Part shown: positions 1 to 64,000 of the stretch, one piece after another
Numbering within the stretch: position 1 is the stretch's first letter
Layout: each line of letters starts with the position of its first letter
From: Wenxinia marina DSM 24838
Lineage (GTDB): Bacteria > Pseudomonadota > Alphaproteobacteria > Rhodobacterales > Rhodobacteraceae
Direction: 5' to 3'
Assembly: GCF_000379485.1 (NCBI RefSeq)
Contig: NZ_KB902316.1
Location: forward strand, 70,722 to 134,721
DNA: 64,000 nt
Position numbers and translations under genes: made by a program
Notes under the pieces: model-generated
What the model saw: only the letters and a program-made list of their open reading frames with translations
Database searches by the model: none
What the model was told of the DNA's origin: nothing

Positions 1-30
1 GCGGGGCGATACCCGGTCCGCACTGCCGCG

Positions 31-165
31 CGGGGTCCCGGGTCAGGCCAGGGACGCGTCGGCTGTTTTCGAGCGCGCCCGCCCCGGCCCCGAGCCGGGG
101 CCTCGCGCCGCGGGGCGCCACCGTCGCGCGTGCCGCGCGAGGTCCCGGGTCAGGCCCGGTACGGG
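31..165. repeat. Intergenic repeat of the GGTCCCGGGTCAGGCC family, two copies
   Basis: Two direct copies of a GC-rich motif, GGTCCCGGGTCAGGC, lie at about 34-54 and 141-165. The same motif and its reverse complement recur at 3435-3501, 20584-20650 and 24840-24917, where the two orientations form an inverted pair. Here both copies have the same orientation. No gene is visible in bases 1-203; long open frames there are a side effect of high G+C. Confidence 0.7.
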
Positions 166-203
166 TCTCCGAAGACAAACCGGTCCGCCCCTTTGACGGC
201 CGC

Positions 204-887
204 CTAGACCGGCGCCAGCGTCCCCAGCGCGAGCACCTCGCCCGTCGGCTGGCCGGTGGGCGAGCCGCCGGGCGGCTCCTCGGACACCGCCAGCGTCAGG
301 CCGGCCGCGGCGAATTCGCGCGGGTAGTCGGGGATGAAGAAATCCCTCTCCTCGATCACGCCCAGCGACACCGGCGGCTGTCCTTCGGCGATCGCCCACA
401 GCTCCAGCACCCGGCCCGGCGGGGCGGAGCCCTCGTCGAGGATCACGTGCATCGCGCTGAGGTCGCCGAGGATGCCGACGCGCAGCTGAAGCGCCTGATC
501 CTCGGACGCGACGGAGGCGAGCAGGACCGGCGGCGGCAGGCCGGGCGGCTGGACCGTGAAGAACAGCGCGACCGCGACCGACGCCGCGAAGGCGACGCCG
601 CTCAGCCAGCGCCACCTGGACGGGCGGGACGAGGACGAGGCCGGCGCGCCCGGGAACAGCCGCTCCTCGATAGCCGCAAGGACGCGGGGCGGCGGCGCCA
701 CCTCGGCCGTCTCGGCGTCGAGCTCGGCGAACGCCTCGCGCCAGGTCCGCACCTCGCGGGCGAACAGGGCGTCGGCGGCGAGGCGGGTGCGCACGGCGGC
801 GGCCTCGGCCGCGGACAGCAGTCCGAGGACGTATTCGCCGGCGAGCGCCCTGTCGTCGTCCCCGTATCCGCCGTCCGTCATCGTCAT
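204..887 (-). CDS. RskA-like anti-sigma factor
   Basis: This 227-residue membrane protein is the likely antagonist of the ECF sigma factor encoded just upstream. The cytoplasmic N-terminus carries the ALAGEYVLGLL motif typical of the RskA/anti-sigma-K N-terminal domain (residues about 14-24). One membrane segment lies at about 95-112, and a beta-rich periplasmic RskA C-terminal domain follows, with LELWAI and a late LAVSEEPPGGSP stretch. There is no HxxxCxxC zinc anti-sigma motif, so it is not ChrR-like. I chose the ATG at 887 because it forms an ATGA overlap with the sigma stop codon and has AAGGAG about 11 bases upstream. An ATG at 899 is also open but sits too close to that ribosome site. 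Release by regulated proteolysis is known for RskA and inferred here. Confidence 0.85.
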   Translation of the reverse strand: MTMTDGGYGDDDRALAGEYVLGLLSAAEAAAVRTRLAADALFAREVRTWREAFAELDAETAEVAPPPRVLAAIEERLFPGAPASSSSRPSRWRWLSGVAFAASVAVALFFTVQPPGLPPPVLLASVASEDQALQLRVGILGDLSAMHVILDEGSAPPGRVLELWAIAEGQPPVSLGVIEERDFFIPDYPREFAAAGLTLAVSEEPPGGSPTGQPTGEVLALGTLAPV

Positions 888-1435
888 CGCGCCATGCACT
901 CCTTGAGGGCGATCAGCGCCCGGCGCAGCCAGCTGCGCATCGTGTTCAGCGGCACGCCATGGGTGCGCGCCAGATCGTCGTAGCTCTGCCCGCCGAGGTA
1001 GGCGCCGCGCACGGCGGCGCGGCGGTCCTCGGGCAGTTCGCCCATGCAGGCGACGATGCGCGTCGCCTCGCCGCGCACGATCGCCGCCTCTTCCGGCCCG
1101 CCACCCGGCGCGGCCATGTCGGCCGCCGCGTCGTCGGCGCCCGCGGTCTCCTCGCGGCGCCGGCGGGCGGCGTCGATCGCCGCGTTGCGGGCGATCGTGA
1201 TCAGCCAGGTCATCGGCCGGGCCCGTCCCTTGCGGTAGCGCCCGGCATTGGCCCAGACCTTGACGAACGCCTCCTGCAGCGCGTCCTCGGCCCGTCCCCT
1301 GTCACGCAAGACACGCAGGCAAACGCCGAATAGTTTCCCGCTGGTGCGGCCGTAGAGATCGCGGAAGGCCGCGCGGTCGCCGAGGGCCACACGCGCGATG
1401 CACGCTTCCAGGTCGTCGCCGCTCGCGTCCATCAA
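884..1435 (-). CDS. ECF RNA polymerase sigma factor (SigK/RpoE type)
   Basis: A 183-residue group IV sigma factor with only regions 2 and 4. Region 2 includes GRAEDALQEAFVKVW (about residues 47-61) and the RPMTWLITIARNAAID segment that reads the -10 element. Region 4 near the C-terminus has the helix-turn-helix YDDLARTHGVPLNTMRSW for the -35 element. It directs core polymerase to a small regulon. The overlapping downstream gene encodes its RskA-like anti-sigma factor, so the pair is translationally coupled and probably autoregulated. The trigger (often oxidative or photo-oxidative stress for this class) cannot be told from the sequence. Two Met codons begin the frame; either may be used. Confidence 0.9.
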   Translation of the reverse strand: MMDASGDDLEACIARVALGDRAAFRDLYGRTSGKLFGVCLRVLRDRGRAEDALQEAFVKVWANAGRYRKGRARPMTWLITIARNAAIDAARRRREETAGADDAAADMAAPGGGPEEAAIVRGEATRIVACMGELPEDRRAAVRGAYLGGQSYDDLARTHGVPLNTMRSWLRRALIALKECMAR

Positions 1436-1454
1436 GCCTCCTCCGGAATCGGCT

Positions 1455-1484
1455 CATATGGGCATGGCGGCGGCGGATTGCCAA
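1455..1484 (-). promoter_or_regulatory. Candidate promoter for the ECF sigma/anti-sigma operon
   Basis: Read on the minus strand there is TTGGCA (1479-1484), 18 bases, then CATATG (1455-1460), about 20 bases before the sigma start codon. The match to a housekeeping -35/-10 pair is modest. An ECF-type autoregulatory promoter could also lie in this 186-base divergent gap, but I cannot identify one. Confidence 0.3.
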
Positions 1485-1533
1485 GCCGTGGGGCTCGTCG
1501 GCCGCGATACCGGGGCCGCGGGGACCGCCGCTC

Positions 1534-1562
1534 TTGAAACCGCGACACGAGGGGGCTAGGCC
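1534..1562 (+). promoter_or_regulatory. Candidate promoter for sat/cysC
   Basis: TTGAAA (1534-1539), 17 bases, then TAGGCC (1557-1562). The spacing is ideal and the -35 strong; the -10 is weak, as is common in high-G+C Rhodobacterales. It would start transcription about 50 bases before the sat ATG at 1622. Confidence 0.4.
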
Positions 1563-1621
1563 CCGCATCGATTCCCGTCCGGCTTCGGCCGAAAACCCTT
1601 TGAAACCGAGAAGCCACGCCC

Positions 1622-3328
1622 ATGACGCCGAACCTCGCCCCGATCCCCGAGCTGTATGTCTCGTACGACAGCGCGCAGAAGCTGAAGGGCGAAGCCGCGT
1701 CCCTGCCGAGCTGGGATCTCTCGCCGCGGCAGATCTGCGACCTCGAGCTCCTGATGAACGGCGGCTTCAGCCCGCTGAAGGGGTTCCTGTCCGAGGAGGA
1801 CTACGACAGCGTCGTCGATACCATGCGCCTCGCGAACGGCGCGCTGTGGCCGATCCCGGTCACGCTCGACGTCAGCGAGAAGTTCGCCGAAGGCATCGAG
1901 GTGGGCAGCGACATCGCGCTCCGCGACCAGGAGGGCGTGATCCTCGCCACGATGACTGTCACCGACCGCTGGACGCCCGACAAGGCGCGCGAGGCCGAGA
2001 AGGTGTTCGGCGCCGACGACGCGGCGCACCCGGCGGTCAACTACCTGCACCACACCGCGGGCAAGGTCTATCTCGGCGGCCCCGTCACCGGTCTGCAGCC
2101 GCCGGTGCACTACGACTTCAAGTCGCGCCGCGACACGCCGAACGAACTGCGCTCGTTCTTCCGCAAGATGGGCTGGCGCAAGGTCGTGGCCTTCCAGACC
2201 CGCAACCCGCTGCACCGCGCGCACCAGGAGCTGACGTTCCGTGCAGCCCGAGAGGCGCAGGCGAACCTGCTGATCCACCCCGTCGTCGGCCTGACCAAGC
2301 CGGGTGACGTCGATCACTTCACCCGCGTGCGCTGCTACGAGGCGGTGCTGGACAAGTATCCGTCCTCGACCACCCACCTGTCGCTGCTGAACCTCGCCAT
2401 GCGGATGGCCGGCCCGCGCGAGGCGCTGTGGCACGCGATCATCCGCAAGAACCACGGCCTGACGCACTTTATCGTCGGCCGCGACCATGCCGGCCCCGGC
2501 AAGAACTCCGCCGGCGAGGATTTCTACGATCCCTACGCCGCGCAGGATCTGGTGCGCCAGCACCAGGAGGAGGTCGGCATCGAGATGGTCGACTTCAAGA
2601 TGATGGTCTACGTCGAGGACAAGGCCCAGTATTATCCCGTCGACGAGGTGCCGGAAGGATCCACTGTCCTCAACATCTCGGGCACCGAGCTGCGCCGCCG
2701 CCTGCGCGAGGGACTGGAGATCCCCGACTGGTTCTCGTTCCCCGAGGTGGAGGCCGAGCTGCGCCGTACCTCGCCGCCGCGCTCGCAGCAGGGCTTCACG
2801 GTGTTCTTCACCGGCTTCTCCGGCTCGGGCAAGTCGACGATCGCGAACGCGCTGATGGTCAAGCTGATGGAGATGGGCGGCCGTCCGGTGACGCTGCTCG
2901 ACGGCGACATCGTGCGCAAGAACCTGTCGTCCGAGCTCGGCTTCTCCAAGGAGCACCGGGACCTCAACATCCGCCGCATCGGCTATGTCGCGAGCGAGAT
3001 CACCAAGAACGGCGGCATCGCGATCTGTGCGCCGATCGCGCCCTACGCGACGACCCGGCGGGCGGTGCGCGAGGACGTGGAGCAGTATGGCGCCTTCGTC
3101 GAGGTCCACGTCGCGACCTCGCTGGAAGAGTGCGAGCGGCGCGACCGCAAGGGCCTGTACAAGCTGGCGCGCGAAGGGAAGATCAAGGAGTTCACCGGCA
3201 TCTCCGACCCCTACGACGTGCCGAAGGATCCCGAGCTTCGGGTCGAGACCGAAGGCACCGACGTGGACAATTGCGCCCACCAGGTGATCCTGAAGCTGGA
3301 AAGCATGGGCCTGATCCGGGCCCAGTGA
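1622..3328 (+). CDS. sat/cysC: Bifunctional sulfate adenylyltransferase / adenylylsulfate kinase
   Basis: A 568-residue fused enzyme for cytoplasmic sulfate activation. The N-terminal part is an ATP sulfurylase (sulfate + ATP to APS + PPi): a PUA-like domain to about residue 165, then the catalytic core with QTRNPLHRAH (from Gln192) and GRDHAGPG. The C-terminal part, from about residue 390, is APS kinase (APS to PAPS) with the P-loop GFSGSGKST at 398-406, followed by DGDIVRKNL and the APS-binding stretch CAPIAPYATTRR. This is the heterodimer-independent, Met3/Sat type of sulfurylase rather than CysDN. The gene stands alone, with a divergent neighbour upstream and a terminator right after the stop. 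It feeds PAPS or APS to reductive assimilation and sulfation. Confidence 0.95.
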   Translation: MTPNLAPIPELYVSYDSAQKLKGEAASLPSWDLSPRQICDLELLMNGGFSPLKGFLSEEDYDSVVDTMRLANGALWPIPVTLDVSEKFAEGIEVGSDIALRDQEGVILATMTVTDRWTPDKAREAEKVFGADDAAHPAVNYLHHTAGKVYLGGPVTGLQPPVHYDFKSRRDTPNELRSFFRKMGWRKVVAFQTRNPLHRAHQELTFRAAREAQANLLIHPVVGLTKPGDVDHFTRVRCYEAVLDKYPSSTTHLSLLNLAMRMAGPREALWHAIIRKNHGLTHFIVGRDHAGPGKNSAGEDFYDPYAAQDLVRQHQEEVGIEMVDFKMMVYVEDKAQYYPVDEVPEGSTVLNISGTELRRRLREGLEIPDWFSFPEVEAELRRTSPPRSQQGFTVFFTGFSGSGKSTIANALMVKLMEMGGRPVTLLDGDIVRKNLSSELGFSKEHRDLNIRRIGYVASEITKNGGIAICAPIAPYATTRRAVREDVEQYGAFVEVHVATSLEECERRDRKGLYKLAREGKIKEFTGISDPYDVPKDPELRVETEGTDVDNCAHQVILKLESMGLIRAQ

Positions 3329-3334
3329 GGGAGA

Positions 3335-3361
3335 GGGGCGCTCCGTCGGGGGCGCCCTTTC
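3335..3361 (+). terminator. Rho-independent terminator after sat/cysC
   Basis: Stem GGGCGC (3336-3341) pairs with GCGCCC (3352-3357) around a 10-base loop, followed at once by TTTCT. It lies 7 bases past the stop codon of sat/cysC. Confidence 0.75.
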
Positions 3362-3434
3362 TCGACCTTAGCGGGATAACTGGGCTGACGCGGTCCTGTC
3401 CGGCCGTGTGAAAGTCCGCCGCATCAGAAGATTA

Positions 3435-3501
3435 CCCGTCCCGGGCCTGACCCGGGACCTCGCTCCGTTCCGCGTGAGGCCTCGGGTCAGGCCCGGGGCG
3501 G
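3435..3501. repeat. Palindromic intergenic repeat (CCGGGCCTGACCCGGG family)
   Basis: Left arm CCCGTCCCGGGCCTGACCC (from 3435) and right arm GGGTCAGGCCCGGGGCGG (to 3501) are inverted copies around a short unique centre, so the transcript could form a long hairpin. It lies between convergent sat/cysC and the Nudix gene. Related copies are at 20584-20650 and 24840-24917, and single arms occur in 31-165. Confidence 0.8.
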
Positions 3502-3537
3502 TCTCGCTTTCAGCGCTCCTTGGCGCTCGTCCGCCCC

Positions 3538-3987
3538 CTACCGCACCACCGGCTCCAGCGGGTCGTAGAGGGGGGCATCCGACTCCCCCCACGCCACCGC
3601 GGCCAGGCTGTCCGGCTTCACCGCCAGCGCCGCCATCTCGTCCCGCGTGATCCAGCGGCGGAGGGTCACCACGCCTTCGGGATCGGTCCAGTCGCCGTCC
3701 GGATCGCCGGCCACAACCGTGCAGCGGAAGTAGATGTCGACCTGGTGCATCGGGCCGTCCGGGTCGTGGAACTCGTTCACGAGACAGGGCGCGCCGACCT
3801 CCACCGTCAGTCCCGTCTCCTCGAACACCTCGCGGGCCAGGTTGTCGGGCAGCGAGGCGTGCGCCTCGACCCCGCCGCCGGGGGCGCACCAGAGGCGGGC
3901 GCTGCCGGGATAGGCGTTCACGAGGAGGAGCCGCCCCTGACGCATCAGGATGCCCCGCACCGCCAGCCGTGGTCCCCTGCCCGCCAT
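3538..3987 (-). CDS. Nudix hydrolase
   Basis: A 149-residue Nudix-fold hydrolase that cleaves a nucleoside diphosphate linked to another moiety; the substrate is unknown. The Nudix box runs GGGVEAHASLPDNLAREVFEETGL with the REVFEETG metal-binding helix intact. The upstream Glu of the consensus (G-x5-E) is Ala here, a position that varies in the family. I start at the ATG at 3987, giving MAGRGPRLAVRGIL and an AGGG eight bases upstream; an in-frame ATG at 4023 would add 12 Arg-rich residues. It is divergent from the lipase-like gene. Confidence 0.8.
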   Translation of the reverse strand: MAGRGPRLAVRGILMRQGRLLLVNAYPGSARLWCAPGGGVEAHASLPDNLAREVFEETGLTVEVGAPCLVNEFHDPDGPMHQVDIYFRCTVVAGDPDGDWTDPEGVVTLRRWITRDEMAALAVKPDSLAAVAWGESDAPLYDPLEPVVR

Positions 3988-4067
3988 GGCGCCGACCCTG
4001 CGCCGCGACCGATCGGGACGCAAGGTAACAGGGCGGACGGCGGGCGGCTGCGTGCTATCTCCCTCCC

Positions 4068-4796
4068 ATGCGCGGCCTTGCCCCCCTCCTCGCCTGTCTC
4101 GCCGCAGCCCCGGGCGCCGCCGCCGAGGGCGACTGCGTCGTGCTGCTGCACGGCCTCGCCCGGTCCGAGCTGTCGCTGGCGCCGATGGCCGAGGTGCTGC
4201 AGGCGAACGGCTACGTGACCGTGAATACCGGCTACGCCTCGACCGAGGAGACGATCGAGACGCTGGTCGACGACAATGTCGGCCGCGACGTCGCCGAATG
4301 CGGCGACCGGGTGGTCCATTTCGTCACCCACTCGTTGGGGGGCATCCTGGTCCGGGCCTGGCTGACCCAGAACCGTCCGGCGCGGATGGGCCGGGTCGTC
4401 ATGCTCGCCCCGCCCAACGGCGGCTCGCAGCTGGTGGACGTGTTCGGCGACTTCGAGCCGTTCGAGTGGGTCAACGGACCCGCGGGCCTCGAGCTGGGGA
4501 CCGGGTCGGGCAGCGTGCCGAACGAGCTGCCGGCGATGGCGACCTACGAGGTGGGGATCATTGCCGGGACGGCGTCGCTGAACCCGATCTACTCGGCCCT
4601 GATCGAGGGGCCGGACGACGGCAAGGTCGCGGTTTCCTCGACAATCCTGCCCGGCATGGCGGACCATATCGAATTGCCGGTGAGCCACACGTTCATGATG
4701 AACAACCCCCTCGTCATCGCCGAGGTGCTGGAGTTCCTGGAGCACGGCCGGTTCGACCACGAGCTGACGATGGCGGACGCGATCTTCGGGGAGTGA
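4068..4796 (+). CDS. Secreted alpha/beta hydrolase (lipase/esterase-like)
   Basis: A 242-residue serine hydrolase with a short signal peptide (residues 1-19, ending AAPGAAAE). After it comes [10 protein letters not shown], the oxyanion-hole HG motif at 28-30, and THSLGG, the nucleophile elbow with Ser89. A late SHTFMM His (near 207) is the likely catalytic base and an Asp in between completes the triad. The layout resembles the triacylglycerol lipase/PGAP1-like branch, but the substrate is not predictable. It acts in the periplasm or outside the cell. Its promoter must lie in the 80 bases shared with the divergent Nudix gene. Confidence 0.85.
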
Positions 4797-4842
4797 CGTC
4801 GGCGCCGAGCCGCCGGAGTCGGCTCCGGCCGTTCCGGCCGGA

Positions 4843-4900
4843 CCCGCCGGGGGCGCTGCCCCCGGACCCCCGGAGGTATTTCCAGCAAGATAGGGGAGCG
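4843..4900. repeat. Intergenic GC-hairpin repeat with GGTATTT tail
   Basis: GGGGGCGCTGCCCCC forms a short hairpin, followed by GGACCCCCGGAGGTATTTCC. It matches in outline the 3-prime part of the larger repeats at 26429-26546 and 35505-35616 (GC hairpin, run of C, then GGATATTT). It lies between the convergent lipase-like gene and purK, where it may serve as a two-way terminator. Confidence 0.55.
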
Positions 4901-4907
4901 GGGCCGG

Positions 4908-5978
4908 TCAGCGGGCGGGTCCGGTGATCCGGTTGACGTGGCCCGTCTTGCGGCCGGGGCGGACCTCGGCCTTGCCGTAGAGGTGCAGCGCGGCGCCGGA
5001 GGCGGCGAGCGGCGGGACGCGGGCCATGTCCTCGCCGATGAGGTTCTCCATCACCACGTCCGAGTGCCGCGACCCGTCGCCGAGCGGCCAGCCGGCGACG
5101 GCGCGAATGTGCTGCTCGAACTGGTCGATGATGCAGCCGGTCTGCGTCCAGTGGCCGGAATTGTGCACCCGCGGCGCGATCTCGTTCACGACGAGGCCGC
5201 GCGGGGTGACGAAGAGCTCGACGCCGAGGACGCCGACGTAGTCCAGCGCGTTCAGGATGCGGCCCGCGAGGAGGACCGCGTCGGCGGCGAGCGAGAGGGA
5301 CAGCGTGGCGGGGACGGTGGTGGTGCGCAGGATGCCGTCCTCGTGCACGTTCTCGCCCGGGTCGTAGGCGGCGACCGCGCCGTCGATGCCGCGAGCGGCG
5401 ATCACGGAAACCTCGGTGGTGAATTCGACGAAGCCTTCGAGGATCGCATCGGCGCCGGCCATCGCCTGCCAGGCCGCGTCCGCGTCGGCGGCAGAGGCGA
5501 GGCGCGCCTGCCCCTTGCCGTCGTAGCCGAGGCGGCGGGTCTTCAGGATCGCCGGCGCGCCCACAGTGGCGAGCGCGGCGTCGAGGCCGTGACGCGACGA
5601 CACGGGCGCGAAGGGCGCGACCGTGAGGCCGATCCCTTGAAGGAACTCCTTCTCCGACAGGCGGTCCTGGCTGGTGGCGAGGGCGCGGCGGTTCGGGCGG
5701 ATCGGGCGCAGGCTCTCGATCAGGTCGAGGGCGGCGGCGGGGACGTTCTCGAACTCGAAGGTGACCACGTCGACGCTCTCGGCGAAGGCGCGCAGCGCCG
5801 CCTCGTCGTCGTAGGACGCCGTCGTCAGGCGCCACGCCACGTCACCGGCCGGCGCGGCGGCGGGCTCGTAGATGTGGACCTTCAGGCCGAGGCGGGCGGC
5901 GGCTAGCGCCAGCATCCGGCCGAGCTGGCCGCCGCCGAGGATGCCGATCGCCGATCCGGGGGGCAGCGCGTCAGACAT
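4908..5978 (-). CDS. purK: 5-(carboxyamino)imidazole ribonucleotide synthase
   Basis: PurK (356 residues) uses ATP and bicarbonate to turn AIR into N5-CAIR in purine synthesis. It is an ATP-grasp enzyme: the N-terminal [16 protein letters not shown] nucleotide-fold motif is at about 10-25, [10 protein letters not shown] follows, and the central ATP-grasp part contains [14 protein letters not shown] and [14 protein letters not shown] late [20 protein letters not shown] completes the active site. The start is the ATG at 5978, which overlaps the end of purE by eight bases; longer upstream frames are inside purE. PurK and PurE act in sequence and are co-transcribed. Confidence 0.95.
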
Positions 5979-6459
5979 CCTGCGGCGCCTCGGGGATGGA
6001 GGCGGAGAGCGCCGCGCGCCAGGCATCCAGGCGGCCGGCCAGCGCCTCGTCCGAGACGGCGAGGATCGCCGCCGCCATCAGGCCGCCATTCACCGCGCCG
6101 GCCGCGCCGATCGCCATCGTCGCCACGGGAAAGCCGCGGGGCATCTGGACGATGGAATAGAGCGAGTCGAGGCCGCCGAGCGCCCTGGTCTCGATCGGCA
6201 CGCCGATCACCGGCATCCGCGTCTTGGACGCCATCATCCCCGGCAGGTGCGCCGCGCCGCCGGCGCCGGCGACAATGACCCTGACGCCCCGCGCCGCCGC
6301 CTCGGGGGCGTAGGACCAGAGGCGGTCGGGCGTGCGGTGGGCGGAGACGATGCGCGCCTCCCACGGGACCTGCAGCTCGTCCAGGACGTCGGCCGCGCCC
6401 TTGAGCGTCGGCCAGTCCGACTGGCTGCCCATGATGATGCCGACCGCCGCCTCAGCCAT
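5971..6459 (-). CDS. purE: N5-carboxyaminoimidazole ribonucleotide mutase
   Basis: PurE (162 residues, usual length) moves the carboxylate of N5-CAIR to make CAIR. Class I signature motifs are present: GSQSDW at 11-16, SAHRTPDRL at about 39-47, and [14 protein letters not shown] at about 65-78. It is the first gene of a purE-purK operon with an eight-base overlap. A good promoter lies just upstream, and ptsP is transcribed away from it. Confidence 0.96.
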
Positions 6460-6486
6460 TCCGACCCCCGTCCTGCGGAAGCGCGG

Positions 6487-6514
6487 ACTATAGCCGCCGG
6501 GCGTCTGCCTTCAA
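6487..6514 (-). promoter_or_regulatory. Promoter of purEK
   Basis: On the minus strand TTGAAG (6509-6514) is followed after 16 bases by TATAGT (6487-6492), about 28 bases before the purE ATG. Both hexamers are close to the sigma-70 consensus, making this one of the clearest promoters in the window. No purine repressor operator was recognised. Confidence 0.55.
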
Positions 6515-6622
6515 GCGGGGGAGCGGGGCCCCGGCAGGGCGAGCGGGCCGCGGTCAACTCAACCGTTTCGCCCCGGCGCCGCATGTGGTCTAAGCGGCCT
6601 CGGGGCAATTGCCGGAAGTTTC

Positions 6623-8872
6623 ATGTCCGCCGACCACCGCACGGAATCGGATAGCCGCAAGCTGCTCGGCCGTCTTCGCGACACGATGGCGGAGGATGCG
6701 GCCGGCCAGGCGCGGCTGGACAAGATCGTGCAGCTGATCGCCAGCTCGATGCAGACCGAGGTCTGCTCGATCTACCTGTTCCGCGACGCCGACACGCTGG
6801 AACTCTGCGCCACCGAAGGCCTGCAGCCCGAGGCGGTGCACCAGACGCGGATGCGCCTCGGCGAGGGCCTCGTCGGCCGCGTCGCCCGCACGCGGCGTGT
6901 CATCAACACGGCCGACGCGCCCTCGGCCCGCGGCTTCCGCTACATGCCCGAGACCGGGGAGGAGCGGTATTCCAGCTTCTGCGGGGTGCCGGTGCAGCGC
7001 CTGGGCGAGACGCTGGGCGTCCTCGTCGTCCAGTCCAAGGAGGCGCGCGAGTTCGTCGCCGACGAGGTCTACGGCCTCGAGGTGGTGGCGATGGTGCTGG
7101 CCGAGATGGCCGAGCTCGGCGCCTTCGTCGGCGAGGGCGCGGCCCTGTCGGCGCGGCACAGCCGGGCGGCGATGTTCCGCGGGACGCAGGCGCAGGAAGG
7201 CGCGGCGATGGGCCGGGTCTGGCTACACGACCCGCGGGTCGTGGTCACCAACCCCGTCTCGGACGATCCCGAGGCCGAGACACAGCGCCTGCGCGCCGCG
7301 ATCGACCAGCTGCGCCTGTCGGTGGACGGGATGCTGTCCTCGGCCATGACCGTCGATCCCGACCAGGTGCAGGTCCTCGAGACCTATCGCCTGTTCGCCA
7401 ACTCCCGCTCGTGGCTGCGGCGGATGGAGGAGGACATCGAGAGCGGCCTCTCCGCCGAGGCCGCCGTCGAGAAGGAGCAGAGCCTCGCGCGGGTGCGGAT
7501 GGCGCAGTCGGGGGACGCGTACCTGCGCGAGCGGCTGAGCGACCTCGACGACCTGTCGCACCGCCTGCTGCGCATCCTCACCGGCCAGGGCCGCGACACC
7601 GGCGCCGAGATGCCGGACAATCCGGTCCTCGTCGCCCGCAACATCGGCCCCGGCGAGCTGCTGGAGTACGGCAAGCGGCTGAAGGGCATCGTGCTGGAGG
7701 AAGGCTCCGTCGGCAGCCACGCGGCGATCGTCGCCCGCGCCTGGGCGATCCCCCTCGTCATCCGGGCCGAGCGGATCACCACCGAGGCGCTGAACGGCGA
7801 CACGATTCTCGTCGATGGCGATCAGGGCATCGTGCACCTGCGGCCCGACGAGCAGGTCAGGAAGGCGTTCCAGGACAAGATCGCGATGCAGGCCCGCGCG
7901 ATGGAGCGCTACGCCTCGATCCGCGACCTGCCGGCCGAGGCGACGTGCGGCACCGTGATCGGGCTGCACATGAACGCCGGCCTGATCGCCGACCTGCCCT
8001 CCCTGCCCTCCTCGGGCGCCGAGGGGGTGGGCCTGTTCCGCACCGAGCTGCAGTTCCTCGTGCGCAACCAGATGCCGCAACGGGGAGAGCTGGCGGCGAT
8101 CTATTCCCACGTCATGGACAGCGCCCACGGCAAGCGCGTGGCGTTCCGCACCCTCGACATCGGCTCGGACAAGGTCCTGTCCTACATGAAGCCGACCGAG
8201 GAGCCGAACCCGGCGATGGGCTGGCGGGCGATCCGCGTCGGCCTCGACAAGCCCGGCGTGCTGCGGATGCAGCTGCAGGCGCTGATCCGCGCCGCCAAGG
8301 GGCGTCCGCTGACGGTGATGTTCCCGTTCATCGCCCACCCCGACGAGTTCCGCGCGGCGCGCTGCGAGTTCGACAAGGCGATGGACCGCGAGCGAATCCT
8401 GGGCCACGCGCTGCCCCAGAGCGTCGAGGTGGGCGCGATGCTCGAGACGCCGTCGCTGGCCTTCGCGCCCGACGGCTTCTTCCGCGAGGTCGACTTCATC
8501 TCGGTCGGCGGCAACGACCTCAAGCAGTTCTTCTTCGCCGCCGACCGCGAGAACGAGAGCGTGCGCCGGCGCTACGACACGCTCGACGTGTCGTACCTCG
8601 CGCTGCTCGAGACGATCATCCGCCGCTGCGACGACGCCGGCACCCCGGTCTCGTTCTGCGGCGAGGATGCGGGGAGGCCGGTGGAGGCGCTGGCCCTGTC
8701 GGCCCTCGGCTTCCGGTCGCTGTCGATGCGGCCGGCCTCGATCGGGCCGGTAAAGCACCTGCTGCGGCGGTTCAGCCTTCAGGAGGCGCGGGCGGTCATC
8801 GACAAGGCGCGCGCCGCGGGGGCGAGTTCGGTCCGCGACGCGGTAACCGAATGGATCTCGACGCAGGGGTGA
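6623..8872 (+). CDS. ptsP: PTS phosphoenolpyruvate-protein phosphotransferase, nitrogen branch (enzyme I-Ntr)
   Basis: This 749-residue protein starts the nitrogen-related phosphotransfer chain: it takes phosphate from PEP and passes it to NPr. An N-terminal GAF domain (about 20-170) is the mark of PtsP versus the carbohydrate enzyme I. The phospho-histidine domain holds GSVGSHAAIVARAW with the phospho-acceptor His366. The C-terminal TIM barrel has GLFRTELQFL, SVGGNDLKQFFFAADREN and FCGEDAG with the catalytic Cys. In alphaproteobacteria the Ntr PTS regulates rather than transports sugars, tying nitrogen/PEP state to potassium transport, stringent response and storage. Partner genes (ptsN, ptsO) are not here. 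Confidence 0.95.
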   Translation: MSADHRTESDSRKLLGRLRDTMAEDAAGQARLDKIVQLIASSMQTEVCSIYLFRDADTLELCATEGLQPEAVHQTRMRLGEGLVGRVARTRRVINTADAPSARGFRYMPETGEERYSSFCGVPVQRLGETLGVLVVQSKEAREFVADEVYGLEVVAMVLAEMAELGAFVGEGAALSARHSRAAMFRGTQAQEGAAMGRVWLHDPRVVVTNPVSDDPEAETQRLRAAIDQLRLSVDGMLSSAMTVDPDQVQVLETYRLFANSRSWLRRMEEDIESGLSAEAAVEKEQSLARVRMAQSGDAYLRERLSDLDDLSHRLLRILTGQGRDTGAEMPDNPVLVARNIGPGELLEYGKRLKGIVLEEGSVGSHAAIVARAWAIPLVIRAERITTEALNGDTILVDGDQGIVHLRPDEQVRKAFQDKIAMQARAMERYASIRDLPAEATCGTVIGLHMNAGLIADLPSLPSSGAEGVGLFRTELQFLVRNQMPQRGELAAIYSHVMDSAHGKRVAFRTLDIGSDKVLSYMKPTEEPNPAMGWRAIRVGLDKPGVLRMQLQALIRAAKGRPLTVMFPFIAHPDEFRAARCEFDKAMDRERILGHALPQSVEVGAMLETPSLAFAPDGFFREVDFISVGGNDLKQFFFAADRENESVRRRYDTLDVSYLALLETIIRRCDDAGTPVSFCGEDAGRPVEALALSALGFRSLSMRPASIGPVKHLLRRFSLQEARAVIDKARAAGASSVRDAVTEWISTQG

Positions 8873-8948
8873 GACCAGCGGAGAAGGCCGCCGCCACGCC
8901 GGGGCCATATTGCTGCCCCGCCCGCGCGGCAGGGTGCGGCCGACCCTG

Positions 8949-10259
8949 ATGCCGCAGCGCCATATGCCGATCGCCACCGACCCGTCCGACCGCCGGTTCC
9001 TGTTCCTGCAGGGACCCCACGGCCCCTTCTTTCACCGCCTGGCCAAGGGCCTGCGGGCGGCGGGGGCCGACGTGCTGCGCGTCGGCTTCAACGCCGGGGA
9101 CCGCGCCTTCTGGTTCGGCGCGCCCGGCTACATCCCCTACCGCGGCGCTCCGGACGACTGGCCGGCCGAGATCGCCCGCCTCGTCATGTCGGAAGGGATC
9201 ACCGACCTCGTCCTCTACGGCGACACCCGCCCCATCCACGCCGCCGCGGTGGCCGAGGCGAAGCGCCGCGGCCTGACCGTCCACGTGTTCGAGGAGGGGT
9301 ACATGCGCCCCTACTGGATCACGTATGAGCGCGGGGGCACCAACGGGCATTCACGGCTGATGCACCTGTCCGTGGCCGACATGCGCAACGCGCTGGCGCA
9401 GTCCGACATGGACGTGCCCGAGCCGCCTGCACGCTGGGGCGACATGCGCCACCACGTCTTTTACGGCGCCCTCTACCACTGGTTCGTGCTGTTCCGGAAC
9501 CGCGACTACCGCGGCTTCCGCCCGCACCGCGAGCTGCCGCTGATGACCGAGACGCTGCTCTACACGCGGCGCCTCCTGCTGATGCCGTGGCTCGCGCTCG
9601 ACCGGGCCGTGGCGCAGGCGCGCATCCGCTTCGGCGGGTTTCCCTACCACCTCGTCCTGATGCAGCTGGAGCACGACGCCTCGTTCCGCGAGCACTCGCC
9701 CTTCACCCGCATGGAGGAGTTCCTGCGGCTGGTGGTCGAGGGCTTCGCCAAGGGCGCCCCGCGGCACCATCACCTCGTCTTCAAGGCGCATCCGCTGGAG
9801 AACGGCCGCTCGCCGCTGACCCGGATCATCCGGCGCCTCGGCGAGGAGCACGGCATCGCCGACCGGCTGCACTACGTCCGCGGCGGCAAGATAGCGCGGC
9901 TGCTGGACCACGCGCGGACCGCGCTCACCGTCAATTCCACCGCCGCGCAGCAGGTGCTGTGGCGCGGCATCCCGCTGAAGGTGTTCGGCCGCGCCGTCTA
10001 CGCCAAGCCGGAATTCTGCGCCGGCGAGCCGCTGGCCGAATTCTTCGCCGTGCCCAAGCGGCCCGACACCCGCGCCTACAAGGACTATCGCAAGTTCCTG
10101 CTGGAGACGTCGCAGGTCCCCGGCGGCTTCTACTCCGCCCGGGGCCGGCGGCAGCTGATGCGGCAGGTGGTGGACATGATGCTGGCCGCCGAGGACCCCT
10201 ACGACGCCCTGAAATCGGGCAAGGCGGCGCCGCGGCAGCCGCTGCGCGTAGTCACCTGA
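8949..10259 (+). CDS. kpsS: Capsular polysaccharide export/biosynthesis protein, KpsS-like
   Basis: A 436-residue cytoplasmic protein of the capsule polysaccharide synthesis family. It opens FLFLQGPHGPFFHRLAKGL and has VFEEGYMRPYWIT near residue 120, both typical of KpsS; a late HPLENG and TVNSTAAQQVLWRG fit the Kdo-transferase GT fold. In group 2 capsules KpsS adds the first beta-Kdo to phosphatidylglycerol and KpsC extends the linker. The frame is open upstream to a TTG at 8910; I took the ATG at 8949, and one at 8964 is equally possible since no clear ribosome site decides it. It is followed by a Wza/KpsD-like gene and kpsC. Confidence 0.85.
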   Translation: MPQRHMPIATDPSDRRFLFLQGPHGPFFHRLAKGLRAAGADVLRVGFNAGDRAFWFGAPGYIPYRGAPDDWPAEIARLVMSEGITDLVLYGDTRPIHAAAVAEAKRRGLTVHVFEEGYMRPYWITYERGGTNGHSRLMHLSVADMRNALAQSDMDVPEPPARWGDMRHHVFYGALYHWFVLFRNRDYRGFRPHRELPLMTETLLYTRRLLLMPWLALDRAVAQARIRFGGFPYHLVLMQLEHDASFREHSPFTRMEEFLRLVVEGFAKGAPRHHHLVFKAHPLENGRSPLTRIIRRLGEEHGIADRLHYVRGGKIARLLDHARTALTVNSTAAQQVLWRGIPLKVFGRAVYAKPEFCAGEPLAEFFAVPKRPDTRAYKDYRKFLLETSQVPGGFYSARGRRQLMRQVVDMMLAAEDPYDALKSGKAAPRQPLRVVT

Positions 10260-10459
10260 ACGTCGGTCCGGCGCGCCGGACGACTCTCCCTAGCGGTTTT
10301 TCGGCCGCCCTCCGCAAGGACTGGGGCTGCGCGGCGCCGGAGCAACACCTTCGGCAACCGGATCCGCCGCCCGGCCGGGACTGTCGCTTTTGCGCGGCGA
10401 TTCCGGTAGGTTGAAAAGAAAACCTGAGGCAGACAAGAACAGGTCGAGGAGACCGGGCA

Positions 10460-11596
10460 GTGACCATCCTTACCAGACGCCGCCTTTTGGCCGGCGCGAC
10501 CGCGACGCTTGCGTCCGGCGCCCTGGCCGGCTGCGGCCTTCCCCGCTCCGGCCCGAACCGCAGCGAGATCTTCGCCGGCTCCGTCCTGCGCGAGGGCGAC
10601 AGCTTCATCCTCGTCGTGGACGACCGCGTGAACGCCATCGCCGGCGTCACCCCGGCGCTGGCCTTCAGCCAGGGCTTCGCGGGGGCGGGCGTGCTCGGCT
10701 CGGACACGATCAACCCCGGCGACGTCCTGTCGATCACGGTGTTCGAGAACGTGGACGACGGTCTTCTCGTCCCCACCGGTCAGAACGCGACGATCCTCGA
10801 CGAGGTGCAGGTCGACGGGTCGGGCTTCATCTTCGTGCCCTATGCGGGGCGCATCCGCGCCGGCGGCAACACGCCCGAGACGATCCGCCGGCTGATCGCC
10901 GAACGCCTCGGCGACCAGACGCCCGACCCGCAGGTGCAGGTCGCCCGGATCGCCGGCGACGGCTCCACCGTGTCGGTCGTGGGCGGCGTCGGCGCCCAGG
11001 GCGTCTACCCGATCGAGCGGCCGACGCGCACCCTGTCGGCGATGATCGCCCGCGCCGGCGGCATCGCGATCGAGCCGGACATCGCGCAGGTCACGCTGGT
11101 GCGCGGCAGCCATCGCGGCACGATCTGGTTCGAGGACCTGTTCCAGAACCCCGCCGCCGACGTCGCCCTGCGCGGCGGTGACCGGATCTTCGTCGAGGAG
11201 GATTCGCGCTCCTTCACCGCACTCGGCGCCACCGGCGCACAGAGCCTCGTCCCGTTCGAGAGCCAGACCATCAGCGCCATCGAGGCGATCGCCCAGGTCG
11301 GCGGCCTGTCGACCACCAGCGCCGATCCGACCGGGGTCTTCGTGTTCCGCAACGAACCCGAGGCGATCGCCCGGGCGCTCACCGGGATCCCCGACCTCGT
11401 CGGCACCCAGCGGGTCGTCTACGTCCTCGACCTCACCCGTCCGAACGGCATGTTCTATGCCCGCGACTTCGCGATCCGCGACGAGGACACGGTCTACGTG
11501 ACCGAGGCGCCGTTCGTGCAGTTCGACAAGCTGATCTCGGCGATCACCGGCACTCTCGCCACCGTCGACACGGCCGCCTCCATCGGCAGCGGCTAG
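10460..11596 (+). CDS. Polysaccharide export outer-membrane lipoprotein (Wza/KpsD family)
   Basis: A 378-residue exporter that would form the periplasmic/outer-membrane channel for capsule. The signal peptide has an Arg-Arg-Arg start (residues 6-8) and a lipobox LAGC with Cys25, so it is a lipoprotein, possibly Tat-dependent. A polysaccharide export domain (about 85-200, from NPGDVLSITVFENV) is followed by two SLBB-like repeats, seen from VVGGVGAQGVYPI and again near GGLSTTSADP. The GTG start at 10460 has AGGAG nine bases upstream. It lies between kpsS-like and kpsC, so capsule chain, lipid linker and export are co-encoded. The ABC transporter genes kpsMTE are not in the window. Confidence 0.9.
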   Translation: MTILTRRRLLAGATATLASGALAGCGLPRSGPNRSEIFAGSVLREGDSFILVVDDRVNAIAGVTPALAFSQGFAGAGVLGSDTINPGDVLSITVFENVDDGLLVPTGQNATILDEVQVDGSGFIFVPYAGRIRAGGNTPETIRRLIAERLGDQTPDPQVQVARIAGDGSTVSVVGGVGAQGVYPIERPTRTLSAMIARAGGIAIEPDIAQVTLVRGSHRGTIWFEDLFQNPAADVALRGGDRIFVEEDSRSFTALGATGAQSLVPFESQTISAIEAIAQVGGLSTTSADPTGVFVFRNEPEAIARALTGIPDLVGTQRVVYVLDLTRPNGMFYARDFAIRDEDTVYVTEAPFVQFDKLISAITGTLATVDTAASIGSG

Positions 11597-11607
11597 GGCC
11601 CGCCGAC

Positions 11608-13653
11608 ATGGACCGGAGACGCAGCGCCGCGGAGGGACCTCCGCGGCGTCTCTACGTCTACAACGGCGGGTTCCTGACGCAGGGGCGCGTGCGCCGCATT
11701 CTCGACCTCGCCGGCTGGGACGTGCGCATCGGCGCGCCGTGCGACGGCGACACCGTCGGCGTCTGGGGGCAGAGCCCGACCGCCCCGCGGGGCGAGTGGG
11801 TCGCCGGCCGCACCGGCGCGCCGGTCCTGCGGGTCGAGGACGCCTTCCTGCGCTCGGTCCTGCCCGGACGCGCCGGGGGCGGGCCGCCGATCGGCCTGTC
11901 GCTGGACGCGGGCGGCGTGCACTTCGATCCCGCCACGCGGTCCGACTTCGAGACGCTGTTGGCGACGCACCCCCTCGACGACGCCGCCCTCCTCGCCCGC
12001 GCCCGTGACGGCATCGCGTTCCTGCGCCGGCACCACCTGTCGAAGTACTGCGCCTTTGATCCGGACGCGTCGGTGCCGGAGCCCGGCTACGTCCTCGTGA
12101 TCGACCAGACCGAGGGCGACGCCTCGGTCGCCGCCAGCCGCGCCAACCGGAATACCTTCCTCGAGGCGCTGTTCCTGGCCCGCGAGGAGCACCCCGCCGC
12201 CCGGATCGTGGTGAAGACCCACCCCGAGACGGCGGGCGGCCACCGGCCCGGCCACCTCGGGCCGGACGACCTGTCGGAGAACATCGACCTGCTGACCTCC
12301 CCGGTCTCGCCGTGGGCGCTGATGGAGGGGGCGACGGCGGTCTATACCGTCTCCTCCCAGCTCGGCTTCGAGGCGATCCTCGCCGGCCACCGCCCCGTCG
12401 TCCTCGGCCAGCCCTTCTACGCCGGCTGGGGCCTGACCGACGACCGGATGCCGCTGGACCGGAGGCAGCGGCGGCTGACGCGGGCACAGCTCTTTGCGGC
12501 GGCGATGATCCTCTACCCGGTCTGGTACGATCCCTACCGCGACCGCCTCGCCACGTTCGAGGAGGCCGCCGCCGCGCTCGCCGCCGAGGCGCGGGCCTGG
12601 CGCGAGGACCGGCGCGGCTGGGTGGCGTCGGGCATGCGGCTGTGGAAGCGCAAGCCGCTGCAGCAGGTCTTCGGGCACGTGGAGCCGGTGATCCACCGCG
12701 ACCCGCCGGAGCGCGCGATCGCCGCGGCCGCCGCGGCCGCCGCGTCCGGCCGGCGGCTGATGGTCTGGGCGTCCAGGGAGACGCCGGCGCTGGACGCGGC
12801 GGGCGCGGTGCGGGTGGAGGACGGGTTCCTGCGCTCCCGCGGGCTCGGCGCCGACCTCGTGCCGCCGCTCTCCCTCGTCCTCGACGACCTCGGCATCTAC
12901 TACGATCCCACCCGCGAGAGCCGGCTGGAGCGGCTGATCGCCGCCTCGGTCGATCTGGACGAGGGCGCGCGCGACCGGGCGCGCGCCCTGGTGCGTCGGC
13001 TGACGGCCGAACGGGTGACGAAATACAACCTCGGCGGCGCCGCGCTGCCGCCGGGCCTGCCGGCCGGGCGCCGCCTCCTGGTGCCCGGGCAGGTGGAGGA
13101 CGACGCGTCGATCCGCCTCGGGACCGGGGCGGTTTCCACCAATCTCGCGCTGCTTCAGGCGGCGCGCGACGCGCACCCGGCGGCCGTGATCCTCTACAAG
13201 CCGCATCCCGACGTCGAGGCGGGCCTGCGCCCCGGCGACGTGCCCGGGGCGGCGGAGATCGCCGACGCGGTGCTGGCGCGGACCGACCCGGTCGCGGCAC
13301 TGGACGCCATCGACGAGGTCTGGACGATGACCTCGGCGCTGGGGTTCGAAGCGCTGTTGCGGGGCAAGCGGGTCGTTTGCCTCGGCCGGCCCTTCTACGC
13401 CGGCTGGGGCCTGACCGACGACCGGGGCGAGGCGCTGCCACGGCGGACGGCGCGTCCCGACCTCCTCGGCCTAGTCCATGCCGCGCTGATCGACTACCCG
13501 CGCTACTTCGATCCGGTCACCCGCCGCCCCTGCCCCGTCGAGGTGGTGGTGGAGCGGCTGGCGAAGGGACAGGTGCCGCGGCCGTCCCGCGCCAACCGGG
13601 CGCTGGCGAAGGCGCAGGGGGCCCTCAGCTCCTGGCCGTGGCTCTGGCGGTAG
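11608..13653 (+). CDS. kpsC: Capsular polysaccharide biosynthesis protein, beta-Kdo transferase
   Basis: A 681-residue cytoplasmic protein made of two similar halves, as in KpsC. The near-identical segment GFEAILAGHRPVV...PFYAGWGLTDD appears at about residue 253 and again (GFEALLRGKRVV...) near 579; each half also has a HPAARIVVKTHPE or HPAAVILYKPHPD motif. In the family the two GT modules make alternating beta-Kdo linkages on the lipid anchor started by KpsS. It begins 11 bases after the export gene, in one operon. Confidence 0.92.
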   Translation: MDRRRSAAEGPPRRLYVYNGGFLTQGRVRRILDLAGWDVRIGAPCDGDTVGVWGQSPTAPRGEWVAGRTGAPVLRVEDAFLRSVLPGRAGGGPPIGLSLDAGGVHFDPATRSDFETLLATHPLDDAALLARARDGIAFLRRHHLSKYCAFDPDASVPEPGYVLVIDQTEGDASVAASRANRNTFLEALFLAREEHPAARIVVKTHPETAGGHRPGHLGPDDLSENIDLLTSPVSPWALMEGATAVYTVSSQLGFEAILAGHRPVVLGQPFYAGWGLTDDRMPLDRRQRRLTRAQLFAAAMILYPVWYDPYRDRLATFEEAAAALAAEARAWREDRRGWVASGMRLWKRKPLQQVFGHVEPVIHRDPPERAIAAAAAAAASGRRLMVWASRETPALDAAGAVRVEDGFLRSRGLGADLVPPLSLVLDDLGIYYDPTRESRLERLIAASVDLDEGARDRARALVRRLTAERVTKYNLGGAALPPGLPAGRRLLVPGQVEDDASIRLGTGAVSTNLALLQAARDAHPAAVILYKPHPDVEAGLRPGDVPGAAEIADAVLARTDPVAALDAIDEVWTMTSALGFEALLRGKRVVCLGRPFYAGWGLTDDRGEALPRRTARPDLLGLVHAALIDYPRYFDPVTRRPCPVEVVVERLAKGQVPRPSRANRALAKAQGALSSWPWLWR

Positions 13654-13668
13654 CGCGCCCGCCGGCGC

Positions 13669-14769
13669 TCAGCCCCGGGCGCGGTGCCAGACCTGCATGG
13701 CGTCGGGTCCGACGGGACGGGTCTCCGCCAGGTCGTAGCGGGGGGCCTCGCCCAGCCGGTCCAGCCCCATGGCGGCGACCGCAGGGGTACCTTCGGCGCC
13801 GATGACGAGGCCAGCGGAAAAGGTCACGAGCCGGTCGGCGAGGCCGTGGGCGAGGAGCGAGGCGGCGAGCGCCCCTCCGCCCTCGCAGAAGATGCGGGTC
13901 AGGCCGGCGGCGCCGAGTGCGCTCAGCGCGGCGCCGGTATCGAGCTGGCCGCCGGCCACCGGCACCTCGATCAGGACGGCACCGAGTGCGTCCCAGCGGT
14001 CGCGGCGCGCGGGCTCCAGGCCGGGGCCGTGGCACAGCCAGAGGGGAACCTCCGCCGCCGTCCGGGCAAGCGCGCCGTCGGCCGGCAGGTCGACGTGGCG
14101 CGACAGGACGACGCGCACCGGCTGGCGATCCACGCCGAGGTCGCGCACGGTCAGCGACGGGTCGTCCGCTCGTACGGTGCCGGCGCCGACCATGACCGCA
14201 TCGTGGCTCGCCCGCATCGCGTGGACGGCGCGGCGCGCGGCCGGGCCGGTGATCCAGCGGCTCTCTCCCGTCGCCGTCGCGATCCGCCCGTCCAGCGAGG
14301 TGGCAAGCTTCAGCGTCACAAGCGGCCGGCCCGTGGTCACGCGGGCGAGGAACCCCTCCTGCAGTTCCTCGGCCTCGGCGCGCAGGACGCCCTCGGTCAC
14401 CTCGATCCCCGCCGCGCGCAGGATCGCGACCCCCCGCCCGGACACCCGCGGGTCCGAGTCCGCCGCCCCGATCGCCACCCGCGCGACGCCCGCGGCGACC
14501 AGCGCCTCGGCGCAGGGCGGCGTGCGGCCGTGATGGGCGCAGGGCTCCAGGGTGACGTAGGCGGTGGCGCCGCGCGCGTCGCCGGCCATCGCCAGCGCCT
14601 GCGTCTCGGCATGGGGCCGTCCGCCGTCGGCGGTGCGCGCGCGGCCGATCACCCGGCCGTCCCGGACGATCACGCAGCCCACCGCGGGGTTCGGCCAGAC
14701 CCGCCCCAGCCCGCGCCGCGCCAGCGCGAGCGCGTGGCCCATGTGGCGCCGGTCGTCGGCGGCGGTCAC
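13669..14769 (-). CDS. ribD: Bifunctional riboflavin biosynthesis deaminase/reductase
   Basis: RibD (366 residues) carries out two successive steps of riboflavin synthesis: deamination of the pyrimidine ring and NADPH-dependent reduction of the ribosyl side chain. The deaminase domain (1-145) has the zinc motif HAE (His53, Glu55) with [11 protein letters not shown] (Cys77, Cys86). The RibD C-terminal reductase begins near residue 146 ([17 protein letters not shown]). The GTG start at 14769 overlaps the nrdR stop codon as GTGA, the conserved nrdR-ribD order of proteobacteria. Confidence 0.95.
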
Positions 14770-15233
14770 GCCTCGGGCTTCTGGCCCGGCCGCAGCTCGT
14801 CGATGAAGCGGTCGAAGTCGTCGGCGGCCTGGAAGTTCTTGTAGACGCTGGCGAACCGCACGTAGGCGACGGTGTCGATGCGCGCCAGGCTCTCCATCAC
14901 GATCTCGCCGATGGTCGAGGAAGGGATGTCCGTCTCGCCGAGGGATTCCAGTCGGCGGACGATGCCGCTGATCATCTGGTCCATCCGCTCCGGCTCCACC
15001 GGGCGCTTCTGCAGGGCGATCCGGATCGAGCGTTCCAGCTTGTCGCGGTCGAAATCCTCGCGCCGGCCGCTGGTCTTGATGACGACGAGGTCGCGCAGCT
15101 GCACCCTCTCGTAGGTGGTGAAGCGTCCGCCGCAGGCGGGGCAGAAGCGGCGGCGGCGGATCGCGACGTGATCCTCGGCCGGCCGGCTATCCTTCACCTG
15201 CGTGTCGACGTTTCCGCAGAAGGGGCAACGCAT
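14766..15233 (-). CDS. nrdR: Transcriptional repressor NrdR
   Basis: NrdR (155 residues) represses ribonucleotide reductase genes in response to ATP/dATP. The zinc ribbon has CPFC (3-6) and CPAC (31-34), and an ATP-cone domain spans about 49-139 with [20 protein letters not shown]. Length and motifs are standard. It is translationally coupled to ribD. No obvious NrdR box pair was found in the 167 bases upstream, so autoregulation is not shown. Confidence 0.96.
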
Positions 15234-15400
15234 GTCCTGTCCTCGTCTCCCGCTTGGGTGTTCGCCCCCAAGTCGCGCGACAAGTATAGGGGTGCCGCTA
15301 GGATTTGGGTAGAGGCGAGTTTCCAGCCAAGATGTGGTGGTGTTGCCCTGCCCCGACGCCGCTCCATCTGGTGGGGCCCCAGCCCCGAAAGGACCGAGCC

Positions 15401-15613
15401 ATGAGCGTCGCCCGAGTTACGGAAATCTCCTCGACCTCCACCAAGAGCTTCGAGGACGCCATCCAGTCCGGAATCGCCCGCGCCACCCAGACCCTGCGCA
15501 ACGTCACCGGCGCCTGGATCAAGGAGCAGAAGGTCGTGATCGAGAACGGCGCGATCAGCCACTATCGCGTTCACATGTCGGTCACGTTCATCCTCGACGG
15601 ACAGGACGACTGA
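15401..15613 (+). CDS. Dodecin family flavin-binding protein
   Basis: A 70-residue small protein with the dodecin pattern: [20 protein letters not shown], then [20 protein letters not shown]. Dodecins form hollow 12-mers that store or shield flavins; the aromatic Trp52-type residue in the GAWIKEQ stretch is the usual flavin stacker. The start ATG at 15401 has AAAGGA about eight bases upstream; the longer frame from 15305 is unlikely. A possible promoter TTCGCC-N18-TATAGG lies at 15261-15290. Its place across from nrdR-ribD, a flavin synthesis operon, suits a flavin role. Confidence 0.88.
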
Positions 15614-16024
15614 TCAGCGGCCAGCCGTCGTCACCACCGCGACCTCGCGGCGGTGCGGACGGCGGCGATGTTCGAAAAGGTAGACTCCCTGCCAGCGTCC
15701 GAGCGCGAGGCGCCCGTCGAGGACGGGAATGGACAGGCTCGTCGGCAGGAGCGCGGCCTTGATATGGGCCGGCATGTCGTCCGGCCCCTCGTAGGTATGC
15801 TGCAGGTAGGACATCGACGGGTGGTCCGACGGCGGTACCAACGTTTCGAAGAAGGCGGCGAGGTCGCTCTGGACCTCGGGGTCCGCATTCTCCTGAATCA
15901 CCAGCGAGCAGGACGTATGCCGAACGAACAGCGTGAGGAGGCCGTCGCCCGGCGGCACGTCGATCCGCCCCGTGATCTCGTAGAGGCCGGGGCCGTCGGT
16001 CTCGATGACGAGCGTGCGGGTCAC
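15614..16024 (-). CDS. YjbQ/UPF0047 family protein
   Basis: A 136-residue secondary thiamine-phosphate synthase-like enzyme. Motifs include FVRHTSCSLVIQENADPEV and SYLQHTYEGPDDMPAHIKA with the conserved histidines, then GRLALGRWQGVYLFEHR. E. coli YjbQ has weak thiamine phosphate synthase activity; the true role is unsettled. A GTG at 16024 is the most likely start because the text VTRTLVIET matches the family N-terminus. The stop of the small secreted protein upstream lies 10 bases before it. The gene meets dodecin tail to tail with no spacer. Confidence 0.85.
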   Translation of the reverse strand: MTRTLVIETDGPGLYEITGRIDVPPGDGLLTLFVRHTSCSLVIQENADPEVQSDLAAFFETLVPPSDHPSMSYLQHTYEGPDDMPAHIKAALLPTSLSIPVLDGRLALGRWQGVYLFEHRRRPHRREVAVVTTAGR

Positions 16025-16034
16025 GCGGGCCGGA

Positions 16035-16292
16035 TCACTCGGCGATGCACACCACGGGCGCGGGGGCAATCGTGGCGGGCGTGACCACCTCGGCCTCGCC
16101 GACGGGGGCGGTGCCCACCAGCTGCGAAACCAGCGCATTGCAGGCCTCGACCTCGGCGGCCGCGACGGTGATGACGACCGTCTCGGCCACGGGAGCGGAC
16201 GCGGGGACGACCTCGGCTGCGGCATCGGCCTCGCCGACATAGGCCACGGCGGGCATCGGCAGCAGAAGCAGCGCGATCAGGGCGTGTTTCAT
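16035..16292 (-). CDS. Small secreted Ala/Val-rich protein of unknown function
   Basis: An 85-residue protein with a clear signal peptide (MKHALIALLLLPMPAVAYVG, cleavage after AVA). The mature part is acidic and rich in Ala, Val and Glu, with two Cys residues (one in EACNAL, one near the end in VVCIAE) that could form a disulfide. The ATG at 16292 has GGGAG nine bases upstream. It is probably co-transcribed with yjbQ. I recognise no family. Confidence 0.65.
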   Translation of the reverse strand: MKHALIALLLLPMPAVAYVGEADAAAEVVPASAPVAETVVITVAAAEVEACNALVSQLVGTAPVGEAEVVTPATIAPAPVVCIAE

Positions 16293-16348
16293 GGGGCGTT
16301 CTCCCGGTGTTCCATCGCGGGAACGCGGGGAGGCGCGGATTGTTCCGC

Positions 16349-17905
16349 CTATTCGGCCGCGGTGGCGTGGTAGTCCGGCAGGCGCGGTTCGTCGTCGTCC
16401 GCTTCGTCGAACGCCACACCGATGGATTTGGACGCGTTCGCCCCCATCGCTTTCAGCTTCTCCACCTGCCCCAGCACGTTGCCGTTGCCGGTAGACAGCC
16501 GCCCCATCGCCTCGTCGTGCGAGCGCACGGCGCGGGAGAGGTGGTCGCCGACCGACTTCATGCTGTCCACGAAGCCCGCGACCTTGTCGTAGAGGAGGCC
16601 GGCCCGCTTGGCGATCTCCTCGGCGTTCGATTCCCGCCGCTCCACCGTCCAGAGGTGGTCCACCGTCCGCAGCGCCATCATCAGCGTGGTCGGCGTGGCG
16701 ATCCCGATCCGGCGCGCGGCGGCGTAGGAGGTGAGGTCGCCCTGCGTCTGCAGGGCGGCGGCGAGCGCACCCTCGATCGGGACGAACATCAGGACGAAGT
16801 CGACGGACCCCTGCTCCAGCCGGTCGTAGCCCTTGGCGGCGAGTTGGTCGATGTGGCGCTTCATGGCGGCCACCAGCTCCGTCAGCGCGGGGCGGCGATC
16901 CTCGTCGCACTCGGCTTGGACGGCGCGGTCGTAGGCGACGAGGCTGACCTTGCTGTCGACCACCAGAACCTTGTCGCGCGGCATCTTCACCACGACGTCC
17001 GGGCGGTAGCGCGACCCGTCCTCGCCCACCCGGTGCGCCTGGACCTCGTAGTGGATGTCGCGCTGCAGGCCTGAATCCTCGAGGATGCGCTCCAGCAGCA
17101 TCTCGCCCCAAGCGCCCTGCTTCTGCTTCTCGCCCTTCAGCGCCCGCGCGAGGCTGGCGGCTTCGGACTGGACCGCCTCGGACTGCGTGGTCAGGGCGCG
17201 GATCTGTTCGGACAGGCGCGTCCTCTCCTCGTCGGCAGCCTTGTGGACCTGCCGCAGCTCGGTCTCGAAGCGGCCGACATGTTCCCGGAACGGGGTCAGC
17301 AGCTCGGTCAGCTTGGCGGTGTGGGCCTGGCTGAACTCGGCGCCGGTGCGGCGGAGCGTGGCGTTCGCCAGCTCCTCGAAGCGGCGGGACATCTCCTCGC
17401 GCAACTCGGTCAGGCGCTGCCGCTCCTCGGCGGCGGCGGCGAGTTTGCCGTCCCGGTCGGCGCGGAAGGCGGCATGCTCGGACTGCAGGCTCGCATGGGC
17501 CGCCTGCAGCTCGCGCAGCGCGTCGGCCATGGTGCGCCGCTCTTCGGCCAGCCGCTCCCGGTCGGCCTCGAGCCGTGTGACCGCTTCCTGAAGGCCCGCG
17601 CGCGCGCTCTCGGCGGCCTGCAGGCCCTGCCGCAGGCCGGCGGCGTCGGCGTCGAGACGGGCCAGGGCGCCATCGCGCACCTCCACCCGCTCGGCCAGGC
17701 GATCCCGCTCGCTGCGGAGATCGGCGGCCTGCCGGCTTGCCTCCGCGCCTGCCGCGCGAGCCGATCGGCCGCGGCGCGCGGCCGACAGCCACAACAGCGT
17801 GGTCAGGAGAAAGAGCCCCATCAGGACCAGGGCGGCCAGGCGCAGGTGGTCCGGCAGCGCCTGCCAGTCGGCGATCAGGGTCTCGGCCAGGGGAATCGGG
17901 GGCAT
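16349..17905 (-). CDS. rmuC: DNA recombination protein RmuC
   Basis: A 518-residue protein: one N-terminal membrane segment (about 24-41), a long coiled coil (about 50-210) and a PD-(D/E)XK-like RmuC nuclease domain (about 215-440). The domain has KQGAWGEMLLERILEDSGL and RPDVVVKMPRDKVLVVDSKVSL, the latter with the Asp and DxK catalytic pattern. RmuC limits inversions at short inverted repeats in E. coli and has been linked to phage defence. Neighbours give no further hint. Confidence 0.93.
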   Translation of the reverse strand: MPPIPLAETLIADWQALPDHLRLAALVLMGLFLLTTLLWLSAARRGRSARAAGAEASRQAADLRSERDRLAERVEVRDGALARLDADAAGLRQGLQAAESARAGLQEAVTRLEADRERLAEERRTMADALRELQAAHASLQSEHAAFRADRDGKLAAAAEERQRLTELREEMSRRFEELANATLRRTGAEFSQAHTAKLTELLTPFREHVGRFETELRQVHKAADEERTRLSEQIRALTTQSEAVQSEAASLARALKGEKQKQGAWGEMLLERILEDSGLQRDIHYEVQAHRVGEDGSRYRPDVVVKMPRDKVLVVDSKVSLVAYDRAVQAECDEDRRPALTELVAAMKRHIDQLAAKGYDRLEQGSVDFVLMFVPIEGALAAALQTQGDLTSYAAARRIGIATPTTLMMALRTVDHLWTVERRESNAEEIAKRAGLLYDKVAGFVDSMKSVGDHLSRAVRSHDEAMGRLSTGNGNVLGQVEKLKAMGANASKSIGVAFDEADDDEPRLPDYHATAAE

Positions 17906-18098
17906 CGACGTGTCTTTCTGCTCGGGCCCCGATGTTCTCTTTTCGGTCCCGCCCGGTCAACCCCGAACCACAAAACAGCGCGGTGCGACGGACGGCGACC
18001 ACATCATCTGGAACCACCGCGCGACACCGGATCGGTGTTCGAAAGGGGACCGGAACGGACGGGCCACCTCGCAGGTTCGTTACCGGAAGGGAGCGACC

Positions 18099-19079
18099 AT
18101 GAGCGAAGACCGCAGCCTCGGCGCCTTCACCGTCCGCGTGGCCATCGCGGCGGCGGCTCTCGCGGCCGTCGGCCTGCTGTGGGTCCTGCGCCACCCCATC
18201 GCGCTGATCTTCCTGGCCGTGGTCATCGCCGTCGCCCTCGACGGGCTGAGCCGGCCGTTCCGCAAGGTCGGCCTGTCCCGCGGCTGGAGCGTCTCCGTCG
18301 CGCTGGTGCTGATCGTCGCTCTCCTCGTCACCGGCGGCTGGCTCGCGATGCCGACGCTGCGCGAGCAGGCCTCCGACCTGATGGAGATGCTGCCGATGTC
18401 CCTCGACACGCTGGCGCGGCGGATGGACGACCGCCTCGCCTCGGCCCTCGGGCAGGTGGCCGAGATGGCGGGGCGGCTGCTGTCCTGGTCGATGACGCTG
18501 TTCGGCGGACTGACGACCGCGCTGCTTGTCACGATGACCGGCGCCTTCCTCGCGATCTCGCCCGGCCGCTACCGCGACGGCCTCGTCCGGCTCTTTCCCA
18601 CGGACGCCCAGCCGCGGCTGCGGGACACGTTCGACGCGATCGGACGGCGGCTCGGACTGTGGCTCCGGGCCAAGCTGATGACAATGGCCATCGTGGGCGT
18701 CGGCACCGGCCTCGGCGTCTGGTGGATCGGCCTGCCGGCGCCGCTGATCCTCGGCACGATCGCGGCGCTGTTCGAGTTCGTGCCCGTGATCGGCCCCATC
18801 GCCGCGGCGCTGCCGGCGCTGGTGATGGCGCTGTCGCAGGGGACCGGGCCGTTCCTTTGGACCCTCGCCCTCTATGTTGGGGTGCAGCAGGTGGAATCGA
18901 ACATGATCCTGCCCGCGCTCGAGGGGCGGGTCGCGGAGATTCCCCCGGCGCTGCTCATCGTCGCCTTCGCGTTGACCGGTTCGGTGCTCGGCCTCGTCGG
19001 GGTGGTGATCACCGCCCCGCTGACCATCGCGCTGATGACGATGGTGCAGCGGCTGTGGCTGCACGAGGACGCGGGCTGA
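18099..19079 (+). CDS. AI-2E family transporter (UPF0118/PerM-like permease)
   Basis: A 326-residue inner-membrane protein with about eight hydrophobic segments; the family ranges from AI-2 exporters to Na+/H+ antiporters, so the substrate is open. It begins MSEDRSLGAFTVRVAI, has the variable extracytoplasmic loop at about 80-140, and the conserved C-terminal part FEFVPVIGPIAAALPAL and VGVQQVESNMILPAL. The ATG at 18099 has GGAAGGGAG upstream. It is divergent from rmuC. Confidence 0.9.
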   Translation: MSEDRSLGAFTVRVAIAAAALAAVGLLWVLRHPIALIFLAVVIAVALDGLSRPFRKVGLSRGWSVSVALVLIVALLVTGGWLAMPTLREQASDLMEMLPMSLDTLARRMDDRLASALGQVAEMAGRLLSWSMTLFGGLTTALLVTMTGAFLAISPGRYRDGLVRLFPTDAQPRLRDTFDAIGRRLGLWLRAKLMTMAIVGVGTGLGVWWIGLPAPLILGTIAALFEFVPVIGPIAAALPALVMALSQGTGPFLWTLALYVGVQQVESNMILPALEGRVAEIPPALLIVAFALTGSVLGLVGVVITAPLTIALMTMVQRLWLHEDAG

Positions 19080-19083
19080 GCCG

Positions 19084-19356
19084 TCAGCCGAAGATGCCGT
19101 CGCCCATCTGGTCGATCATCTGCTTGGCCTTGGCCAACGACGTCTCGCGGGCGACGTCCTCGCTCTCCATCGTATCGGCACGGATGAGGTGGTGCGTCCG
19201 CTCGCCCTTCTCGATGCGCGCCGCCACGCGCCAGTGGGTCCCCTCGCGGATCGGCTGGGGGAAGATGGCGAAGTCGTTGTACATCTCCGGCTCGGCCTCC
19301 GGGGCGGACGAGCCGCCGGCACCGCCGCGGCCGAACAGGCGGGAGAGGATCGACAT
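19084..19356 (-). CDS. HlyU family protein
   Basis: A 90-residue protein with the short HlyU-like fold known from alphaproteobacteria. It begins MSILSRLFGRGGAGG, then AEPEMYNDFAIFPQPIREG, and ends HLIRADTMESEDVARETSLAKAKQMIDQMGDGIFG. Despite the name it is not the ArsR-type Vibrio HlyU and lacks a helix-turn-helix I can see; its function is unknown. The ATG at 19356 fits the family N-terminus. The gene is convergent with the AI-2E-family permease, five bases apart. Confidence 0.82.
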   Translation of the reverse strand: MSILSRLFGRGGAGGSSAPEAEPEMYNDFAIFPQPIREGTHWRVAARIEKGERTHHLIRADTMESEDVARETSLAKAKQMIDQMGDGIFG

Positions 19357-19417
19357 GGAAGCTCCTTCGAGGTGGACTGGGGTCAGAATGCCATGGTCGG
19401 GCGCGGAGCCCAAGTCG

Positions 19418-19948
19418 TCAGGCGGGCGCGAGCCAGCCGCGGTAGCGGATCAACGCCCGCCCGCCCGGCAGGGTTGCGGCGATGTCGAAGAGGTAGCGGT
19501 CCCCGCTCGCGCCGACCTCGATCGCGCTCGCCGGCGTCAGCGCGGCCGGCAGTGGCAGGGCCCGGACGGCCCATGCGCGGACCACTTCCATCGTCAGCCG
19601 TCCGTCTTTCACCCGTGGCGCGAGGACGCAGGTGACGGCGCCGAACCGCTCGCGAAGGCCCTGCCGCGCGTCCCACGCGAGGACCGAGATCGTCTCGTGC
19701 GCCCCGAACCGGCGGCGCCAGACCTCGCCCCCCTGCCCCGGCGCGATGTGCAGCGTGAACCCGATGTCGTTCGTCGCCGGGGGGAAACCGCCGACGCGCA
19801 GGGCGGCCCCGGCGAGGGCGCCGGGCGCACGGATCACCTCGGCCCGGCCGGCGAAGCGACGCTCCGGCGCCCCGCCATGCACCGCCCGCACCGGCGCCGG
19901 CAGGTCGCCCCACGCCGCGCCGAGGGCCGCCCGGAACGGCGGGATCAC
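19418..19948 (-). CDS. DUF4166 domain protein
   Basis: A 176-residue protein likely to be of the DUF4166 family, as read from WGDLPAPVRAVHGG, then VWRRRFGAHE and the C-terminal ALIRYRGWLAP. The function is unknown. Its GTG start at 19948 overlaps the stop of the DCC protein gene as GTGA, so the two are translationally coupled; in other genomes these two domains are sometimes fused or adjacent, but that is from memory. Confidence 0.75.
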   Translation of the reverse strand: MIPPFRAALGAAWGDLPAPVRAVHGGAPERRFAGRAEVIRAPGALAGAALRVGGFPPATNDIGFTLHIAPGQGGEVWRRRFGAHETISVLAWDARQGLRERFGAVTCVLAPRVKDGRLTMEVVRAWAVRALPLPAALTPASAIEVGASGDRYLFDIAATLPGGRALIRYRGWLAPA

Positions 19949-20418
19949 TCCGCCGCCCGCGGCAGGTCGAGAAAGCGGGCGCGGATGTCCGGTGTCGGCA
20001 GCAGGCACGTGTCGTAGCGCCCGAACAGGCGGTACCTGTTGCGGGCGACCAGCCGGTAGGCCGGGTCGCCCAGCGGCGCAGGGATCAGGCGCAGCGCCGA
20101 CAGCGCCCGCCACGGCCAGCCGAGCGCCCCCATCGCCGCCGCGAACGCGCCGAGCTTGCCGTGGATGCGCCCGTCCACGATCACGAGGTTCGTCTCGAAC
20201 TCGTCCGTCGGCAGGCCGAGCGCGCGGTACAGCGCCTGCCCCAGCGGCGACTGCGCCGTGGCGAACGAGAACCGGCCGGCGCGGTCGTGGCGCAGCATGA
20301 AGCGGAAGAAGCCCGAGCAGAGGACGCACTCGCCGTCGAAGACGATCAGGTCGCGGGCGCCGAGCGCGGCGCGGAGGTCGGGGGGAAGGTCGGCGGTACG
20401 GGCGAGTGGGCGCGGCAT
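19945..20418 (-). CDS. DCC family thiol-disulfide oxidoreductase (DUF393)
   Basis: A 157-residue protein of the DCC family, a thioredoxin-like fold. The signature FDGECVLCSGFF has the CxxC pair Cys31-Cys34, and YDTCLLP carries another Cys near the end. It probably takes part in thiol/disulfide chemistry, but no substrate is known. It is the first gene of a two-gene unit with the DUF4166 protein. Confidence 0.88.
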   Translation of the reverse strand: MPRPLARTADLPPDLRAALGARDLIVFDGECVLCSGFFRFMLRHDRAGRFSFATAQSPLGQALYRALGLPTDEFETNLVIVDGRIHGKLGAFAAAMGALGWPWRALSALRLIPAPLGDPAYRLVARNRYRLFGRYDTCLLPTPDIRARFLDLPRAAE

Positions 20419-20583
20419 GCCGGGAAGGCTAACGCGACGGGGCCCGTCCGTCGATGCGGCGCCTTGGCGTCACGGGGGCGGTTCCGGGGAGGTCCGTCGA
20501 AGACCGGTCTGACCGACCCCCGCGGGGTCGGGAGCCGTGCAGCTTCCGGTGCCGATCCTCGACCCGGAGGCCCCCACGAACGC

Positions 20584-20650
20584 CGGTCCCGGGCCTGACC
20601 CGGGACCTCGCTTCTCGTCACGCGAGGCCCCCGGGTCGGGCCCGGGGCGG
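20584..20650. repeat. Palindromic intergenic repeat (CCGGGCCTGACCCGGG family)
   Basis: The left arm GGTCCCGGGCCTGACCCGGG and right arm CCCGGGTCGGGCCCGGGGCGG are inverted. The same layout is seen at 3435-3501. It fills most of the 255-base gap between rpoD and the DCC gene; the rest of the gap shows no gene. Confidence 0.8.
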
Positions 20651-20674
20651 GTGTCCCCGGAAGGGGCCGTCAGC

Positions 20675-22666
<1,992 letters not shown>

Positions 22667-22817
22667 CTCGGCTCCTTCGGATGTGAGTGGGGAAACGCCC
22701 CTCCCTCGCGGGACGGTTCCAACCGAATCAGGTAGGCCCGTTGGCGGACGAATCAACCTCTGGTCGGGGTGATTCGCAACCGCGCGGGACCGGTTTTTTC
22801 GTCGCAGCGGCGGCGAA

Positions 22818-24767
22818 TCAACTCCGCCGTCCACCCTTGCCGTAATCGATCTGCCCGAGGAGCGCGGCGAACGCGTCGATCTCCTGGCGCTTCATGCGGG
22901 CCCCGTTGGGCCCGGTCCGGAATTCCGAGCGGTCCTCGTCCTCGCCGCCCCGGCCGGCCCGTTCGACCGCGCGGGCCGCCTCGGCCAGCCGCCATGTCAG
23001 GCCCTCGTCGGCGACTCCGGTCAGATCCTCGGCCGCCTCGGCCACCTCGCGGGCGCGGCCGCGACGCGCGGCCAGCTTGGCGAGGTCCCCGGCGAGGGCG
23101 AGCCGGGCGACGTCCTCGTCCCCCGGCCGGCGCACTGCCGGAGCGATGGCGACATGGCCCTCGCCGAAGAGCTTTTCAAGAGGCTCGGCACCCAGGCGCT
23201 CGGCGAGGCGGGCGCGAAGGTCCGGGACCGGACCGAGGGCGAGGACCGCATCGCGGATCGCTCCGTGACCGGGCGCGGCGCAGTCCATCCGCTCGATCGC
23301 GCCCTCGAAATCCGGGATCACGGCGGGCGTCGAGATCAGCGTGGCGAGAATCGCGGCCTCGCACAGGTGGTCCTCCGCCCCGTCGGTGGCGGCCAGCAGA
23401 GACGAGCGCGTCGTGTCTCGCACCGGCTCCGGCGCACCCTTCCTGCGGAAGCCGCCGGGGCCGCCGGACGGCGCCCGGCGCGGCGGGCGGAACAGCTCCC
23501 ACTTCAGCTGGCGGAAGGCTTCGTCGTAGTGCCGGCGGATGCCCTGGTCGGCGATCCGCGCCGTCGCCTCGCCGAGCGCCCGGTCGAGCGCGGCCTTGCG
23601 CTCGGGGCTGTCGAACCGCTTGCCGTCGGTCTCGCGCCGCCAGAGGAGCCGCACCATCGGCTCCGCCCGCTCCAGCACCTCGGTCACCGCGGCGGCGCCG
23701 CGGGCGCGGATCAGGTCGTCGGGGTCCATCCCCTCGGGCATCATGGCGAAGCGCAGCGACTTGCCCGCCGCCAGCATCGGCAGCGCGATGTCGATGACGC
23801 GGAGCGCCGCGCGCAGGCCTGCGGCGTCGCCGTCGAGGGCGATGATCGGCTCGTCCGCGATCCGCCAGAGGTGGGTTAGGTGTTGCTCGGTCACCGCCGT
23901 GCCGAGCGCCGCCACCGTCGCCGGAAAGCCCGCCTCGGCCAGCGCGATCACGTCCATGTAGCCCTCGGCTACGAGGAGCGGCGCGCCCTTGCCCGCCGCC
24001 TCGCGGGCGGGGCCGTGGTTGTAGAGGGTGCGGCCCTTGTCGAAGAGGACCGTCTCGGGGGAGTTCAGGTACTTGGCGCTCTCGTTCGGGTCGAGAGCGC
24101 GGCCGCCGAACGCGATGGTCCGCCCGCGCGGGTCGCGGATCGGGAACATGATCCGTCCCCGGAACGTGTCGTAGGGCTGGCGGCCCTTGTCGGAGGGCTT
24201 CACGAGGCCGGTGTCGAGGAGCATCTGCAGCTCGACGCCCTTGCCCGTCAGCGCGGTCCGCAGCCCCTCCCACCCCGGCGGGGCGTAGCCAATCTGCCAG
24301 CGTTCCTGCGCCGCCTCGTCGAGGCCGCGCTTCGCCAGGTAGGCGCGGGCGTCGGCGGCGGCCGCTGTGCGCAGCTGCAGGCGGAACCAGCGGGCGGCCT
24401 CGTCCATCACCTCGGTCAGCTTCGTGCGCCGGTCGGCCTGCTTCTGCGCCTGCGGGTCGCGGGCCGGCATCTGCAGACCGGCCTCGCGGGCGAGGATCTC
24501 CACCGCCTCCATGAAGGCGACGTTCTCGGTCTCCATGACGAAGCCGATCATGTCGCCCTTCGCCTGGCAGCCGAAGCAGTAGTAGTAGCCCTTGCGGTCG
24601 TCGACGTGGAAGCTGGCGGTCTTCTCCTGGTGGAACGGGCACGGCGCCCACCAGTCGCCCTTGCCGCGGTTCGACTTCTTCTGGTCCCACATGACCTTGC
24701 GCCCCGCGACCTCGGCCATGCTGAGGCGGCCGCGCAGCTCGTCGAGGAATCCGGAGGGGAGACTCAT
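22818..24767 (-). CDS. dnaG: DNA primase
   Basis: DnaG (649 residues) lays down RNA primers for DNA replication. The N-terminal CHCC zinc finger is Cys43, His46, Cys64 and Cys67 (CPFH, CFGC). The catalytic core has the TOPRIM acidic motif [19 protein letters not shown] with GTAVTEQHL and ALDGDAAG. The C-terminal third is the divergent DnaB-helicase interaction region. It precedes rpoD by 151 bases; that spacer holds a C-rich leader but I see no decisive promoter. Confidence 0.97.
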
Positions 24768-24839
24768 GGACGGAGTATCGGGTCGCGCGCGAGGGCCTTC
24801 AAGGGGCGGTGGGCGGCGTCAGCCCCGTCCCGCGTCGCC

Positions 24840-24917
24840 CGCCCCGGGCTTGACCCGGGGCCTGGACGGAGAGTCGCGCAAGATGCGGGTCGGGGTCCCG
24901 GGTCAAGCCCGGGACGG
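24840..24917. repeat. Palindromic intergenic repeat (CCCGGGCTTGACCCGGGG variant)
   Basis: Left arm GCCCCGGGCTTGACCCGGGG and right arm GTCCCGGGTCAAGCCCGGGA are inverted around about 30 bases. The central dinucleotide is TT/AA rather than the CT/AG of the other copies, a compensated change on both arms that suggests the hairpin itself is maintained. It is one of two repeats in the 344-base gap between dnaG and tadA. Confidence 0.82.
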
Positions 24918-24980
24918 GAGTAATGTGAACGAGACCGCCGGGAACAGCCGCGCAAGCCTGCCCGCGGCTGGCCGTGCGCT

Positions 24981-25034
24981 GTAGGGTGGGTGGAACCCAC
25001 CACGCCCGGTATCGGTGGGTTCACCCACCCTACG
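24981..25034. repeat. Near-perfect palindrome GTAGGGTGGGT...ACCCACCCTAC
   Basis: The left arm GTAGGGTGGGTGGAACCCAC and right arm GTGGGTTCACCCACCCTAC pair over about 20 bases with one bulged G, around an 11-base loop. It differs in sequence from the CCGGGCCTGA family. Together with the repeat at 24840-24917 it accounts for most of the dnaG-tadA gap, and I see no gene there. Confidence 0.8.
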
Positions 25035-25111
25035 GTCCGCCCTATGCGATGAGCGTCTGCCGTCCCCCGGCCGGACGCTGTCCTCCGTCCCGCACCGTCG
25101 ATCGCCCCGGC

Positions 25112-25558
25112 TTACCGCCGCCCCGCGAAGAACCGCCGCAGCAGCGCCCCCGCTGCCTCGGCCCCCACCCCGTCGTAGACCTCCGGCGCGTGGTGGCACT
25201 GCGGATGCGCGAAGATCCGCGCGCCGTGGGCGACGCCGCCCGTCTTGGGGTCGTCCGCGCCGTAGTAGAGCCGCCGCACGCGGGCCAGCGAGATCGCGCC
25301 GGCGCACATCGGGCAGGGTTCGAGCGTGACGTAGAGGTCGGTGCCGGCCAGCCGCTCGGACCCCAGCGCCGCCGCCCCCGCCCGCAGCACAAGCATCTCG
25401 GCGTGGGCGGTCGGGTCGGCGAGCTCGCGCACCCGGTTGCCGGCGGCGGCGATCACGCCTCCCCGCCCCACCAGCACCGCCCCCACCGGCACCTCGCCGC
25501 GGGCGGCCGCCGCCTCCGCCTCGGCCAGCGCGGTATCCATGTGCGAGGTGAAGACCAT
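25112..25558 (-). CDS. tadA: tRNA adenosine(34) deaminase
   Basis: TadA (148 residues) converts adenosine to inosine at the wobble position of tRNA-Arg(ACG). The zinc and proton-shuttle motif HAE is His52-Glu54, with PCPMCAGA (Cys82, Cys85). VPVGAVLV and the ALARVRRLYYG stretch also fit. It is divergent from rluB, a second RNA-modification gene, with 57 bases between the starts. Confidence 0.93.
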   Translation of the reverse strand: MVFTSHMDTALAEAEAAAARGEVPVGAVLVGRGGVIAAAGNRVRELADPTAHAEMLVLRAGAAALGSERLAGTDLYVTLEPCPMCAGAISLARVRRLYYGADDPKTGGVAHGARIFAHPQCHHAPEVYDGVGAEAAGALLRRFFAGRR

Positions 25559-25615
25559 CGCCCTTCCCTGCCCCGCCGCCCTTCCAAGGGCAAGCGTCCC
25601 GCGCTAGAGGGCGTC

Positions 25616-26428
25616 ATGGCCCACACCCCCACCCCGCCCCCCACCGCGCCCGGCGAGCGCATCGCCAAGGTCCTGTCCCGCCGCGGCGTCGCCTCGCGCC
25701 GCGACGCCGAGCGGATGATCGCGGAGGGCCGCGTCGCCGTGAACGGCAAGGTCATCGACAGCCCGGCGCTGAACGTCGGCCCGTCCGATCGCATCGCCGT
25801 CGACGGCAAGCCGCTGGCCGAGGCGGAGCAGGCGCGGTTGTGGCTGTACCACAAGCCGGTCGGTCTCGTGACCACCGCGAAGGACGAGAAGGGCCGTCGG
25901 ACCGTCTTCGACGCGCTGCCCGAGGGGATGCCGCGGGTGATGAGCGTCGGCCGGCTGGACCTCACGTCCGAGGGCCTGCTGCTGCTGACCAACGACGGCG
26001 CCCTGAAGCGGCGGCTGGAGCTGCCCTCTACCGGCTGGCTGCGCCGCTACCGCGTGCGCCTGCACGGTGCGCCCGAGGAGGCGGCGCTGGAGCGGCTGCG
26101 CACCGGGATCGAGGTGGAGGGCGTTCGTTATCAGCCGATGCAGGTGGTGCTGGACCGGACCAAGGGCGCGAACGCCTGGCTCACGGTCGGCCTGCGAGAG
26201 GGCAAGAATCGCGAGATCCGGCGCGCGCTGGCGGCGCTGGGACTGACGGTGAACCGGCTGATCCGGATCAGCTACGGTCCGTTCCAGCTGGGCAACCTCA
26301 AGGAAGGCGATGTCGAGGAGGTCCGGCAGAGGGTCCTGCGCGACCAGCTGGGCGAGCGCGAGGCGGGCAAGGCGCCGCCGGGCAAGGCGCAGGTGCGCCG
26401 CAAGCGGCCGGCGCCCCGGCGGAACTGA
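25616..26428 (+). CDS. rluB: Ribosomal large subunit pseudouridine synthase (RsuA/RluB family)
   Basis: A 270-residue rRNA pseudouridine synthase. An S4 RNA-binding domain spans about 14-60 (RIAKVLSRRGVASRRDAERM). The catalytic domain has GRLDLTSEGLLLLTNDG with the active Asp, then LREGKNREIRRALAALGL. The basic C-terminal tail (RRKRPAPRRN) is common in RluB. The site is probably 23S U2605, by family; RsuA or RluE specificity cannot be excluded. A TAGAGG -10-like box sits just 6 bases before the ATG, so the leader may be very short. Confidence 0.9.
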   Translation: MAHTPTPPPTAPGERIAKVLSRRGVASRRDAERMIAEGRVAVNGKVIDSPALNVGPSDRIAVDGKPLAEAEQARLWLYHKPVGLVTTAKDEKGRRTVFDALPEGMPRVMSVGRLDLTSEGLLLLTNDGALKRRLELPSTGWLRRYRVRLHGAPEEAALERLRTGIEVEGVRYQPMQVVLDRTKGANAWLTVGLREGKNREIRRALAALGLTVNRLIRISYGPFQLGNLKEGDVEEVRQRVLRDQLGEREAGKAPPGKAQVRRKRPAPRRN

Positions 26429-26546
26429 GCGATCCGAAGGCGCGCCTTGCGGCGCATCGGTCTTGCGTTCGGGGGGCGTCCCGCCCCCGTCCGGCCCTCG
26501 CGGGCCGGACTCCCCCTGGGGATATTTATGGCTCGATGAGAGGGAG
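26429..26546 (+). repeat. About 118-base intergenic repeat, copy A (inverted relative to copy at 35505)
   Basis: It begins at the base after the rluB stop: GCGATCCGAAGGCGCGCC, then TTGCGGCGCAT, a GC-rich double hairpin (GTCCGGCC...GGCCGGAC) and CCCCTGGGGATATTT, ending GGCTCGATGAGAGGGAG. The reverse complement of 35505-35616 matches it closely along its full length, with a variable stretch after GGCGCAT. The inner hairpin followed by GGATATTTATGG may also serve as a terminator of rluB. Confidence 0.85.
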
Positions 26547-26577
26547 AAGGGGCGGCGCGGGAGCCGTCCCCGACCGC

Positions 26578-27609
26578 TCAGTACCGCACGTCGTCGGTCC
26601 GCTCGCCCAGCAGCCCGTCCGGCTTGCCGGCGAACGCGCCGCCCAGCGCCGCGGCCAGGCCGAGAAGCGAGGCGATGGTGAGCCAGGTGGCGGTCGTGGC
26701 GAGCGCCGAGGTCGCCGCCTGCGCGGCCTCCAGCGCCTGCTGCTGGACCTGATCCAGGGTCCGGCGCATCTCGTCCACCGCTCCCTCGATCCGCGTCTCG
26801 ATCGCCTGCAGCAGACCTTCGGCGTCCTCCGCGTCGATGCCGAGCCGGCGCTCGAGCACCGCCAGCACCTGCTGCCGGTCCTCCTCGCCGAAGACGGCGT
26901 CGGGTCCGGTGACGAGGCTGTCGATGGCGTCGTTCACCTCCTCGCCGATGTCGCTAGGGTTGCGCAGCGCGTCGGCCAGCGCGCCCCGGACGATGTTGAG
27001 GGCGCGCTGCTGCTCCTGCGCGCTGACCACCGAGCGGAACGCGTCTCCGGCCTCACGGCGCAGCTGCGGCAGCGTCACGCCGGCATCGGACAGCGCCTGC
27101 TGCACCTCGGGCGGCAGATCCTCGACCGACAGCTGAGAGGCGACCTCCGAGACGTCCGGAAACGAGACGTCGTCCGGCGCCAGCGCCTCGACCGCGTTCG
27201 CGGCGCCGCGGGCGGTGTTGCCGATCATCGTCGAGGCGGCGCCGAACATCGCGCCGCCGCCCGCCACGGCCGCCCAGGCGAGGAGGAGCGTCGTCAGCGC
27301 CCAGACCGCCGCGCCGTGGAGGAGCGAGGCGACCGTCCGCGGCACGCCGGCGAGCCGCGCCGCGGCATAGCCGCCGACGACGAGCGCGACGATCTGCGAG
27401 ACGATGATCCAGATGCCCGATCCGGTGCCGAGGCCCTCCAGCGGGTTCTGCTCGTAGAGCGGATCGACCGCCGCCGCGCCGATGGCGAGGCCGAGGGTCG
27501 CGAAAAGGATCATCAGCGCCAGCGCCACGACGGTGCCGGCGAAGATGGCTCCCCAGGATACGCGTCGCGCCGTGCCGAAGCTGCCGTGTGCCGGTTCCAT
27601 CGTCGCCAT
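26578..27609 (-). CDS. Membrane protein with long helical insert, unknown function
   Basis: A 343-residue protein with about four to five membrane segments: residues about 18-45 (WGAIFAGTVVALALMILFA), 67-90, 98-130, and a last one near 305-325. Between them lies an Asp/Glu-rich soluble helical region (about 135-295), which suggests a coiled-coil or tethered domain. The start segment resembles proteins sometimes labelled PhnA-like in Rhizobiales, a name without support. It faces the XpaC/TelA operon across a 220-base divergent gap, so it may belong to the same envelope block. Confidence 0.7.
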   Translation of the reverse strand: MATMEPAHGSFGTARRVSWGAIFAGTVVALALMILFATLGLAIGAAAVDPLYEQNPLEGLGTGSGIWIIVSQIVALVVGGYAAARLAGVPRTVASLLHGAAVWALTTLLLAWAAVAGGGAMFGAASTMIGNTARGAANAVEALAPDDVSFPDVSEVASQLSVEDLPPEVQQALSDAGVTLPQLRREAGDAFRSVVSAQEQQRALNIVRGALADALRNPSDIGEEVNDAIDSLVTGPDAVFGEEDRQQVLAVLERRLGIDAEDAEGLLQAIETRIEGAVDEMRRTLDQVQQQALEAAQAATSALATTATWLTIASLLGLAAALGGAFAGKPDGLLGERTDDVRY

Positions 27610-27829
27610 GGGTCATCCTTTCCGTTTGTCCCTGATCATCAACCGGCCGGAGCGCGAATTGTTTCGTCCTGCCGCGGCGTACCGCCATGGCGGTACGGTG
27701 CCGCACGCCCGCGGCGTCGCGGAACCCCGCCCGTCCGGTCCGGATTTCCCCACCCGGCGGCTGTCCGCCCCTCGCAATCGAGGCGCCGCTTTCCTATTGT
27801 TCAGGGCGCAGGCTTTCGGAAAGGATGCC

Positions 27830-28039
27830 ATGGCACGGCTGGTCATCTTCGCGTTCGCGCTTCTCGCCGTCGCCCTCGGCGCCTTCGCCGTGGCGTCGAT
27901 CGCGGGCGGCCCCGCGCGGGCCCGCGCCGCCGCCCGACCGAAGGAGGACCGGATGCCCGACACGCTGCGAACCGTCGCCTACGTCGCCCTTCTGCTGTTG
28001 ATGCTGGGCATCGTCACCGGCTGGCTGGGAGGCGCGTGA
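27830..28039 (+). CDS. Small two-helix membrane protein
   Basis: A 69-residue protein with membrane segments at about 3-24 (LVIFAFALLAVALGAFAVASI) and 46-66 (TVAYVALLLLMLGIVTGWLGG), joined by a short basic loop. The ATG at 27830 has GGAAAGGA just upstream. Its stop overlaps the next start as TGATG, so it is coupled to the XpaC-like gene. No family is recognised. Confidence 0.7.
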   Translation: MARLVIFAFALLAVALGAFAVASIAGGPARARAAARPKEDRMPDTLRTVAYVALLLLMLGIVTGWLGGA

Positions 28040-28923
28040 TGGCCCGGCGATTCGGCGGGCGGCACTCGCCCGGCGGCGCCACGCCGCAGGAGGAGGCGAT
28101 CCGCGAGGACGCGCTGGCCGAACTGCGGGTGGATGCGGCGGGCGCGAAGGCGAACCTCCTGTTCGTGCCGCCCGCGATCCTCGTCTTCACCTCGCTGGGG
28201 GAGCCGGTGGGCCTGGTCCTCGGCCTGATCGCCGCGGGCCTTCTGTTCCTCGCCGCCTGGCTGCTGCGCGAGGGGCTGCGGGCGCATGCCGCCTACGACG
28301 CCCGCCCCATCGCCCGGCGGCCGGCGCTGCCGCGCAAGGTTCTCGCGTCCGTCCTGACGGGCGTCGGTGTCGGCATCGCCGCCGTCACCTCGACCGCCGG
28401 CCTGCTCGGCCCCGTGCTCTACGGCGTCGCCGCCGGGGCGCTGCACGTCGCCGCGTTCGGGGTCGATCCGTTGCGCGACAAGCGGGTGGAGGGGATCGAC
28501 CTGCACCAGCAGGACCGCGTCGCCCGCGTGACCGAGGAGGCGGAGGCCTACCTCGCGCAGATGAAGGACCGCATCGCGGCCCTGGGCGAGCGCAAGCTGG
28601 ACCTTCGCGTCGCCGGCTTCCAGGCGATGGCGCGGCGGATGATCCGCACGGTGGAGGAGGATCCGCGGGATCTCACCAGCGCGCGCAAGTACCTTGGCGT
28701 GTACCTGATGGGCGCGCGCGACGCGTCGGTGAAGTTCGCCGAGCACTACGCCCGGACCAAGGACGCCGAGGCGCGGGCGCAGTACGAGAGCCTGCTGACC
28801 GACCTCGAGCACAATTTCGCGGCGCGCACGACGCAGATGCTGCGGGGCGACCGCACGGACATGGACATCGAGATCAAGGTGCTGCGCGACCGCCTCGCCC
28901 GAGAGGGCGTCGGGCAGGTCTGA
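28039..28923 (+). CDS. XpaC-like 5-bromo-4-chloroindolyl phosphate hydrolysis family protein
   Basis: A 294-residue protein with two pairs of N-terminal membrane segments (about 40-80 and 98-135). A cytoplasmic helical part follows (about 150-285) containing VEGIDLHQQDRVARVTEEAEAYLAQM and KYLGVYLMGARDASVKFAEHYA, typical of XpaC. The old name comes from a colour phenotype in Bacillus; no enzyme activity is shown for the family. XpaC genes pair with telA widely, as here where telA starts 22 bases later. I infer a joint membrane-stress role. Confidence 0.85.
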   Translation: MARRFGGRHSPGGATPQEEAIREDALAELRVDAAGAKANLLFVPPAILVFTSLGEPVGLVLGLIAAGLLFLAAWLLREGLRAHAAYDARPIARRPALPRKVLASVLTGVGVGIAAVTSTAGLLGPVLYGVAAGALHVAAFGVDPLRDKRVEGIDLHQQDRVARVTEEAEAYLAQMKDRIAALGERKLDLRVAGFQAMARRMIRTVEEDPRDLTSARKYLGVYLMGARDASVKFAEHYARTKDAEARAQYESLLTDLEHNFAARTTQMLRGDRTDMDIEIKVLRDRLAREGVGQV

Positions 28924-28945
28924 CGGGAACAACGGGGAGACAGCC

Positions 28946-30154
28946 ATGACCGACGACACGATCCAGAACCGGGCCGAGGCCGCCCTGCGCGAGGCCGAGA
29001 AGGTGACGGCGGTGGTCCTGCCCGAGCCGAAGGCGGCGACCGAGGTGGTCGCGCTGGAGCAGGCGGACCCTGCCGTCAGCGCCGAGATCCGCAAGCGGAT
29101 GGAGCAGCTGGATCTCTCCAACACCAACTCCATCGTGAATTTCGGCTCCACCGCGCAGGCGCAGTTGCAGGAGATCAGCCAGTCGATGCTGGCCGGCGTG
29201 CGCAACAAGGACACCGGCCCTGCCGGCGATTCCCTGCGCCAGATCGTCACCACGATCCGAGGCTTCTCGGTCTCCGAGCTGGACGTGCGGCGCGAGCGGT
29301 CGTTCCTGGAGAAACTGCTGGGCCGCGCCGCCCCGATGGCCCGCTTCGCGGCGAAGTTCGAGGACGTGCAGGACCAGATCGACAACATCACCGACGACCT
29401 CTTGAAGCACGAGCACCTGCTGCTGAAGGACATCGAGAGCCTCGACATCCTCTACGACCGGACGCTGGCCTTCTACGACGAACTCGCCCTTTACATCGCC
29501 GCCGGCGAGGCCAAGCTGCAGGAGCTGGACACCCGGACCATTCCGGCCAAGGAGGCCGAGGTGCAGGCCGCGTCCGAGGAGCAGGGCGTGATGAAGGCGC
29601 AGGAGCTGCGCGACATCCGCGCCGCCCGCGACGACCTCGAGCGGCGGGTCCACGACCTGAAACTCACGCGGCAGGTGACGATGCAGTCGCTGCCCTCGAT
29701 CCGTCTGGTGCAGGAGAACGACAAGAGCCTGGTCACCAAGATCAACTCCACCCTCGTCAACACCGTGCCGCTGTGGGAGACGCAGCTGGCGCAGGCGGTG
29801 ACGATCCAGCGCAGCTCCGAGGCGGCCGGGGCGGTGAAGGAGGCGAACGACCTGACGAACGAACTCCTCACCCGCAACGCCGAGAACCTGCGTGCGGCCA
29901 ACAGGACCATCCGCGAGGAGATGGAGCGGGGCGTGTTCGACATCGAGGCGGTGAAGTCCGCGAACGAGAACCTGATCGCGACGATTAACGAGTCGCTTCA
30001 GATCGCCGATGAGGGCAAGGCACGGCGGGCCCGGGCCGAGGAGGATCTGCAGAAGATGGAGGCGGACCTCAAGCAGACGCTGGCGTCCGCGAAGTCCCGC
30101 TCGACCGGCCTCGGCGACACCGTCGGCGGCGCCTCCGGCGCGGCGCCGGTCTGA
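28946..30154 (+). CDS. telA: Toxic anion resistance protein TelA/KlaA family
   Basis: A 402-residue, almost all-helical cytoplasmic protein of the TelA family, linked to tellurite and other stress tolerance. Recognisable parts are IVNFGSTAQAQLQEISQSML (about 63-82), the middle EDVQDQIDNITDDLLKHEHLL, and the long C-terminal helix VKEANDLTNELLTRNAENLR. The mechanism is unknown; it may form a membrane-associated assembly with XpaC. It is in a run of closely spaced same-strand genes from 27830 to 31124. Confidence 0.92.
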   Translation: MTDDTIQNRAEAALREAEKVTAVVLPEPKAATEVVALEQADPAVSAEIRKRMEQLDLSNTNSIVNFGSTAQAQLQEISQSMLAGVRNKDTGPAGDSLRQIVTTIRGFSVSELDVRRERSFLEKLLGRAAPMARFAAKFEDVQDQIDNITDDLLKHEHLLLKDIESLDILYDRTLAFYDELALYIAAGEAKLQELDTRTIPAKEAEVQAASEEQGVMKAQELRDIRAARDDLERRVHDLKLTRQVTMQSLPSIRLVQENDKSLVTKINSTLVNTVPLWETQLAQAVTIQRSSEAAGAVKEANDLTNELLTRNAENLRAANRTIREEMERGVFDIEAVKSANENLIATINESLQIADEGKARRARAEEDLQKMEADLKQTLASAKSRSTGLGDTVGGASGAAPV

Positions 30155-30170
30155 GGAAAGGGGCGCGGTC

Positions 30171-31124
30171 ATGGCACCGGGGCGGATCGCGGCCGCGTTG
30201 ACGGCGCTGGCGATGATCGCCGCCTGCGAGCCTGTGGATACGCCGGTCGCCCCGCTTCCGGTCGAGACTCCTCAGCCGCCGCCGCCCCGCCCCGAGCCGC
30301 CGGTCGTCGAGCCGTCCGAGGCGAGCCGCGACCTCGGCCTGTTCTACCGGCGCCTGCAAGACGACCTGCTGGCGCAGGGCCTGCTCCGGACCGACGGCGG
30401 CGGCATCGACACGCCCTACACGGCGACCCACCTGTCGCGGAACTTCATCCGCATCGCCCTCTTCGACGAATACGCGCCCTCCACCGACGGGGTCCTCGTG
30501 CCGCGGCAGACGCCGAGCGTGCTGCGCCGGTGGGAGGTGCCGATCCGCGTGGGCGTGGAGTTCGGCGCCGCGGTGCCCGAGGCGCGGCGCGCCGAGGATC
30601 GCGGCGCGATCGCCCGCTACGTCTCGCGCCTGTCTCGGATCACCGGGCACGCGATGGCCACGATGCCGGAGGACGCGAACTTCCACGTCCTGATCCTGAA
30701 CGAGGACGACCGGCTGGGATACGAGGCCCGGCTGCGGCAGCTGGTGCCGGGGATCGCCGACAGCTCCGTCCGCACCTTCCTCAATCCCGGCCGCTCCACC
30801 CTGTGCCTCGTCATCGCCTTCTCGGACGGGTCCTCGCCCGGCTATACGCGGGCCGTCGCGCTGATCCGGGCCGAGCATCCGGACGGCCTGCGCCTGGCCT
30901 GCATCCACGAGGAGATCGCGCAGGGCCTGGGCCTGCCCAACGACTCGCCGCAGGCGCGGCCGTCGATCTTCAACGACGACGACGAGTTCGCCCTGCTGAC
31001 CGGCCACGACGAGAACCTGTTGCGCATCCTCTACGACCCGCGGATGCGGGCCGGCATGCCGGCGGACGAGGCGGCGCCGCTGGCGCGGACCATCGCCGAG
31101 GAGCTGGTCGGCGGCGAAAGCTGA
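30171..31124 (+). CDS. DUF2927 lipoprotein
   Basis: A 317-residue protein with a lipobox signal peptide (MAPGRIAAALTALAMIAACE, Cys19), a Pro-rich linker (about 25-45) and a DUF2927 domain (about 90-300). That domain has THLSRNFIRIALFDEY, then RAEHPDGLRLACIHEEIAQGLGLPND, whose CIHEEIAQ resembles a zinc-peptidase-like HExxx helix, but activity is not known. It is anchored to a membrane facing the periplasm. It starts 16 bases after telA, with GGAAAGGGG upstream. Confidence 0.85.
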   Translation: MAPGRIAAALTALAMIAACEPVDTPVAPLPVETPQPPPPRPEPPVVEPSEASRDLGLFYRRLQDDLLAQGLLRTDGGGIDTPYTATHLSRNFIRIALFDEYAPSTDGVLVPRQTPSVLRRWEVPIRVGVEFGAAVPEARRAEDRGAIARYVSRLSRITGHAMATMPEDANFHVLILNEDDRLGYEARLRQLVPGIADSSVRTFLNPGRSTLCLVIAFSDGSSPGYTRAVALIRAEHPDGLRLACIHEEIAQGLGLPNDSPQARPSIFNDDDEFALLTGHDENLLRILYDPRMRAGMPADEAAPLARTIAEELVGGES

Positions 31125-31180
31125 GGCTTCAACGGTTTCTTCATGCCCTGCGGCAAAGGTGCGGGCGAAGGACCCGCCCC

Positions 31181-31618
31181 ATGCTCGACCCCGCACATCA
31201 GGACCTGATCCGATCCAGCTTCCAGCGGCTGCGCTGCCGGCCGGAGGCGCTCGCCCTCGATTTCTACGGCATCCTGTTCCGGGACCAGCCGTCGCTGCGG
31301 CGCCTGTTCCCCACGGACATGGACGCCCAGGCGGCGAAGCTGTCGAAGATGCTGGTCCGCCTCGTCCGCTCGGTCGACGACCTCTCGCGGATGGAGGCGC
31401 AGCTGCGCGACCTCGGCCGCTACCATGTCCGACGCGGCACCGAGGACGGGCAGTACGCCATGGTCGGCGCCGCGCTTCTCGAGGCGCTGGAGCGTCAGAC
31501 CCGCGGCTGGACCGACGATCACCGCGCCGCCTGGACCGAGGTGTTCCGCGCCGTCGCGGCCACGATGATCGCGGGCGCGCGCGACATGCCCGCCATGCCC
31601 CGCGCCCGCAGCGCCTGA
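31181..31618 (+). CDS. Single-domain bacterial globin
   Basis: A 145-residue globin without a reductase domain. The N-terminal MLDPAHQDLIRSSFQRL matches the A helix of the flavohaemoglobin-like class. Phe43 in LRRLFPTDM is the CD1 Phe and His82 in LGRYHVRRG is the proximal F8 haem ligand. Such globins bind oxygen or NO; the role could be NO or oxygen sensing/detoxification. It follows the DUF2927 gene by 56 bases. Confidence 0.87.
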   Translation: MLDPAHQDLIRSSFQRLRCRPEALALDFYGILFRDQPSLRRLFPTDMDAQAAKLSKMLVRLVRSVDDLSRMEAQLRDLGRYHVRRGTEDGQYAMVGAALLEALERQTRGWTDDHRAAWTEVFRAVAATMIAGARDMPAMPRARSA

Positions 31619-31737
31619 CACGGAGAGTCCCCGACGTCCTTCAAGGTCAGCAGAACCCGACCCGCCGCACCGGCGCTTTTTCTGGCCGCGCCGCGGCGAA
31701 GTTGCTAGACCTTCGGCAGCACGATCCGGAGGCACCC

Positions 31738-32886
31738 ATGGGCATTCTCGACTTCCTGTCCGGCCAGTTCATCGACGTCATCGAATGGACCGACGACACC
31801 CGCGACACGATGGTCTGGCGGTTCGAACGCTACGGCCACGAGATCAAGTACGGCGCCAAGCTGACGGTGCGCGAGGGGCAGGCGGCGGTCTTCGTCCACG
31901 AGGGCCAGCTCGCCGACGTGTTCAATCCCGGGCTCTATATGCTCGAGACGAACAACATGCCGATCATGACGAACCTGCAGCACTGGGACCACGGCTTCCG
32001 CTCGCCGTTCAAGTCCGAGATCTACTTCGTCAACACGACCCGCTTCAACGGCCAGAAGTGGGGCACCAAGAATCCGATCATGTGCCGCGACCCCGAATTC
32101 GGGCCGGTCCGCCTGCGCGCCTTCGGCACCTATTCGATGCGGGTGGCCGAGCCCGGCAGGTTCATGCAGGAGATCGTCGGCACCGACGGCGAGTTCACGG
32201 CGGACGAGATCAACTTCCAGATCCGGAACGTCGTGGTGCAGGAGGTGAGCCGCGCGCTGGCCGGCTCCGGCATCGCGGTCCTCGACATGGCGGCCAACAC
32301 CGCCGACCTCGGCCGCGTCATCACCCAGGCGATCCAGCCGATCATCGCCAACTACGGCCTGTCGATCCCAGAATTCTACATCGAGAACATCTCGCTGCCG
32401 CAGGAGGTGGAGGCCGTCCTCGACAAGCGCACCTCGATGGGGATCGTGGGCGACCTGCACAAGTACGCCCAGTTCAACGCGGCCGAGGCGATGGGCAAGG
32501 CGGCGGAGAATCCGGGCGCCGCCGGCGGCGGCATGGGCGCAGGGCTGGGCGCCGGGCTCGGCATGGCGATGGGCAACATGATGATGGGCGGCCAGGCCGG
32601 ACCCTGGGGTCAGGCCCCCGCGCAGGCGGCGCCGCAGCCCGCCGCGCCGCCGCCCCCGCCGGTGGAGCATGTCTGGCACATCGCCGAGAACGGCGCGACG
32701 CACGGGCCCTATTCGAAGGCGCGGCTCGGCCGGATGGTCGCCGAAGGCGGGCTGACGCGGCAGACGCTGGTCTGGACGCAAGGTCAGGACGGCTGGAAGC
32801 CGGCCGGCGACGTGGCCGAGCTGGCGCAGCTCTTCACCGTCATGCCGCCGCCCCCGCCGCCCCCGCCCCCGGCCCCGCCGGGCTGA
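31738..32886 (+). CDS. SPFH domain protein with C-terminal GYF-like domain (YdjI/virion core-like)
   Basis: A 382-residue protein. Residues about 1-250 are the SPFH/band-7-like domain as in Bacillus YdjI: MGILDFLSGQFIDVIEW, VREGQAAVFVHEGQLADVFNPG, then LPQEVEAVLDKRTSMGIVGDL. A Gly/Met/Ala/Pro-rich linker follows (about 260-310), then a GYF_2/DUF4339 domain (about 312-367, WHIAENGATHGPYSKARL) and a poly-Pro end, which a GYF domain could bind. There is no membrane segment. In Bacillus the YdjGHI complex brings a PspA homologue to the membrane; a zinc-ribbon partner like YdjG is encoded at 34055. Confidence 0.87.
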   Translation: MGILDFLSGQFIDVIEWTDDTRDTMVWRFERYGHEIKYGAKLTVREGQAAVFVHEGQLADVFNPGLYMLETNNMPIMTNLQHWDHGFRSPFKSEIYFVNTTRFNGQKWGTKNPIMCRDPEFGPVRLRAFGTYSMRVAEPGRFMQEIVGTDGEFTADEINFQIRNVVVQEVSRALAGSGIAVLDMAANTADLGRVITQAIQPIIANYGLSIPEFYIENISLPQEVEAVLDKRTSMGIVGDLHKYAQFNAAEAMGKAAENPGAAGGGMGAGLGAGLGMAMGNMMMGGQAGPWGQAPAQAAPQPAAPPPPPVEHVWHIAENGATHGPYSKARLGRMVAEGGLTRQTLVWTQGQDGWKPAGDVAELAQLFTVMPPPPPPPPPAPPG

Positions 32887-32918
32887 GTGATCCAACGGTC
32901 ATCCCGGCCGGAGTTCAG

Positions 32919-33395
32919 ATGACAGTCGCCACCTACTCCCGCGCCCAGATCGCGCTGCACTGGACCGTGGCGATCCTCGTCGTCGCCACCTGGCTGCTCC
33001 ACGACCGGATGGAGGAGGCGTTCGACGCCCGCATGGACGGCGATGGCGTCGGCGCCCTGCCGCTCCACGCCTGGCTCGGCCTGACGGTGCTGGCGCTGAC
33101 GCTGATCCGCCTCGCGCTGCGCCTGACCCGCGGCGTGCCCCCGCCGCCCGCGGACGATCCACCCGCAATGCAGGCCGCCGCGAACTGGACCCACCGCCTG
33201 ATCTACCTCCTGCTCATCGCGATTCCCGCCGGCGGCGCCGTCGCATGGTTCGGGCAGGTGGAGGATGCGGGCGACGTCCACGGCACCATCGCCAACATCC
33301 TGATGATCATCGCGCTTGGCCACGCCCTCGTCGCGCTGTGGCATCAGTACGTGAAGAAGGACGGCCTGCTGCGACGGATGATGCGCGCCGGCTGA
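32919..33395 (+). CDS. Cytochrome b561 family protein
   Basis: A 158-residue membrane cytochrome with about four membrane segments. Likely haem histidines include His14 (RAQIALHWTVAILV), one in LPLHAWLGLTVL, one in NWTHRLIYLLLIA and one in IIALGHALVALWHQYV. It ends KDGLLRRMMRAG, the usual RM tail. It moves electrons, probably quinol to an unknown acceptor such as superoxide. A damaged second copy follows at once. Confidence 0.88.
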   Translation: MTVATYSRAQIALHWTVAILVVATWLLHDRMEEAFDARMDGDGVGALPLHAWLGLTVLALTLIRLALRLTRGVPPPPADDPPAMQAAANWTHRLIYLLLIAIPAGGAVAWFGQVEDAGDVHGTIANILMIIALGHALVALWHQYVKKDGLLRRMMRAG

Positions 33396-33425
33396 CGCCC
33401 GGCAAAACTCCGCCCTGCCGGTTCC

Positions 33426-33993
33426 GTGTCTGAGGGCAGGAGGACCGCGCGGCCCCGCCTTTCCCCCGCCCTGCCGCACCGGCGCACGGTTCTGCACTGG
33501 CTGCTCGCGCCCCTGGCGCCGTGGTTCGCCTTCCTCGACCCGGGCGAGCCGCTGCCGGACACCCGGTTCTGGCGCCTCTTCCAGTCGAACCTGGCGCCGA
33601 CCTTCGTCTCCGGCGCCCTCCTCCGGATCGGCCTCTACGCCGCCACGGCCTGACCGGCCGCCCGGGCACCCAAGCTGCCGCCCCCGGGGGCGCCGGCTGC
33701 ACCGCGTCCTGCATCACGCGCTGGTCTGGGGCCTGATCGGCGTCGCCCTCAGCGGCCTCGGCCTCGGCCTCACCGCCTCGCGCCAGTTGATGGCGGGCGG
33801 CTTCGTCCCGGTCCGCGTGCCACTCTCGATGCCCCAGCTGAACGCCTGGATCGGCTGGGTCCACGGTCGGGAGTTCTGCGCCCTCTCCGCCCTGACCGCC
33901 GTCCACGCCGCCTTCCACGTCTGGCGCCATGTCCGCCTGCGGGACAACGCGCTCCGGATCATGGCGCCCCGCTGGGACTGGCGCTGGCTCTGA
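33426..33993 (+). pseudogene. Cytochrome b561 family gene broken by a frameshift
   Basis: The 5-prime part, a GTG-started frame from 33426 to the TGA at 33651-33653, has HRRTVLHWLLAPLAPWF like the first helix of b561. The 3-prime part continues in the +1 frame as RRLHRVLHHALVWGLIGVAL, then HGREFCALSALTAVHAAFHVWRH and RDNALRIMAPR, matching the third and fourth helices with their histidines. Together they span 568 bases, about 189 codons, the size of a whole b561, so a single indel near 33640-33660 explains the break. It may be a true pseudogene or a sequencing error in this GC run. Confidence 0.65.
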
Positions 33994-34054
33994 GGGACTT
34001 GCGGCAGCCGCGCCGATTTCGCACCCTCCGCCCCGGGACGGCCGGGGGCACGAC

Positions 34055-35206
34055 ATGACCGACACGACGACCGAGACCGACGGCGATTTCGACGGCGACG
34101 GCCTGCCGCCCCCGCCCGACGAGGAGCATCGCTTCCCGTGCGAGCAGTGCGGCGCCCAGCTGACCTATCGCCCCGGCGAGACAGTTCTCACCTGCCCCTA
34201 TTGCGGCCACGAACAGCACATCTCCCCCGGCTCCGAGGACGCGGCCGAGGCGGCCTTCCGCGAGCACGATTTCGAGCGCGCCCTCGGCGGCGCCATGGCC
34301 GGCGCGGAGTACGAGGAGAGCCGCGTCGTCGCCTGCCCGAACTGCGGCGCGCGGGTCGAGATCGCCGAGGTCACCCAGGCCACCCGCTGCCCGTTCTGCG
34401 ACACGCCCGTCATCACCGACACCGGCACCCACCGCCACATCAAGCCGCAGGGCGTCGTCCCCTTCGCGCTGACCGAGGACAGGGCGCGGGACGAGCTGAA
34501 GGTCTGGCTCCGTTCCCTGTGGTTCGCGCCGAACGCGCTCAAGGACTACGCCCGCCACGGCCGGGCGATGAACGGCGTCTACGTGCCCTACTGGACCTTC
34601 GACGCCGATACGCGGTCTCAGTACACCGGCATGCGCGGGGACCACTACTACGTCACCCGCACCGTGATGCGCGACGGCAAGCGCCAGACGGTGCGCGAGC
34701 GCCGGACCCGCTGGCGCGCCGCCCGCGGCCGCGTCTCCCGCTTCTTCGACGACGTGATCGTCCTCGCCTCGCGCTCGCTACCCAAGAAGTACGCCGACGC
34801 GCTGGAGCCCTGGAACCTCTCCGAGATGAAGCCCTATGCTCCCGAGTGGCTCGCCGGCTTCTCGGCCGAGGGCTATCAGGTGGAGCTGCCGGACGGCTAT
34901 TCCGAGGCGCGGCAGATCATGGACGGCGTGATCCGGCAGGACGTCCGGGCCGACATCGGCGGCGACGTGCAGCGGATCAGCTCGCTCCATACGGACGTGA
35001 ACGACGTCACCTTCAAGCACGTCCTGCTGCCGATCTGGATCGCCGCCTACAAGTTCCGGGGCCAGACCTACCGCTTCGTCGTGAACGGTCAGTCCGGCGA
35101 GGTGCAGGGCGAGCGGCCCTACAGCCCCTGGAAGATCGCCTTCGCCGTGATCCTCGGCCTGATCGCCGCGGGCATCGCGTTCTACGTCTATGGGCAGACG
35201 CAGTAG
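34055..35206 (+). CDS. Double zinc-ribbon membrane-anchored protein (YdjG-like)
   Basis: A 383-residue protein with two zinc ribbons: Cys29/Cys32/Cys47/Cys50 and Cys94/Cys97/Cys112/Cys115 (CEQC, CPYC, CPNC, CPFC). A central domain of about 220 residues follows (NGVYVPYWTFDADTRSQYTG, RVSRFFDDVIVLASRSLP) and one C-terminal membrane segment at about 362-380. Databases often mislabel such proteins as primosomal N-prime helicase-like; there is no helicase motif here. In Bacillus the related YdjG works with the SPFH protein YdjI; the SPFH gene lies 1.2 kb upstream. Confidence 0.85.
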   Translation: MTDTTTETDGDFDGDGLPPPPDEEHRFPCEQCGAQLTYRPGETVLTCPYCGHEQHISPGSEDAAEAAFREHDFERALGGAMAGAEYEESRVVACPNCGARVEIAEVTQATRCPFCDTPVITDTGTHRHIKPQGVVPFALTEDRARDELKVWLRSLWFAPNALKDYARHGRAMNGVYVPYWTFDADTRSQYTGMRGDHYYVTRTVMRDGKRQTVRERRTRWRAARGRVSRFFDDVIVLASRSLPKKYADALEPWNLSEMKPYAPEWLAGFSAEGYQVELPDGYSEARQIMDGVIRQDVRADIGGDVQRISSLHTDVNDVTFKHVLLPIWIAAYKFRGQTYRFVVNGQSGEVQGERPYSPWKIAFAVILGLIAAGIAFYVYGQTQ

Positions 35207-35500
35207 CCTGCGCCTGCTGCTGCGCTTCGAATGGGGCGGCGGGGCTCTCTGGCCCGCCGATCGCGCCACCGCCGACCGCCTCGGCCCGGCGCGGCCGAGG
35301 TGGCGCTGCCTCTCCCGGCGGACCTGCGGGCGGAGCTCGCGCGGCTCGAGGCGCGGCACAACACCGCGCTCGACTGGGACGACCCCGCCGCCCCCTCGCC
35401 CTGGACCGACGACGAGCGTCGCGCCTTCGACGCGGAGGCGTGCGCCCTCGCCGCCCGCCTCTCCACGGCCCTCGGCGCGACGGTTGACTATCTCCCCTGA
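35190..35500 (+). pseudogene. Short conserved-looking ORF split by a frameshift
   Basis: Frame one from the ATG at 35190 reads MGRRSSLRLLLRFEWGGGAL then WPADRATADRLG; a different frame from about 35290 reads EVALPLPADLRAELARLEAR then HNTALDWDDPAAPSPW and ends ALGATVDYLP. The two pieces join into a plausible acidic protein of about 103 residues, with a small N-terminal beta part and a helical end. That needs one indel near 35286-35300 (CCCGGCGCGGCC). The start overlaps the zinc-ribbon gene by 17 bases. I recognise no named family. Confidence 0.5.
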
Positions 35501-35504
35501 CCCC

Positions 35505-35616
35505 CTCCCTCTCATCGAGCCACAAATATCCCCGGGGGAGTCCGGCGACAGCCGGACGGGGGCGGGCAGCCCCCTCTACTCAAAAGAATGCGCCGCAAGG
35601 CGCTCCTTCGGATCGC
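35505..35616 (-). repeat. About 112-base intergenic repeat, copy B (inverted relative to 26429)
   Basis: Read on the minus strand from 35616 it runs GCGATCCGAAGGAGCGCC, TTGCGGCGCAT, a GC hairpin GTCCGGCTGTCGCCGGAC, CCCCCGGGGATATTTGTGG and CTCGATGAGAGGGAG. It matches copy A at 26429-26546 over nearly all of its length with a few changes. The two copies bracket the block from 26578 to 35500 in inverted orientation. It occupies most of the 176 bases before the sugar kinase. Confidence 0.85.
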
Positions 35617-35676
35617 CCCGTTGACGCCGCACCCCCCGCCGGGCAAGCAGGATGGACGACCAGAGGAGGCGAGCCG

Positions 35677-36591
35677 ATGATCCTGTCCTGCGGCGAGGCG
35701 CTGATCGACATGCTGCCGCGCACCACCGCGGCGGGCGAGGCGGCGTTCGCCCCCTACGCCGGCGGAGCGGTCTTCAACACTGCCATCGCGCTCGGCCGGC
35801 TGGGCGTGCCCGCGGGGTTCTTCTCGGGCCTCTCCTCGGACCTCTTCGGCGACGTCCTGCGGGACACTCTGGCGGCCAGCCGCGTCGACGCCTCACCATC
35901 CCACGTCAGCGCCCGGCCGACGACGCTCGCCTTCGTGCGGCTCACCGACGGCCACGCCACCTACACCTTCTACGACGAGAACACCGCCGGGCGGATGCTG
36001 ACCGAGGCCGATCTGCCCGATACGGACGCCGAGGCGCTGTTCTTCGGCGGCATCTCCCTGGTGGGAGAGCCCTGCGGCACCGCCTACGAGGCGCTGCAGG
36101 CGCGCGAGGCGGGCGCGCGCGTCACCATGATCGACCCCAACATCCGCCCCTCCTTCATCACCGACGAGGCCGCCTACCGCGACCGGATCGCGCGCATGTG
36201 CGCCCGCGCCGACATCGTGAAGCTGTCGGACGAGGACCTGCACTGGCTGCGCGGCTCGGGCACGACCGAGGGGCTCGCCCGGGACCTCCTCGACGCGGGG
36301 GCCAGGCTGGTCTGCATCACCGAAGGCGCGAAGGGCGCGACCGGCTACAGCGCCGCCCACACCGTGACCGTCCCCGCGACGCGGGTCGAGGTGGTCGACA
36401 CCGTCGGCGCCGGGGACACCTTCAACGCCGGCGTTCTCGCCAGCCTCTACAAGGCCGGCGCCCTGACCAAGGACCGCGTCGCCGCGCTGACCGAGGACGA
36501 GATCGCCGCCGCCCTGTCGCTCGGCGCCCGCGCCGCCGCGATCACGGTCAGCCGCGCCGGCGCCAACCCGCCCTGGGACCACGAGGTGTGA
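35677..36591 (+). CDS. PfkB family carbohydrate kinase (fructokinase-like)
   Basis: A 304-residue ribokinase-fold sugar kinase. The N-terminal [13 protein letters not shown] and [18 protein letters not shown] sugar-binding GG motif, and the C-terminal [12 protein letters not shown] with catalytic Asp247, are intact. The sequence best suits a fructokinase, but the substrate needs a test. It is the first gene of a coupled pair with dtd (GTGA overlap). Confidence 0.88.
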
Positions 36592-37025
36592 GGGCGCTGG
36601 TCCAGCGCGTCTCCGAAGCCGCGGTGCGGGTGGAGGGCGAGACGGTCGGCGCGATCGGTCCCGGCCTCCTGATCCTGGTCTGCGCGATGGAGGGCGATCC
36701 CGACGACGCGCCCGCGCGCATGGCCGCCAGGATCGCGAAGCTGCGCATCTTCCGCGACGACGCGGGGCGGATGAACCGCTCGCTCCTCGACACCGGCGGC
36801 GCCGCACTCGTCGTCTCGCAGTTCACGCTCGCCGCCGACACCTCCCGCGGCAACCGCCCCGGCTTCTCCACCGCCGCGGCGCCGGATCGCGGCGAGGCAC
36901 TGTACGAGGCGTTCGCCGCGGCGATGGTGGCGCAGGGGGTGGAGACCGACCGCGGCCGGTTCGGCGCCGACATGCAGGTCTCGCTGGTCAACGACGGGCC
37001 GGTGACGATCTGGCTGGACGCCTGA
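36588..37025 (+). CDS. dtd: D-aminoacyl-tRNA deacylase
   Basis: DTD (145 residues, usual length) removes D-amino acids, and Gly from tRNA-Ala, mischarged on tRNA. Signature motifs are present: [18 protein letters not shown] at the start, [17 protein letters not shown] in the middle and the late [11 protein letters not shown] with the Gly-Pro cis-peptide. The GTG start at 36588 overlaps the kinase stop as GTGA. Confidence 0.95.
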
Positions 37026-37035
37026 GGGCGGCCGG

Positions 37036-37509
37036 TCAGCAGGGATTGGCGTAGATCATCACCCAGACCGGCCCCTGCGCACCCTGCGCGAGGCCGACGC
37101 CGAACTGCCGCGCCCTGGGATGCAGCATGTTGCGGCTGTGCCCCGAGGAGGAGAGCCAGCCGTTCACGATCTGGCCGGGCTGAGGATAGCCCCAGGCGAG
37201 GTTTTCGGCCACGAGGCAGGCGCGGTAGCCCGCTGAGGCGACACGGTCGGCCGAGTTCTGCCCCGCCCGGGTCCGGTGCCCGACATTCCCGGTGGCCGCG
37301 ATGTCGCAGGCCAGCATCTGCGCCGCCCGCGACAGGCGCTGGTCGTGGGAGAGCGCAGGCACGCCGCTGCGCTGCCGGGCGACGTTCGACAGCTGCCCCA
37401 GCTGGCCGGCGATGTCGTTCGCCGAAGCGGGAAGCGCGCAGGCTTGCGCGTGCGCGGCGCCGGCCGCGCCGATCAGGAGACCCACCGCCAGGACAACCCT
37501 TCTCATCAT
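37036..37509 (-). CDS. Secreted CAP/SCP-like domain protein
   Basis: A 157-residue exported protein: a signal peptide (1-22, ending GAAHA) and a CAP domain with DQRLSRAAQMLACDIAATG, GHRTRAG, VAENLAWGYP and SSSGHSRNMLHPRAR; the last two carry the CAP cavity His/Glu. Three or four Cys residues, including the last residue, suggest disulfides. Bacterial CAP proteins are poorly understood; some bind lipids or resemble nucleases. It meets dtd tail to tail. Confidence 0.88.
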   Translation of the reverse strand: MMRRVVLAVGLLIGAAGAAHAQACALPASANDIAGQLGQLSNVARQRSGVPALSHDQRLSRAAQMLACDIAATGNVGHRTRAGQNSADRVASAGYRACLVAENLAWGYPQPGQIVNGWLSSSGHSRNMLHPRARQFGVGLAQGAQGPVWVMIYANPC

Positions 37510-37691
37510 GTCCGTTCAACCTTTCCGTGCAGAACCCAACGGGTCGTGGAGTGGGCGCAGGAAGAACGCAAGCGGTTGGTCGAAGCAGGATGCGAATGTG
37601 GCGGAAAGACGATCTTTCGGCCGGATCCGTGCGGCATTGCGCCGCTCGATCGGGATTGATGCCGCGCGAGCCCGGGTCCGGCAGCGTCGCC

Positions 37692-37723
37692 GAAACGAAA
37701 CGGGGCCGCCCGAAGGCGGCCCC
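37692..37723 (-). terminator. Rho-independent terminator after the fasciclin gene
   Basis: On the minus strand GGGGCCGCC (37715-37723), a four-base TTCG loop, and GGCGGCCCC (37702-37710) form a perfect 9-bp stem, followed by GTTTCGTTTC. It lies 26 bases past the stop of the fasciclin gene. The remaining 180 bases up to the CAP gene hold no visible gene. Confidence 0.85.
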
Positions 37724-37748
37724 GTCCGTTGTCCGGTCAGGCCGTCGG

Positions 37749-38306
37749 TCAGCCTGCCTGGCCGGCAGGGAGGAGCACGGTGTCGATCACGTGGACCACG
37801 CCGTTGGACTGGTCGACGTCCGCCGTGGTCACGGTGGCGACGCGGCCGTTCTCGTCCTCGAGCTTCAGCATGTCGCCGTCCATGTACGCGGTCAGCGTGC
37901 AGCCGCCGACCGTCGGGACCGGGTGCCGGCCGCCGTCATCGGCGATCATGCCGGCAATGTCGGTCGAGAAGGCTTCGGTCGCGACGACGTGGCAGCCGAG
38001 GATCTGCTGCAACTGCTCGACGTTTTCGGGCATCATCAGCATCTCGAGCGAGGCCGCATCGACGCCGGCGAAGGCGTCGTTGGTGGGCGCGAACACGGTG
38101 AACGGACCTTCGCCCATCAGCGTCTCGGCCATGCCGGCGGACGTCACGGCGGCGACCAGCGTCGTCAGGTTCGGCGCGTTCGACGCATTCTCGGCGATCG
38201 TCATGTCGGCCATCATGGCGGCGCCGCCGACGGTCGGGTTGTCCTGCGCGATCAGCGCGGTGGAGGTCAGCGCGAACGCCGCGGCGGTGAGCGTGGTCTT
38301 GAGCAT
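37749..38306 (-). CDS. Secreted fasciclin (FAS1) domain protein
   Basis: A 185-residue exported protein: a signal peptide (1-20, ending ALIAQ), then a single FAS1 domain (about 45-182). The H1 box is FTVFAPTNDAFAGV and the H2-like region VVHVIDTVLLP, with the intervening LGCHVVATEAF. FAS1 domains mediate adhesion or matrix contacts. Two Cys residues, unusual for the fold, may bond. It stands alone and is closed by a strong terminator. Confidence 0.92.
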   Translation of the reverse strand: MLKTTLTAAAFALTSTALIAQDNPTVGGAAMMADMTIAENASNAPNLTTLVAAVTSAGMAETLMGEGPFTVFAPTNDAFAGVDAASLEMLMMPENVEQLQQILGCHVVATEAFSTDIAGMIADDGGRHPVPTVGGCTLTAYMDGDMLKLEDENGRVATVTTADVDQSNGVVHVIDTVLLPAGQAG

Positions 38307-38435
38307 GGGATACCTCTTGCTGTTGTCCGTGGCCGGAAGGGCCGGCCTGTCCTCGTGGAGTGTGAGGAGCTACGGAGGCTCCCGAACCAGAGTTGAGGAG
38401 GGACGATCACGCTTGCGTGACACGTCTTGCGAGGC

Positions 38436-40010
38436 TCAGAAGTCCGTCGGCGCCCCGCCCTCCGCCTTGCGGCGGGCGACGAAGTCCGCCAGCGCCTCGC
38501 GGTGGCCCGGGTCCATCGGCGGCGGCTCGAAGCTGTCGACGATGCGGCGATAGATGCCGTGCGCCCGCTCCGCGCTCCACATCCCGCCGGCGGTCTGCCA
38601 CGCCTCGAAGTTGCGCCAGTCGCTGGCGATCGGCTGGTAGAAGGCGGTCTCGTAGCGGTCCTGCGTGTGCTGGATCCCGAAATAGTGCCCGCTCGACCCG
38701 ACCTCGCGGATCGCATCCAGCGCGATGTCCCCGGGCCCCGTCGCGGTCAGGGCGGGGTCGAAGTAGCGCTGGATCATCTGCAGCACCTCGCAGTCCATCA
38801 CGAACTTCTCGGGCGAGGCGATGAGCCCGCCCTCAAGCCAGCCGGCCGCGTGGTAGACGAAGCTCGTCCCGGCCTGCACCGCGGACCAGAGCGCGTTCGA
38901 CGTCTCCCACATCGCCTGCCCGTCGGGGACGTTCGCGGCGCACGAGCCCGAGGCGCGCAGCGGCAGGCCGTAGAAGCGCGCCATCTGCCCCGTCATCTGC
39001 GTCGCGCGCATGTATTCCGGCGTGCCGAAGGCCGGGGCGCCGGACTTCATGTCCACGTTCGAGGTGAAGGTGCCGATCACGCAGGGACAGCCCGGCACGA
39101 CCCACTGGAACAGCGCGATCGCCGACAGCGCCTCTGCGATCGACAGCGTCACGGCGCCCGCCATCGTCACCGGCGCCATCGCGCCCGCCAGCGTGAAGGG
39201 CGTGACGATCACCGCCTGCCCCCGGCGGATCAGCCGCAGGCAGCCGTCGATCATCGGGTAGTCGTGCTTCAGGGGAGAGGTGGAGTTGATGTTGGTGTAC
39301 ATCCGCGGCGTGGCGGCGAAGTCGTCGTGGGACAGGCCGGCCGCCAGCCGCACCATCTCCATCACGTCCTCCACCCGCTCGGGGCCGAGGGAGTAGGCGT
39401 GCGCGACCTTGTCGGTCAGCGTCAGCTTGTCGAAGAGGACGTCGAGGTGCCGCGTCGCGGGCGGCAGGTCCACCGGCTCCACCGGGTAGCCGCCGGCGAA
39501 GTGGATGCAGTTGAAGGCCTGCGTCAGCCTGAAGAGGTCGGCGCATTTTTCCCGCGTGCCCGGCACCTTGCGCCCGATCTCCAGATCCCACCAGCTGGGC
39601 GGGGACGAGACGTTGCCGAAGAGGAGGTGCCCGTCGCCGACGGTCAGCCTCCGCTCGGGGTTGCGCGGCGTCAGCGTGAAGGTGCGGGGCGCGCGGGCGA
39701 CCATCTCCGTCACCCACTCGCGACCCATCCGGACGTTCGTGCCCTCGACGGTGCAGCCGGCCTGCCGGAAGAGGGCCAGCGCCTCGTGGTTCAGGAACTC
39801 GATCCCGATCTCCTCCAGCACCCGCATCGCGCCGTCGTGGATGGCGGCGACGCCCTCGTCGGTCAGCGGCTCGGTCGGGCGATCGGTGTTGAGCGGCGGC
39901 GCCCACGGCATCTGGTCGATCGCCGCGCCGGTGCGGCGGGCGGCGTTCCCGGCATGGCCGCCCGAGCGGCGGCGCCTCGCGGTGTCCGGCATGTCCCTGG
40001 TCCCCGTCAT
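38436..40010 (-). CDS. Trimethylamine methyltransferase family protein (MttB-like, no pyrrolysine)
   Basis: A 524-residue protein of the MttB superfamily, which moves a methyl group from a quaternary amine such as glycine betaine to a corrinoid protein. The TIM-barrel part runs from about residue 40, with PLTDEGVAAIHDGAMRVLEE, TPRMYTNINSTSPLKHDYPM, then FTLAGAMAPVTMAGAVTLS and GSCAANVPDGQAMWETSNAL. There is no in-frame TAG, so it is the non-pyrrolysine type common in Rhodobacterales; the substrate is not known. I took the ATG at 40010; 40019 and 39992 are also in frame. No corrinoid protein gene is adjacent. Confidence 0.85.
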   Translation of the reverse strand: MTGTRDMPDTARRRRSGGHAGNAARRTGAAIDQMPWAPPLNTDRPTEPLTDEGVAAIHDGAMRVLEEIGIEFLNHEALALFRQAGCTVEGTNVRMGREWVTEMVARAPRTFTLTPRNPERRLTVGDGHLLFGNVSSPPSWWDLEIGRKVPGTREKCADLFRLTQAFNCIHFAGGYPVEPVDLPPATRHLDVLFDKLTLTDKVAHAYSLGPERVEDVMEMVRLAAGLSHDDFAATPRMYTNINSTSPLKHDYPMIDGCLRLIRRGQAVIVTPFTLAGAMAPVTMAGAVTLSIAEALSAIALFQWVVPGCPCVIGTFTSNVDMKSGAPAFGTPEYMRATQMTGQMARFYGLPLRASGSCAANVPDGQAMWETSNALWSAVQAGTSFVYHAAGWLEGGLIASPEKFVMDCEVLQMIQRYFDPALTATGPGDIALDAIREVGSSGHYFGIQHTQDRYETAFYQPIASDWRNFEAWQTAGGMWSAERAHGIYRRIVDSFEPPPMDPGHREALADFVARRKAEGGAPTDF

Positions 40011-40087
40011 CCCGCCCATCTTCGCGCGCAGAGGCGAACGGGGGCGGGCAGGCAGCGACGGAATGCGTCGGTTTCGGGCGATGGACC

Positions 40088-40798
40088 TCAGCCGAGACCC
40101 AGCCAGTGGGGCAGGTCGGCGATCGAGGCCAGAACCGCGTCGGAGGCGGGGCCGAGCGTGTCCGCCTCCGCCGGGCCGGTGAGGACGGCGATCGCGACGC
40201 AGCCGGCGGCGCGGGCACATTCCATGTCATGCAGGCTGTCGCCGACCATGGCGACGGCCTCCGGCGGCAGGCCGGCCTCCGCGCAGAAGGCGCGCGCCGG
40301 CCCCGGCCCCGGCTTGGCGCCGTGACCGGAATCGTAGCCGCTGACGAAGCCGAAGGCGCCCCGCACCCCCGCGGTGGAAAGGTGTCCCTCCGCCGCCGCG
40401 GCCGAGTCGTTCGTGGCGAGGCCGAGGGCGAGGCCGGCGCCCGCGAGGCGCGCGAAGAGCGGGCCAAGATCGCACGCCGGCACCTGCGGCGTGCCGAGCG
40501 CGATCCGGTCGAGCCGCGTCGCGAGCTGCCCGGGGTCCGGCGCGTCCGGCAGGACCGGAGCCAGGTGGCGCGCGATGGTCGGCGTCGTCTCGGCGATCAC
40601 GATGCTGCCCTTGCGAAACCGCCCCTCCGCCCGGTCGAAGCCAAGGATGTCGGCGATCCGCGCCTCCAGCGCCGGATCGCCCGCCGACAGCGCCGCGATC
40701 GCCTCCACCGCCCAGGCGCCCCAGGTGCGCTGGAAGTCGAACAGCGTGCCGTCCTTGTCGAACAGCAGCCCCCGGATCCCCGCCCCCGGCGCGGTCAC
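40088..40798 (-). CDS. HAD family hydrolase (phosphoglycolate phosphatase-like)
   Basis: A 236-residue phosphatase of the HAD class. Motif I is LLFDKDGTLFDF with the nucleophile Asp, motif II GLATNDSAAAA, motif III near AKPGPGPARAF and motif IV MVGDSLHDMECARAAG. The alpha-helical cap between motifs I and II fits Gph/PGP-like enzymes; the substrate is not certain. Its GTG start at 40798 overlaps the DUF3572 stop as GTGA. Confidence 0.88.
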   Translation of the reverse strand: MTAPGAGIRGLLFDKDGTLFDFQRTWGAWAVEAIAALSAGDPALEARIADILGFDRAEGRFRKGSIVIAETTPTIARHLAPVLPDAPDPGQLATRLDRIALGTPQVPACDLGPLFARLAGAGLALGLATNDSAAAAEGHLSTAGVRGAFGFVSGYDSGHGAKPGPGPARAFCAEAGLPPEAVAMVGDSLHDMECARAAGCVAIAVLTGPAEADTLGPASDAVLASIADLPHWLGLG

Positions 40799-41073
40799 GT
40801 CCAGTGCGTCCGTGCCGCGCCCGACAGGATGGCGTGCGCCTGCATCGGCGCCTCGGGCTTCAGCCCAGTCGCGCCGGCGCAGGACAGCACCCAGCGGTCG
40901 TCCATCGTGACAAACTCCAGAACCGAGACCAGCAGGTCCGGATCGGTCGCCCGCGCGGCCAGCGTCTCGCGGTCGAGGCCCGACGCGCCGAGGAAGACCG
41001 GCATGATCTCCTCCTCGCCCGCCAGCCAACCGAGCACCGTCAGGGCGACCGTTTCGGCCTCGTCCCGCGTCAT
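40795..41073 (-). CDS. DUF3572 protein
   Basis: A 92-residue helical protein that fits DUF3572: MTRDEAETVALTVLGWLAG, then FLGASGLDRETLAARATDPD and LLVSVLEFVTMDDRWVL. The function is unknown. The ATG at 41073 is the family start; a longer frame from 41172 is unlikely. It is divergent from the PleD-like gene and coupled to the HAD gene. DUF3572 next to pleD recurs in alphaproteobacteria. Confidence 0.85.
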   Translation of the reverse strand: MTRDEAETVALTVLGWLAGEEEIMPVFLGASGLDRETLAARATDPDLLVSVLEFVTMDDRWVLSCAGATGLKPEAPMQAHAILSGAARTHWT

Positions 41074-41195
41074 GACCGCCGATCTCCCTTCACCCTGTCC
41101 GCGCCTCCGACAGAGGCAACCAGTTCTTAACCTTTGCGGACGACTAATCTCTTCAATTCGAGCGGACCACACGAAAGTTACAGGGCAGGCCGACC

Positions 41196-42704
41196 ATGTC
41201 TCGCAGGATCCTCGTCGTCGACAGCGTCTGCACGAACCGCATTCTGGGGGCGGCGGACCTTTCGGCCGCGCGGTTCGACGTCCGCACCTGCGACAGTGCG
41301 GACGCGGCGCGGCGCGCCCTGCGCGACGGCTTGCCGGACCTCGTCGCCGTGGGCGTCGGAGAGGGTGCCGCGTGCCACGACCTCCTGGCCGAGCTTCGGG
41401 CCGCGCCGCGGACCCGCGCCCTGCCGATCGTCGCCGTCGGCGGCGACGGCGGTACCGCCGCCCGCCTCGCCGCGCTGCAGGCCGGCGCGGACGAGGCGTT
41501 TCCCGCCGGCGTCGATCCCGCCCTTCTGGTCGCGCGCCTGCGCAGCCTCCTGCGGCGCCGGGACGAACTGGAGGATCTGCGCCCGCACGACGCCGCCGCC
41601 CGCGCCCTCGGCTTCGGCGACGAGGCCGAACCGTTCGCCGCCCCCGGCCGCGTCGCGGTTCTGGCTGGCCCGTCCGGCGCGCCGCCGGCCGCCCTCGCCG
41701 AGGTGATCGGCAGGCTCGGCCGGCGGGCGCAGCTTCTGCGCGATCCGGCGGAGCTGACGCGGCAGAAGGCCGACGTCGTGCTCCTCGACGCCGCCGGCGG
41801 TGCGGCCGGGCCGGACGCCGCGGGCCGCCTCGCCGCCTCGGGCGGGTGCCTGTCCCCCGGCGCCCTGTTCCGCGCCATCGCCGAGGTGCGCGCCCAGGGC
41901 GGCCGGCGCCAGGCCGAGATCCTCGCCATCGTGCCGCCGGGCGCCACCGACCTCGCCGTCATGGCGCTCGACCTCGGCGCCGGGGATCTGGTGACCGCCG
42001 ACGTCGGCACGGCCGAGCTGTCCTGGCGGATCGACGGCCTGCTGCGCCGCAAGCGGGTGCACGACCGGCTGCGCGACAAGGTCCGCGACGGGCTGCAGGC
42101 GGCGGTGACCGACCCGCTGACCGGAATCGCGAACCGCCGCTTCGCGATGGCCACGCTGGGCGGGATGGCCCGGGCCGCGGGCCCCGGAGCGCCGCTCGCG
42201 GTCATGGTCCTCGACATCGACCACTTCAAGGCGGTGAACGACCGGCACGGCCACGTCGCCGGGGACTGCGTGCTGATCGAGGTGGCGGGGCGGATGGCGG
42301 CGGCGCTGCGCCCGGGCGACCTGTTCGCGCGGATCGGCGGCGAGGAGTTCCTCGTCGCCGCGCCGGGCCTGGGCGCCGCGGCCGCACGCGACCTCGCCGA
42401 CCGGCTGCGCGCCGCTGTCGCCGACCGCGAGGTCGAGGTCTCGAACGAGATGTGCGCGAACCCCGCTGCCTCGGTGTCGGTCACGATCTCGGCCGGCCTC
42501 GCCATCGGCCAAGGCGACGAGGGCGACCGGCTGTTCGGCCGCGCCGACGCCGCGCTGTATGCGGCCAAGCGGGACGGCCGCGACCGGATCTGCCTCTGGT
42601 CCGACCCGACGGCGACGGCGCCGCGCCATCCGGTGCGCGTCGCGGTGGCGGCTCAGCCGCCCGGCGGCCCGCGGCGGGACTGGCTTTCCAGCCGATCGGC
42701 GTAG
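41196..42704 (+). CDS. PleD-like diguanylate cyclase with degenerate receivers
   Basis: A 502-residue response-regulator-like cyclase that makes c-di-GMP. Two receiver-like domains (about 1-125 and 150-285) precede a GGDEF domain (about 305-465). GGEEF at 381-385 is intact and an RxxD inhibition site (RPGD, 372-375) lies five residues before it. The first receiver has Asp9 but Ser10 in place of the second acidic residue, and Gly53 where PleD has its phospho-acceptor Asp; the late Lys is gone too. So it is not controlled by PleD-type phosphorylation. Its last 52 bases overlap the convergent gene at 42653. Confidence 0.9.
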   Translation: MSRRILVVDSVCTNRILGAADLSAARFDVRTCDSADAARRALRDGLPDLVAVGVGEGAACHDLLAELRAAPRTRALPIVAVGGDGGTAARLAALQAGADEAFPAGVDPALLVARLRSLLRRRDELEDLRPHDAAARALGFGDEAEPFAAPGRVAVLAGPSGAPPAALAEVIGRLGRRAQLLRDPAELTRQKADVVLLDAAGGAAGPDAAGRLAASGGCLSPGALFRAIAEVRAQGGRRQAEILAIVPPGATDLAVMALDLGAGDLVTADVGTAELSWRIDGLLRRKRVHDRLRDKVRDGLQAAVTDPLTGIANRRFAMATLGGMARAAGPGAPLAVMVLDIDHFKAVNDRHGHVAGDCVLIEVAGRMAAALRPGDLFARIGGEEFLVAAPGLGAAAARDLADRLRAAVADREVEVSNEMCANPAASVSVTISAGLAIGQGDEGDRLFGRADAALYAAKRDGRDRICLWSDPTATAPRHPVRVAVAAQPPGGPRRDWLSSRSA

Positions 42705-43153
42705 GCCGCGCGGTCCTCGGGCGACATCCCGGCGACCCGGTCGAGCCAGGCCGTCCGCGCCACCTCCTGCAGGGCCGTCAGCCGCGCCACCTGCGCGTCG
42801 ATACGCGCCGCGACGGCGGCCCGGTCGAAGGGCTCCGCCCGGATCGCCTCGGCGAGCTCGGCCACCGCCGCGCGGCGCCCCGCTCCGGCGAGGTCGCGCA
42901 CCCGCTCGTTGCCCCGCAGCTGGTCGCGCAGACGCCCCCGCTCCTCCGGCGGCATCGCCGCGGTCAGCGGCCCGAGGGCCAGCTCGAACCCGCGCGGCCC
43001 GCCTCCCGGACCGCGGCCGGAGGCGAGCAGGCCGACGAAGAGGCCGACGAGAAGCAGGTTGACCATCAGCGACAGGGCGAGGGCGACGCGCAGGGCGCGG
43101 CGCGGCGGGCGCTGCGGCGGCACGCCGGGCGGCGGCGGGGCGGCATCGGCCAT
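42653..43153 (-). CDS. Periplasmic heavy-metal sensor-like protein (CpxP/ZraP type)
   Basis: A 166-residue protein with a Pro-rich cytoplasmic start, one membrane segment (about 20-44) and a periplasmic helical domain (about 60-160) holding several Arg/Glu-rich helices, as in RcnB/CpxP/ZraP-like proteins. It starts where the TM protein of the sigma cluster stops (TGATG) and is transcribed with it. The metal, if any, is unknown: there are no Cys or His clusters. Confidence 0.8.
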   Translation of the reverse strand: MADAAPPPPGVPPQRPPRRALRVALALSLMVNLLLVGLFVGLLASGRGPGGGPRGFELALGPLTAAMPPEERGRLRDQLRGNERVRDLAGAGRRAAVAELAEAIRAEPFDRAAVAARIDAQVARLTALQEVARTAWLDRVAGMSPEDRAAYADRLESQSRRGPPGG

Positions 43154-43500
43154 CAGCTGTCCTCCAGAAGTGTCACGCCGTCCGGCAGGATGTCGACGCT
43201 GAGACTGCCGGTGAGGTAGCCATCGAGAGCGGACGGGGGCGCGGCGCCGATCCAGACGCCCGCCACGGTCGACGCGACGAGACCGCCCAGCGCCGGCCAG
43301 CCGCCGATCGCCGCGAACCAGCCGCGCAGCCCCGCGCGGGCCGGACCCACCGTCACGGCGGCCCGCGGCCGCGCCGCCTCGGCTTCGGCCAGCAGCCGCG
43401 TCATGAAATCGTCCGGCGGCGCCGGCCGCGCCGCCGCCACCTCGTCCAGCAGCCGCTCCAGCGCGGCCTCGTCCGCCGTCACCCGGTCCCGCTCACTCAT
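43153..43500 (-). CDS. Small membrane protein, probable anti-sigma factor
   Basis: A 115-residue protein whose first 65 residues are cytoplasmic and acidic/helical (EAALERLLDEVAAARPAPPD, then DFMTRLLAEAEAARP), followed by one membrane segment (about 70-90) and a short outer tail. Position between an ECF sigma gene and a periplasmic sensor-like gene suggests it is the sigma antagonist; that is inference. It overlaps the sigma gene by eight bases and the next gene by one. Confidence 0.72.
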   Translation of the reverse strand: MSERDRVTADEAALERLLDEVAAARPAPPDDFMTRLLAEAEAARPRAAVTVGPARAGLRGWFAAIGGWPALGGLVASTVAGVWIGAAPPSALDGYLTGSLSVDILPDGVTLLEDS

Positions 43501-44098
43501 CGGTCCATCCCAGTTCCTCGCGCCGGCCGGCCAGGATGGCCGCGAGCGCCCTCTTGCCCCGGGCGGTCAGACTTTCGACCGCCTCGACCCCGATGTCCAT
43601 GATCGCGGCGATCTCGGGGTTGGACAGCCCCTCCAGGTGCCGCAGCGTGACCGCCTGCGCCTGCCGCTCCGGCAGCTCGGCCAGCGCCGCCGCCAGCGCC
43701 CGGTGCCGCGCGCTCTCCAGCATCCCGGCCGCCGCCGTCGGCGCGTCGTCCGGCGGCTCCGGCACCGCGTCCAGCGGCACCCCCCGCCCGCGCCGGCGCA
43801 GCCGGTCGGTGCAGAGGTTCGCCACCACCCGGTACAGCCAGGTCGAGACCTTCGCCTCGCCCTGCCGCCAGTCCGGCGCGATGCGCCACAGCCGCATCAT
43901 CGCCTCCTGCACCACGTCCTCGGCCTCGGCCCGGTCGGCGAGCATCCGGGCCGCCTGGGCGTAGGCCCGGGGGCCGAGCGCCGCCGTCAGGACGCGCGCC
44001 GCGTCCGGGTCGCCGTTCGCGTAGGCGACCAGCCACGCGCCCTCGGGATCGAAGGGCGCGGCCGTCGCCTCCGCTGTCGCCGTGGGTGACGTGCTCAT
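43493..44098 (-). CDS. ECF RNA polymerase sigma factor
   Basis: A 201-residue ECF sigma factor with region 2 (ARMLADRAEAEDVVQEAMMR, then VSTWLYRVVANLCTDRLRRR) and region 4 (LPERQAQAVTLRHLEGLSNP and the helix-turn-helix NPEIAAIMDIGVEAVESLTARG). It heads an operon of sigma, probable anti-sigma and periplasmic sensor-like genes. The EF-hand gene lies 71 bases upstream in the same direction and may be part of the regulon. Confidence 0.9.
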   Translation of the reverse strand: MSTSPTATAEATAAPFDPEGAWLVAYANGDPDAARVLTAALGPRAYAQAARMLADRAEAEDVVQEAMMRLWRIAPDWRQGEAKVSTWLYRVVANLCTDRLRRRGRGVPLDAVPEPPDDAPTAAAGMLESARHRALAAALAELPERQAQAVTLRHLEGLSNPEIAAIMDIGVEAVESLTARGKRALAAILAGRREELGWTDE

Positions 44099-44169
44099 CG
44101 GTCCCCGTGCTAGTCGCGCCGGCCCCTCCCGTCCACGGGGAGGGGCGGATGCCCCTCCCCAGGACCGGG

Positions 44170-44739
44170 TCAGCCCCGCGGGCCGAACCAGCCGCGCCAG
44201 CCATCGCGTTCGCCGTGCCGGCCGCGCTCGCCGTGCTCGCCCCGGCGGGGGCCGAAGCCGCCGGCCATGCGGTCGCGCATCGCCTGCGCCTCCTCGGCGC
44301 TGAGCGCGCCGTCGCCGTCGCTGTCGAGACGGGCGAGCATCCGCTCGCTGGCCGTCGTCGCCGGCGCCATCTCGTCCGGCTGCAGCAGGCCGTCGCCGTT
44401 GGCGTCCATGCGCGCGACCATCGCCTCCATCATCGCCGCCCGCCGCTCGGCCGCGCGGGCCTCGGCGGCCGCGACCATCTCGTCCACCGACAGCGCGCCG
44501 TCGCCGTCCGCGTCGGCGGCGGCGAAGCGGGCCGCGGCGGCGGCGTCCAGCTCGTCCTGCGTGACAAGACCGTCGCCGTCGGCATCGAGCGTGGCGAAGT
44601 CGAGACCCATCGGCCCAATGTCGCCGGCCAGCGGGGCGGCCGGACCCGGCGCGTCCGGGGCGTTCGCCTCCTGCGCGGTGGCGGCCGTCACGGCCAGGCA
44701 GGCGGCGGCGACGGTGGTGAGAAATGCGATCCGTGTCAT
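44170..44739 (-). CDS. Secreted EF-hand calcium-binding protein
   Basis: A 189-residue exported protein: a signal peptide (1-23, ending AATAQ), then four EF-hand loops, DADGDGLVTQDE, DADGDGALSVDE, DANGDGLLQPDE and DSDGDGALSAEE, each with the full set of acidic ligands. The C-terminus is rich in Gly, Arg and His (RRGEHGERGRHGERDGW). It may sense or buffer calcium in the periplasm. The ATG at 44739 is chosen; upstream frame lacks a signal. Confidence 0.9.
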   Translation of the reverse strand: MTRIAFLTTVAAACLAVTAATAQEANAPDAPGPAAPLAGDIGPMGLDFATLDADGDGLVTQDELDAAAAARFAAADADGDGALSVDEMVAAAEARAAERRAAMMEAMVARMDANGDGLLQPDEMAPATTASERMLARLDSDGDGALSAEEAQAMRDRMAGGFGPRRGEHGERGRHGERDGWRGWFGPRG

Positions 44740-44926
44740 GTCAGGTCCTTCCTTGGGTCCCGCACCGACCCTTCCGGCCGATGTCGGACCTGATACGGTC
44801 GGTCCCACGGCTTCCGTCGCAGCGTCGGGGCAAAATCCTGCGCCCGCCTGCGGCTCCGCGCGACACGGCGCCGCAACCGCACGGCCGCCCCTTCCCAAAC
44901 GTCGCGCCGAAGGCCATGTTCGCCGG

Positions 44927-45349
44927 ATGGATCAGACCCCCATGACGCACCAGATCGACGCCGCCCACCGGGTGGACGACGAGGCTCCGCGCGACACCCG
45001 CACGGCGGTCCTGCGCGGCTTCCGCCGTCGTTGTCCGAGCTGCGGGCAGGGTCCGCTGATGGACGGCTACCTCAAGGTCGCCGACCGCTGCCCCGTCTGC
45101 CGCGAGGAGCTGGGCCACCACCGCGCAGACGACGGCCCCGCCTACCTGACGATCCTCGTGGTCGGCCACCTGCTGGTGCCGTTCATCCACGTCGTCTTCA
45201 CCCGCCTGCGGCCCGACCCGATGGTGATGGGCACGCTCTTCGCCGTCGCGGCGGTGGCGCTGTCGCTGTATCTGCTGCCTCGGCTCAAGGGCGTGGTCGT
45301 GGGCATCCAGTGGGCCAAGCGGATGCACGGCTTCAGCCGTCCGGCCTGA
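44927..45349 (+). CDS. DUF983 family membrane protein
   Basis: A protein of about 140 residues with a zinc-ribbon-like start (RRRCPSCGQGPLMDGYLKV, DRCPVC) and two membrane segments (about 73-93 and 99-121). DUF983 proteins often lie near cytochrome oxidase assembly genes; the function is unknown. The start is unclear: ATG at 44927 or at 44942, neither with a strong ribosome site. The Nudix gene begins two bases after its stop. Confidence 0.85.
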   Translation: MDQTPMTHQIDAAHRVDDEAPRDTRTAVLRGFRRRCPSCGQGPLMDGYLKVADRCPVCREELGHHRADDGPAYLTILVVGHLLVPFIHVVFTRLRPDPMVMGTLFAVAAVALSLYLLPRLKGVVVGIQWAKRMHGFSRPA

Positions 45350-45351
45350 CC

Positions 45352-46056
45352 GTGGCCGACGGCGACCGGAAGGACGCGATTCGCGATGCCGCCACGATCA
45401 TCGTGATCCGCGACCGGATGACGGCGCCCGCGGTCCTGATGGGTCAGCGAGGCGCCGCGGCGGCCTTCATGCCGAACAAGTTCGTCTTTCCGGGCGGCGC
45501 CGTCGACGCGCGTGCGGATACCGGGATCGAGCCGGCCCGTCCCCTCACGGACCTCTGCCGCGCGCGACTTGCGGAGGGGGTCGACCTCTCGCCCGACGCC
45601 CTCGCCGCCGCGGCGGTGCGCGAGTTGTGGGAGGAAACGGGACAGGTCCTCGGCCGCCGCGCGGCCTGGCCGGACCCGCCGAAGGGCTGGCGCGGCTTCG
45701 CCGCCACCGGCCACCGGCCCGATTTCGGCGCGCTGACCTTCGTGTTCCGCGCCATCACGCCGCCCGGCCGCCCCCGCCGCTTCGACGCCCGCTTCTTCGT
45801 GGCCGAGGCGGAGGCGCTGGCCACCGACCCGGACGACTTCACGCGCGCCGAGGACGAGCTGGCGCACCTGCAGTGGGTGCCGCTGGCCAAGGCGCGGTCC
45901 TTCGACCTGCCCTTCATCACCGAAGTCGCCCTCGCCGAGATCGCCGCCCGCCTGACCGAGCCCGGCCCGCCACCCTCGGTTCCGTTCTACTTCGACGATG
46001 CCGAGCGGCACCTGGTGACCCGTCTCAACGGGCGGCGGCCGCTCGACACTATCTGA
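45352..46056 (+). CDS. Nudix hydrolase (CoA/ADP-ribose-type, larger form)
   Basis: A 234-residue Nudix protein. KFVFPGGAVDARAD opens the box and AVRELWEETGQVLG closes it, with the usual long insert between (about 55-90) seen in NUDT19-like and CoA-type hydrolases. The GTG at 45352 is the likely start, just after the DUF983 stop, so the two are coupled. The substrate cannot be named. Confidence 0.82.
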   Translation: MADGDRKDAIRDAATIIVIRDRMTAPAVLMGQRGAAAAFMPNKFVFPGGAVDARADTGIEPARPLTDLCRARLAEGVDLSPDALAAAAVRELWEETGQVLGRRAAWPDPPKGWRGFAATGHRPDFGALTFVFRAITPPGRPRRFDARFFVAEAEALATDPDDFTRAEDELAHLQWVPLAKARSFDLPFITEVALAEIAARLTEPGPPPSVPFYFDDAERHLVTRLNGRRPLDTI

Positions 46057-46069
46057 TCTTCCGATCGCT

Positions 46070-46918
46070 CTATGGTTGCGACGCTGTGGCCCGGATCTGT
46101 CCGACCGTCTCTATAACCGTAGCAAGCCGGACTTCATCCGACGGATGTGTCCCCCAGAAGGACCTGGCACCTTGAGGAGTCACAGGCTCCTCCGGCCTTG
46201 CAAAGAAGCGGGCACCTACGATCGGATCATATCCGGCGGAGGTGGCGATATAGGTGCCGATCATATCAGACTCGAGTTCGTAGGTCTGGCTGAATGCCAT
46301 GTCTCCCAGTCCAGCACCCAAGTCCATCGCGTTGCGCATATTCGCACTGTCATTGCCGGTATACCGATACGGATTAGCAGCGTTCGCCTGAGCCTGACCA
46401 TAGGCCACCAGTGCCCCCATGATCAGCGCGCCAGCCATAGCTTGCTGTCTGCTCTTCTGGATGTGTTGGCCGACGTGATGACCTACCTCATGTCCGAGAA
46501 CAAAAGCCAACTCGTCCTCATTGCGGGCATCGGCAATCAGGGGGACGGTAAACGCGACAATGACGCTGCCGTCGTTGGTGTAGGTCTGGTAGGCGTTGCG
46601 GTCGCTTCGTTCATGGTCGACGATGATATGTACGTCGCAGTTAAAGCTAGGCCGATCAGTCGTTTGCGAGCGACAGAATGCTTCCGCAGCAGGCTCGACA
46701 CGCGCTATGACACGCTCAAATTGCCGCAAGGCATGGGCGGAACCGACTGTTGGCCGAATTTCGCTGCCCAGCTCCCGTTCCTGAGCGAACATCGCTCGCG
46801 CTTGACTGAGGCTCGTCTCCCCCGGCGCAGGAACCGTATAGGTCGTCCCACATGCCGTCAGAAACATCATCGACAGCGCCGACGCCCCCGTGGCCAAATT
46901 ACCAAGTCTCATCTTCAC
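46070..46918 (-). CDS. M48 family metallopeptidase lipoprotein
   Basis: A 282-residue lipoprotein (lipobox LTAC, Cys23) with an M48 zinc peptidase domain: HEVGHH with the HExxH core at 143-147 and the third ligand region YELESD near 214-218. It likely trims or checks outer-membrane proteins in the periplasm, like BepA/LoiP. The DNA is clearly AT-richer than its neighbours; one 60-base line (46321-46380) counted by eye has 31 G or C. Codon use differs too, so recent transfer is likely. Confidence 0.9.
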   Translation of the reverse strand: MKMRLGNLATGASALSMMFLTACGTTYTVPAPGETSLSQARAMFAQERELGSEIRPTVGSAHALRQFERVIARVEPAAEAFCRSQTTDRPSFNCDVHIIVDHERSDRNAYQTYTNDGSVIVAFTVPLIADARNEDELAFVLGHEVGHHVGQHIQKSRQQAMAGALIMGALVAYGQAQANAANPYRYTGNDSANMRNAMDLGAGLGDMAFSQTYELESDMIGTYIATSAGYDPIVGARFFARPEEPVTPQGARSFWGTHPSDEVRLATVIETVGQIRATASQP

Positions 46919-47004
46919 TCCATCTCTTTCGCAACGACCAACTATTCAGTCCTGAACACGAAAATTCACGGATGGTGCGGGATCGTGATGATTCTGAGGC
47001 AGAT

Positions 47005-47907
47005 TTAGGTGAGCAGGATCAGCGCGACGATCGAGACCGTCAGGACGGCGACGCCCGTCAGCTCCCGTGCCGTGATCCGCTCGCGGAAGACGAGGGCCGA
47101 GACGGCGAGGGACAGGATCAGTTCCGCCTGCCCGACCGCGTTCACGTAGCCGACCTTCTGCAGCGAGAAGGCCGCGAACCAGCAGCCCGAGCCGATGGCC
47201 GACGTCAGCCCCACCAGCGCCGCGATCCGCCAGGCGCCGAAGACGCGCCCGATCTCTCCCGGCTCGCGCCACAGCAGCCAGACGCCCAGCAGCACCGTCT
47301 GCACCGCCGTCACGCAGGCGAGGCCCGTGAGCGCGCGCAGCCCCGCGTCCCCCGACGGCAGCGCCAGCGTCGCCGCACGGTAGCCGACGCCCGACAGCGC
47401 GAAGAACAGCCCCGAGGCGAGGCCGAGCCCGGCCGAGACGTTCCACAGGCGCCGCAGTCCCCGCGCCGTCCCCCCCGGCATGTCGGACAGCAGGAGCACG
47501 CCCACGAGGCCCACGCAGATGGCGAGGAACGCCGGCCCGCTGACGCCTTCGCCCAGCAGGACGAGGCTGGCGAGGACGGACAGGATCACCTCGGTCTTCT
47601 TGAAGGTGACGCCGACCGCGAAGTTGCGGCGACGGAACAGCAGCATCATGCAGACGGTGGCGAGGATCTGCGTCACCCCGCCGGCCACGGCCCAGGGCCA
47701 GAAGCCGGCGGGCGGCACCGGCAGCGGCTGGCCGCTCGCCCGGCCGTGGAGGACGAGCGCGAGCGCCGCCAAGGGCACCGAGTAGACGAACCGCGCCCAC
47801 GTCGCGCCGGAGGCGGACAGGCGGCCCGAGCTCAGCTGCTTCTGCAGCATGAAGCGGACGGTCTGCGCGGTGACCGCGGCGAAGGTGACCCAGACCCACG
47901 GCTCCAT
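47005..47907 (-). CDS. EamA/DMT family transporter
   Basis: A 300-residue protein with ten hydrophobic segments in two repeated EamA halves. The N-terminal MEPWVWVTFAAVTAQTVRFM and the second half (LGLASGLFFALSGVGYRA, then VGYVNAVGQAELILSLAVSALVF) fit drug/metabolite exporters. The substrate is unknown. It ends next to the AT-richer M48 gene and begins two bases before the lipocalin stop, so it follows the lipocalin, YjbQ-unrelated operon 47909-49793. Confidence 0.88.
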   Translation of the reverse strand: MEPWVWVTFAAVTAQTVRFMLQKQLSSGRLSASGATWARFVYSVPLAALALVLHGRASGQPLPVPPAGFWPWAVAGGVTQILATVCMMLLFRRRNFAVGVTFKKTEVILSVLASLVLLGEGVSGPAFLAICVGLVGVLLLSDMPGGTARGLRRLWNVSAGLGLASGLFFALSGVGYRAATLALPSGDAGLRALTGLACVTAVQTVLLGVWLLWREPGEIGRVFGAWRIAALVGLTSAIGSGCWFAAFSLQKVGYVNAVGQAELILSLAVSALVFRERITARELTGVAVLTVSIVALILLT

Positions 47908-47908
47908 C

Positions 47909-48430
47909 TCAGGGCGTGCGCTGGAGCCGGGTGGCGTCGTAGCCGTTGAAGTCGAGGATCTCGCGCGCGACGCCGAGACGCTCGGCCGAGATGTCCGGGC
48001 GGCGGTTCAGCACCCAGCCGAGCGTGCCGTCCGGCGTGCCGATCACCAGCGTCTCGTAATCGCCGGCGACCCACAGGACCCACAGCTGCGCCGCCGGAAT
48101 CGCGGCCGTGGGCGTCAGGACGAACCGGCCCGGCATCGGAGAGGACGCCTGCACGTAGCCCGACCCGCCGTTCCAGTCGCGCTGGAACGTGACGCCGCCG
48201 CCCGCCAGTGGCGCGAGGAGGCTGACCGTATCGCCGGTCCGCCCCGCCTCCGCCGGGTTCGGGAAACGGGCCACGACGTGCCACAACCCATGCGCCCGCT
48301 CGAGGTCGAAGATCGCGGCCGAGGCGATGGGCTCGCCCCCCCGCCGGAACGACGGCGCCTCGGCCGGCGGGGCGGTCCGGCCGCAGGCGGCGATCGCGAG
48401 GGCGAGCGTCAGGAGGAGCGCGCGGATCAC
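47909..48430 (-). CDS. Lipocalin family lipoprotein (Blc-like)
   Basis: A 173-residue outer-membrane lipoprotein: lipobox IAAC near residue 15 and a lipocalin beta barrel with the G-x-W motif in ERAHGLWHVVARFPN. A late WVLWVAGDYETLVIGTPDG, and NRRPDISAE, match bacterial Blc. It binds or carries lipids or other hydrophobic ligands. The GTG start at 48430 overlaps the stop of the upstream gene (GTGA). Confidence 0.87.
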   Translation of the reverse strand: MIRALLLTLALAIAACGRTAPPAEAPSFRRGGEPIASAAIFDLERAHGLWHVVARFPNPAEAGRTGDTVSLLAPLAGGGVTFQRDWNGGSGYVQASSPMPGRFVLTPTAAIPAAQLWVLWVAGDYETLVIGTPDGTLGWVLNRRPDISAERLGVAREILDFNGYDATRLQRTP

Positions 48431-48750
48431 GGCGCGTCGCACCGGCGCAGGCGGCGCGGGGCGATCTGGTCCGGCGACTCCCACAGCCACAGCGCGTCAC
48501 GTTCCTGGTTGTACATCAGCACCACGTCCTCGACCGCGCCGCCGCAGTCGAGCCGCAGCGCCACCGCGCCCGTCGCGCCCAGAGGCACGATCGCGGTGGT
48601 CGTGCACAAACCGCCGTCCCGCCCGAGGTCCGCGGAGCCGATCATCACCTCGTCCCGGCACTCCCAGCCGCCCCAGCGGCCGGTCCAGGGAAAGTCCTCG
48701 GCCGCGGCCGGGCCGGCGGCGAGCGCCAGCAGGACCAGAAGCGCGCGCAT
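48427..48750 (-). CDS. Small secreted protein of unknown function
   Basis: A 107-residue protein with a signal peptide (1-17, ending GPAAA). The mature part has a WTGRWGGWECRDE start and four Cys residues (WEC, GLC, LDC, RRC), possibly two disulfides. It is coupled to the lipocalin (GTGA) and to the aldo/keto reductase upstream (TGATG). No family is recognised. Confidence 0.72.
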   Translation of the reverse strand: MRALLVLLALAAGPAAAEDFPWTGRWGGWECRDEVMIGSADLGRDGGLCTTTAIVPLGATGAVALRLDCGGAVEDVVLMYNQERDALWLWESPDQIAPRRLRRCDAP

Positions 48751-49793
48751 CAGTAGGGCAGCGGATGGGCGCGGTGGACCGCGTCGATATCGGCGAGCAC
48801 CTCGTCGGACAGGGCGACGTCCGCCCCGGCGAGGATGCGGCGCAGCTGCTCCACCGTCGTCGCGCCGATGATCGGCACCACGGGGAACGGCCGCGTCCGC
48901 TGCCAGGCGAGGGACATGTGCACGAGGTCGAGCCCGTGCTTCTGCGCGACCCCGACATACGCTTCGACCGCGCCGTCCACACGGTCGCTCACGCGCCCGC
49001 CGAGGTCCGGCACCCGCGACCGGCGCGACCCCTCGGGCACCTTTCCGCCACGGTACTTGCCGGTCAGGAACCCCGCGCCCAGGGGCGAGAAGCTGAGCAG
49101 CGTCACGTCCTCGTGGTGCGCCATCTCGGCCATGTCGGTGTCGTAGAGGCGCGCCAGCAGCGAATATTCGTTCTGCACCGTAGCGACCCGCGGTCCGCCC
49201 GCGGCCTCGGCGCGGGCGATCCACTGCATCGTGCCCCAGGCGGTCTCGTTCGACAGGCCGAAGGCGCGGATCTTGCCCTCGGCGACGAGGGCCTTCAGCG
49301 TCTCGACCATGCCGTCCATGTGGTCGGCGACCTCGCCCGTGTCCTGCCCCCGCGGGTCGAAGGTCCAGTTCTGCCGGAAGTGGTAGCTGCCCCGCTCGGG
49401 CCAGTGCAGCTGGTAGAGGTCGATCCGATCCGTCCGCAGCCGCCGCAACGATCCTTCGACGATTTCGCGCAGGGTCGCGCCGGAATAGCCGGCGCCGTCG
49501 CGCACCATGCCGCCGTTCGGTCCCGTCGCCTTGGTCGCGATGACGACGTCGTCGCGGCGGCCGGTCTCTTCCAGCCAGTTGCCGATGATCCGTTCGGTCC
49601 GGCCCACCGTCTCGGCCCGGACGGGGGCGACGGGATACATCTCGGCCGCGTCGAGGAAGTCGATGCCGGCCTCAAGCGCCATCGAAATCTGGCGGTGCGC
49701 GGCGTCCTGCTCGGTCTGGTTGCCGAAGGTCATGGTGCCGAGGCACCAGGCCGATACCTCGATCCCGCTGCGGCCCAACGTCGTCCTGTCCAT
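48750..49793 (-). CDS. Aldo/keto reductase
   Basis: A 347-residue NADPH-dependent oxidoreductase (Tas-like). The catalytic tetrad is visible: DAAEMYP (Asp and Tyr), ATKATG (Lys) and LYQLHWPE (His). The C-terminal IIGATTVEQLRRIL stretch binds NADPH. The length, with the insert near residues 130-155, resembles the E. coli Tas family. The ATG at 49793 suits MDRTTLGRSGIEVSA; the longer frame upstream is not family-like. It heads a four-gene leftward unit. Confidence 0.92.
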   Translation of the reverse strand: MDRTTLGRSGIEVSAWCLGTMTFGNQTEQDAAHRQISMALEAGIDFLDAAEMYPVAPVRAETVGRTERIIGNWLEETGRRDDVVIATKATGPNGGMVRDGAGYSGATLREIVEGSLRRLRTDRIDLYQLHWPERGSYHFRQNWTFDPRGQDTGEVADHMDGMVETLKALVAEGKIRAFGLSNETAWGTMQWIARAEAAGGPRVATVQNEYSLLARLYDTDMAEMAHHEDVTLLSFSPLGAGFLTGKYRGGKVPEGSRRSRVPDLGGRVSDRVDGAVEAYVGVAQKHGLDLVHMSLAWQRTRPFPVVPIIGATTVEQLRRILAGADVALSDEVLADIDAVHRAHPLPY

Positions 49794-49972
49794 CGTCTCG
49801 TCCCTTCGTCTGTCGCGGCGAGGGCGCAGCCTAGCGGCGGGCGGTCCGGGCACAAGGGCGGAAGCGTGGCCCGGCTGCATCGTGCGCGGTGCGATCCGGG
49901 AGCCGCCCTGCCCTGCCCCATCCCTGCCCGAATCGGACGGCGGGATCGGTCGCGAGGGAACGGGAGACGGGC

Positions 49973-50161
49973 ATGCGCAAGGACAGGACCGACCGGGGCG
50001 GCCGGGGACCGGCGCTGGGTATCGCCGCCGCGGCGGCGACGGGCGCGGTCCTCGGCCTCGTCGCGGTCGGCCCCGATCCGCTCGCCCCGCTGATCGCGCT
50101 GGTCATCGGGGGACTTGCCATGCTCGCCTGGCCGGCGGAGGCGGGAGACGAGGCCGAATAA
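49973..50161 (+). CDS. Small two-helix membrane protein
   Basis: A 62-residue ORF with two hydrophobic stretches (about 14-33 and 38-53) and polar ends. The ATG at 49973 has GGGAGACGGG just upstream. It precedes the MFS gene by 39 bases. No family is recognised, so this could be spurious. Confidence 0.5.
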   Translation: MRKDRTDRGGRGPALGIAAAAATGAVLGLVAVGPDPLAPLIALVIGGLAMLAWPAEAGDEAE

Positions 50162-50200
50162 GGCTGGCGCCCGCCCGTCCGACGGAGTTCTCTGCCGCCC

Positions 50201-51436
50201 ATGCGGCTGCTCCTGACGTTCGCGCCCCTGTTCCTTTCGGTGATCCTCCTGCAGCTGTCGTCGGGGGGCGTCGGGCCGCTGGACGCGCTCGTCGGCCTCG
50301 CACAGGGCTTCACCCCGGGCGAGGTCGGCATCCTCGGCTCGGCGCACTTCCTCGGCTTCTTCCTCGGCTGCTGGTGGGCGCCGCGCCTGATGGGCACCGT
50401 CGGCCATGCCCGCGCCTACGCCAGCTGCACCGCCCTCGGCGCCATCGGCCTCGCCGCGCACGTCCTGGTCGCCGACCCCTGGGCGTGGACGATCTTCCGC
50501 ATCGCGTCGGGGGTGTGCATCGCCGGCTGCTACACGGTGATCGAGGCGTGGCTGCAGGCGGCGGTCACGAACGAGACGCGGGGGCGGGCGATGGGCACCT
50601 ACCGGGTCGTCGACGTCTCGGCCTCGTTCGCGGCGCAGTTCATGATCGGGGCGCTGGCGAACCTCGAGGTCTACATCGCCTACAACCTGCTGACGATCTT
50701 CTGCTGCGCCTCGATCCTCCCGCTGGCCGTGTCGCGGCAGGTCCAGCCGGTGGCGGGCGGGGCCCTGCGGCTGTGGCCGCGCCTCGGCTGGGCCTGCTCG
50801 CCGCTGGCCACCATCGCCGTCGTCGTCTCGGCGATCTCGGGGGCGAGCTTCCGCATGGTCGGGCCGATATACGGCTCCGAAGTGGGGCTGGCCGCGGATC
50901 AGATCGGCGTGTTCCTCGCGACCTACGTGGCAGGCGGCGCGCTGGCCCAGTATCCCGCCGGCTGGCTCGCCGACCGGTTCGACCGGCGGAGCGTGCTGAT
51001 CGGGCTGTCGGCCGCGTCCGTCGTCTCGTGCGCCCTCACCGTGGGGATGGCCGGGAGCGGCTGGCTCGGCGTGATGGCGGGGGCGGCGCTGTTCGGGGTG
51101 ACAACGGTGCCGATCTACTCGGTCGCGACGGCGCACGCCCACGATTTCTGCGCGGACGGCGACCGGGTGGAGCTGTCGGCGGCGATGATGTTCTTCTACG
51201 CCGTGGGCGCCATCGCCGCGCCCTGGAGCACCTCCGCCCTGATCGCCGCGTTCGGCCCGTCCTCGCTGTTCGTCGTGATCTCGCTGGCGCATGTGGCGCT
51301 GATCGGCTTCGGCCTCTTCCGCCGCCGCGCCCGGCCCGCGCCGGGGGCGCGGACGCGCTACGTCTGGGCGCCGCGCACCTCGTTCTGGATCGGCCGGCTG
51401 ACGGGGCGCGAGCGACAGCGCGATCCGGGCGATTGA
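50201..51436 (+). CDS. MFS transporter (sugar phosphate/YcaD-like)
   Basis: A 411-residue transporter of the major facilitator class with twelve hydrophobic segments. The TM2-3 loop motif of MFS proteins reads GCWWAPRLMGTVGHARAYA, and its partner in the second half is QYPAGWLADRFDRRSVLIG. The C-terminus is basic. The overall pattern is like the YcaD/inner-membrane MFS group, and the substrate is unknown. Confidence 0.88.
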   Translation: MRLLLTFAPLFLSVILLQLSSGGVGPLDALVGLAQGFTPGEVGILGSAHFLGFFLGCWWAPRLMGTVGHARAYASCTALGAIGLAAHVLVADPWAWTIFRIASGVCIAGCYTVIEAWLQAAVTNETRGRAMGTYRVVDVSASFAAQFMIGALANLEVYIAYNLLTIFCCASILPLAVSRQVQPVAGGALRLWPRLGWACSPLATIAVVVSAISGASFRMVGPIYGSEVGLAADQIGVFLATYVAGGALAQYPAGWLADRFDRRSVLIGLSAASVVSCALTVGMAGSGWLGVMAGAALFGVTTVPIYSVATAHAHDFCADGDRVELSAAMMFFYAVGAIAAPWSTSALIAAFGPSSLFVVISLAHVALIGFGLFRRRARPAPGARTRYVWAPRTSFWIGRLTGRERQRDPGD

Positions 51437-51502
51437 TCTGGCTCAAGGTCCGGAGCGGACGCGCGTGACAGAACGGCCCCGTCCCAGAACGGAGCTGATC
51501 CC

Positions 51503-52249
51503 ATGCCTTTCGATTTCACCGGCAAGACCGCCATCGTCACCGGCGCCGCCTCCGGCATCGGCGCCGCCGTCGCGCGCGAGCTCGCCGCCGGCGGCGCCCG
51601 CGTCATGGTCGCCGACCTGCATGCCGACGCGGCCGAAGAGGTGGCCGCCGGGATCGGAGACGCCGCTTTCGCCCACGCTGTCGACACCTCCGACCCCGCC
51701 GCCGTCGAGGCGATGGTCGCGGGCGCGGTGGAGAAGACCGGCGCCCTGCACCTCCTGGTCAACAACGCCGGCATCGGCGGCCCGGCCGAGCCGGTGGGCA
51801 ACTACCCGCTGGACGGCTGGCGCAAGGTGATGGGCGTGAACCTCGACGGCGTCTTCTACGGCATGCGCTACGGCATTCCGGCGATGGAGAAGGCCGGCGG
51901 CGGCGCCATCGTCAACATGGCGTCGATCCTCGGCACCGTCGGCTTCGCCACCGCCTCGGCCTACGTCGCGGCGAAGCACGCGGTTGTCGGCCTGACCAAG
52001 GTTGCGGCGATGGAATACGCGACCAAGGGCATCCGCGTGAACGCGGTCGGGCCGGGGTTCATCCGGACGCCGCTCCTCGACGCCAACCTCGACGAGGCCA
52101 CCCTCACCGCCATCGCCGGCATGCACCCGGTCCACCGCCTCGGCACGTCCGAGGAGGTGTCGGCGCTCACCTGCTTCCTGCTGTCCGACGCCGCCAGCTT
52201 CGTCACCGGCAGCTACCACCTCGTCGACGGGGGCTACACGGCGCAGTAG
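51503..52249 (+). CDS. SDR family oxidoreductase
   Basis: A 248-residue classical short-chain dehydrogenase. The cofactor motif TGAASGIG is at 12-19, VADLH at the end of beta-2 suits NAD, NNAG is near 87-90, and the catalytic YxxxK is YVAAK (Tyr152, Lys156). Such proteins are often labelled FabG or glucose 1-dehydrogenase; the substrate is not evident. The ATG at 51503 has GGAG eight bases upstream. Confidence 0.9.
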   Translation: MPFDFTGKTAIVTGAASGIGAAVARELAAGGARVMVADLHADAAEEVAAGIGDAAFAHAVDTSDPAAVEAMVAGAVEKTGALHLLVNNAGIGGPAEPVGNYPLDGWRKVMGVNLDGVFYGMRYGIPAMEKAGGGAIVNMASILGTVGFATASAYVAAKHAVVGLTKVAAMEYATKGIRVNAVGPGFIRTPLLDANLDEATLTAIAGMHPVHRLGTSEEVSALTCFLLSDAASFVTGSYHLVDGGYTAQ

Positions 52250-52310
52250 CCCCCTCTGGTCAGACCGGCGGGCCGTCTATAGGTAGGCGGCCGATCCCCA
52301 AGGACGTCCC

Positions 52311-54023
52311 ATGGCCCGCCACCTCATCACCTCCGCGATTCCGTACATCAACGGGATCAAGCACCTCGGAAACCTCGTCGGCAGCCAGTTGCCCGCCGAC
52401 CTCTACGCCCGCTACCTGCGCGGGCGCGGGCACGAGGTGCTGTTCCTCTGCGCCACCGACGAGCACGGCACGCCTGCCGAGATCGCGGCCCAGAAGGCCG
52501 GCAAGCCGGTGGCGGAGTACTGCGAGGAGATGCACGGCGTGCAGGCGGCGCTGGCCGACGGCTTCGGCCTGTCGTTCGACCATTTCGGCCGCTCCTCCAG
52601 TCCGCAGAACCATCGCCTGACGCAGCACTTCGCCGCCCGCCTCGACGCCGCCGGGCTGATCCGCGAAGTGACCGAGCACCAGATGTACTCGCCCACCGAC
52701 GGCCGCTTCCTGCCGGACCGCTACATCGAGGGCACCTGCCCCAATTGCGGCTTCGACAGCGCGCGGGGCGACCAGTGCGACAACTGCACCAAGCAGCTTG
52801 ATCCCACGGACCTGATCAACCCGCGCTCCACCATCTCGGGCGCGACGGATCTGGAGCTGCGGGAGACCAAGCACCTCTACCTGCGGCAGTCGGCGATGAA
52901 GGACGACCTGGCGGCGTGGATCGACCGGCAGACGGACTGGCCGGTGCTGACCACGTCAATCGCGAAGAAGTGGCTCAACGACGGCGACGGGTTGCAGGAC
53001 CGCGGCATCACCCGCGACCTCGACTGGGGCGTGCCGGTGCAGCGGGGCGACCAGCCCTGGCCGGGGATGGAGGGCAAGGTCTTCTACGTCTGGTTCGACG
53101 CGCCGATCGAGTACATCGCCTGCGGCGCAGAGTGGGTCGAGGCCGGCAAGGGCGACGACTGGGAGCGCTGGTGGCGCACCGACAAGGGCGCGGACGACGT
53201 GCGCTACACGCAGTTCATGGGCAAGGACAACGTGCCCTTCCACACCCTGTCCTTCCCGGTGACGATCCTCGGCTCGGGCGAGCCGTGGAAGCTCGTCGAC
53301 TACATCAAGTCGTTCAACTACCTCAATTACGACGGCGGCCAGTTCAGCACCTCGCGCGGGCGCGGCGTGTTCATGGACCAGGCGCTGGAGATCCTGCCGG
53401 CCGACTACTGGCGCTGGTGGCTGCTCAGCCGTGCGCCCGAGACGTCCGACAGCGAGTTCACCTGGGAGGCGTTCCAGCAGGACGTGAACAAGGATCTCGC
53501 CGACGTCCTCGGCAACTTCGTCAGCCGGATCACCAAGTTCTGCCGGTCGAAGTTCGGCGAGGCGGTGCCGGAGGGCGGCGCCTACGGCGCGCGGGAAGAG
53601 GCGCTGCTCGCCGACCTGACGCGGCGCATCGCGGCCTACGAGAAGAGCATGGACGCGATCGAGGTCCGCAAGGCGGCGGCCGAGCTGCGGGGCATCTGGG
53701 TCGCGGGGAACGAGTACCTGCAGGCCGCGGCGCCCTGGGCCACGTTCAAGGAGGACCCGCAGACGGCTGCCATGCAGGTCCGCCTCGGTCTCAACCTGGT
53801 CCGCCTCTACGCCGTGCTGTCTGCGCCGTTCCTGCCCTTCTCCTCCGCGCGGCTCCTGGAGGCGATCGGCGCGGAGGACGCCGGCTGGCCGAATGACGTG
53901 GGCGAGGCCTTGCGCGCCCTGCCCGCCGGCCATGCCTTCACCGTGCCCGAGGTGATGTTCGCCAAGATCGCCGACGAGGACCGCGCGGCCTGGGCCGAGC
54001 GGTTCGCCGGCGTCCGCGGCTGA
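52311..54023 (+). CDS. metG: Methionyl-tRNA synthetase
   Basis: MetRS (570 residues) charges initiator and elongator tRNA-Met. The HIGH-type motif is [11 protein letters not shown] at 13-23, and the zinc knuckle is [17 protein letters not shown] at about 143-159. The KMSKS-like loop reads QFSTSRGRG near residue 345, so the first Lys is Gln and the fourth residue Thr. Length suits the form without the C-terminal dimerisation domain. The last 217 bases lie antisense to the SGNH hydrolase frame. Confidence 0.96.
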
Positions 54024-54739
54024 TCGAGCCGCCGCGCCTCGCCGGCCCGGATGGCGGCGGCGAGGCAGCGGCCCCACTTCTCGTAGACCAGCGGTCCGGC
54101 GTGGAAGCCGTCGATGGCCAGCTCCAGCGGGTCGAGCGTGAAATCCGGCGGCACGTGCGCCAGCCCCGGCACCCGCCGCGCCGCCCGCGCCAGCACCCGG
54201 TCGAACCGCGCCACCTGCGCACCGACGATCCAGCGCAGCGGCTGCGGCAGGAGCGGGAACACCGAGACCGGCGGCATGCCCGAGGCGTACAGCGTCCGCA
54301 CCCCGTAGCGCATCCGCAAGAGGATCGTCAGCCGCCGCATCCGCCACAGGTACAGCGGCCACGGCACCCCGTTCTTGGCGTCGTTGACGCCGAGCGTCGT
54401 GACCGCGACGTCGAACCGCCCCCGCTCCGCCCGCTCCAGCGCCGCCAGGGTCGAACCCGCCGTGGCGCCCGACCGTGCGATCAGCCGCCACTCCACCCGG
54501 AAATCCCGCGCCAGGTCCGACACCAGCCGTCCCGCCAGCGCCGCACTCTGCCGCCGGGCTCCGACGCCGGCGGCCGAGCTGTCGCCGACGATCAGCACCC
54601 GCAGCCGCGGACCGCGTCCTGCGACACCCTCGCGGGGTCCGTCCGCCTCGGGGAGAATGCGGGCAAGCCGGCGCAGGCGCAGCGCCTGCCAGGCGAGAAC
54701 GGGGGCAAGGACCAGTCGGGCGGGAATGTCGGCGGTCAT
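53807..54739 (-). CDS. SGNH/GDSL hydrolase with antisense C-terminal extension
   Basis: A serine hydrolase of the SGNH class. Block I is [16 protein letters not shown], block III-like LGVNDAKNG, and the catalytic DGFHAG near residue 232 supplies the Asp/His. The normal domain ends about [18 protein letters not shown], but the frame then runs on for about 72 residues antisense to metG because no stop is met. The extension is Ser/Ala/Arg-rich with no domain. The start is the ATG at 54739; a TTG at 54772 would add 11 residues. Fatty acid or arylester cleavage is likely for the domain. Confidence 0.75.
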
Positions 54740-55021
54740 GGGCAGCTCGCGGACAGATTGGCCGGTGGACAAGATGGCATGCCGGCGTGACGCGGCAATG
54801 ATCGTTGCGGGCGGAGCGTCTACAATAGGTCAGGATTCCGCTGATTGCCTTCCGGAAGGGGACCATGGCATGACGGGTGCTCGCAAATGCCCGGAAGGTA
54901 TGCGCGACGCGGCAGCCGGGATCGACGCGATCAGAACCGGGAGCACCCGTTCCAGTGCCACCGGGGCCCGTTTGAAGCCGATTCGGTTTCCCGCGCCTCG
55001 CCCTCCCGCTGCCCCCGGACC
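54740..55021. other. Intergenic gap between SGNH hydrolase and DUF2161 gene
   Basis: About 280 bases with no convincing gene. A TACAAT -10-like box lies at about 54821-54826 on the plus strand, followed by CCGGAAGGGG and an ATG at 54869, but the ORF from there is low in complexity and runs into the DUF2161 gene antisense. Confidence 0.5.
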
Positions 55022-55702
55022 CTACTCGGCCGCCTCGGCCAGCCGCGCCAGCTCGCACGACCATTCGTCGAGGGCCGCCCGCCCGTTCGGCGTCAGCCGG
55101 TAGATGCCGTGCGCCACCCTCTCGAACCAGCCGTAGTGATCGTCCCGCAGGATCGCCCCTGCCCGGGCCACGCCTGTCGCCCTCGCGATCGCCGCCGGGC
55201 TGGCCTCGCCCGTCGAGAGGTGCCCGGCACAGCGCAGCGCGTCCTGACGATAGGCCGTGACGCGCTTGATCCCCGTCGTGCCGGCGATGTTCGGATCGCC
55301 CACGCGCCGGTCGAACTCCCGGATCAGCCTCCCCGCCCGCGCCGCCGACTTGCGCGGCGCGTAGGGGCCGGGGTCGAGATGCGCCTCCACCGCGTCGCCC
55401 TTCACCGCCAGCAGACCCAGCCCCAGGCGCCGGCACAGCGCCACGATGTCGCGGTAGCGCGGCCCCCAGCCGCGCTTCGGCGGGACGGCGACGGCGAGGT
55501 AGACATGGTCGAAGAGCGCCAGCCGGGCCACACCCTGCAGCACCAGCTGGAGCGAGAACGAGGTCTTCAGCTCCACGATCACCGGCGGCTCGTCGCCGCG
55601 CACCGCCATCAGGTCGCAGGCGCCGACCTCTGCCTTGACGACGTAGCCCTGCCGCTCGAGATGCGCCTTCACCGGCGCCGCGAGGTCGGCCTCGCGGATC
55701 AC
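55022..55702 (-). CDS. DUF2161 domain protein (PD-(D/E)XK nuclease-like, winged helix)
   Basis: A 226-residue protein of the DUF2161 family. The N-terminal half has [14 protein letters not shown] and [18 protein letters not shown], a D...ExK pattern like PD-(D/E)XK nucleases. The C-terminal part (about 150-226) has a winged-helix look: [20 protein letters not shown] then [17 protein letters not shown]. The family name phosphodiesterase is prediction only. The GTG start at 55702 overlaps the mraY stop as GTGA, so it is translated with the dcw cluster. Confidence 0.85.
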
Positions 55703-56781
55703 CGGACCTTCAGCGTCGCGAGGCCGATCATCGCGAGGATCAGGCTGATGATCCAGAAGCGGATCACGATCTGCGGCTCGGCCCAGCCCTTCTTCTCGTA
55801 ATGGTGGTGGATCGGCGCCATCAGGAAGACGCGCCGCCCGGTCCGCTTGAAGTAGAAGACCTGGATGATGACCGACAGCGCCTCGACCACGAACAGGCCG
55901 CCGACGATGGCGAGGACGATCTCGTGCTTGATCGCGACAGCGATCGCGCCGAGCGCCCCGCCGAGGGCGAGGCTGCCGGTGTCGCCCATGAACACCGCCG
56001 CGGGCGGGGCGTTGTACCACAGGAACCCCAGGCCGCCGCCGATCAGGCTGGCGCAGAAGATCAGGATCTCGCCGGTGTCGGGCACGTAGTGCACGTCGAG
56101 ATACTCGGTGAAGTCGGTCCGCCCCACGGCGTAGGAAATGATGCCGAACGTCCCGGCCGCGATCATCACCGGCATGATCGCGAGGCCGTCGAGGCCGTCG
56201 GTCAGGTTCACCGCATTCGCCGCGCCCACGATCACGATGATCGCGAACGGGACGAACAGGATGCCGAGATTCAGAAGGTATTCCTTGAACACCGGAAAGG
56301 CGAGCTGGCCGGTCAGGTCGGCGGGGTGGAAGTGCGCCGCCCATGCGCCCGCCAGCCCCGCGACGACGAAGCCGATCAGCAGGCGCACCTTCCCCGAGAC
56401 CCCCGCCGAGGACTGCTTGCGCACCTTGGCATAGTCGTCGGCGAAGCCGATCAGCGCGAAGGCGAGGGTCACGAACAGGACCATCCAGATGTACGGATTG
56501 TCGAGCCGCGCCCACATCAGGGTCGAGAAGGTGAGCGCCGCGATGATGAGAAGCCCCCCCATCGTCGGCGTTCCGGCCTTGAGAAAATGCCCCTCGGGCC
56601 CGTCGGTGCGGATCGGCTGCCCCTTGCCCTGCCGGCGGCGCAGCACGTTGATCAGCGGCGGCCCGAACAGGAAGCCGAAGACGAGCGCGGTCAGGAACGC
56701 GCCCCCGGCGCGGAAGGTGATGTAGCGGAACAGGTTGAAGACGTCGCCGCCGTCCGACAGCGCGGTCAGCCAGTAGAGCAT
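55699..56781 (-). CDS. mraY: Phospho-N-acetylmuramoyl-pentapeptide transferase
   Basis: MraY (360 residues, ten membrane segments) makes lipid I from UDP-MurNAc-pentapeptide and undecaprenyl phosphate. Conserved parts include TPTMGGLLI near residue 72, [12 protein letters not shown] with the Asp-Asp pair, [13 protein letters not shown] and [11 protein letters not shown], and the His-rich [12 protein letters not shown]. It begins just after murF and is followed by the DUF2161 gene instead of murD. Confidence 0.97.
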
Positions 56782-56783
56782 GG

Positions 56784-58241
56784 TTACGCCCTCTCCCCTT
56801 CCTTCGCGGAGGCGCCCCGTTGCCCCAGTTTCCGGATCGCGTCAACGATCCGGCTGACCTTGATCGACTTCGACCCCTTCACCAGCAGCACGTCGCCGGA
56901 ATCCACCAGCCGCTCGATCTCGGCGATGAGGGTGTCGGGATCCTTGACCCACCGCCCGCGCAGGCGGTCCGGCAGCGCCTCGTGCAGCGACTTCATCCGC
57001 GGGCCGACGCAGTGGACGATGCTCAGCTTCGCCATCGCCGGGTCGTCCGCGACGGCGGCGTGCAGCGCGATCTCGTCGGGGCCGAGTTCCAGCATGTCGC
57101 CGAGGATCGCGATCCGCCGGCCCTTGCGGACGCGGCCGACGCCGTCGGCCGGGCGGCTGGCGGCAAGGACGGCGAGCGCGGCGGACAGCGAGGCGGGGTT
57201 GGCGTTGAAGGCGTCGTCGATCAGCTCGATCGTCTCGGTCTCGATCGCGGGGTCGATGACGACGGTCTCGCGGGTGCCCCGCCCGGCGGGCGGCGCCCAG
57301 TCGCCCAGCGCCACCAGCGCCCGCGCCCGGTCGGCACCCAGCGCCTGCACCGCCGCGACGACGCCGAGGGCGTTCAGGGCGAAGTGCCCGCCCTCGGTCG
57401 CCACCTTGACCATGAAGGGCGTCCGCCAGGCGCGGCCCTGCCCCACGGTCGCGCCCTCCCGGACACGGATGTCGGTGAGACGGTGGTGCAGCCCGGCAGA
57501 GGTTCCGAACGTGATGATCCGGGCCGCATGACGACGCGCCTCGGCGCTGAGGATGTCGGAAACGGACAAGTCGCCGTTGATCACCGCGACGCCTCCGGGC
57601 TCCAGCCCCTCGAAGATCGCGGCTTTCTCGCGGGCGATCCCGGCGAGGCCGCCGTGGCCCACGAAGGCCTCCATGTGCGCGGGCGCCACGGTCGTGATCA
57701 GCGCGACGTGGGGCCGCGCCATCCGGGCCAGCGGGGCGATCTCGCCGGGATGGTTCATGCCGATCTCGATGACGGCGAACTTCGTCTCCGGCGGCATCCG
57801 CGCCAGCGTCAGCGGCACGCCCCAGTGGTTGTTGTAGGAGGCGACGGCGGCGTGGGTCGCGCCCTGCCCGTCCAGCGCGGTGCGCGCCATCTCCTTGGCC
57901 GAGGTCTTGCCGACCGAGCCGGTGATCGCCAGCACCCGCGCCTGCGTCCGCGCCCGCCCCGCCACGCCGAGCCGTCCCAGCGCCTCCAGCACGTCGTCCA
58001 CGATCAGCAGCGGCGCATCCTCCGCCACGCCGTCCGGCCGGCGCGAGACGAGCGCGGCCGCGGCGCCCTTCTGCAGCGCCTGCGCGACGAACTCGTGCCC
58101 GTCCCGTTCGGCCGTCAGCGCCACGAACAGGTCGCCCGGCGCCAGGGTCCGTGTATCGATCGAGACCCCATCCGCCGCCCAGTCGCGCGTCGAGGTGCCG
58201 CCCGTCGCGGCGACGGCGTCGGCCGAGGTCCAGAGCGCCAT
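56784..58241 (-). CDS. murF: UDP-N-acetylmuramoyl-tripeptide--D-alanyl-D-alanine ligase
   Basis: MurF (485 residues) adds D-Ala-D-Ala to the UDP-MurNAc tripeptide. The ATP P-loop is GSVGKTS at 108-114, and the Mur ligase middle has [14 protein letters not shown]. The later [14 protein letters not shown] and ILGDMLELG are typical of MurF. It starts where murE ends (TGATG), in the dcw operon. Confidence 0.96.
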
Positions 58242-59719
58242 CAGACCCGCCCCTCCAGCGCCGCCACCGCCACGCTGGCCTGCTCGGCATCGTCGAAGGG
58301 CAGGACGCTGTCGCCGACGATCTGGCCGGTCTCGTGCCCCTTGCCGCAGATCAGCAGCGCGTCCCCCGGCTCCAGCATGTCGACGCCGCGCAGGATCGCC
58401 TCGGCGCGGTCTCCCACCTCCATCGCGCCGGGCGCGCCGTCCAGCACCGCGCGGCGGATCGCGGCCGGGTCCTCGGACCGGGGATTGTCGTCGGTGACGA
58501 TGACGACGTCCGCATGTTCGGCCGCCGCCGCGCCCATCCTGGGCCGCTTGCCGCGGTCGCGGTCGCCGCCCGCGCCGACGATCGCGACGATCCGTCCGAG
58601 GACATGGGGCCGCAGCGCCGCCAGCGCCGTCGCCACCGCGTCGGGCGTGTGGGCGTAGTCGACGAAGACCGTCGCGCCGTTCTCGCGGGTGGCGGCGTGC
58701 TGCATTCGGCCGCGCACGGTGGTCAGCTCGGGCAGCACCCGGAAGACCTCGGCCGGGTCCTCGCCGGCGGCGATGCACAGACCCGCGGCGACCAGCACGT
58801 TCGACGCCTGAAAGCCGCCGATGAGACCCAGCCGCGTCGTCCGCGCCTCGCCCTGCCAGGCGAAGCGCAGCTCCTGCCCCGTCGCGTCGAAACGCTGGCC
58901 AGTCAGGCGCAGCCGCGCCCCCTCGGCCCGGCCGACGCCGATCACCTCCTGCCCGCGCTCTCCGGCGATCTGCGCCACCTCAGGGCCGCGGGGATCGTCG
59001 AGGTTCACCACCGCCACACCATCGTCCGGCAGCAGGCGGGTGAAGAGGCCGCACTTGGCGCGGAAGTACGCGCCCATCGTGCCGTGATAGTCGAGATGGT
59101 CCTGGCTGAAGTTGGTGAAGCCGGCCGCCGCCAGCATCACCCCGTCCAGCCGCCGCTGGTCGAGACCGTGGGACGACGCCTCCATCGCCGCATGGGTCAC
59201 GCCCGCCGCGGCCGCGTCGGCCAGGCAGCGGTGCAGCGTCACGGGGTCGGGCGTCGTGTGCCGCAGCGGCCAGGTCCACGCCCCCTCGACCCCGGTGGTG
59301 CCGATGTTGATCGCCGTCCGGTCCAGGGCGATCCAGATCTGCCGGCAGAACGACGCGGCCGAGGTCTTGCCGTTGGTCCCGGTCACCGCGACCATCGTCT
59401 CGGGCTGGGCGCCGAACCACAGGGCGGCGGTGCGGGACAGCGTCGCACGCGGATCCTCGGCGACCACGACGGCGACGTCGGTCCCGGCGAGGTGCGCCGC
59501 GGCCAGCCTGGCCCCGTCGGCGTCGGTGAGGATCGCGCTCGCCCCCCGCGCCAGCGCGGTTCCGGCGTAGCTCGCCCCGTGGGCCTGGGTGCCCGGCAGC
59601 GCGGCGAAGAGCCAGCCCTCCTGCACCTCGCGCGAATCCGCGGTCAGACCGGCGACTCGGGTGCCGCGTCCGCCCGCGGCCCGAAGACCGAGTTCCGCCA
59701 AGGATTTGTCTGCCGCCAC
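58241..59719 (-). CDS. murE: UDP-N-acetylmuramoyl-L-alanyl-D-glutamate--2,6-diaminopimelate ligase
   Basis: MurE (492 residues) adds meso-diaminopimelate to the growing stem. The P-loop is GTNGKTS at 114-120, EASSHGLDQRRLDGV follows, and the DNPR motif (TDDNPRSEDP) is the mark of the meso-DAP-specific form. The GTG start at 59719, 14 bases after ftsI, has AGGGCGGGCAGGG upstream. Confidence 0.96.
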   Translation of the reverse strand: MAADKSLAELGLRAAGGRGTRVAGLTADSREVQEGWLFAALPGTQAHGASYAGTALARGASAILTDADGARLAAAHLAGTDVAVVVAEDPRATLSRTAALWFGAQPETMVAVTGTNGKTSAASFCRQIWIALDRTAINIGTTGVEGAWTWPLRHTTPDPVTLHRCLADAAAAGVTHAAMEASSHGLDQRRLDGVMLAAAGFTNFSQDHLDYHGTMGAYFRAKCGLFTRLLPDDGVAVVNLDDPRGPEVAQIAGERGQEVIGVGRAEGARLRLTGQRFDATGQELRFAWQGEARTTRLGLIGGFQASNVLVAAGLCIAAGEDPAEVFRVLPELTTVRGRMQHAATRENGATVFVDYAHTPDAVATALAALRPHVLGRIVAIVGAGGDRDRGKRPRMGAAAAEHADVVIVTDDNPRSEDPAAIRRAVLDGAPGAMEVGDRAEAILRGVDMLEPGDALLICGKGHETGQIVGDSVLPFDDAEQASVAVAALEGRV

Positions 59720-59733
59720 GGCCCTGCCCGCCC

Positions 59734-61518
59734 TCAGTGACTTGCGGTCTGTGTTACACCTGTCGGATCGAGGGTCGCAATCTCGGGACGCAGGCCCATC
59801 AGCGGGGCGGTCCGGCGGATCAGCTCGGCCGCGACCGGCACGGCGGTCCAGCCGGCGGTGCGGCGGTTCTCGCCGGCCACGAACTGCTGCGGCTCGTCGA
59901 GGCTGAGGATGACCACGTATTGCGGATCGTGCGCGGGGAAGACGCCCGCGAAGGTCGAGATGGTGCGGTCGGTATAGTAGCCGCCCGTCGGCCGCGGCTT
60001 GTCGGCCGTCCCGGTCTTGCCGCCGACCTCGTAGCCCGGCACCTCGGCGAAGCTCGCCGTGCCGCGAGTCACCACCTGCCGCAGCATCGAGCGGGCGGCG
60101 GCCGAGACCTCCTCGCTGACGACGCGCTCGCCCTCCTGCGGGCCGTCCTGCCGGACCAGCGTCGCGCGCACCCGGTGCCCGCCGTTCAGCAGCGAGGCGT
60201 AGGCCTGCGCCAGGTGCAGCGGCGAGGCCGACAGGCCGTGGCCGTAGCTGATCGTCATCAAGGAGATCTCGGACCATTGCTGGGGCAGGAGCGGCTGGCC
60301 GGTCGGCGCCTCGACCATTTCGACCTGCGTGGGTTCGAGGAAGCCGAGGGACCCGAGGAACTCGCGCTGACGCGGCGCGCCGATCATCAGGGCGATCCGG
60401 CTGGTGCCGATGTTCGAGCTTTCGACGATGACGTCGGTCACGGTCAGCTGAGGCCCGTAATCGTGGAAGTCGCGGATGCGGAAGCGGCCCCAGGTCATCG
60501 GCCCGCGCGTGTCGATCAGCGTCTGCGCGTTGACGAGGCCCAGCTCCATCGCCTGCGCCACGGCGAAGATCTTGAAGACCGAGCCCAGCTCGTAGACGCC
60601 CTGCACCGCCCGGTTGAAGATCGGGCTGTCGGACTGGTCGCCTTCCGTCAGCGGTCGCGGCCGGTCGTTGGGATCGAAGTCGGGCAGCGACGCCATCGCG
60701 ACGATCTCGCCGGTATGCACGTCCATGATGATCGCCGTGGCGCCCTTGGCCTCCATCAGCGTCATGCCGCCGGCGAGGACTTCCTCCATCGCCGCCTGCA
60801 CGGTGAGGTCGATCGACAGCTCCAGCGCCTGGCCCTCGTTGGCGGGATCGCGCAGCCAGGCGTCGAAGTAGCGCTCCACCCCCGCCACGCCGATCACCTC
60901 GGCGCTGTCCACGCCCTCGCGGCCGTAGGAGGCGCCGCCCAGGATGTGCGACGCGATGGGACCGTTCGGGTAGAGGCGCATCTCGCGCGGGCCGAAGAGG
61001 AGGCCTGGATCGCCGATGTCGTGCACCTGCTGCATCTGCTCGGGGCTGATCTGGCGGCGGATCCACAGGAAGCGGCGGTTGCCGGTGAAATCCTCGAGCA
61101 GCTCCTCGGCGTCCAGTTCGGGGAAGATCCGCGCCAGTTCCACCGCGGCGTGGGCGGGGTCGATCATCTGCTGCGGCTGGGCGTACAGGGCGTGGGTGTC
61201 GAGGTTGGTCGCCAGCACGCGGCCGTTGCGGTCCACGATGTCCGAGCGCTGGTTGATGATCGGATTGCCGTTCGCGACCGCCCGCGGCTCTTCCGCCTCG
61301 GTCGCGGCGAGGGCGCCCATGCGGACGCCGATGGTCAGGAAGGCGACGAAGAAGAAGAAGCCGAGGACCAGAAGCCGCCCCTCGGCGCGGGCGCGGGCGC
61401 GGTCGCGCATCTCCTCGTGGCGCAGGCGCAGGTTCTCGGCGGCGATGGCGTCGGGATTGCCGCCCTCGTCGCGGGCGCGCAGGACACGGGCGAGCGGGCG
61501 GAGCGGGCGGCGGATCAC
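59734..61518 (-). CDS. ftsI: Cell division transpeptidase (penicillin-binding protein 3)
   Basis: FtsI (594 residues) cross-links septal peptidoglycan. An N-terminal membrane segment lies at about 49-66, then the pedestal domain with RSDIVDRNGRVLA, and the transpeptidase domain with SVFK (Ser313, Lys316), SSN at 367-369 and KTG at 501-503. The GTG start at 61518 overlaps the ftsL stop as GTGA. It works with FtsW, which is not in the window. Confidence 0.96.
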   Translation of the reverse strand: MIRRPLRPLARVLRARDEGGNPDAIAAENLRLRHEEMRDRARARAEGRLLVLGFFFFVAFLTIGVRMGALAATEAEEPRAVANGNPIINQRSDIVDRNGRVLATNLDTHALYAQPQQMIDPAHAAVELARIFPELDAEELLEDFTGNRRFLWIRRQISPEQMQQVHDIGDPGLLFGPREMRLYPNGPIASHILGGASYGREGVDSAEVIGVAGVERYFDAWLRDPANEGQALELSIDLTVQAAMEEVLAGGMTLMEAKGATAIIMDVHTGEIVAMASLPDFDPNDRPRPLTEGDQSDSPIFNRAVQGVYELGSVFKIFAVAQAMELGLVNAQTLIDTRGPMTWGRFRIRDFHDYGPQLTVTDVIVESSNIGTSRIALMIGAPRQREFLGSLGFLEPTQVEMVEAPTGQPLLPQQWSEISLMTISYGHGLSASPLHLAQAYASLLNGGHRVRATLVRQDGPQEGERVVSEEVSAAARSMLRQVVTRGTASFAEVPGYEVGGKTGTADKPRPTGGYYTDRTISTFAGVFPAHDPQYVVILSLDEPQQFVAGENRRTAGWTAVPVAAELIRRTAPLMGLRPEIATLDPTGVTQTASH

Positions 61519-61886
61519 AGCGGCTCCTCCCCGTTCGGGCCGCGCTGGCCGGCGGAGATCTCGACCGGGTCCATGATCGGGCCCAGCTCGGGGATCGGCG
61601 GCAGGGGCATCGCGATGTCCTGCGGGTGGCCGAATGCCTCGGGCGTCAGCGGCAGGAGGCCCAGCCGGTCGAAGTTGGCGTCGGCCAGCTCGCGCAGGCG
61701 GTCGGGGCGGTTGAGATACGCCCATTCGGCGCTCAGCACGTTGAGCCGGGCGTGGGCCGCGCCGATCCGCGCGTTCAGCGACCGGACCTCGCGGATCGCG
61801 CCCTGCGTCCGGTAATTCTCCTGGTAGGCCCAGAATCCCAAGGCGACGACGCACACCGCCGTCAGCACGTAAAGAAGCCCGCGCAC
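61515..61886 (-). CDS. ftsL: Cell division protein FtsL
   Basis: A 123-residue divisome protein with an N-terminal membrane segment (about 3-20, LLYVLTAVCVVALGFWAY) and a short leucine-zipper-like coiled coil (about 30-60), which includes the NRPDRLRELA motif common to FtsL. It sits between rsmH and ftsI as in other dcw clusters; sequence alone would not be enough. Confidence 0.88.
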   Translation of the reverse strand: MRGLLYVLTAVCVVALGFWAYQENYRTQGAIREVRSLNARIGAAHARLNVLSAEWAYLNRPDRLRELADANFDRLGLLPLTPEAFGHPQDIAMPLPPIPELGPIMDPVEISAGQRGPNGEEPL

Positions 61887-61887
61887 C

Positions 61888-62871
61888 CTAACTGCCCCCT
61901 CTCGCCCTCGGCATGCCCAGATCGCCCGGGTCCACCGGCGAAGGCGCCGCCGCCGTCCGCCGCGCGACGCGGAGCTTCGCGCTCCTCGCCCGGGGGTTGG
62001 CGGCCACTTCCTCCGCGCCCGGCTCGACCGCCTTTTTGGTGACGATTTCGAAGCCCGGCTCCGGCAGGTCTGCCACCGGCGCGTGGCGGTTGCCAGCCCC
62101 CACCGCGCCGGAGCGAATCTGGAGAAACCTTTTTGCCATACGGTCCTCGACCGAATGGAACGTCACCACCGCGAGATGCCCGCCGGGCCGCAGCGCCCGC
62201 TCGGCCGCCATCAGCCCCTCGGCCAACTCGGCATATTCCTCGTTCACCGCGATCCGCAGCGCCTGGAAGGTGCGGGTGGCCGGATGGCTCTGCCCGGGCT
62301 TCTGGCGCGGCAGGCATTTCGACACGATTTCAGCGAGGTGCAGGGTGGAGTTCACCGGCCGCGCGAGGACGATCGCCTTGGCGATCCGGCGGCTCGCCCG
62401 CTCCTCGCCGTAGAGGTAGATGAGGTCGGCGAGCCGTCCCTCGGGCAGCTCGTTCACCAGCTCGGCGGCCGTCGGCCCATCGGCGCCCATCCGCATGTCG
62501 AGGGGGCCGTCCTTCTGGAACGAGAAGCCCCGCTCGGCCCGGTCGATCTGCATCGAGGAGACGCCCAGATCCAGCGCCACCCCGTCCAGCGGCTCGCCCG
62601 CGATCTCGTCCAGCGACGAGAACCGTCCCGGCCGCAGGTCCAGCCGGTCGCCGTACTGCGCCGCCCACCCTTTCGCCATCTCGAAGACGGACGGGTCGCG
62701 GTCCACCCCGATCACCCGCTCCGCCCCCGCCTCCAGCAGCGCGCGCGCGTAGCCGCCGGCGCCGAAGGTGCCGTCCAGCCAGACGCCCCGGACGGGCGAC
62801 ACCGCCGCGATCAGCGGCCCGATCAGCACGGGAATGTGGGGGCTCTGCGGCGTCGCGGCAGCGGCGGCCAT
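61888..62871 (-). CDS. rsmH: 16S rRNA (cytosine(1402)-N(4))-methyltransferase
   Basis: RsmH/MraW (327 residues) methylates C1402 of 16S rRNA with SAM. The SAM-binding stretch is [20 protein letters not shown], then [32 protein letters not shown] and [16 protein letters not shown]. The C-terminus has the conserved [20 protein letters not shown]. It follows mraZ by three bases. Confidence 0.97.
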
Positions 62872-62874
62872 CCG

Positions 62875-63378
62875 TCAGCCCGCCCCCGGCTGAACCAGAA
62901 GGCTGAGCGGATCGAAGTCCTCGCCCTGTTCGTCCAGCCACTCGAGGAGGTCGTCGTCCTGGCGCTCGTAGACCTCGGACGGCCAGATGTCGAAATGGTC
63001 GCCGGACCCGGCGAGGACCAGCTCGCCCCCGTTCATGCCCCGCTTCTCGCGCTGGCGCTGCGGCAGGACCACGCGGCCGTCCTTGTCGACGTCAAGGATC
63101 TGCGAGCGGTTCAGGATGAGCTGGGTGGCGCGGTTCTTGGCGGGCGAGCCGAGCGGCAGGTCCTCGATATCCTTCGCGATCCGGCGGAAGCCGGCGACCG
63201 AGTAGGCCTTGAAGTTCGATTTCAGATGCGGGCCGTAGAGAAGGTAGAGCGACGGGCCAGCGGCGGGGCCGCGATCGTCGTTCTGCTCGAGCACGCGCCG
63301 GAACGGAGCCGGGATCGAAAGCCGACCCTTCCCGTCCATCTTCAGGGTATATTCACCCGTGAAGCTTTCGTGCGCCAA
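62875..63378 (-). CDS. mraZ: Transcriptional regulator MraZ
   Basis: MraZ (167 residues) is the dcw cluster's own repressor, two AbrB-like half-sites: FTGEYTLKMDGKGRLSIPAPF (about 6-26) and the second DVDKDGRVVLPQRQREKRG (about 96-114). The only start that suits the family is a TTG at 63378, with GAAGGGA about seven bases upstream. MraZ boxes (TGGG repeats) upstream were looked for; none is convincing. It heads the operon that runs to 55022. Confidence 0.93.
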   Translation of the reverse strand: MAHESFTGEYTLKMDGKGRLSIPAPFRRVLEQNDDRGPAAGPSLYLLYGPHLKSNFKAYSVAGFRRIAKDIEDLPLGSPAKNRATQLILNRSQILDVDKDGRVVLPQRQREKRGMNGGELVLAGSGDHFDIWPSEVYERQDDDLLEWLDEQGEDFDPLSLLVQPGAG

Positions 63379-63420
63379 CCCGCGTCCCTTCGGTCCCCAG
63401 GCGGATGGTGCAGTCCCTGA

Positions 63421-63464
63421 AACGGAAAACGGCGGATCGAGATGCTGCCATATCTCGATCCGCC
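63421..63464 (-). terminator. Hairpin with T-rich tail just upstream of mraZ
   Basis: GGCGGATCGAGAT (63431-63443) and ATCTCGATCCGCC (63452-63464) form a perfect 13-bp stem around eight bases. On the minus strand the stem is followed by GTTTTCCGTTTC (about 63419-63430). That is the form of a Rho-independent terminator, placed about 43 bases before the mraZ TTG. It could end an upstream transcript or act as an attenuator in the mraZ leader. Confidence 0.65.
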
Positions 63465-64000
63465 GCCCTCAGTCCCGTTTCCGGGATGTCCGACTGCGCG
63501 CGCCACCTGGGGGGATAAGTGTCTGCTCGCGTACGCGCCGGATCTCTTCGTTCCGAAAGTGAGGGGTGCCCGATGAAACCTGCCTCGTGCCGATTGGGGT
63601 CGTTGTCTTGGGTGCCCCTTGGTCGTCGCTGCCGTCCTCGCTTCCGATGTCGATAGGGATGCCATGCCACTGGCTCCCATTCAACTCCAATTTTTGGGAA
63701 AGGCGCGATTGTCACACTCACGCTCGGCGCGAGCGCACAACCCGCACGTGCGGCTTGACCCACAAAATGGCGGGTTTCCACAGAGTCCGATCAATATCTG
63801 GTGGTTTATGGCTTCACCGCGCCGTGAAGCGTTCGTGTTCGCGTACCGTGGGCACGGCCGTTCAGGTGGGCTGCACCGGCGTTCCGAAAGGGGCGATCCC
63901 GGCAAATCCCATGGAGGTGGAGGCGAATCCCGGCTGCGAACCCAGCCAATCCCATGCCGAGGGCGAGTCGCGCCGCCCCCGGCGAGTCGCCTCAGGACAT
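63465..64000. other. Unassigned region upstream of the dcw cluster
   Basis: About 530 bases with no gene I can support. It is less GC-rich than the neighbouring genes: 63661-63720 counted by eye has 31 of 60 G or C. A few short ORFs run on the minus strand (63469-63690, 63681-63905), without family match. Near the right end, AATCCCGGC and AATCCCATG motifs repeat at about 63894-63957. The dcw promoter and perhaps an RNA gene should lie here. Confidence 0.6.

Follow-up and report, generated by a model that had tools for sequence, protein, structure and literature searches.

Does the gene cluster of Wenxinia marina DSM 24838 that carries xpaC and telA beside genes for an SPFH protein and a double zinc-ribbon protein (ZnR) constitute one membrane-stress system, and which of its genes belong to it? 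Proteins of the TelA and XpaC families occur widely and are linked to envelope stress, but to our knowledge no mechanism has been described for them. In Bacillus subtilis, xpaC-yaaN and pspA-ydjGHI are both members of the sigma-W regulon (PMC3498285), and PspA reaches the membrane through YdjI with YdjG/H (PMC8581546). In Listeria, xpaC-telA are upregulated together with psp genes by a membrane-active bacteriocin (PMC12791056). The first-pass annotation of the window, i.e. the whole stretch of 64,000 nucleotides analysed here, had proposed that the two systems are merged at this locus.

Gene content of the locus

Ten locus proteins were scanned against Pfam, and the named families XpaC, TelA, DUF2927, globin, SPFH, GYF_2 and b561 were found well above cut-off. 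Together with hydropathy analysis, the scan bore out the order and plus-strand orientation annotated earlier for the small protein, xpaC, telA, DUF2927, globin, SPFH-GYF, b561 and ZnR genes. The features, in window coordinates, are as follows.

27830..28039, plus strand: 69-aa protein with two hydrophobic helices, overlapping the start of xpaC (sequence, hydropathy)
28039..28923, plus strand: xpaC, membrane protein (PF10112, E 1.2e-22; hydropathy)
28946..30154, plus strand: telA, soluble all-helical protein (PF05816, E 3e-107; AlphaFold2 model)
30171..31124, plus strand: DUF2927 predicted lipoprotein (PF11150, E 2.7e-60; Cys behind a hydrophobic leader)
31181..31618, plus strand: single-domain globin (PF00042, E 8e-16)
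31738..32886, plus strand: SPFH (Band_7_1) protein with C-terminal GYF_2 domain and poly-Pro tail (PF13421, E 3.8e-100; PF14237, E 1.7e-21)
32919..33395, plus strand: cytochrome b561-type membrane protein (PF01292, E 1.2e-23)
about 33426..33993, plus strand: second b561-type gene, frameshifted, in two reading frames (three-frame translation)
34055..35206, plus strand: ZnR, double zinc ribbon with long-stranded beta domain and C-terminal membrane anchor (homology, model)

The conserved core reads, 5′ to 3′, xpaC–telA–DUF2927–SPFH-GYF–ZnR. In the window the xpaC and telA genes are adjacent, with 22 bp between them, and encode members of PF10112 and PF05816. Hydropathy places three hydrophobic segments of XpaC within residues 57-140, followed by a C-terminal domain. 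The frameshifted second b561, which lies between the b561 and ZnR genes, was missing from the earlier gene list; its 3′ half is closely similar to intact b561-type genes at the same position in L033, L043, L050, L066 and L068. A terminator-like hairpin is present at 31663-31675 in the gap between the globin and SPFH genes, and given this hairpin the whole locus may or may not be one transcript. No ter gene, TPM-domain (YdjH-like) protein or NfeD-like gene was found among the scanned locus proteins.

Conservation of the gene order

Conservation of the order in relatives bears directly on the proposed merger. Of 121 relatives, 117 have ZnR and 119 have TelA, with one of these TelA copies degraded. 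Both genes occur in 116 Rhodobacteraceae genomes; in 100 of these, telA is located on the strand of znr and 1.3–5.9 kb upstream of it. The intergenic gaps inside the core are mostly <100 bp. The position of xpaC is kept in 36 of 40 relatives and DUF2927 is at the locus in 35/40, while a homologue of the 69-aa protein is immediately 5′ of xpaC in 8/40. Seven genomes carry broken loci, and in these xpaC–telA–DUF2927–SPFH remain joined and znr alone is relocated. Tight linkage of all the parts is thus dispensable, ZnR being separate in these genomes.

The arrangement xpaC–telA–SPFH–ZnR was also found among unrelated neighbours in five Alphaproteobacteria from four other families (co-occurrence outside the family, Fisher p = 3.6e-7; chance adjacency about 5e-13). 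Gene order is therefore conserved in distant alphaproteobacterial families as well as in Rhodobacteraceae. DUF2927 was absent from these non-Rhodobacteraceae alphaproteobacterial loci and appears, from its distribution, to be a locus member specific to Rhodobacteraceae. When viral contigs were scanned with a single TelA protein no match was obtained; a profile scan of viral contigs detected seven TelA genes, one with an adjoining xpaC.

The SPFH and zinc-ribbon proteins as a YdjI/YdjG-type dyad

The SPFH protein is 69-79% identical to the proteins of relatives, and hydropathy analysis reveals no hydrophobic segment, hence no membrane helix. ZnR has two CxxC...CxxC ribbons (C29, C32, C47, C50 and C94, C97, C112, C115), all eight cysteines of which are invariant in a cross-phyla alignment, and a single, C-terminal membrane helix (hydropathy). 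Its structure was predicted with pLDDT 90 and pTM 0.84. A fold search with this model gave no convincing solved relative (best Z 4.7 over 72 residues); matches to beta-barrel pores were very low in probability, and such a relationship was set aside.

The relation of the two proteins to YdjI and YdjG, assumed in the proposed merger, was confirmed by profile search, the comparison being made with pspA–ydjGHI-type operons from a Bacilli-wide search in place of the B. subtilis 168 protein. In these pspA-znr-TPM-spfh operons the zinc-ribbon protein aligns along its whole length with our ZnR profiles, at best E values of 2e-73 to 5e-77. The SPFH profile is matched by the protein in the YdjI position with E values of about 1e-67 to 1e-69. 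ZnR is also 26% identical over 366 aa to an Enterococcus protein adjoining SPFH and TPM genes. No ZnR was present at the Paenibacillus and Lysinibacillus PspA loci examined for YdjG.

In most relatives the SPFH and ZnR genes are adjacent or have a b561-type or other single gene between them, and their adjacency is also seen across phyla. In the ZnR tree the TelA-linked proteins all fall within one alphaproteobacterial clade (support 100/99) and the PspA-linked proteins in a separate clade (support 99/100). Full-length homology of ZnR to the proteins in the YdjG position, and homology of SPFH to YdjI, make SPFH–ZnR an old, widespread dyad, which is joined to PspA–TPM within a single clade of Bacilli and to XpaC–TelA within a single alphaproteobacterial clade.

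SPFH–ZnR could instead be a self-standing membrane scaffold and XpaC–TelA a separate machine, the two being co-expressed through a common stress. In many phyla SPFH–ZnR occurs without a neighbouring TelA, genome comparison also finds TelA–XpaC without SPFH–ZnR, and the B. subtilis modules are co-regulated yet unlinked. However, the alphaproteobacterial order is tight with small gaps, PspA–TPM, which contacts YdjI/YdjG, has the equivalent position in Bacilli, and the TelA-linked ZnRs are confined to one clade. We regard two separate machines as a real but rather doubtful possibility.

TelA and the absence of PspA

The absence of a PspA gene, noted earlier for the window, extends to the entire genome, in which no match to PspA/IM30 (PF04012) was found. 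PspA is missing in 38/60 relatives as well. TelA is not a PF04012 protein; its AlphaFold2 model predicts a long helical hairpin (residues 130-208 / 211-316; mean pLDDT 67). With this model, for which pLDDT is only 67, the matches from Foldseek and VIA-align were pore-toxin-like and coiled-coil proteins, with scores of the kind that long helices commonly give; PspA, Vipp1 and ESCRT-III were not among the fold matches listed.

TelA may plausibly stand in for PspA, and such a role for TelA or XpaC fits the phylogeny. A fuller proposal would have TelA functionally replace PspA as a PspA-independent membrane protector, recruited by SPFH–ZnR with XpaC as its membrane receptor, and SPFH–ZnR act generally as a docking platform, with the effector pair swapped from phylum to phylum. 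We put this forward tentatively and consider it less probable than its negation. The papers found on Psp partners do not mention TelA (PMC11237479, PMC9239133). Literature searches found nothing relevant on SPFH combined with TelA or XpaC, and no published interaction, localisation or phenotype work on the locus proteins in Alphaproteobacteria.

The names of TelA and XpaC derive from tellurite. These names and the two zinc ribbons would suit a locus for tellurite or toxic-anion resistance, with SPFH and ZnR as accessory metal-handling parts. A Listeria telA mutant, as quoted in PMC12791056, is 2-fold more sensitive to tellurite, but the same mutant is 4-fold more sensitive to nisin. Moreover, the B. 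subtilis counterparts of both modules are envelope-stress genes, the scanned proteins include no ter product, and nearly all members of the family carry the locus, which is not the pattern of accessory metal-resistance genes. A resistance function of this kind is therefore unlikely.

Neighbouring and optional genes

Synteny in most relatives extends to the flanking genes tadA, rsuA, fructokinase and dtd. Because these housekeeping flanks are conserved too, synteny at the family level is by itself a weak argument, and the case rests on the outgroup and broken loci. The block might be a Rhodobacteraceae neighbourhood devoid of functional meaning, two unrelated pairs trapped among housekeeping genes, and the accidental or optional nature of the globin, b561 and divergent membrane genes would agree with this. 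It is largely refuted, and in our estimate improbable, because the four-gene core recurs in the other families with different flanks and SPFH remains with telA when the locus breaks.

The globin gene is at the locus in only 1/40 relatives; it was ruled out as a system member and appears to be a lineage-specific insertion. The divergent gene, which had been noted as encoding a helical-insert membrane protein, specifies 343 aa with four hydrophobic helices, the last two of which are separated by a long insert (hydropathy). Homologues exist in 3/60 relatives and none was found beside telA in the loci of 40 relatives, and this gene was likewise dropped from the unit. The b561 was at first viewed as an accidental neighbour, the window b561 as query having missed other b561-type genes that recur in the SPFH–ZnR gap; this view was revised once these were found. 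One or two such genes, some in tandem, occupy the gap in 18/65 loci, the window included, and in L039 (genus g8), where ZnR is away from SPFH, a b561-type gene adjoins ZnR. None was found in the other alphaproteobacterial loci. From this distribution b561 is an optional locus member. Of the redox or NO input earlier suggested from globin and b561, the globin part fell, b561 holds an intermediate position, and the idea of an input was not upheld. A redox/NO-sensing complex in which both pass electrons or a signal to the SPFH scaffold is very improbable: the recurrence of b561-type genes in the gap and next to the relocated ZnR favours it, but most loci have neither globin nor b561, one window b561 copy is frameshifted and the outgroup loci have none.

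Proposed organisation and comparison with known systems

Synteny, outgroup loci, broken loci and YdjI/YdjG homology all support the merger of XpaC–TelA with SPFH–ZnR. With slightly better than even confidence, we favour a single membrane-surface stress machine built from two old modules. One would be the YdjI-YdjG dyad, in which a soluble SPFH scaffold is paired with a zinc-ribbon protein that a single helix anchors in the membrane; the other would be XpaC-TelA, a membrane protein plus a soluble all-helical protein, taking in Alphaproteobacteria the position that PspA and the membrane-bound TPM protein YdjH hold in Bacilli. Weighing against a single machine are the presence of PspA as well in 22/61 genomes, the occurrence of TelA–XpaC without SPFH–ZnR, the separate ZnR of seven genomes, the moderate confidence of the TelA model and the hairpin between globin and SPFH. 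As the SPFH protein has no membrane helix or hairpin, membrane contact must be supplied by partner proteins. Upon envelope stress, ZnR and XpaC would mark a membrane site at which the SPFH protein would then assemble into a physical complex with them, and the conserved poly-Pro tails of adjacent SPFH subunits may serve as ligands for its GYF domain. TelA would be the recruited helical protein, steadying the membrane or envelope machinery. In Rhodobacteraceae, DUF2927 would act as a periplasmic partner, and b561 is an optional add-on.

Replacement of PspA–TPM by XpaC–TelA next to the same SPFH–ZnR pair gives TelA and XpaC a concrete, testable role. The same replacement suggests that the dyad, found in many phyla, acts as a docking platform: both its partners (PspA–TPM, XpaC–TelA, perhaps two-component systems) and its tails (GYF, HTH, zinc ribbon, SHOCT) would be exchangeable.

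Ter/TelA systems (TerB/C/D/F with TelA), in which TelA reportedly has been predicted to take part in sub-membrane structures, share TelA with this locus, whereas no Ter gene is found among the locus proteins. Flotillins (FloA/FloT, YuaF/YqiJ operons) belong to the same SPFH superfamily; the SPFH protein here differs in having neither membrane helix nor hairpin and no NfeD/YuaF partner. Psp systems resemble the locus in their peripheral helical protein, membrane anchors, band-7 scaffold and probable envelope-stress role, but PspA/IM30 is absent from the Wenxinia genome and TelA lies outside PF04012. The xpaC-telA pairs of B. subtilis (xpaC-yaaN) and Listeria (lmo1966-lmo1967) agree in adjacency, order and Pfam families; linkage to SPFH and zinc-ribbon genes is not known there, whereas here they are joined in one locus with DUF2927. 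The B. subtilis pspA-ydjG-ydjH-ydjI operon has the same PF13421-type SPFH protein without membrane helix, encoded together with a one-anchor double zinc-ribbon protein that is, judging from the Bacilli-wide comparison, a full-length homologue. The Wenxinia locus differs from it in lacking PspA and the TPM protein YdjH, in having XpaC and TelA beside the pair, and in an SPFH tail of GYF plus poly-Pro in place of the zinc finger of YdjI. Thus, two membrane-stress gene sets that are separate in Bacillus are joined in one conserved locus in Rhodobacter-like bacteria.

Organization of the locus

The window is part of a complete Rhodobacteraceae genome, and the genes under study lie on its plus strand in the following order.

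69-aa two-helix protein
xpaC
telA
30171-31124: DUF2927 predicted lipoprotein
globin
31738-32886: SPFH protein, with a C-terminal GYF domain and a poly-Pro tail
cytochrome b561
33426-33993: second b561-type gene, frameshifted
34055-35206: double zinc-ribbon protein (ZnR; gene znr), two zinc ribbons and a single C-terminal membrane helix

The gene list of the first-pass annotation was correct, its sole omission being the second b561 copy. This gene is split across two frames, by either true decay or a sequencing error; intact counterparts occupy the same position in several genera. DUF2927 carries a conserved motif, HEE(I/L)AQG(L/M)GL-ND followed by ARPSIFNDD, which vaguely recalls a metzincin protease zinc site in which another residue stands in place of the second His.

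Two of the genes noted in the first pass, the globin and the divergent gene for a helical-insert membrane protein, were ruled out as parts of the system on comparison with the loci of relatives. The b561 gene recurs in about one quarter of loci and is retained as an optional add-on only.

The predicted structure of ZnR is confident (pLDDT 90, pTM 0.84). Besides the two ribbons and the C-terminal helix, it has a domain built from very long beta strands (residues 173–206, 209–237 and 305–334). No good match to this model was found among solved structures. The TelA model consists of helices throughout and includes a long hairpin; its confidence is moderate (67) and its structural matches are generic.

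Conservation and linkage of the genes

The zinc-ribbon gene is present in 117 of 121 Rhodobacteraceae genomes and TelA in 119 of 121, one copy being degraded. Gene order is retained among relatives: telA lies upstream of znr on the same strand in 100 of the 116 genomes having both, at 1.3–5.9 kb (median 2.7 kb). The core order is xpaC–telA–DUF2927–SPFH–ZnR, with intergenic gaps mostly below 100 bp. The flanks are also syntenic (tadA and rsuA upstream, fructokinase and dtd downstream), and thus synteny within the family is by itself no proof of a functional link.

Among 237 other Alphaproteobacteria, the zinc-ribbon gene was found in 7 genomes, TelA in 17 and both in 6 (Fisher p = 3.6e-7 for co-occurrence). 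In 5 of these 6, from four families, xpaC–telA–SPFH–ZnR are adjacent, in unrelated surroundings and without DUF2927. The locus is broken in seven genomes: six belong to a single genus (g8), the seventh (G021) to a different one. Since xpaC–telA–DUF2927–SPFH stay as one block there, with ZnR at another place, SPFH coheres with TelA and not with ZnR alone. A b561-type gene adjoins ZnR in L039, the g8 ZnR locus inspected.

A complete operon of Rhodobacteraceae type, scoring at Rhodobacteraceae level, was seen in L156 (JAFKDC010000001.1), titled Enemella evansiae (Actinomycetota); this assembly is probably mislabelled or contaminated. On viral contigs, xpaC and telA lie side by side (L208), and telA has an in-frame stop inside the matched region (L207).

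The SPFH–ZnR pair in other phyla

SPFH–ZnR pairs without adjoining TelA occur in Bacillota, Bacteroidota, Spirochaetota, Verrucomicrobiota, Sumerlaeota, Actinomycetota and other Pseudomonadota, and eight cysteines of ZnR are invariant across phyla. A TPM protein follows the pair in Enterococcus. The search of Bacilli revealed pspA–znr–TPM–spfh operons, the same gene order as B. subtilis pspA–ydjG–ydjH–ydjI. Against the ZnR profiles of this study, their zinc-ribbon proteins give matches that span the whole protein, at E about 1e-73 or better; their SPFH proteins match the SPFH profile (E about 1e-67 to 1e-69). The proposed relation to YdjI and YdjG therefore holds at family level, by way of these operon proteins rather than those of strain 168.

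The SPFH tail is modular, carrying GYF, HTH, a double zinc ribbon or SHOCT. A poly-Pro tail behind GYF is found from Alphaproteobacteria to Bacteroidota, and this recurrence suggests that GYF–poly-Pro contacts may form between SPFH subunits. A Comamonas plasmid protein of the same family (L101:7001-8101) has a C-terminal helix-turn-helix domain in place of GYF, suggestive of a DNA-binding version. In Fusibacter (L137:7830-10996, L161:7965-10958) genes for a HisKA_3 histidine kinase and a LuxR-type response regulator come after the pair and may represent a further partner of it. In Novosphingobium (L106:5001-9870) the SPFH gene precedes a pair of DUF4178 genes, one of DUF350 and one for a polyamine aminopropyltransferase; this arrangement resembles published PspA/spermine-synthase contexts (PMC11237479).

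Proposed exchange of partners and comparison with known systems

A phylogeny was built from 64 zinc-ribbon proteins. Every TelA-linked member falls in a single alphaproteobacterial clade (100/99) that also has three unlinked members nested inside, and PspA–TPM-linked members form a separate clade (99/100); inner placements are unsure because some branches are long. Linked TelAs also cluster in the TelA tree, with two unlinked long-branch sequences among them. By genome-wide search PspA is absent from 38 of 60 relatives and from the window's genome, which extends the first-pass remark that no PspA gene is present. From the ZnR clades and the absence of PspA, XpaC–TelA thus occupy the position held by PspA–TPM in Bacilli.

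On the best reading, ZnR, SPFH, XpaC and TelA would form one envelope-stress complex. ZnR would be the anchor, SPFH the scaffold and XpaC the membrane receptor; TelA would act as the recruited helical protein in the position of PspA, and the complex would presumably serve in stress in this organism. Merger of the two modules in Alphaproteobacteria was not found in the literature searched, which lacked most subscription journals; XpaC–TelA and SPFH–ZnR are each already known separately. In B. subtilis, xpaC–yaaN and pspA–ydjGHI both belong to the sigma-W regulon (PMC3498285), and PspA is brought to the membrane by YdjI, helped by YdjG and YdjH (PMC8581546). In Listeria, a membrane-active bacteriocin induces the xpaC–telA genes along with psp genes (PMC12791056).
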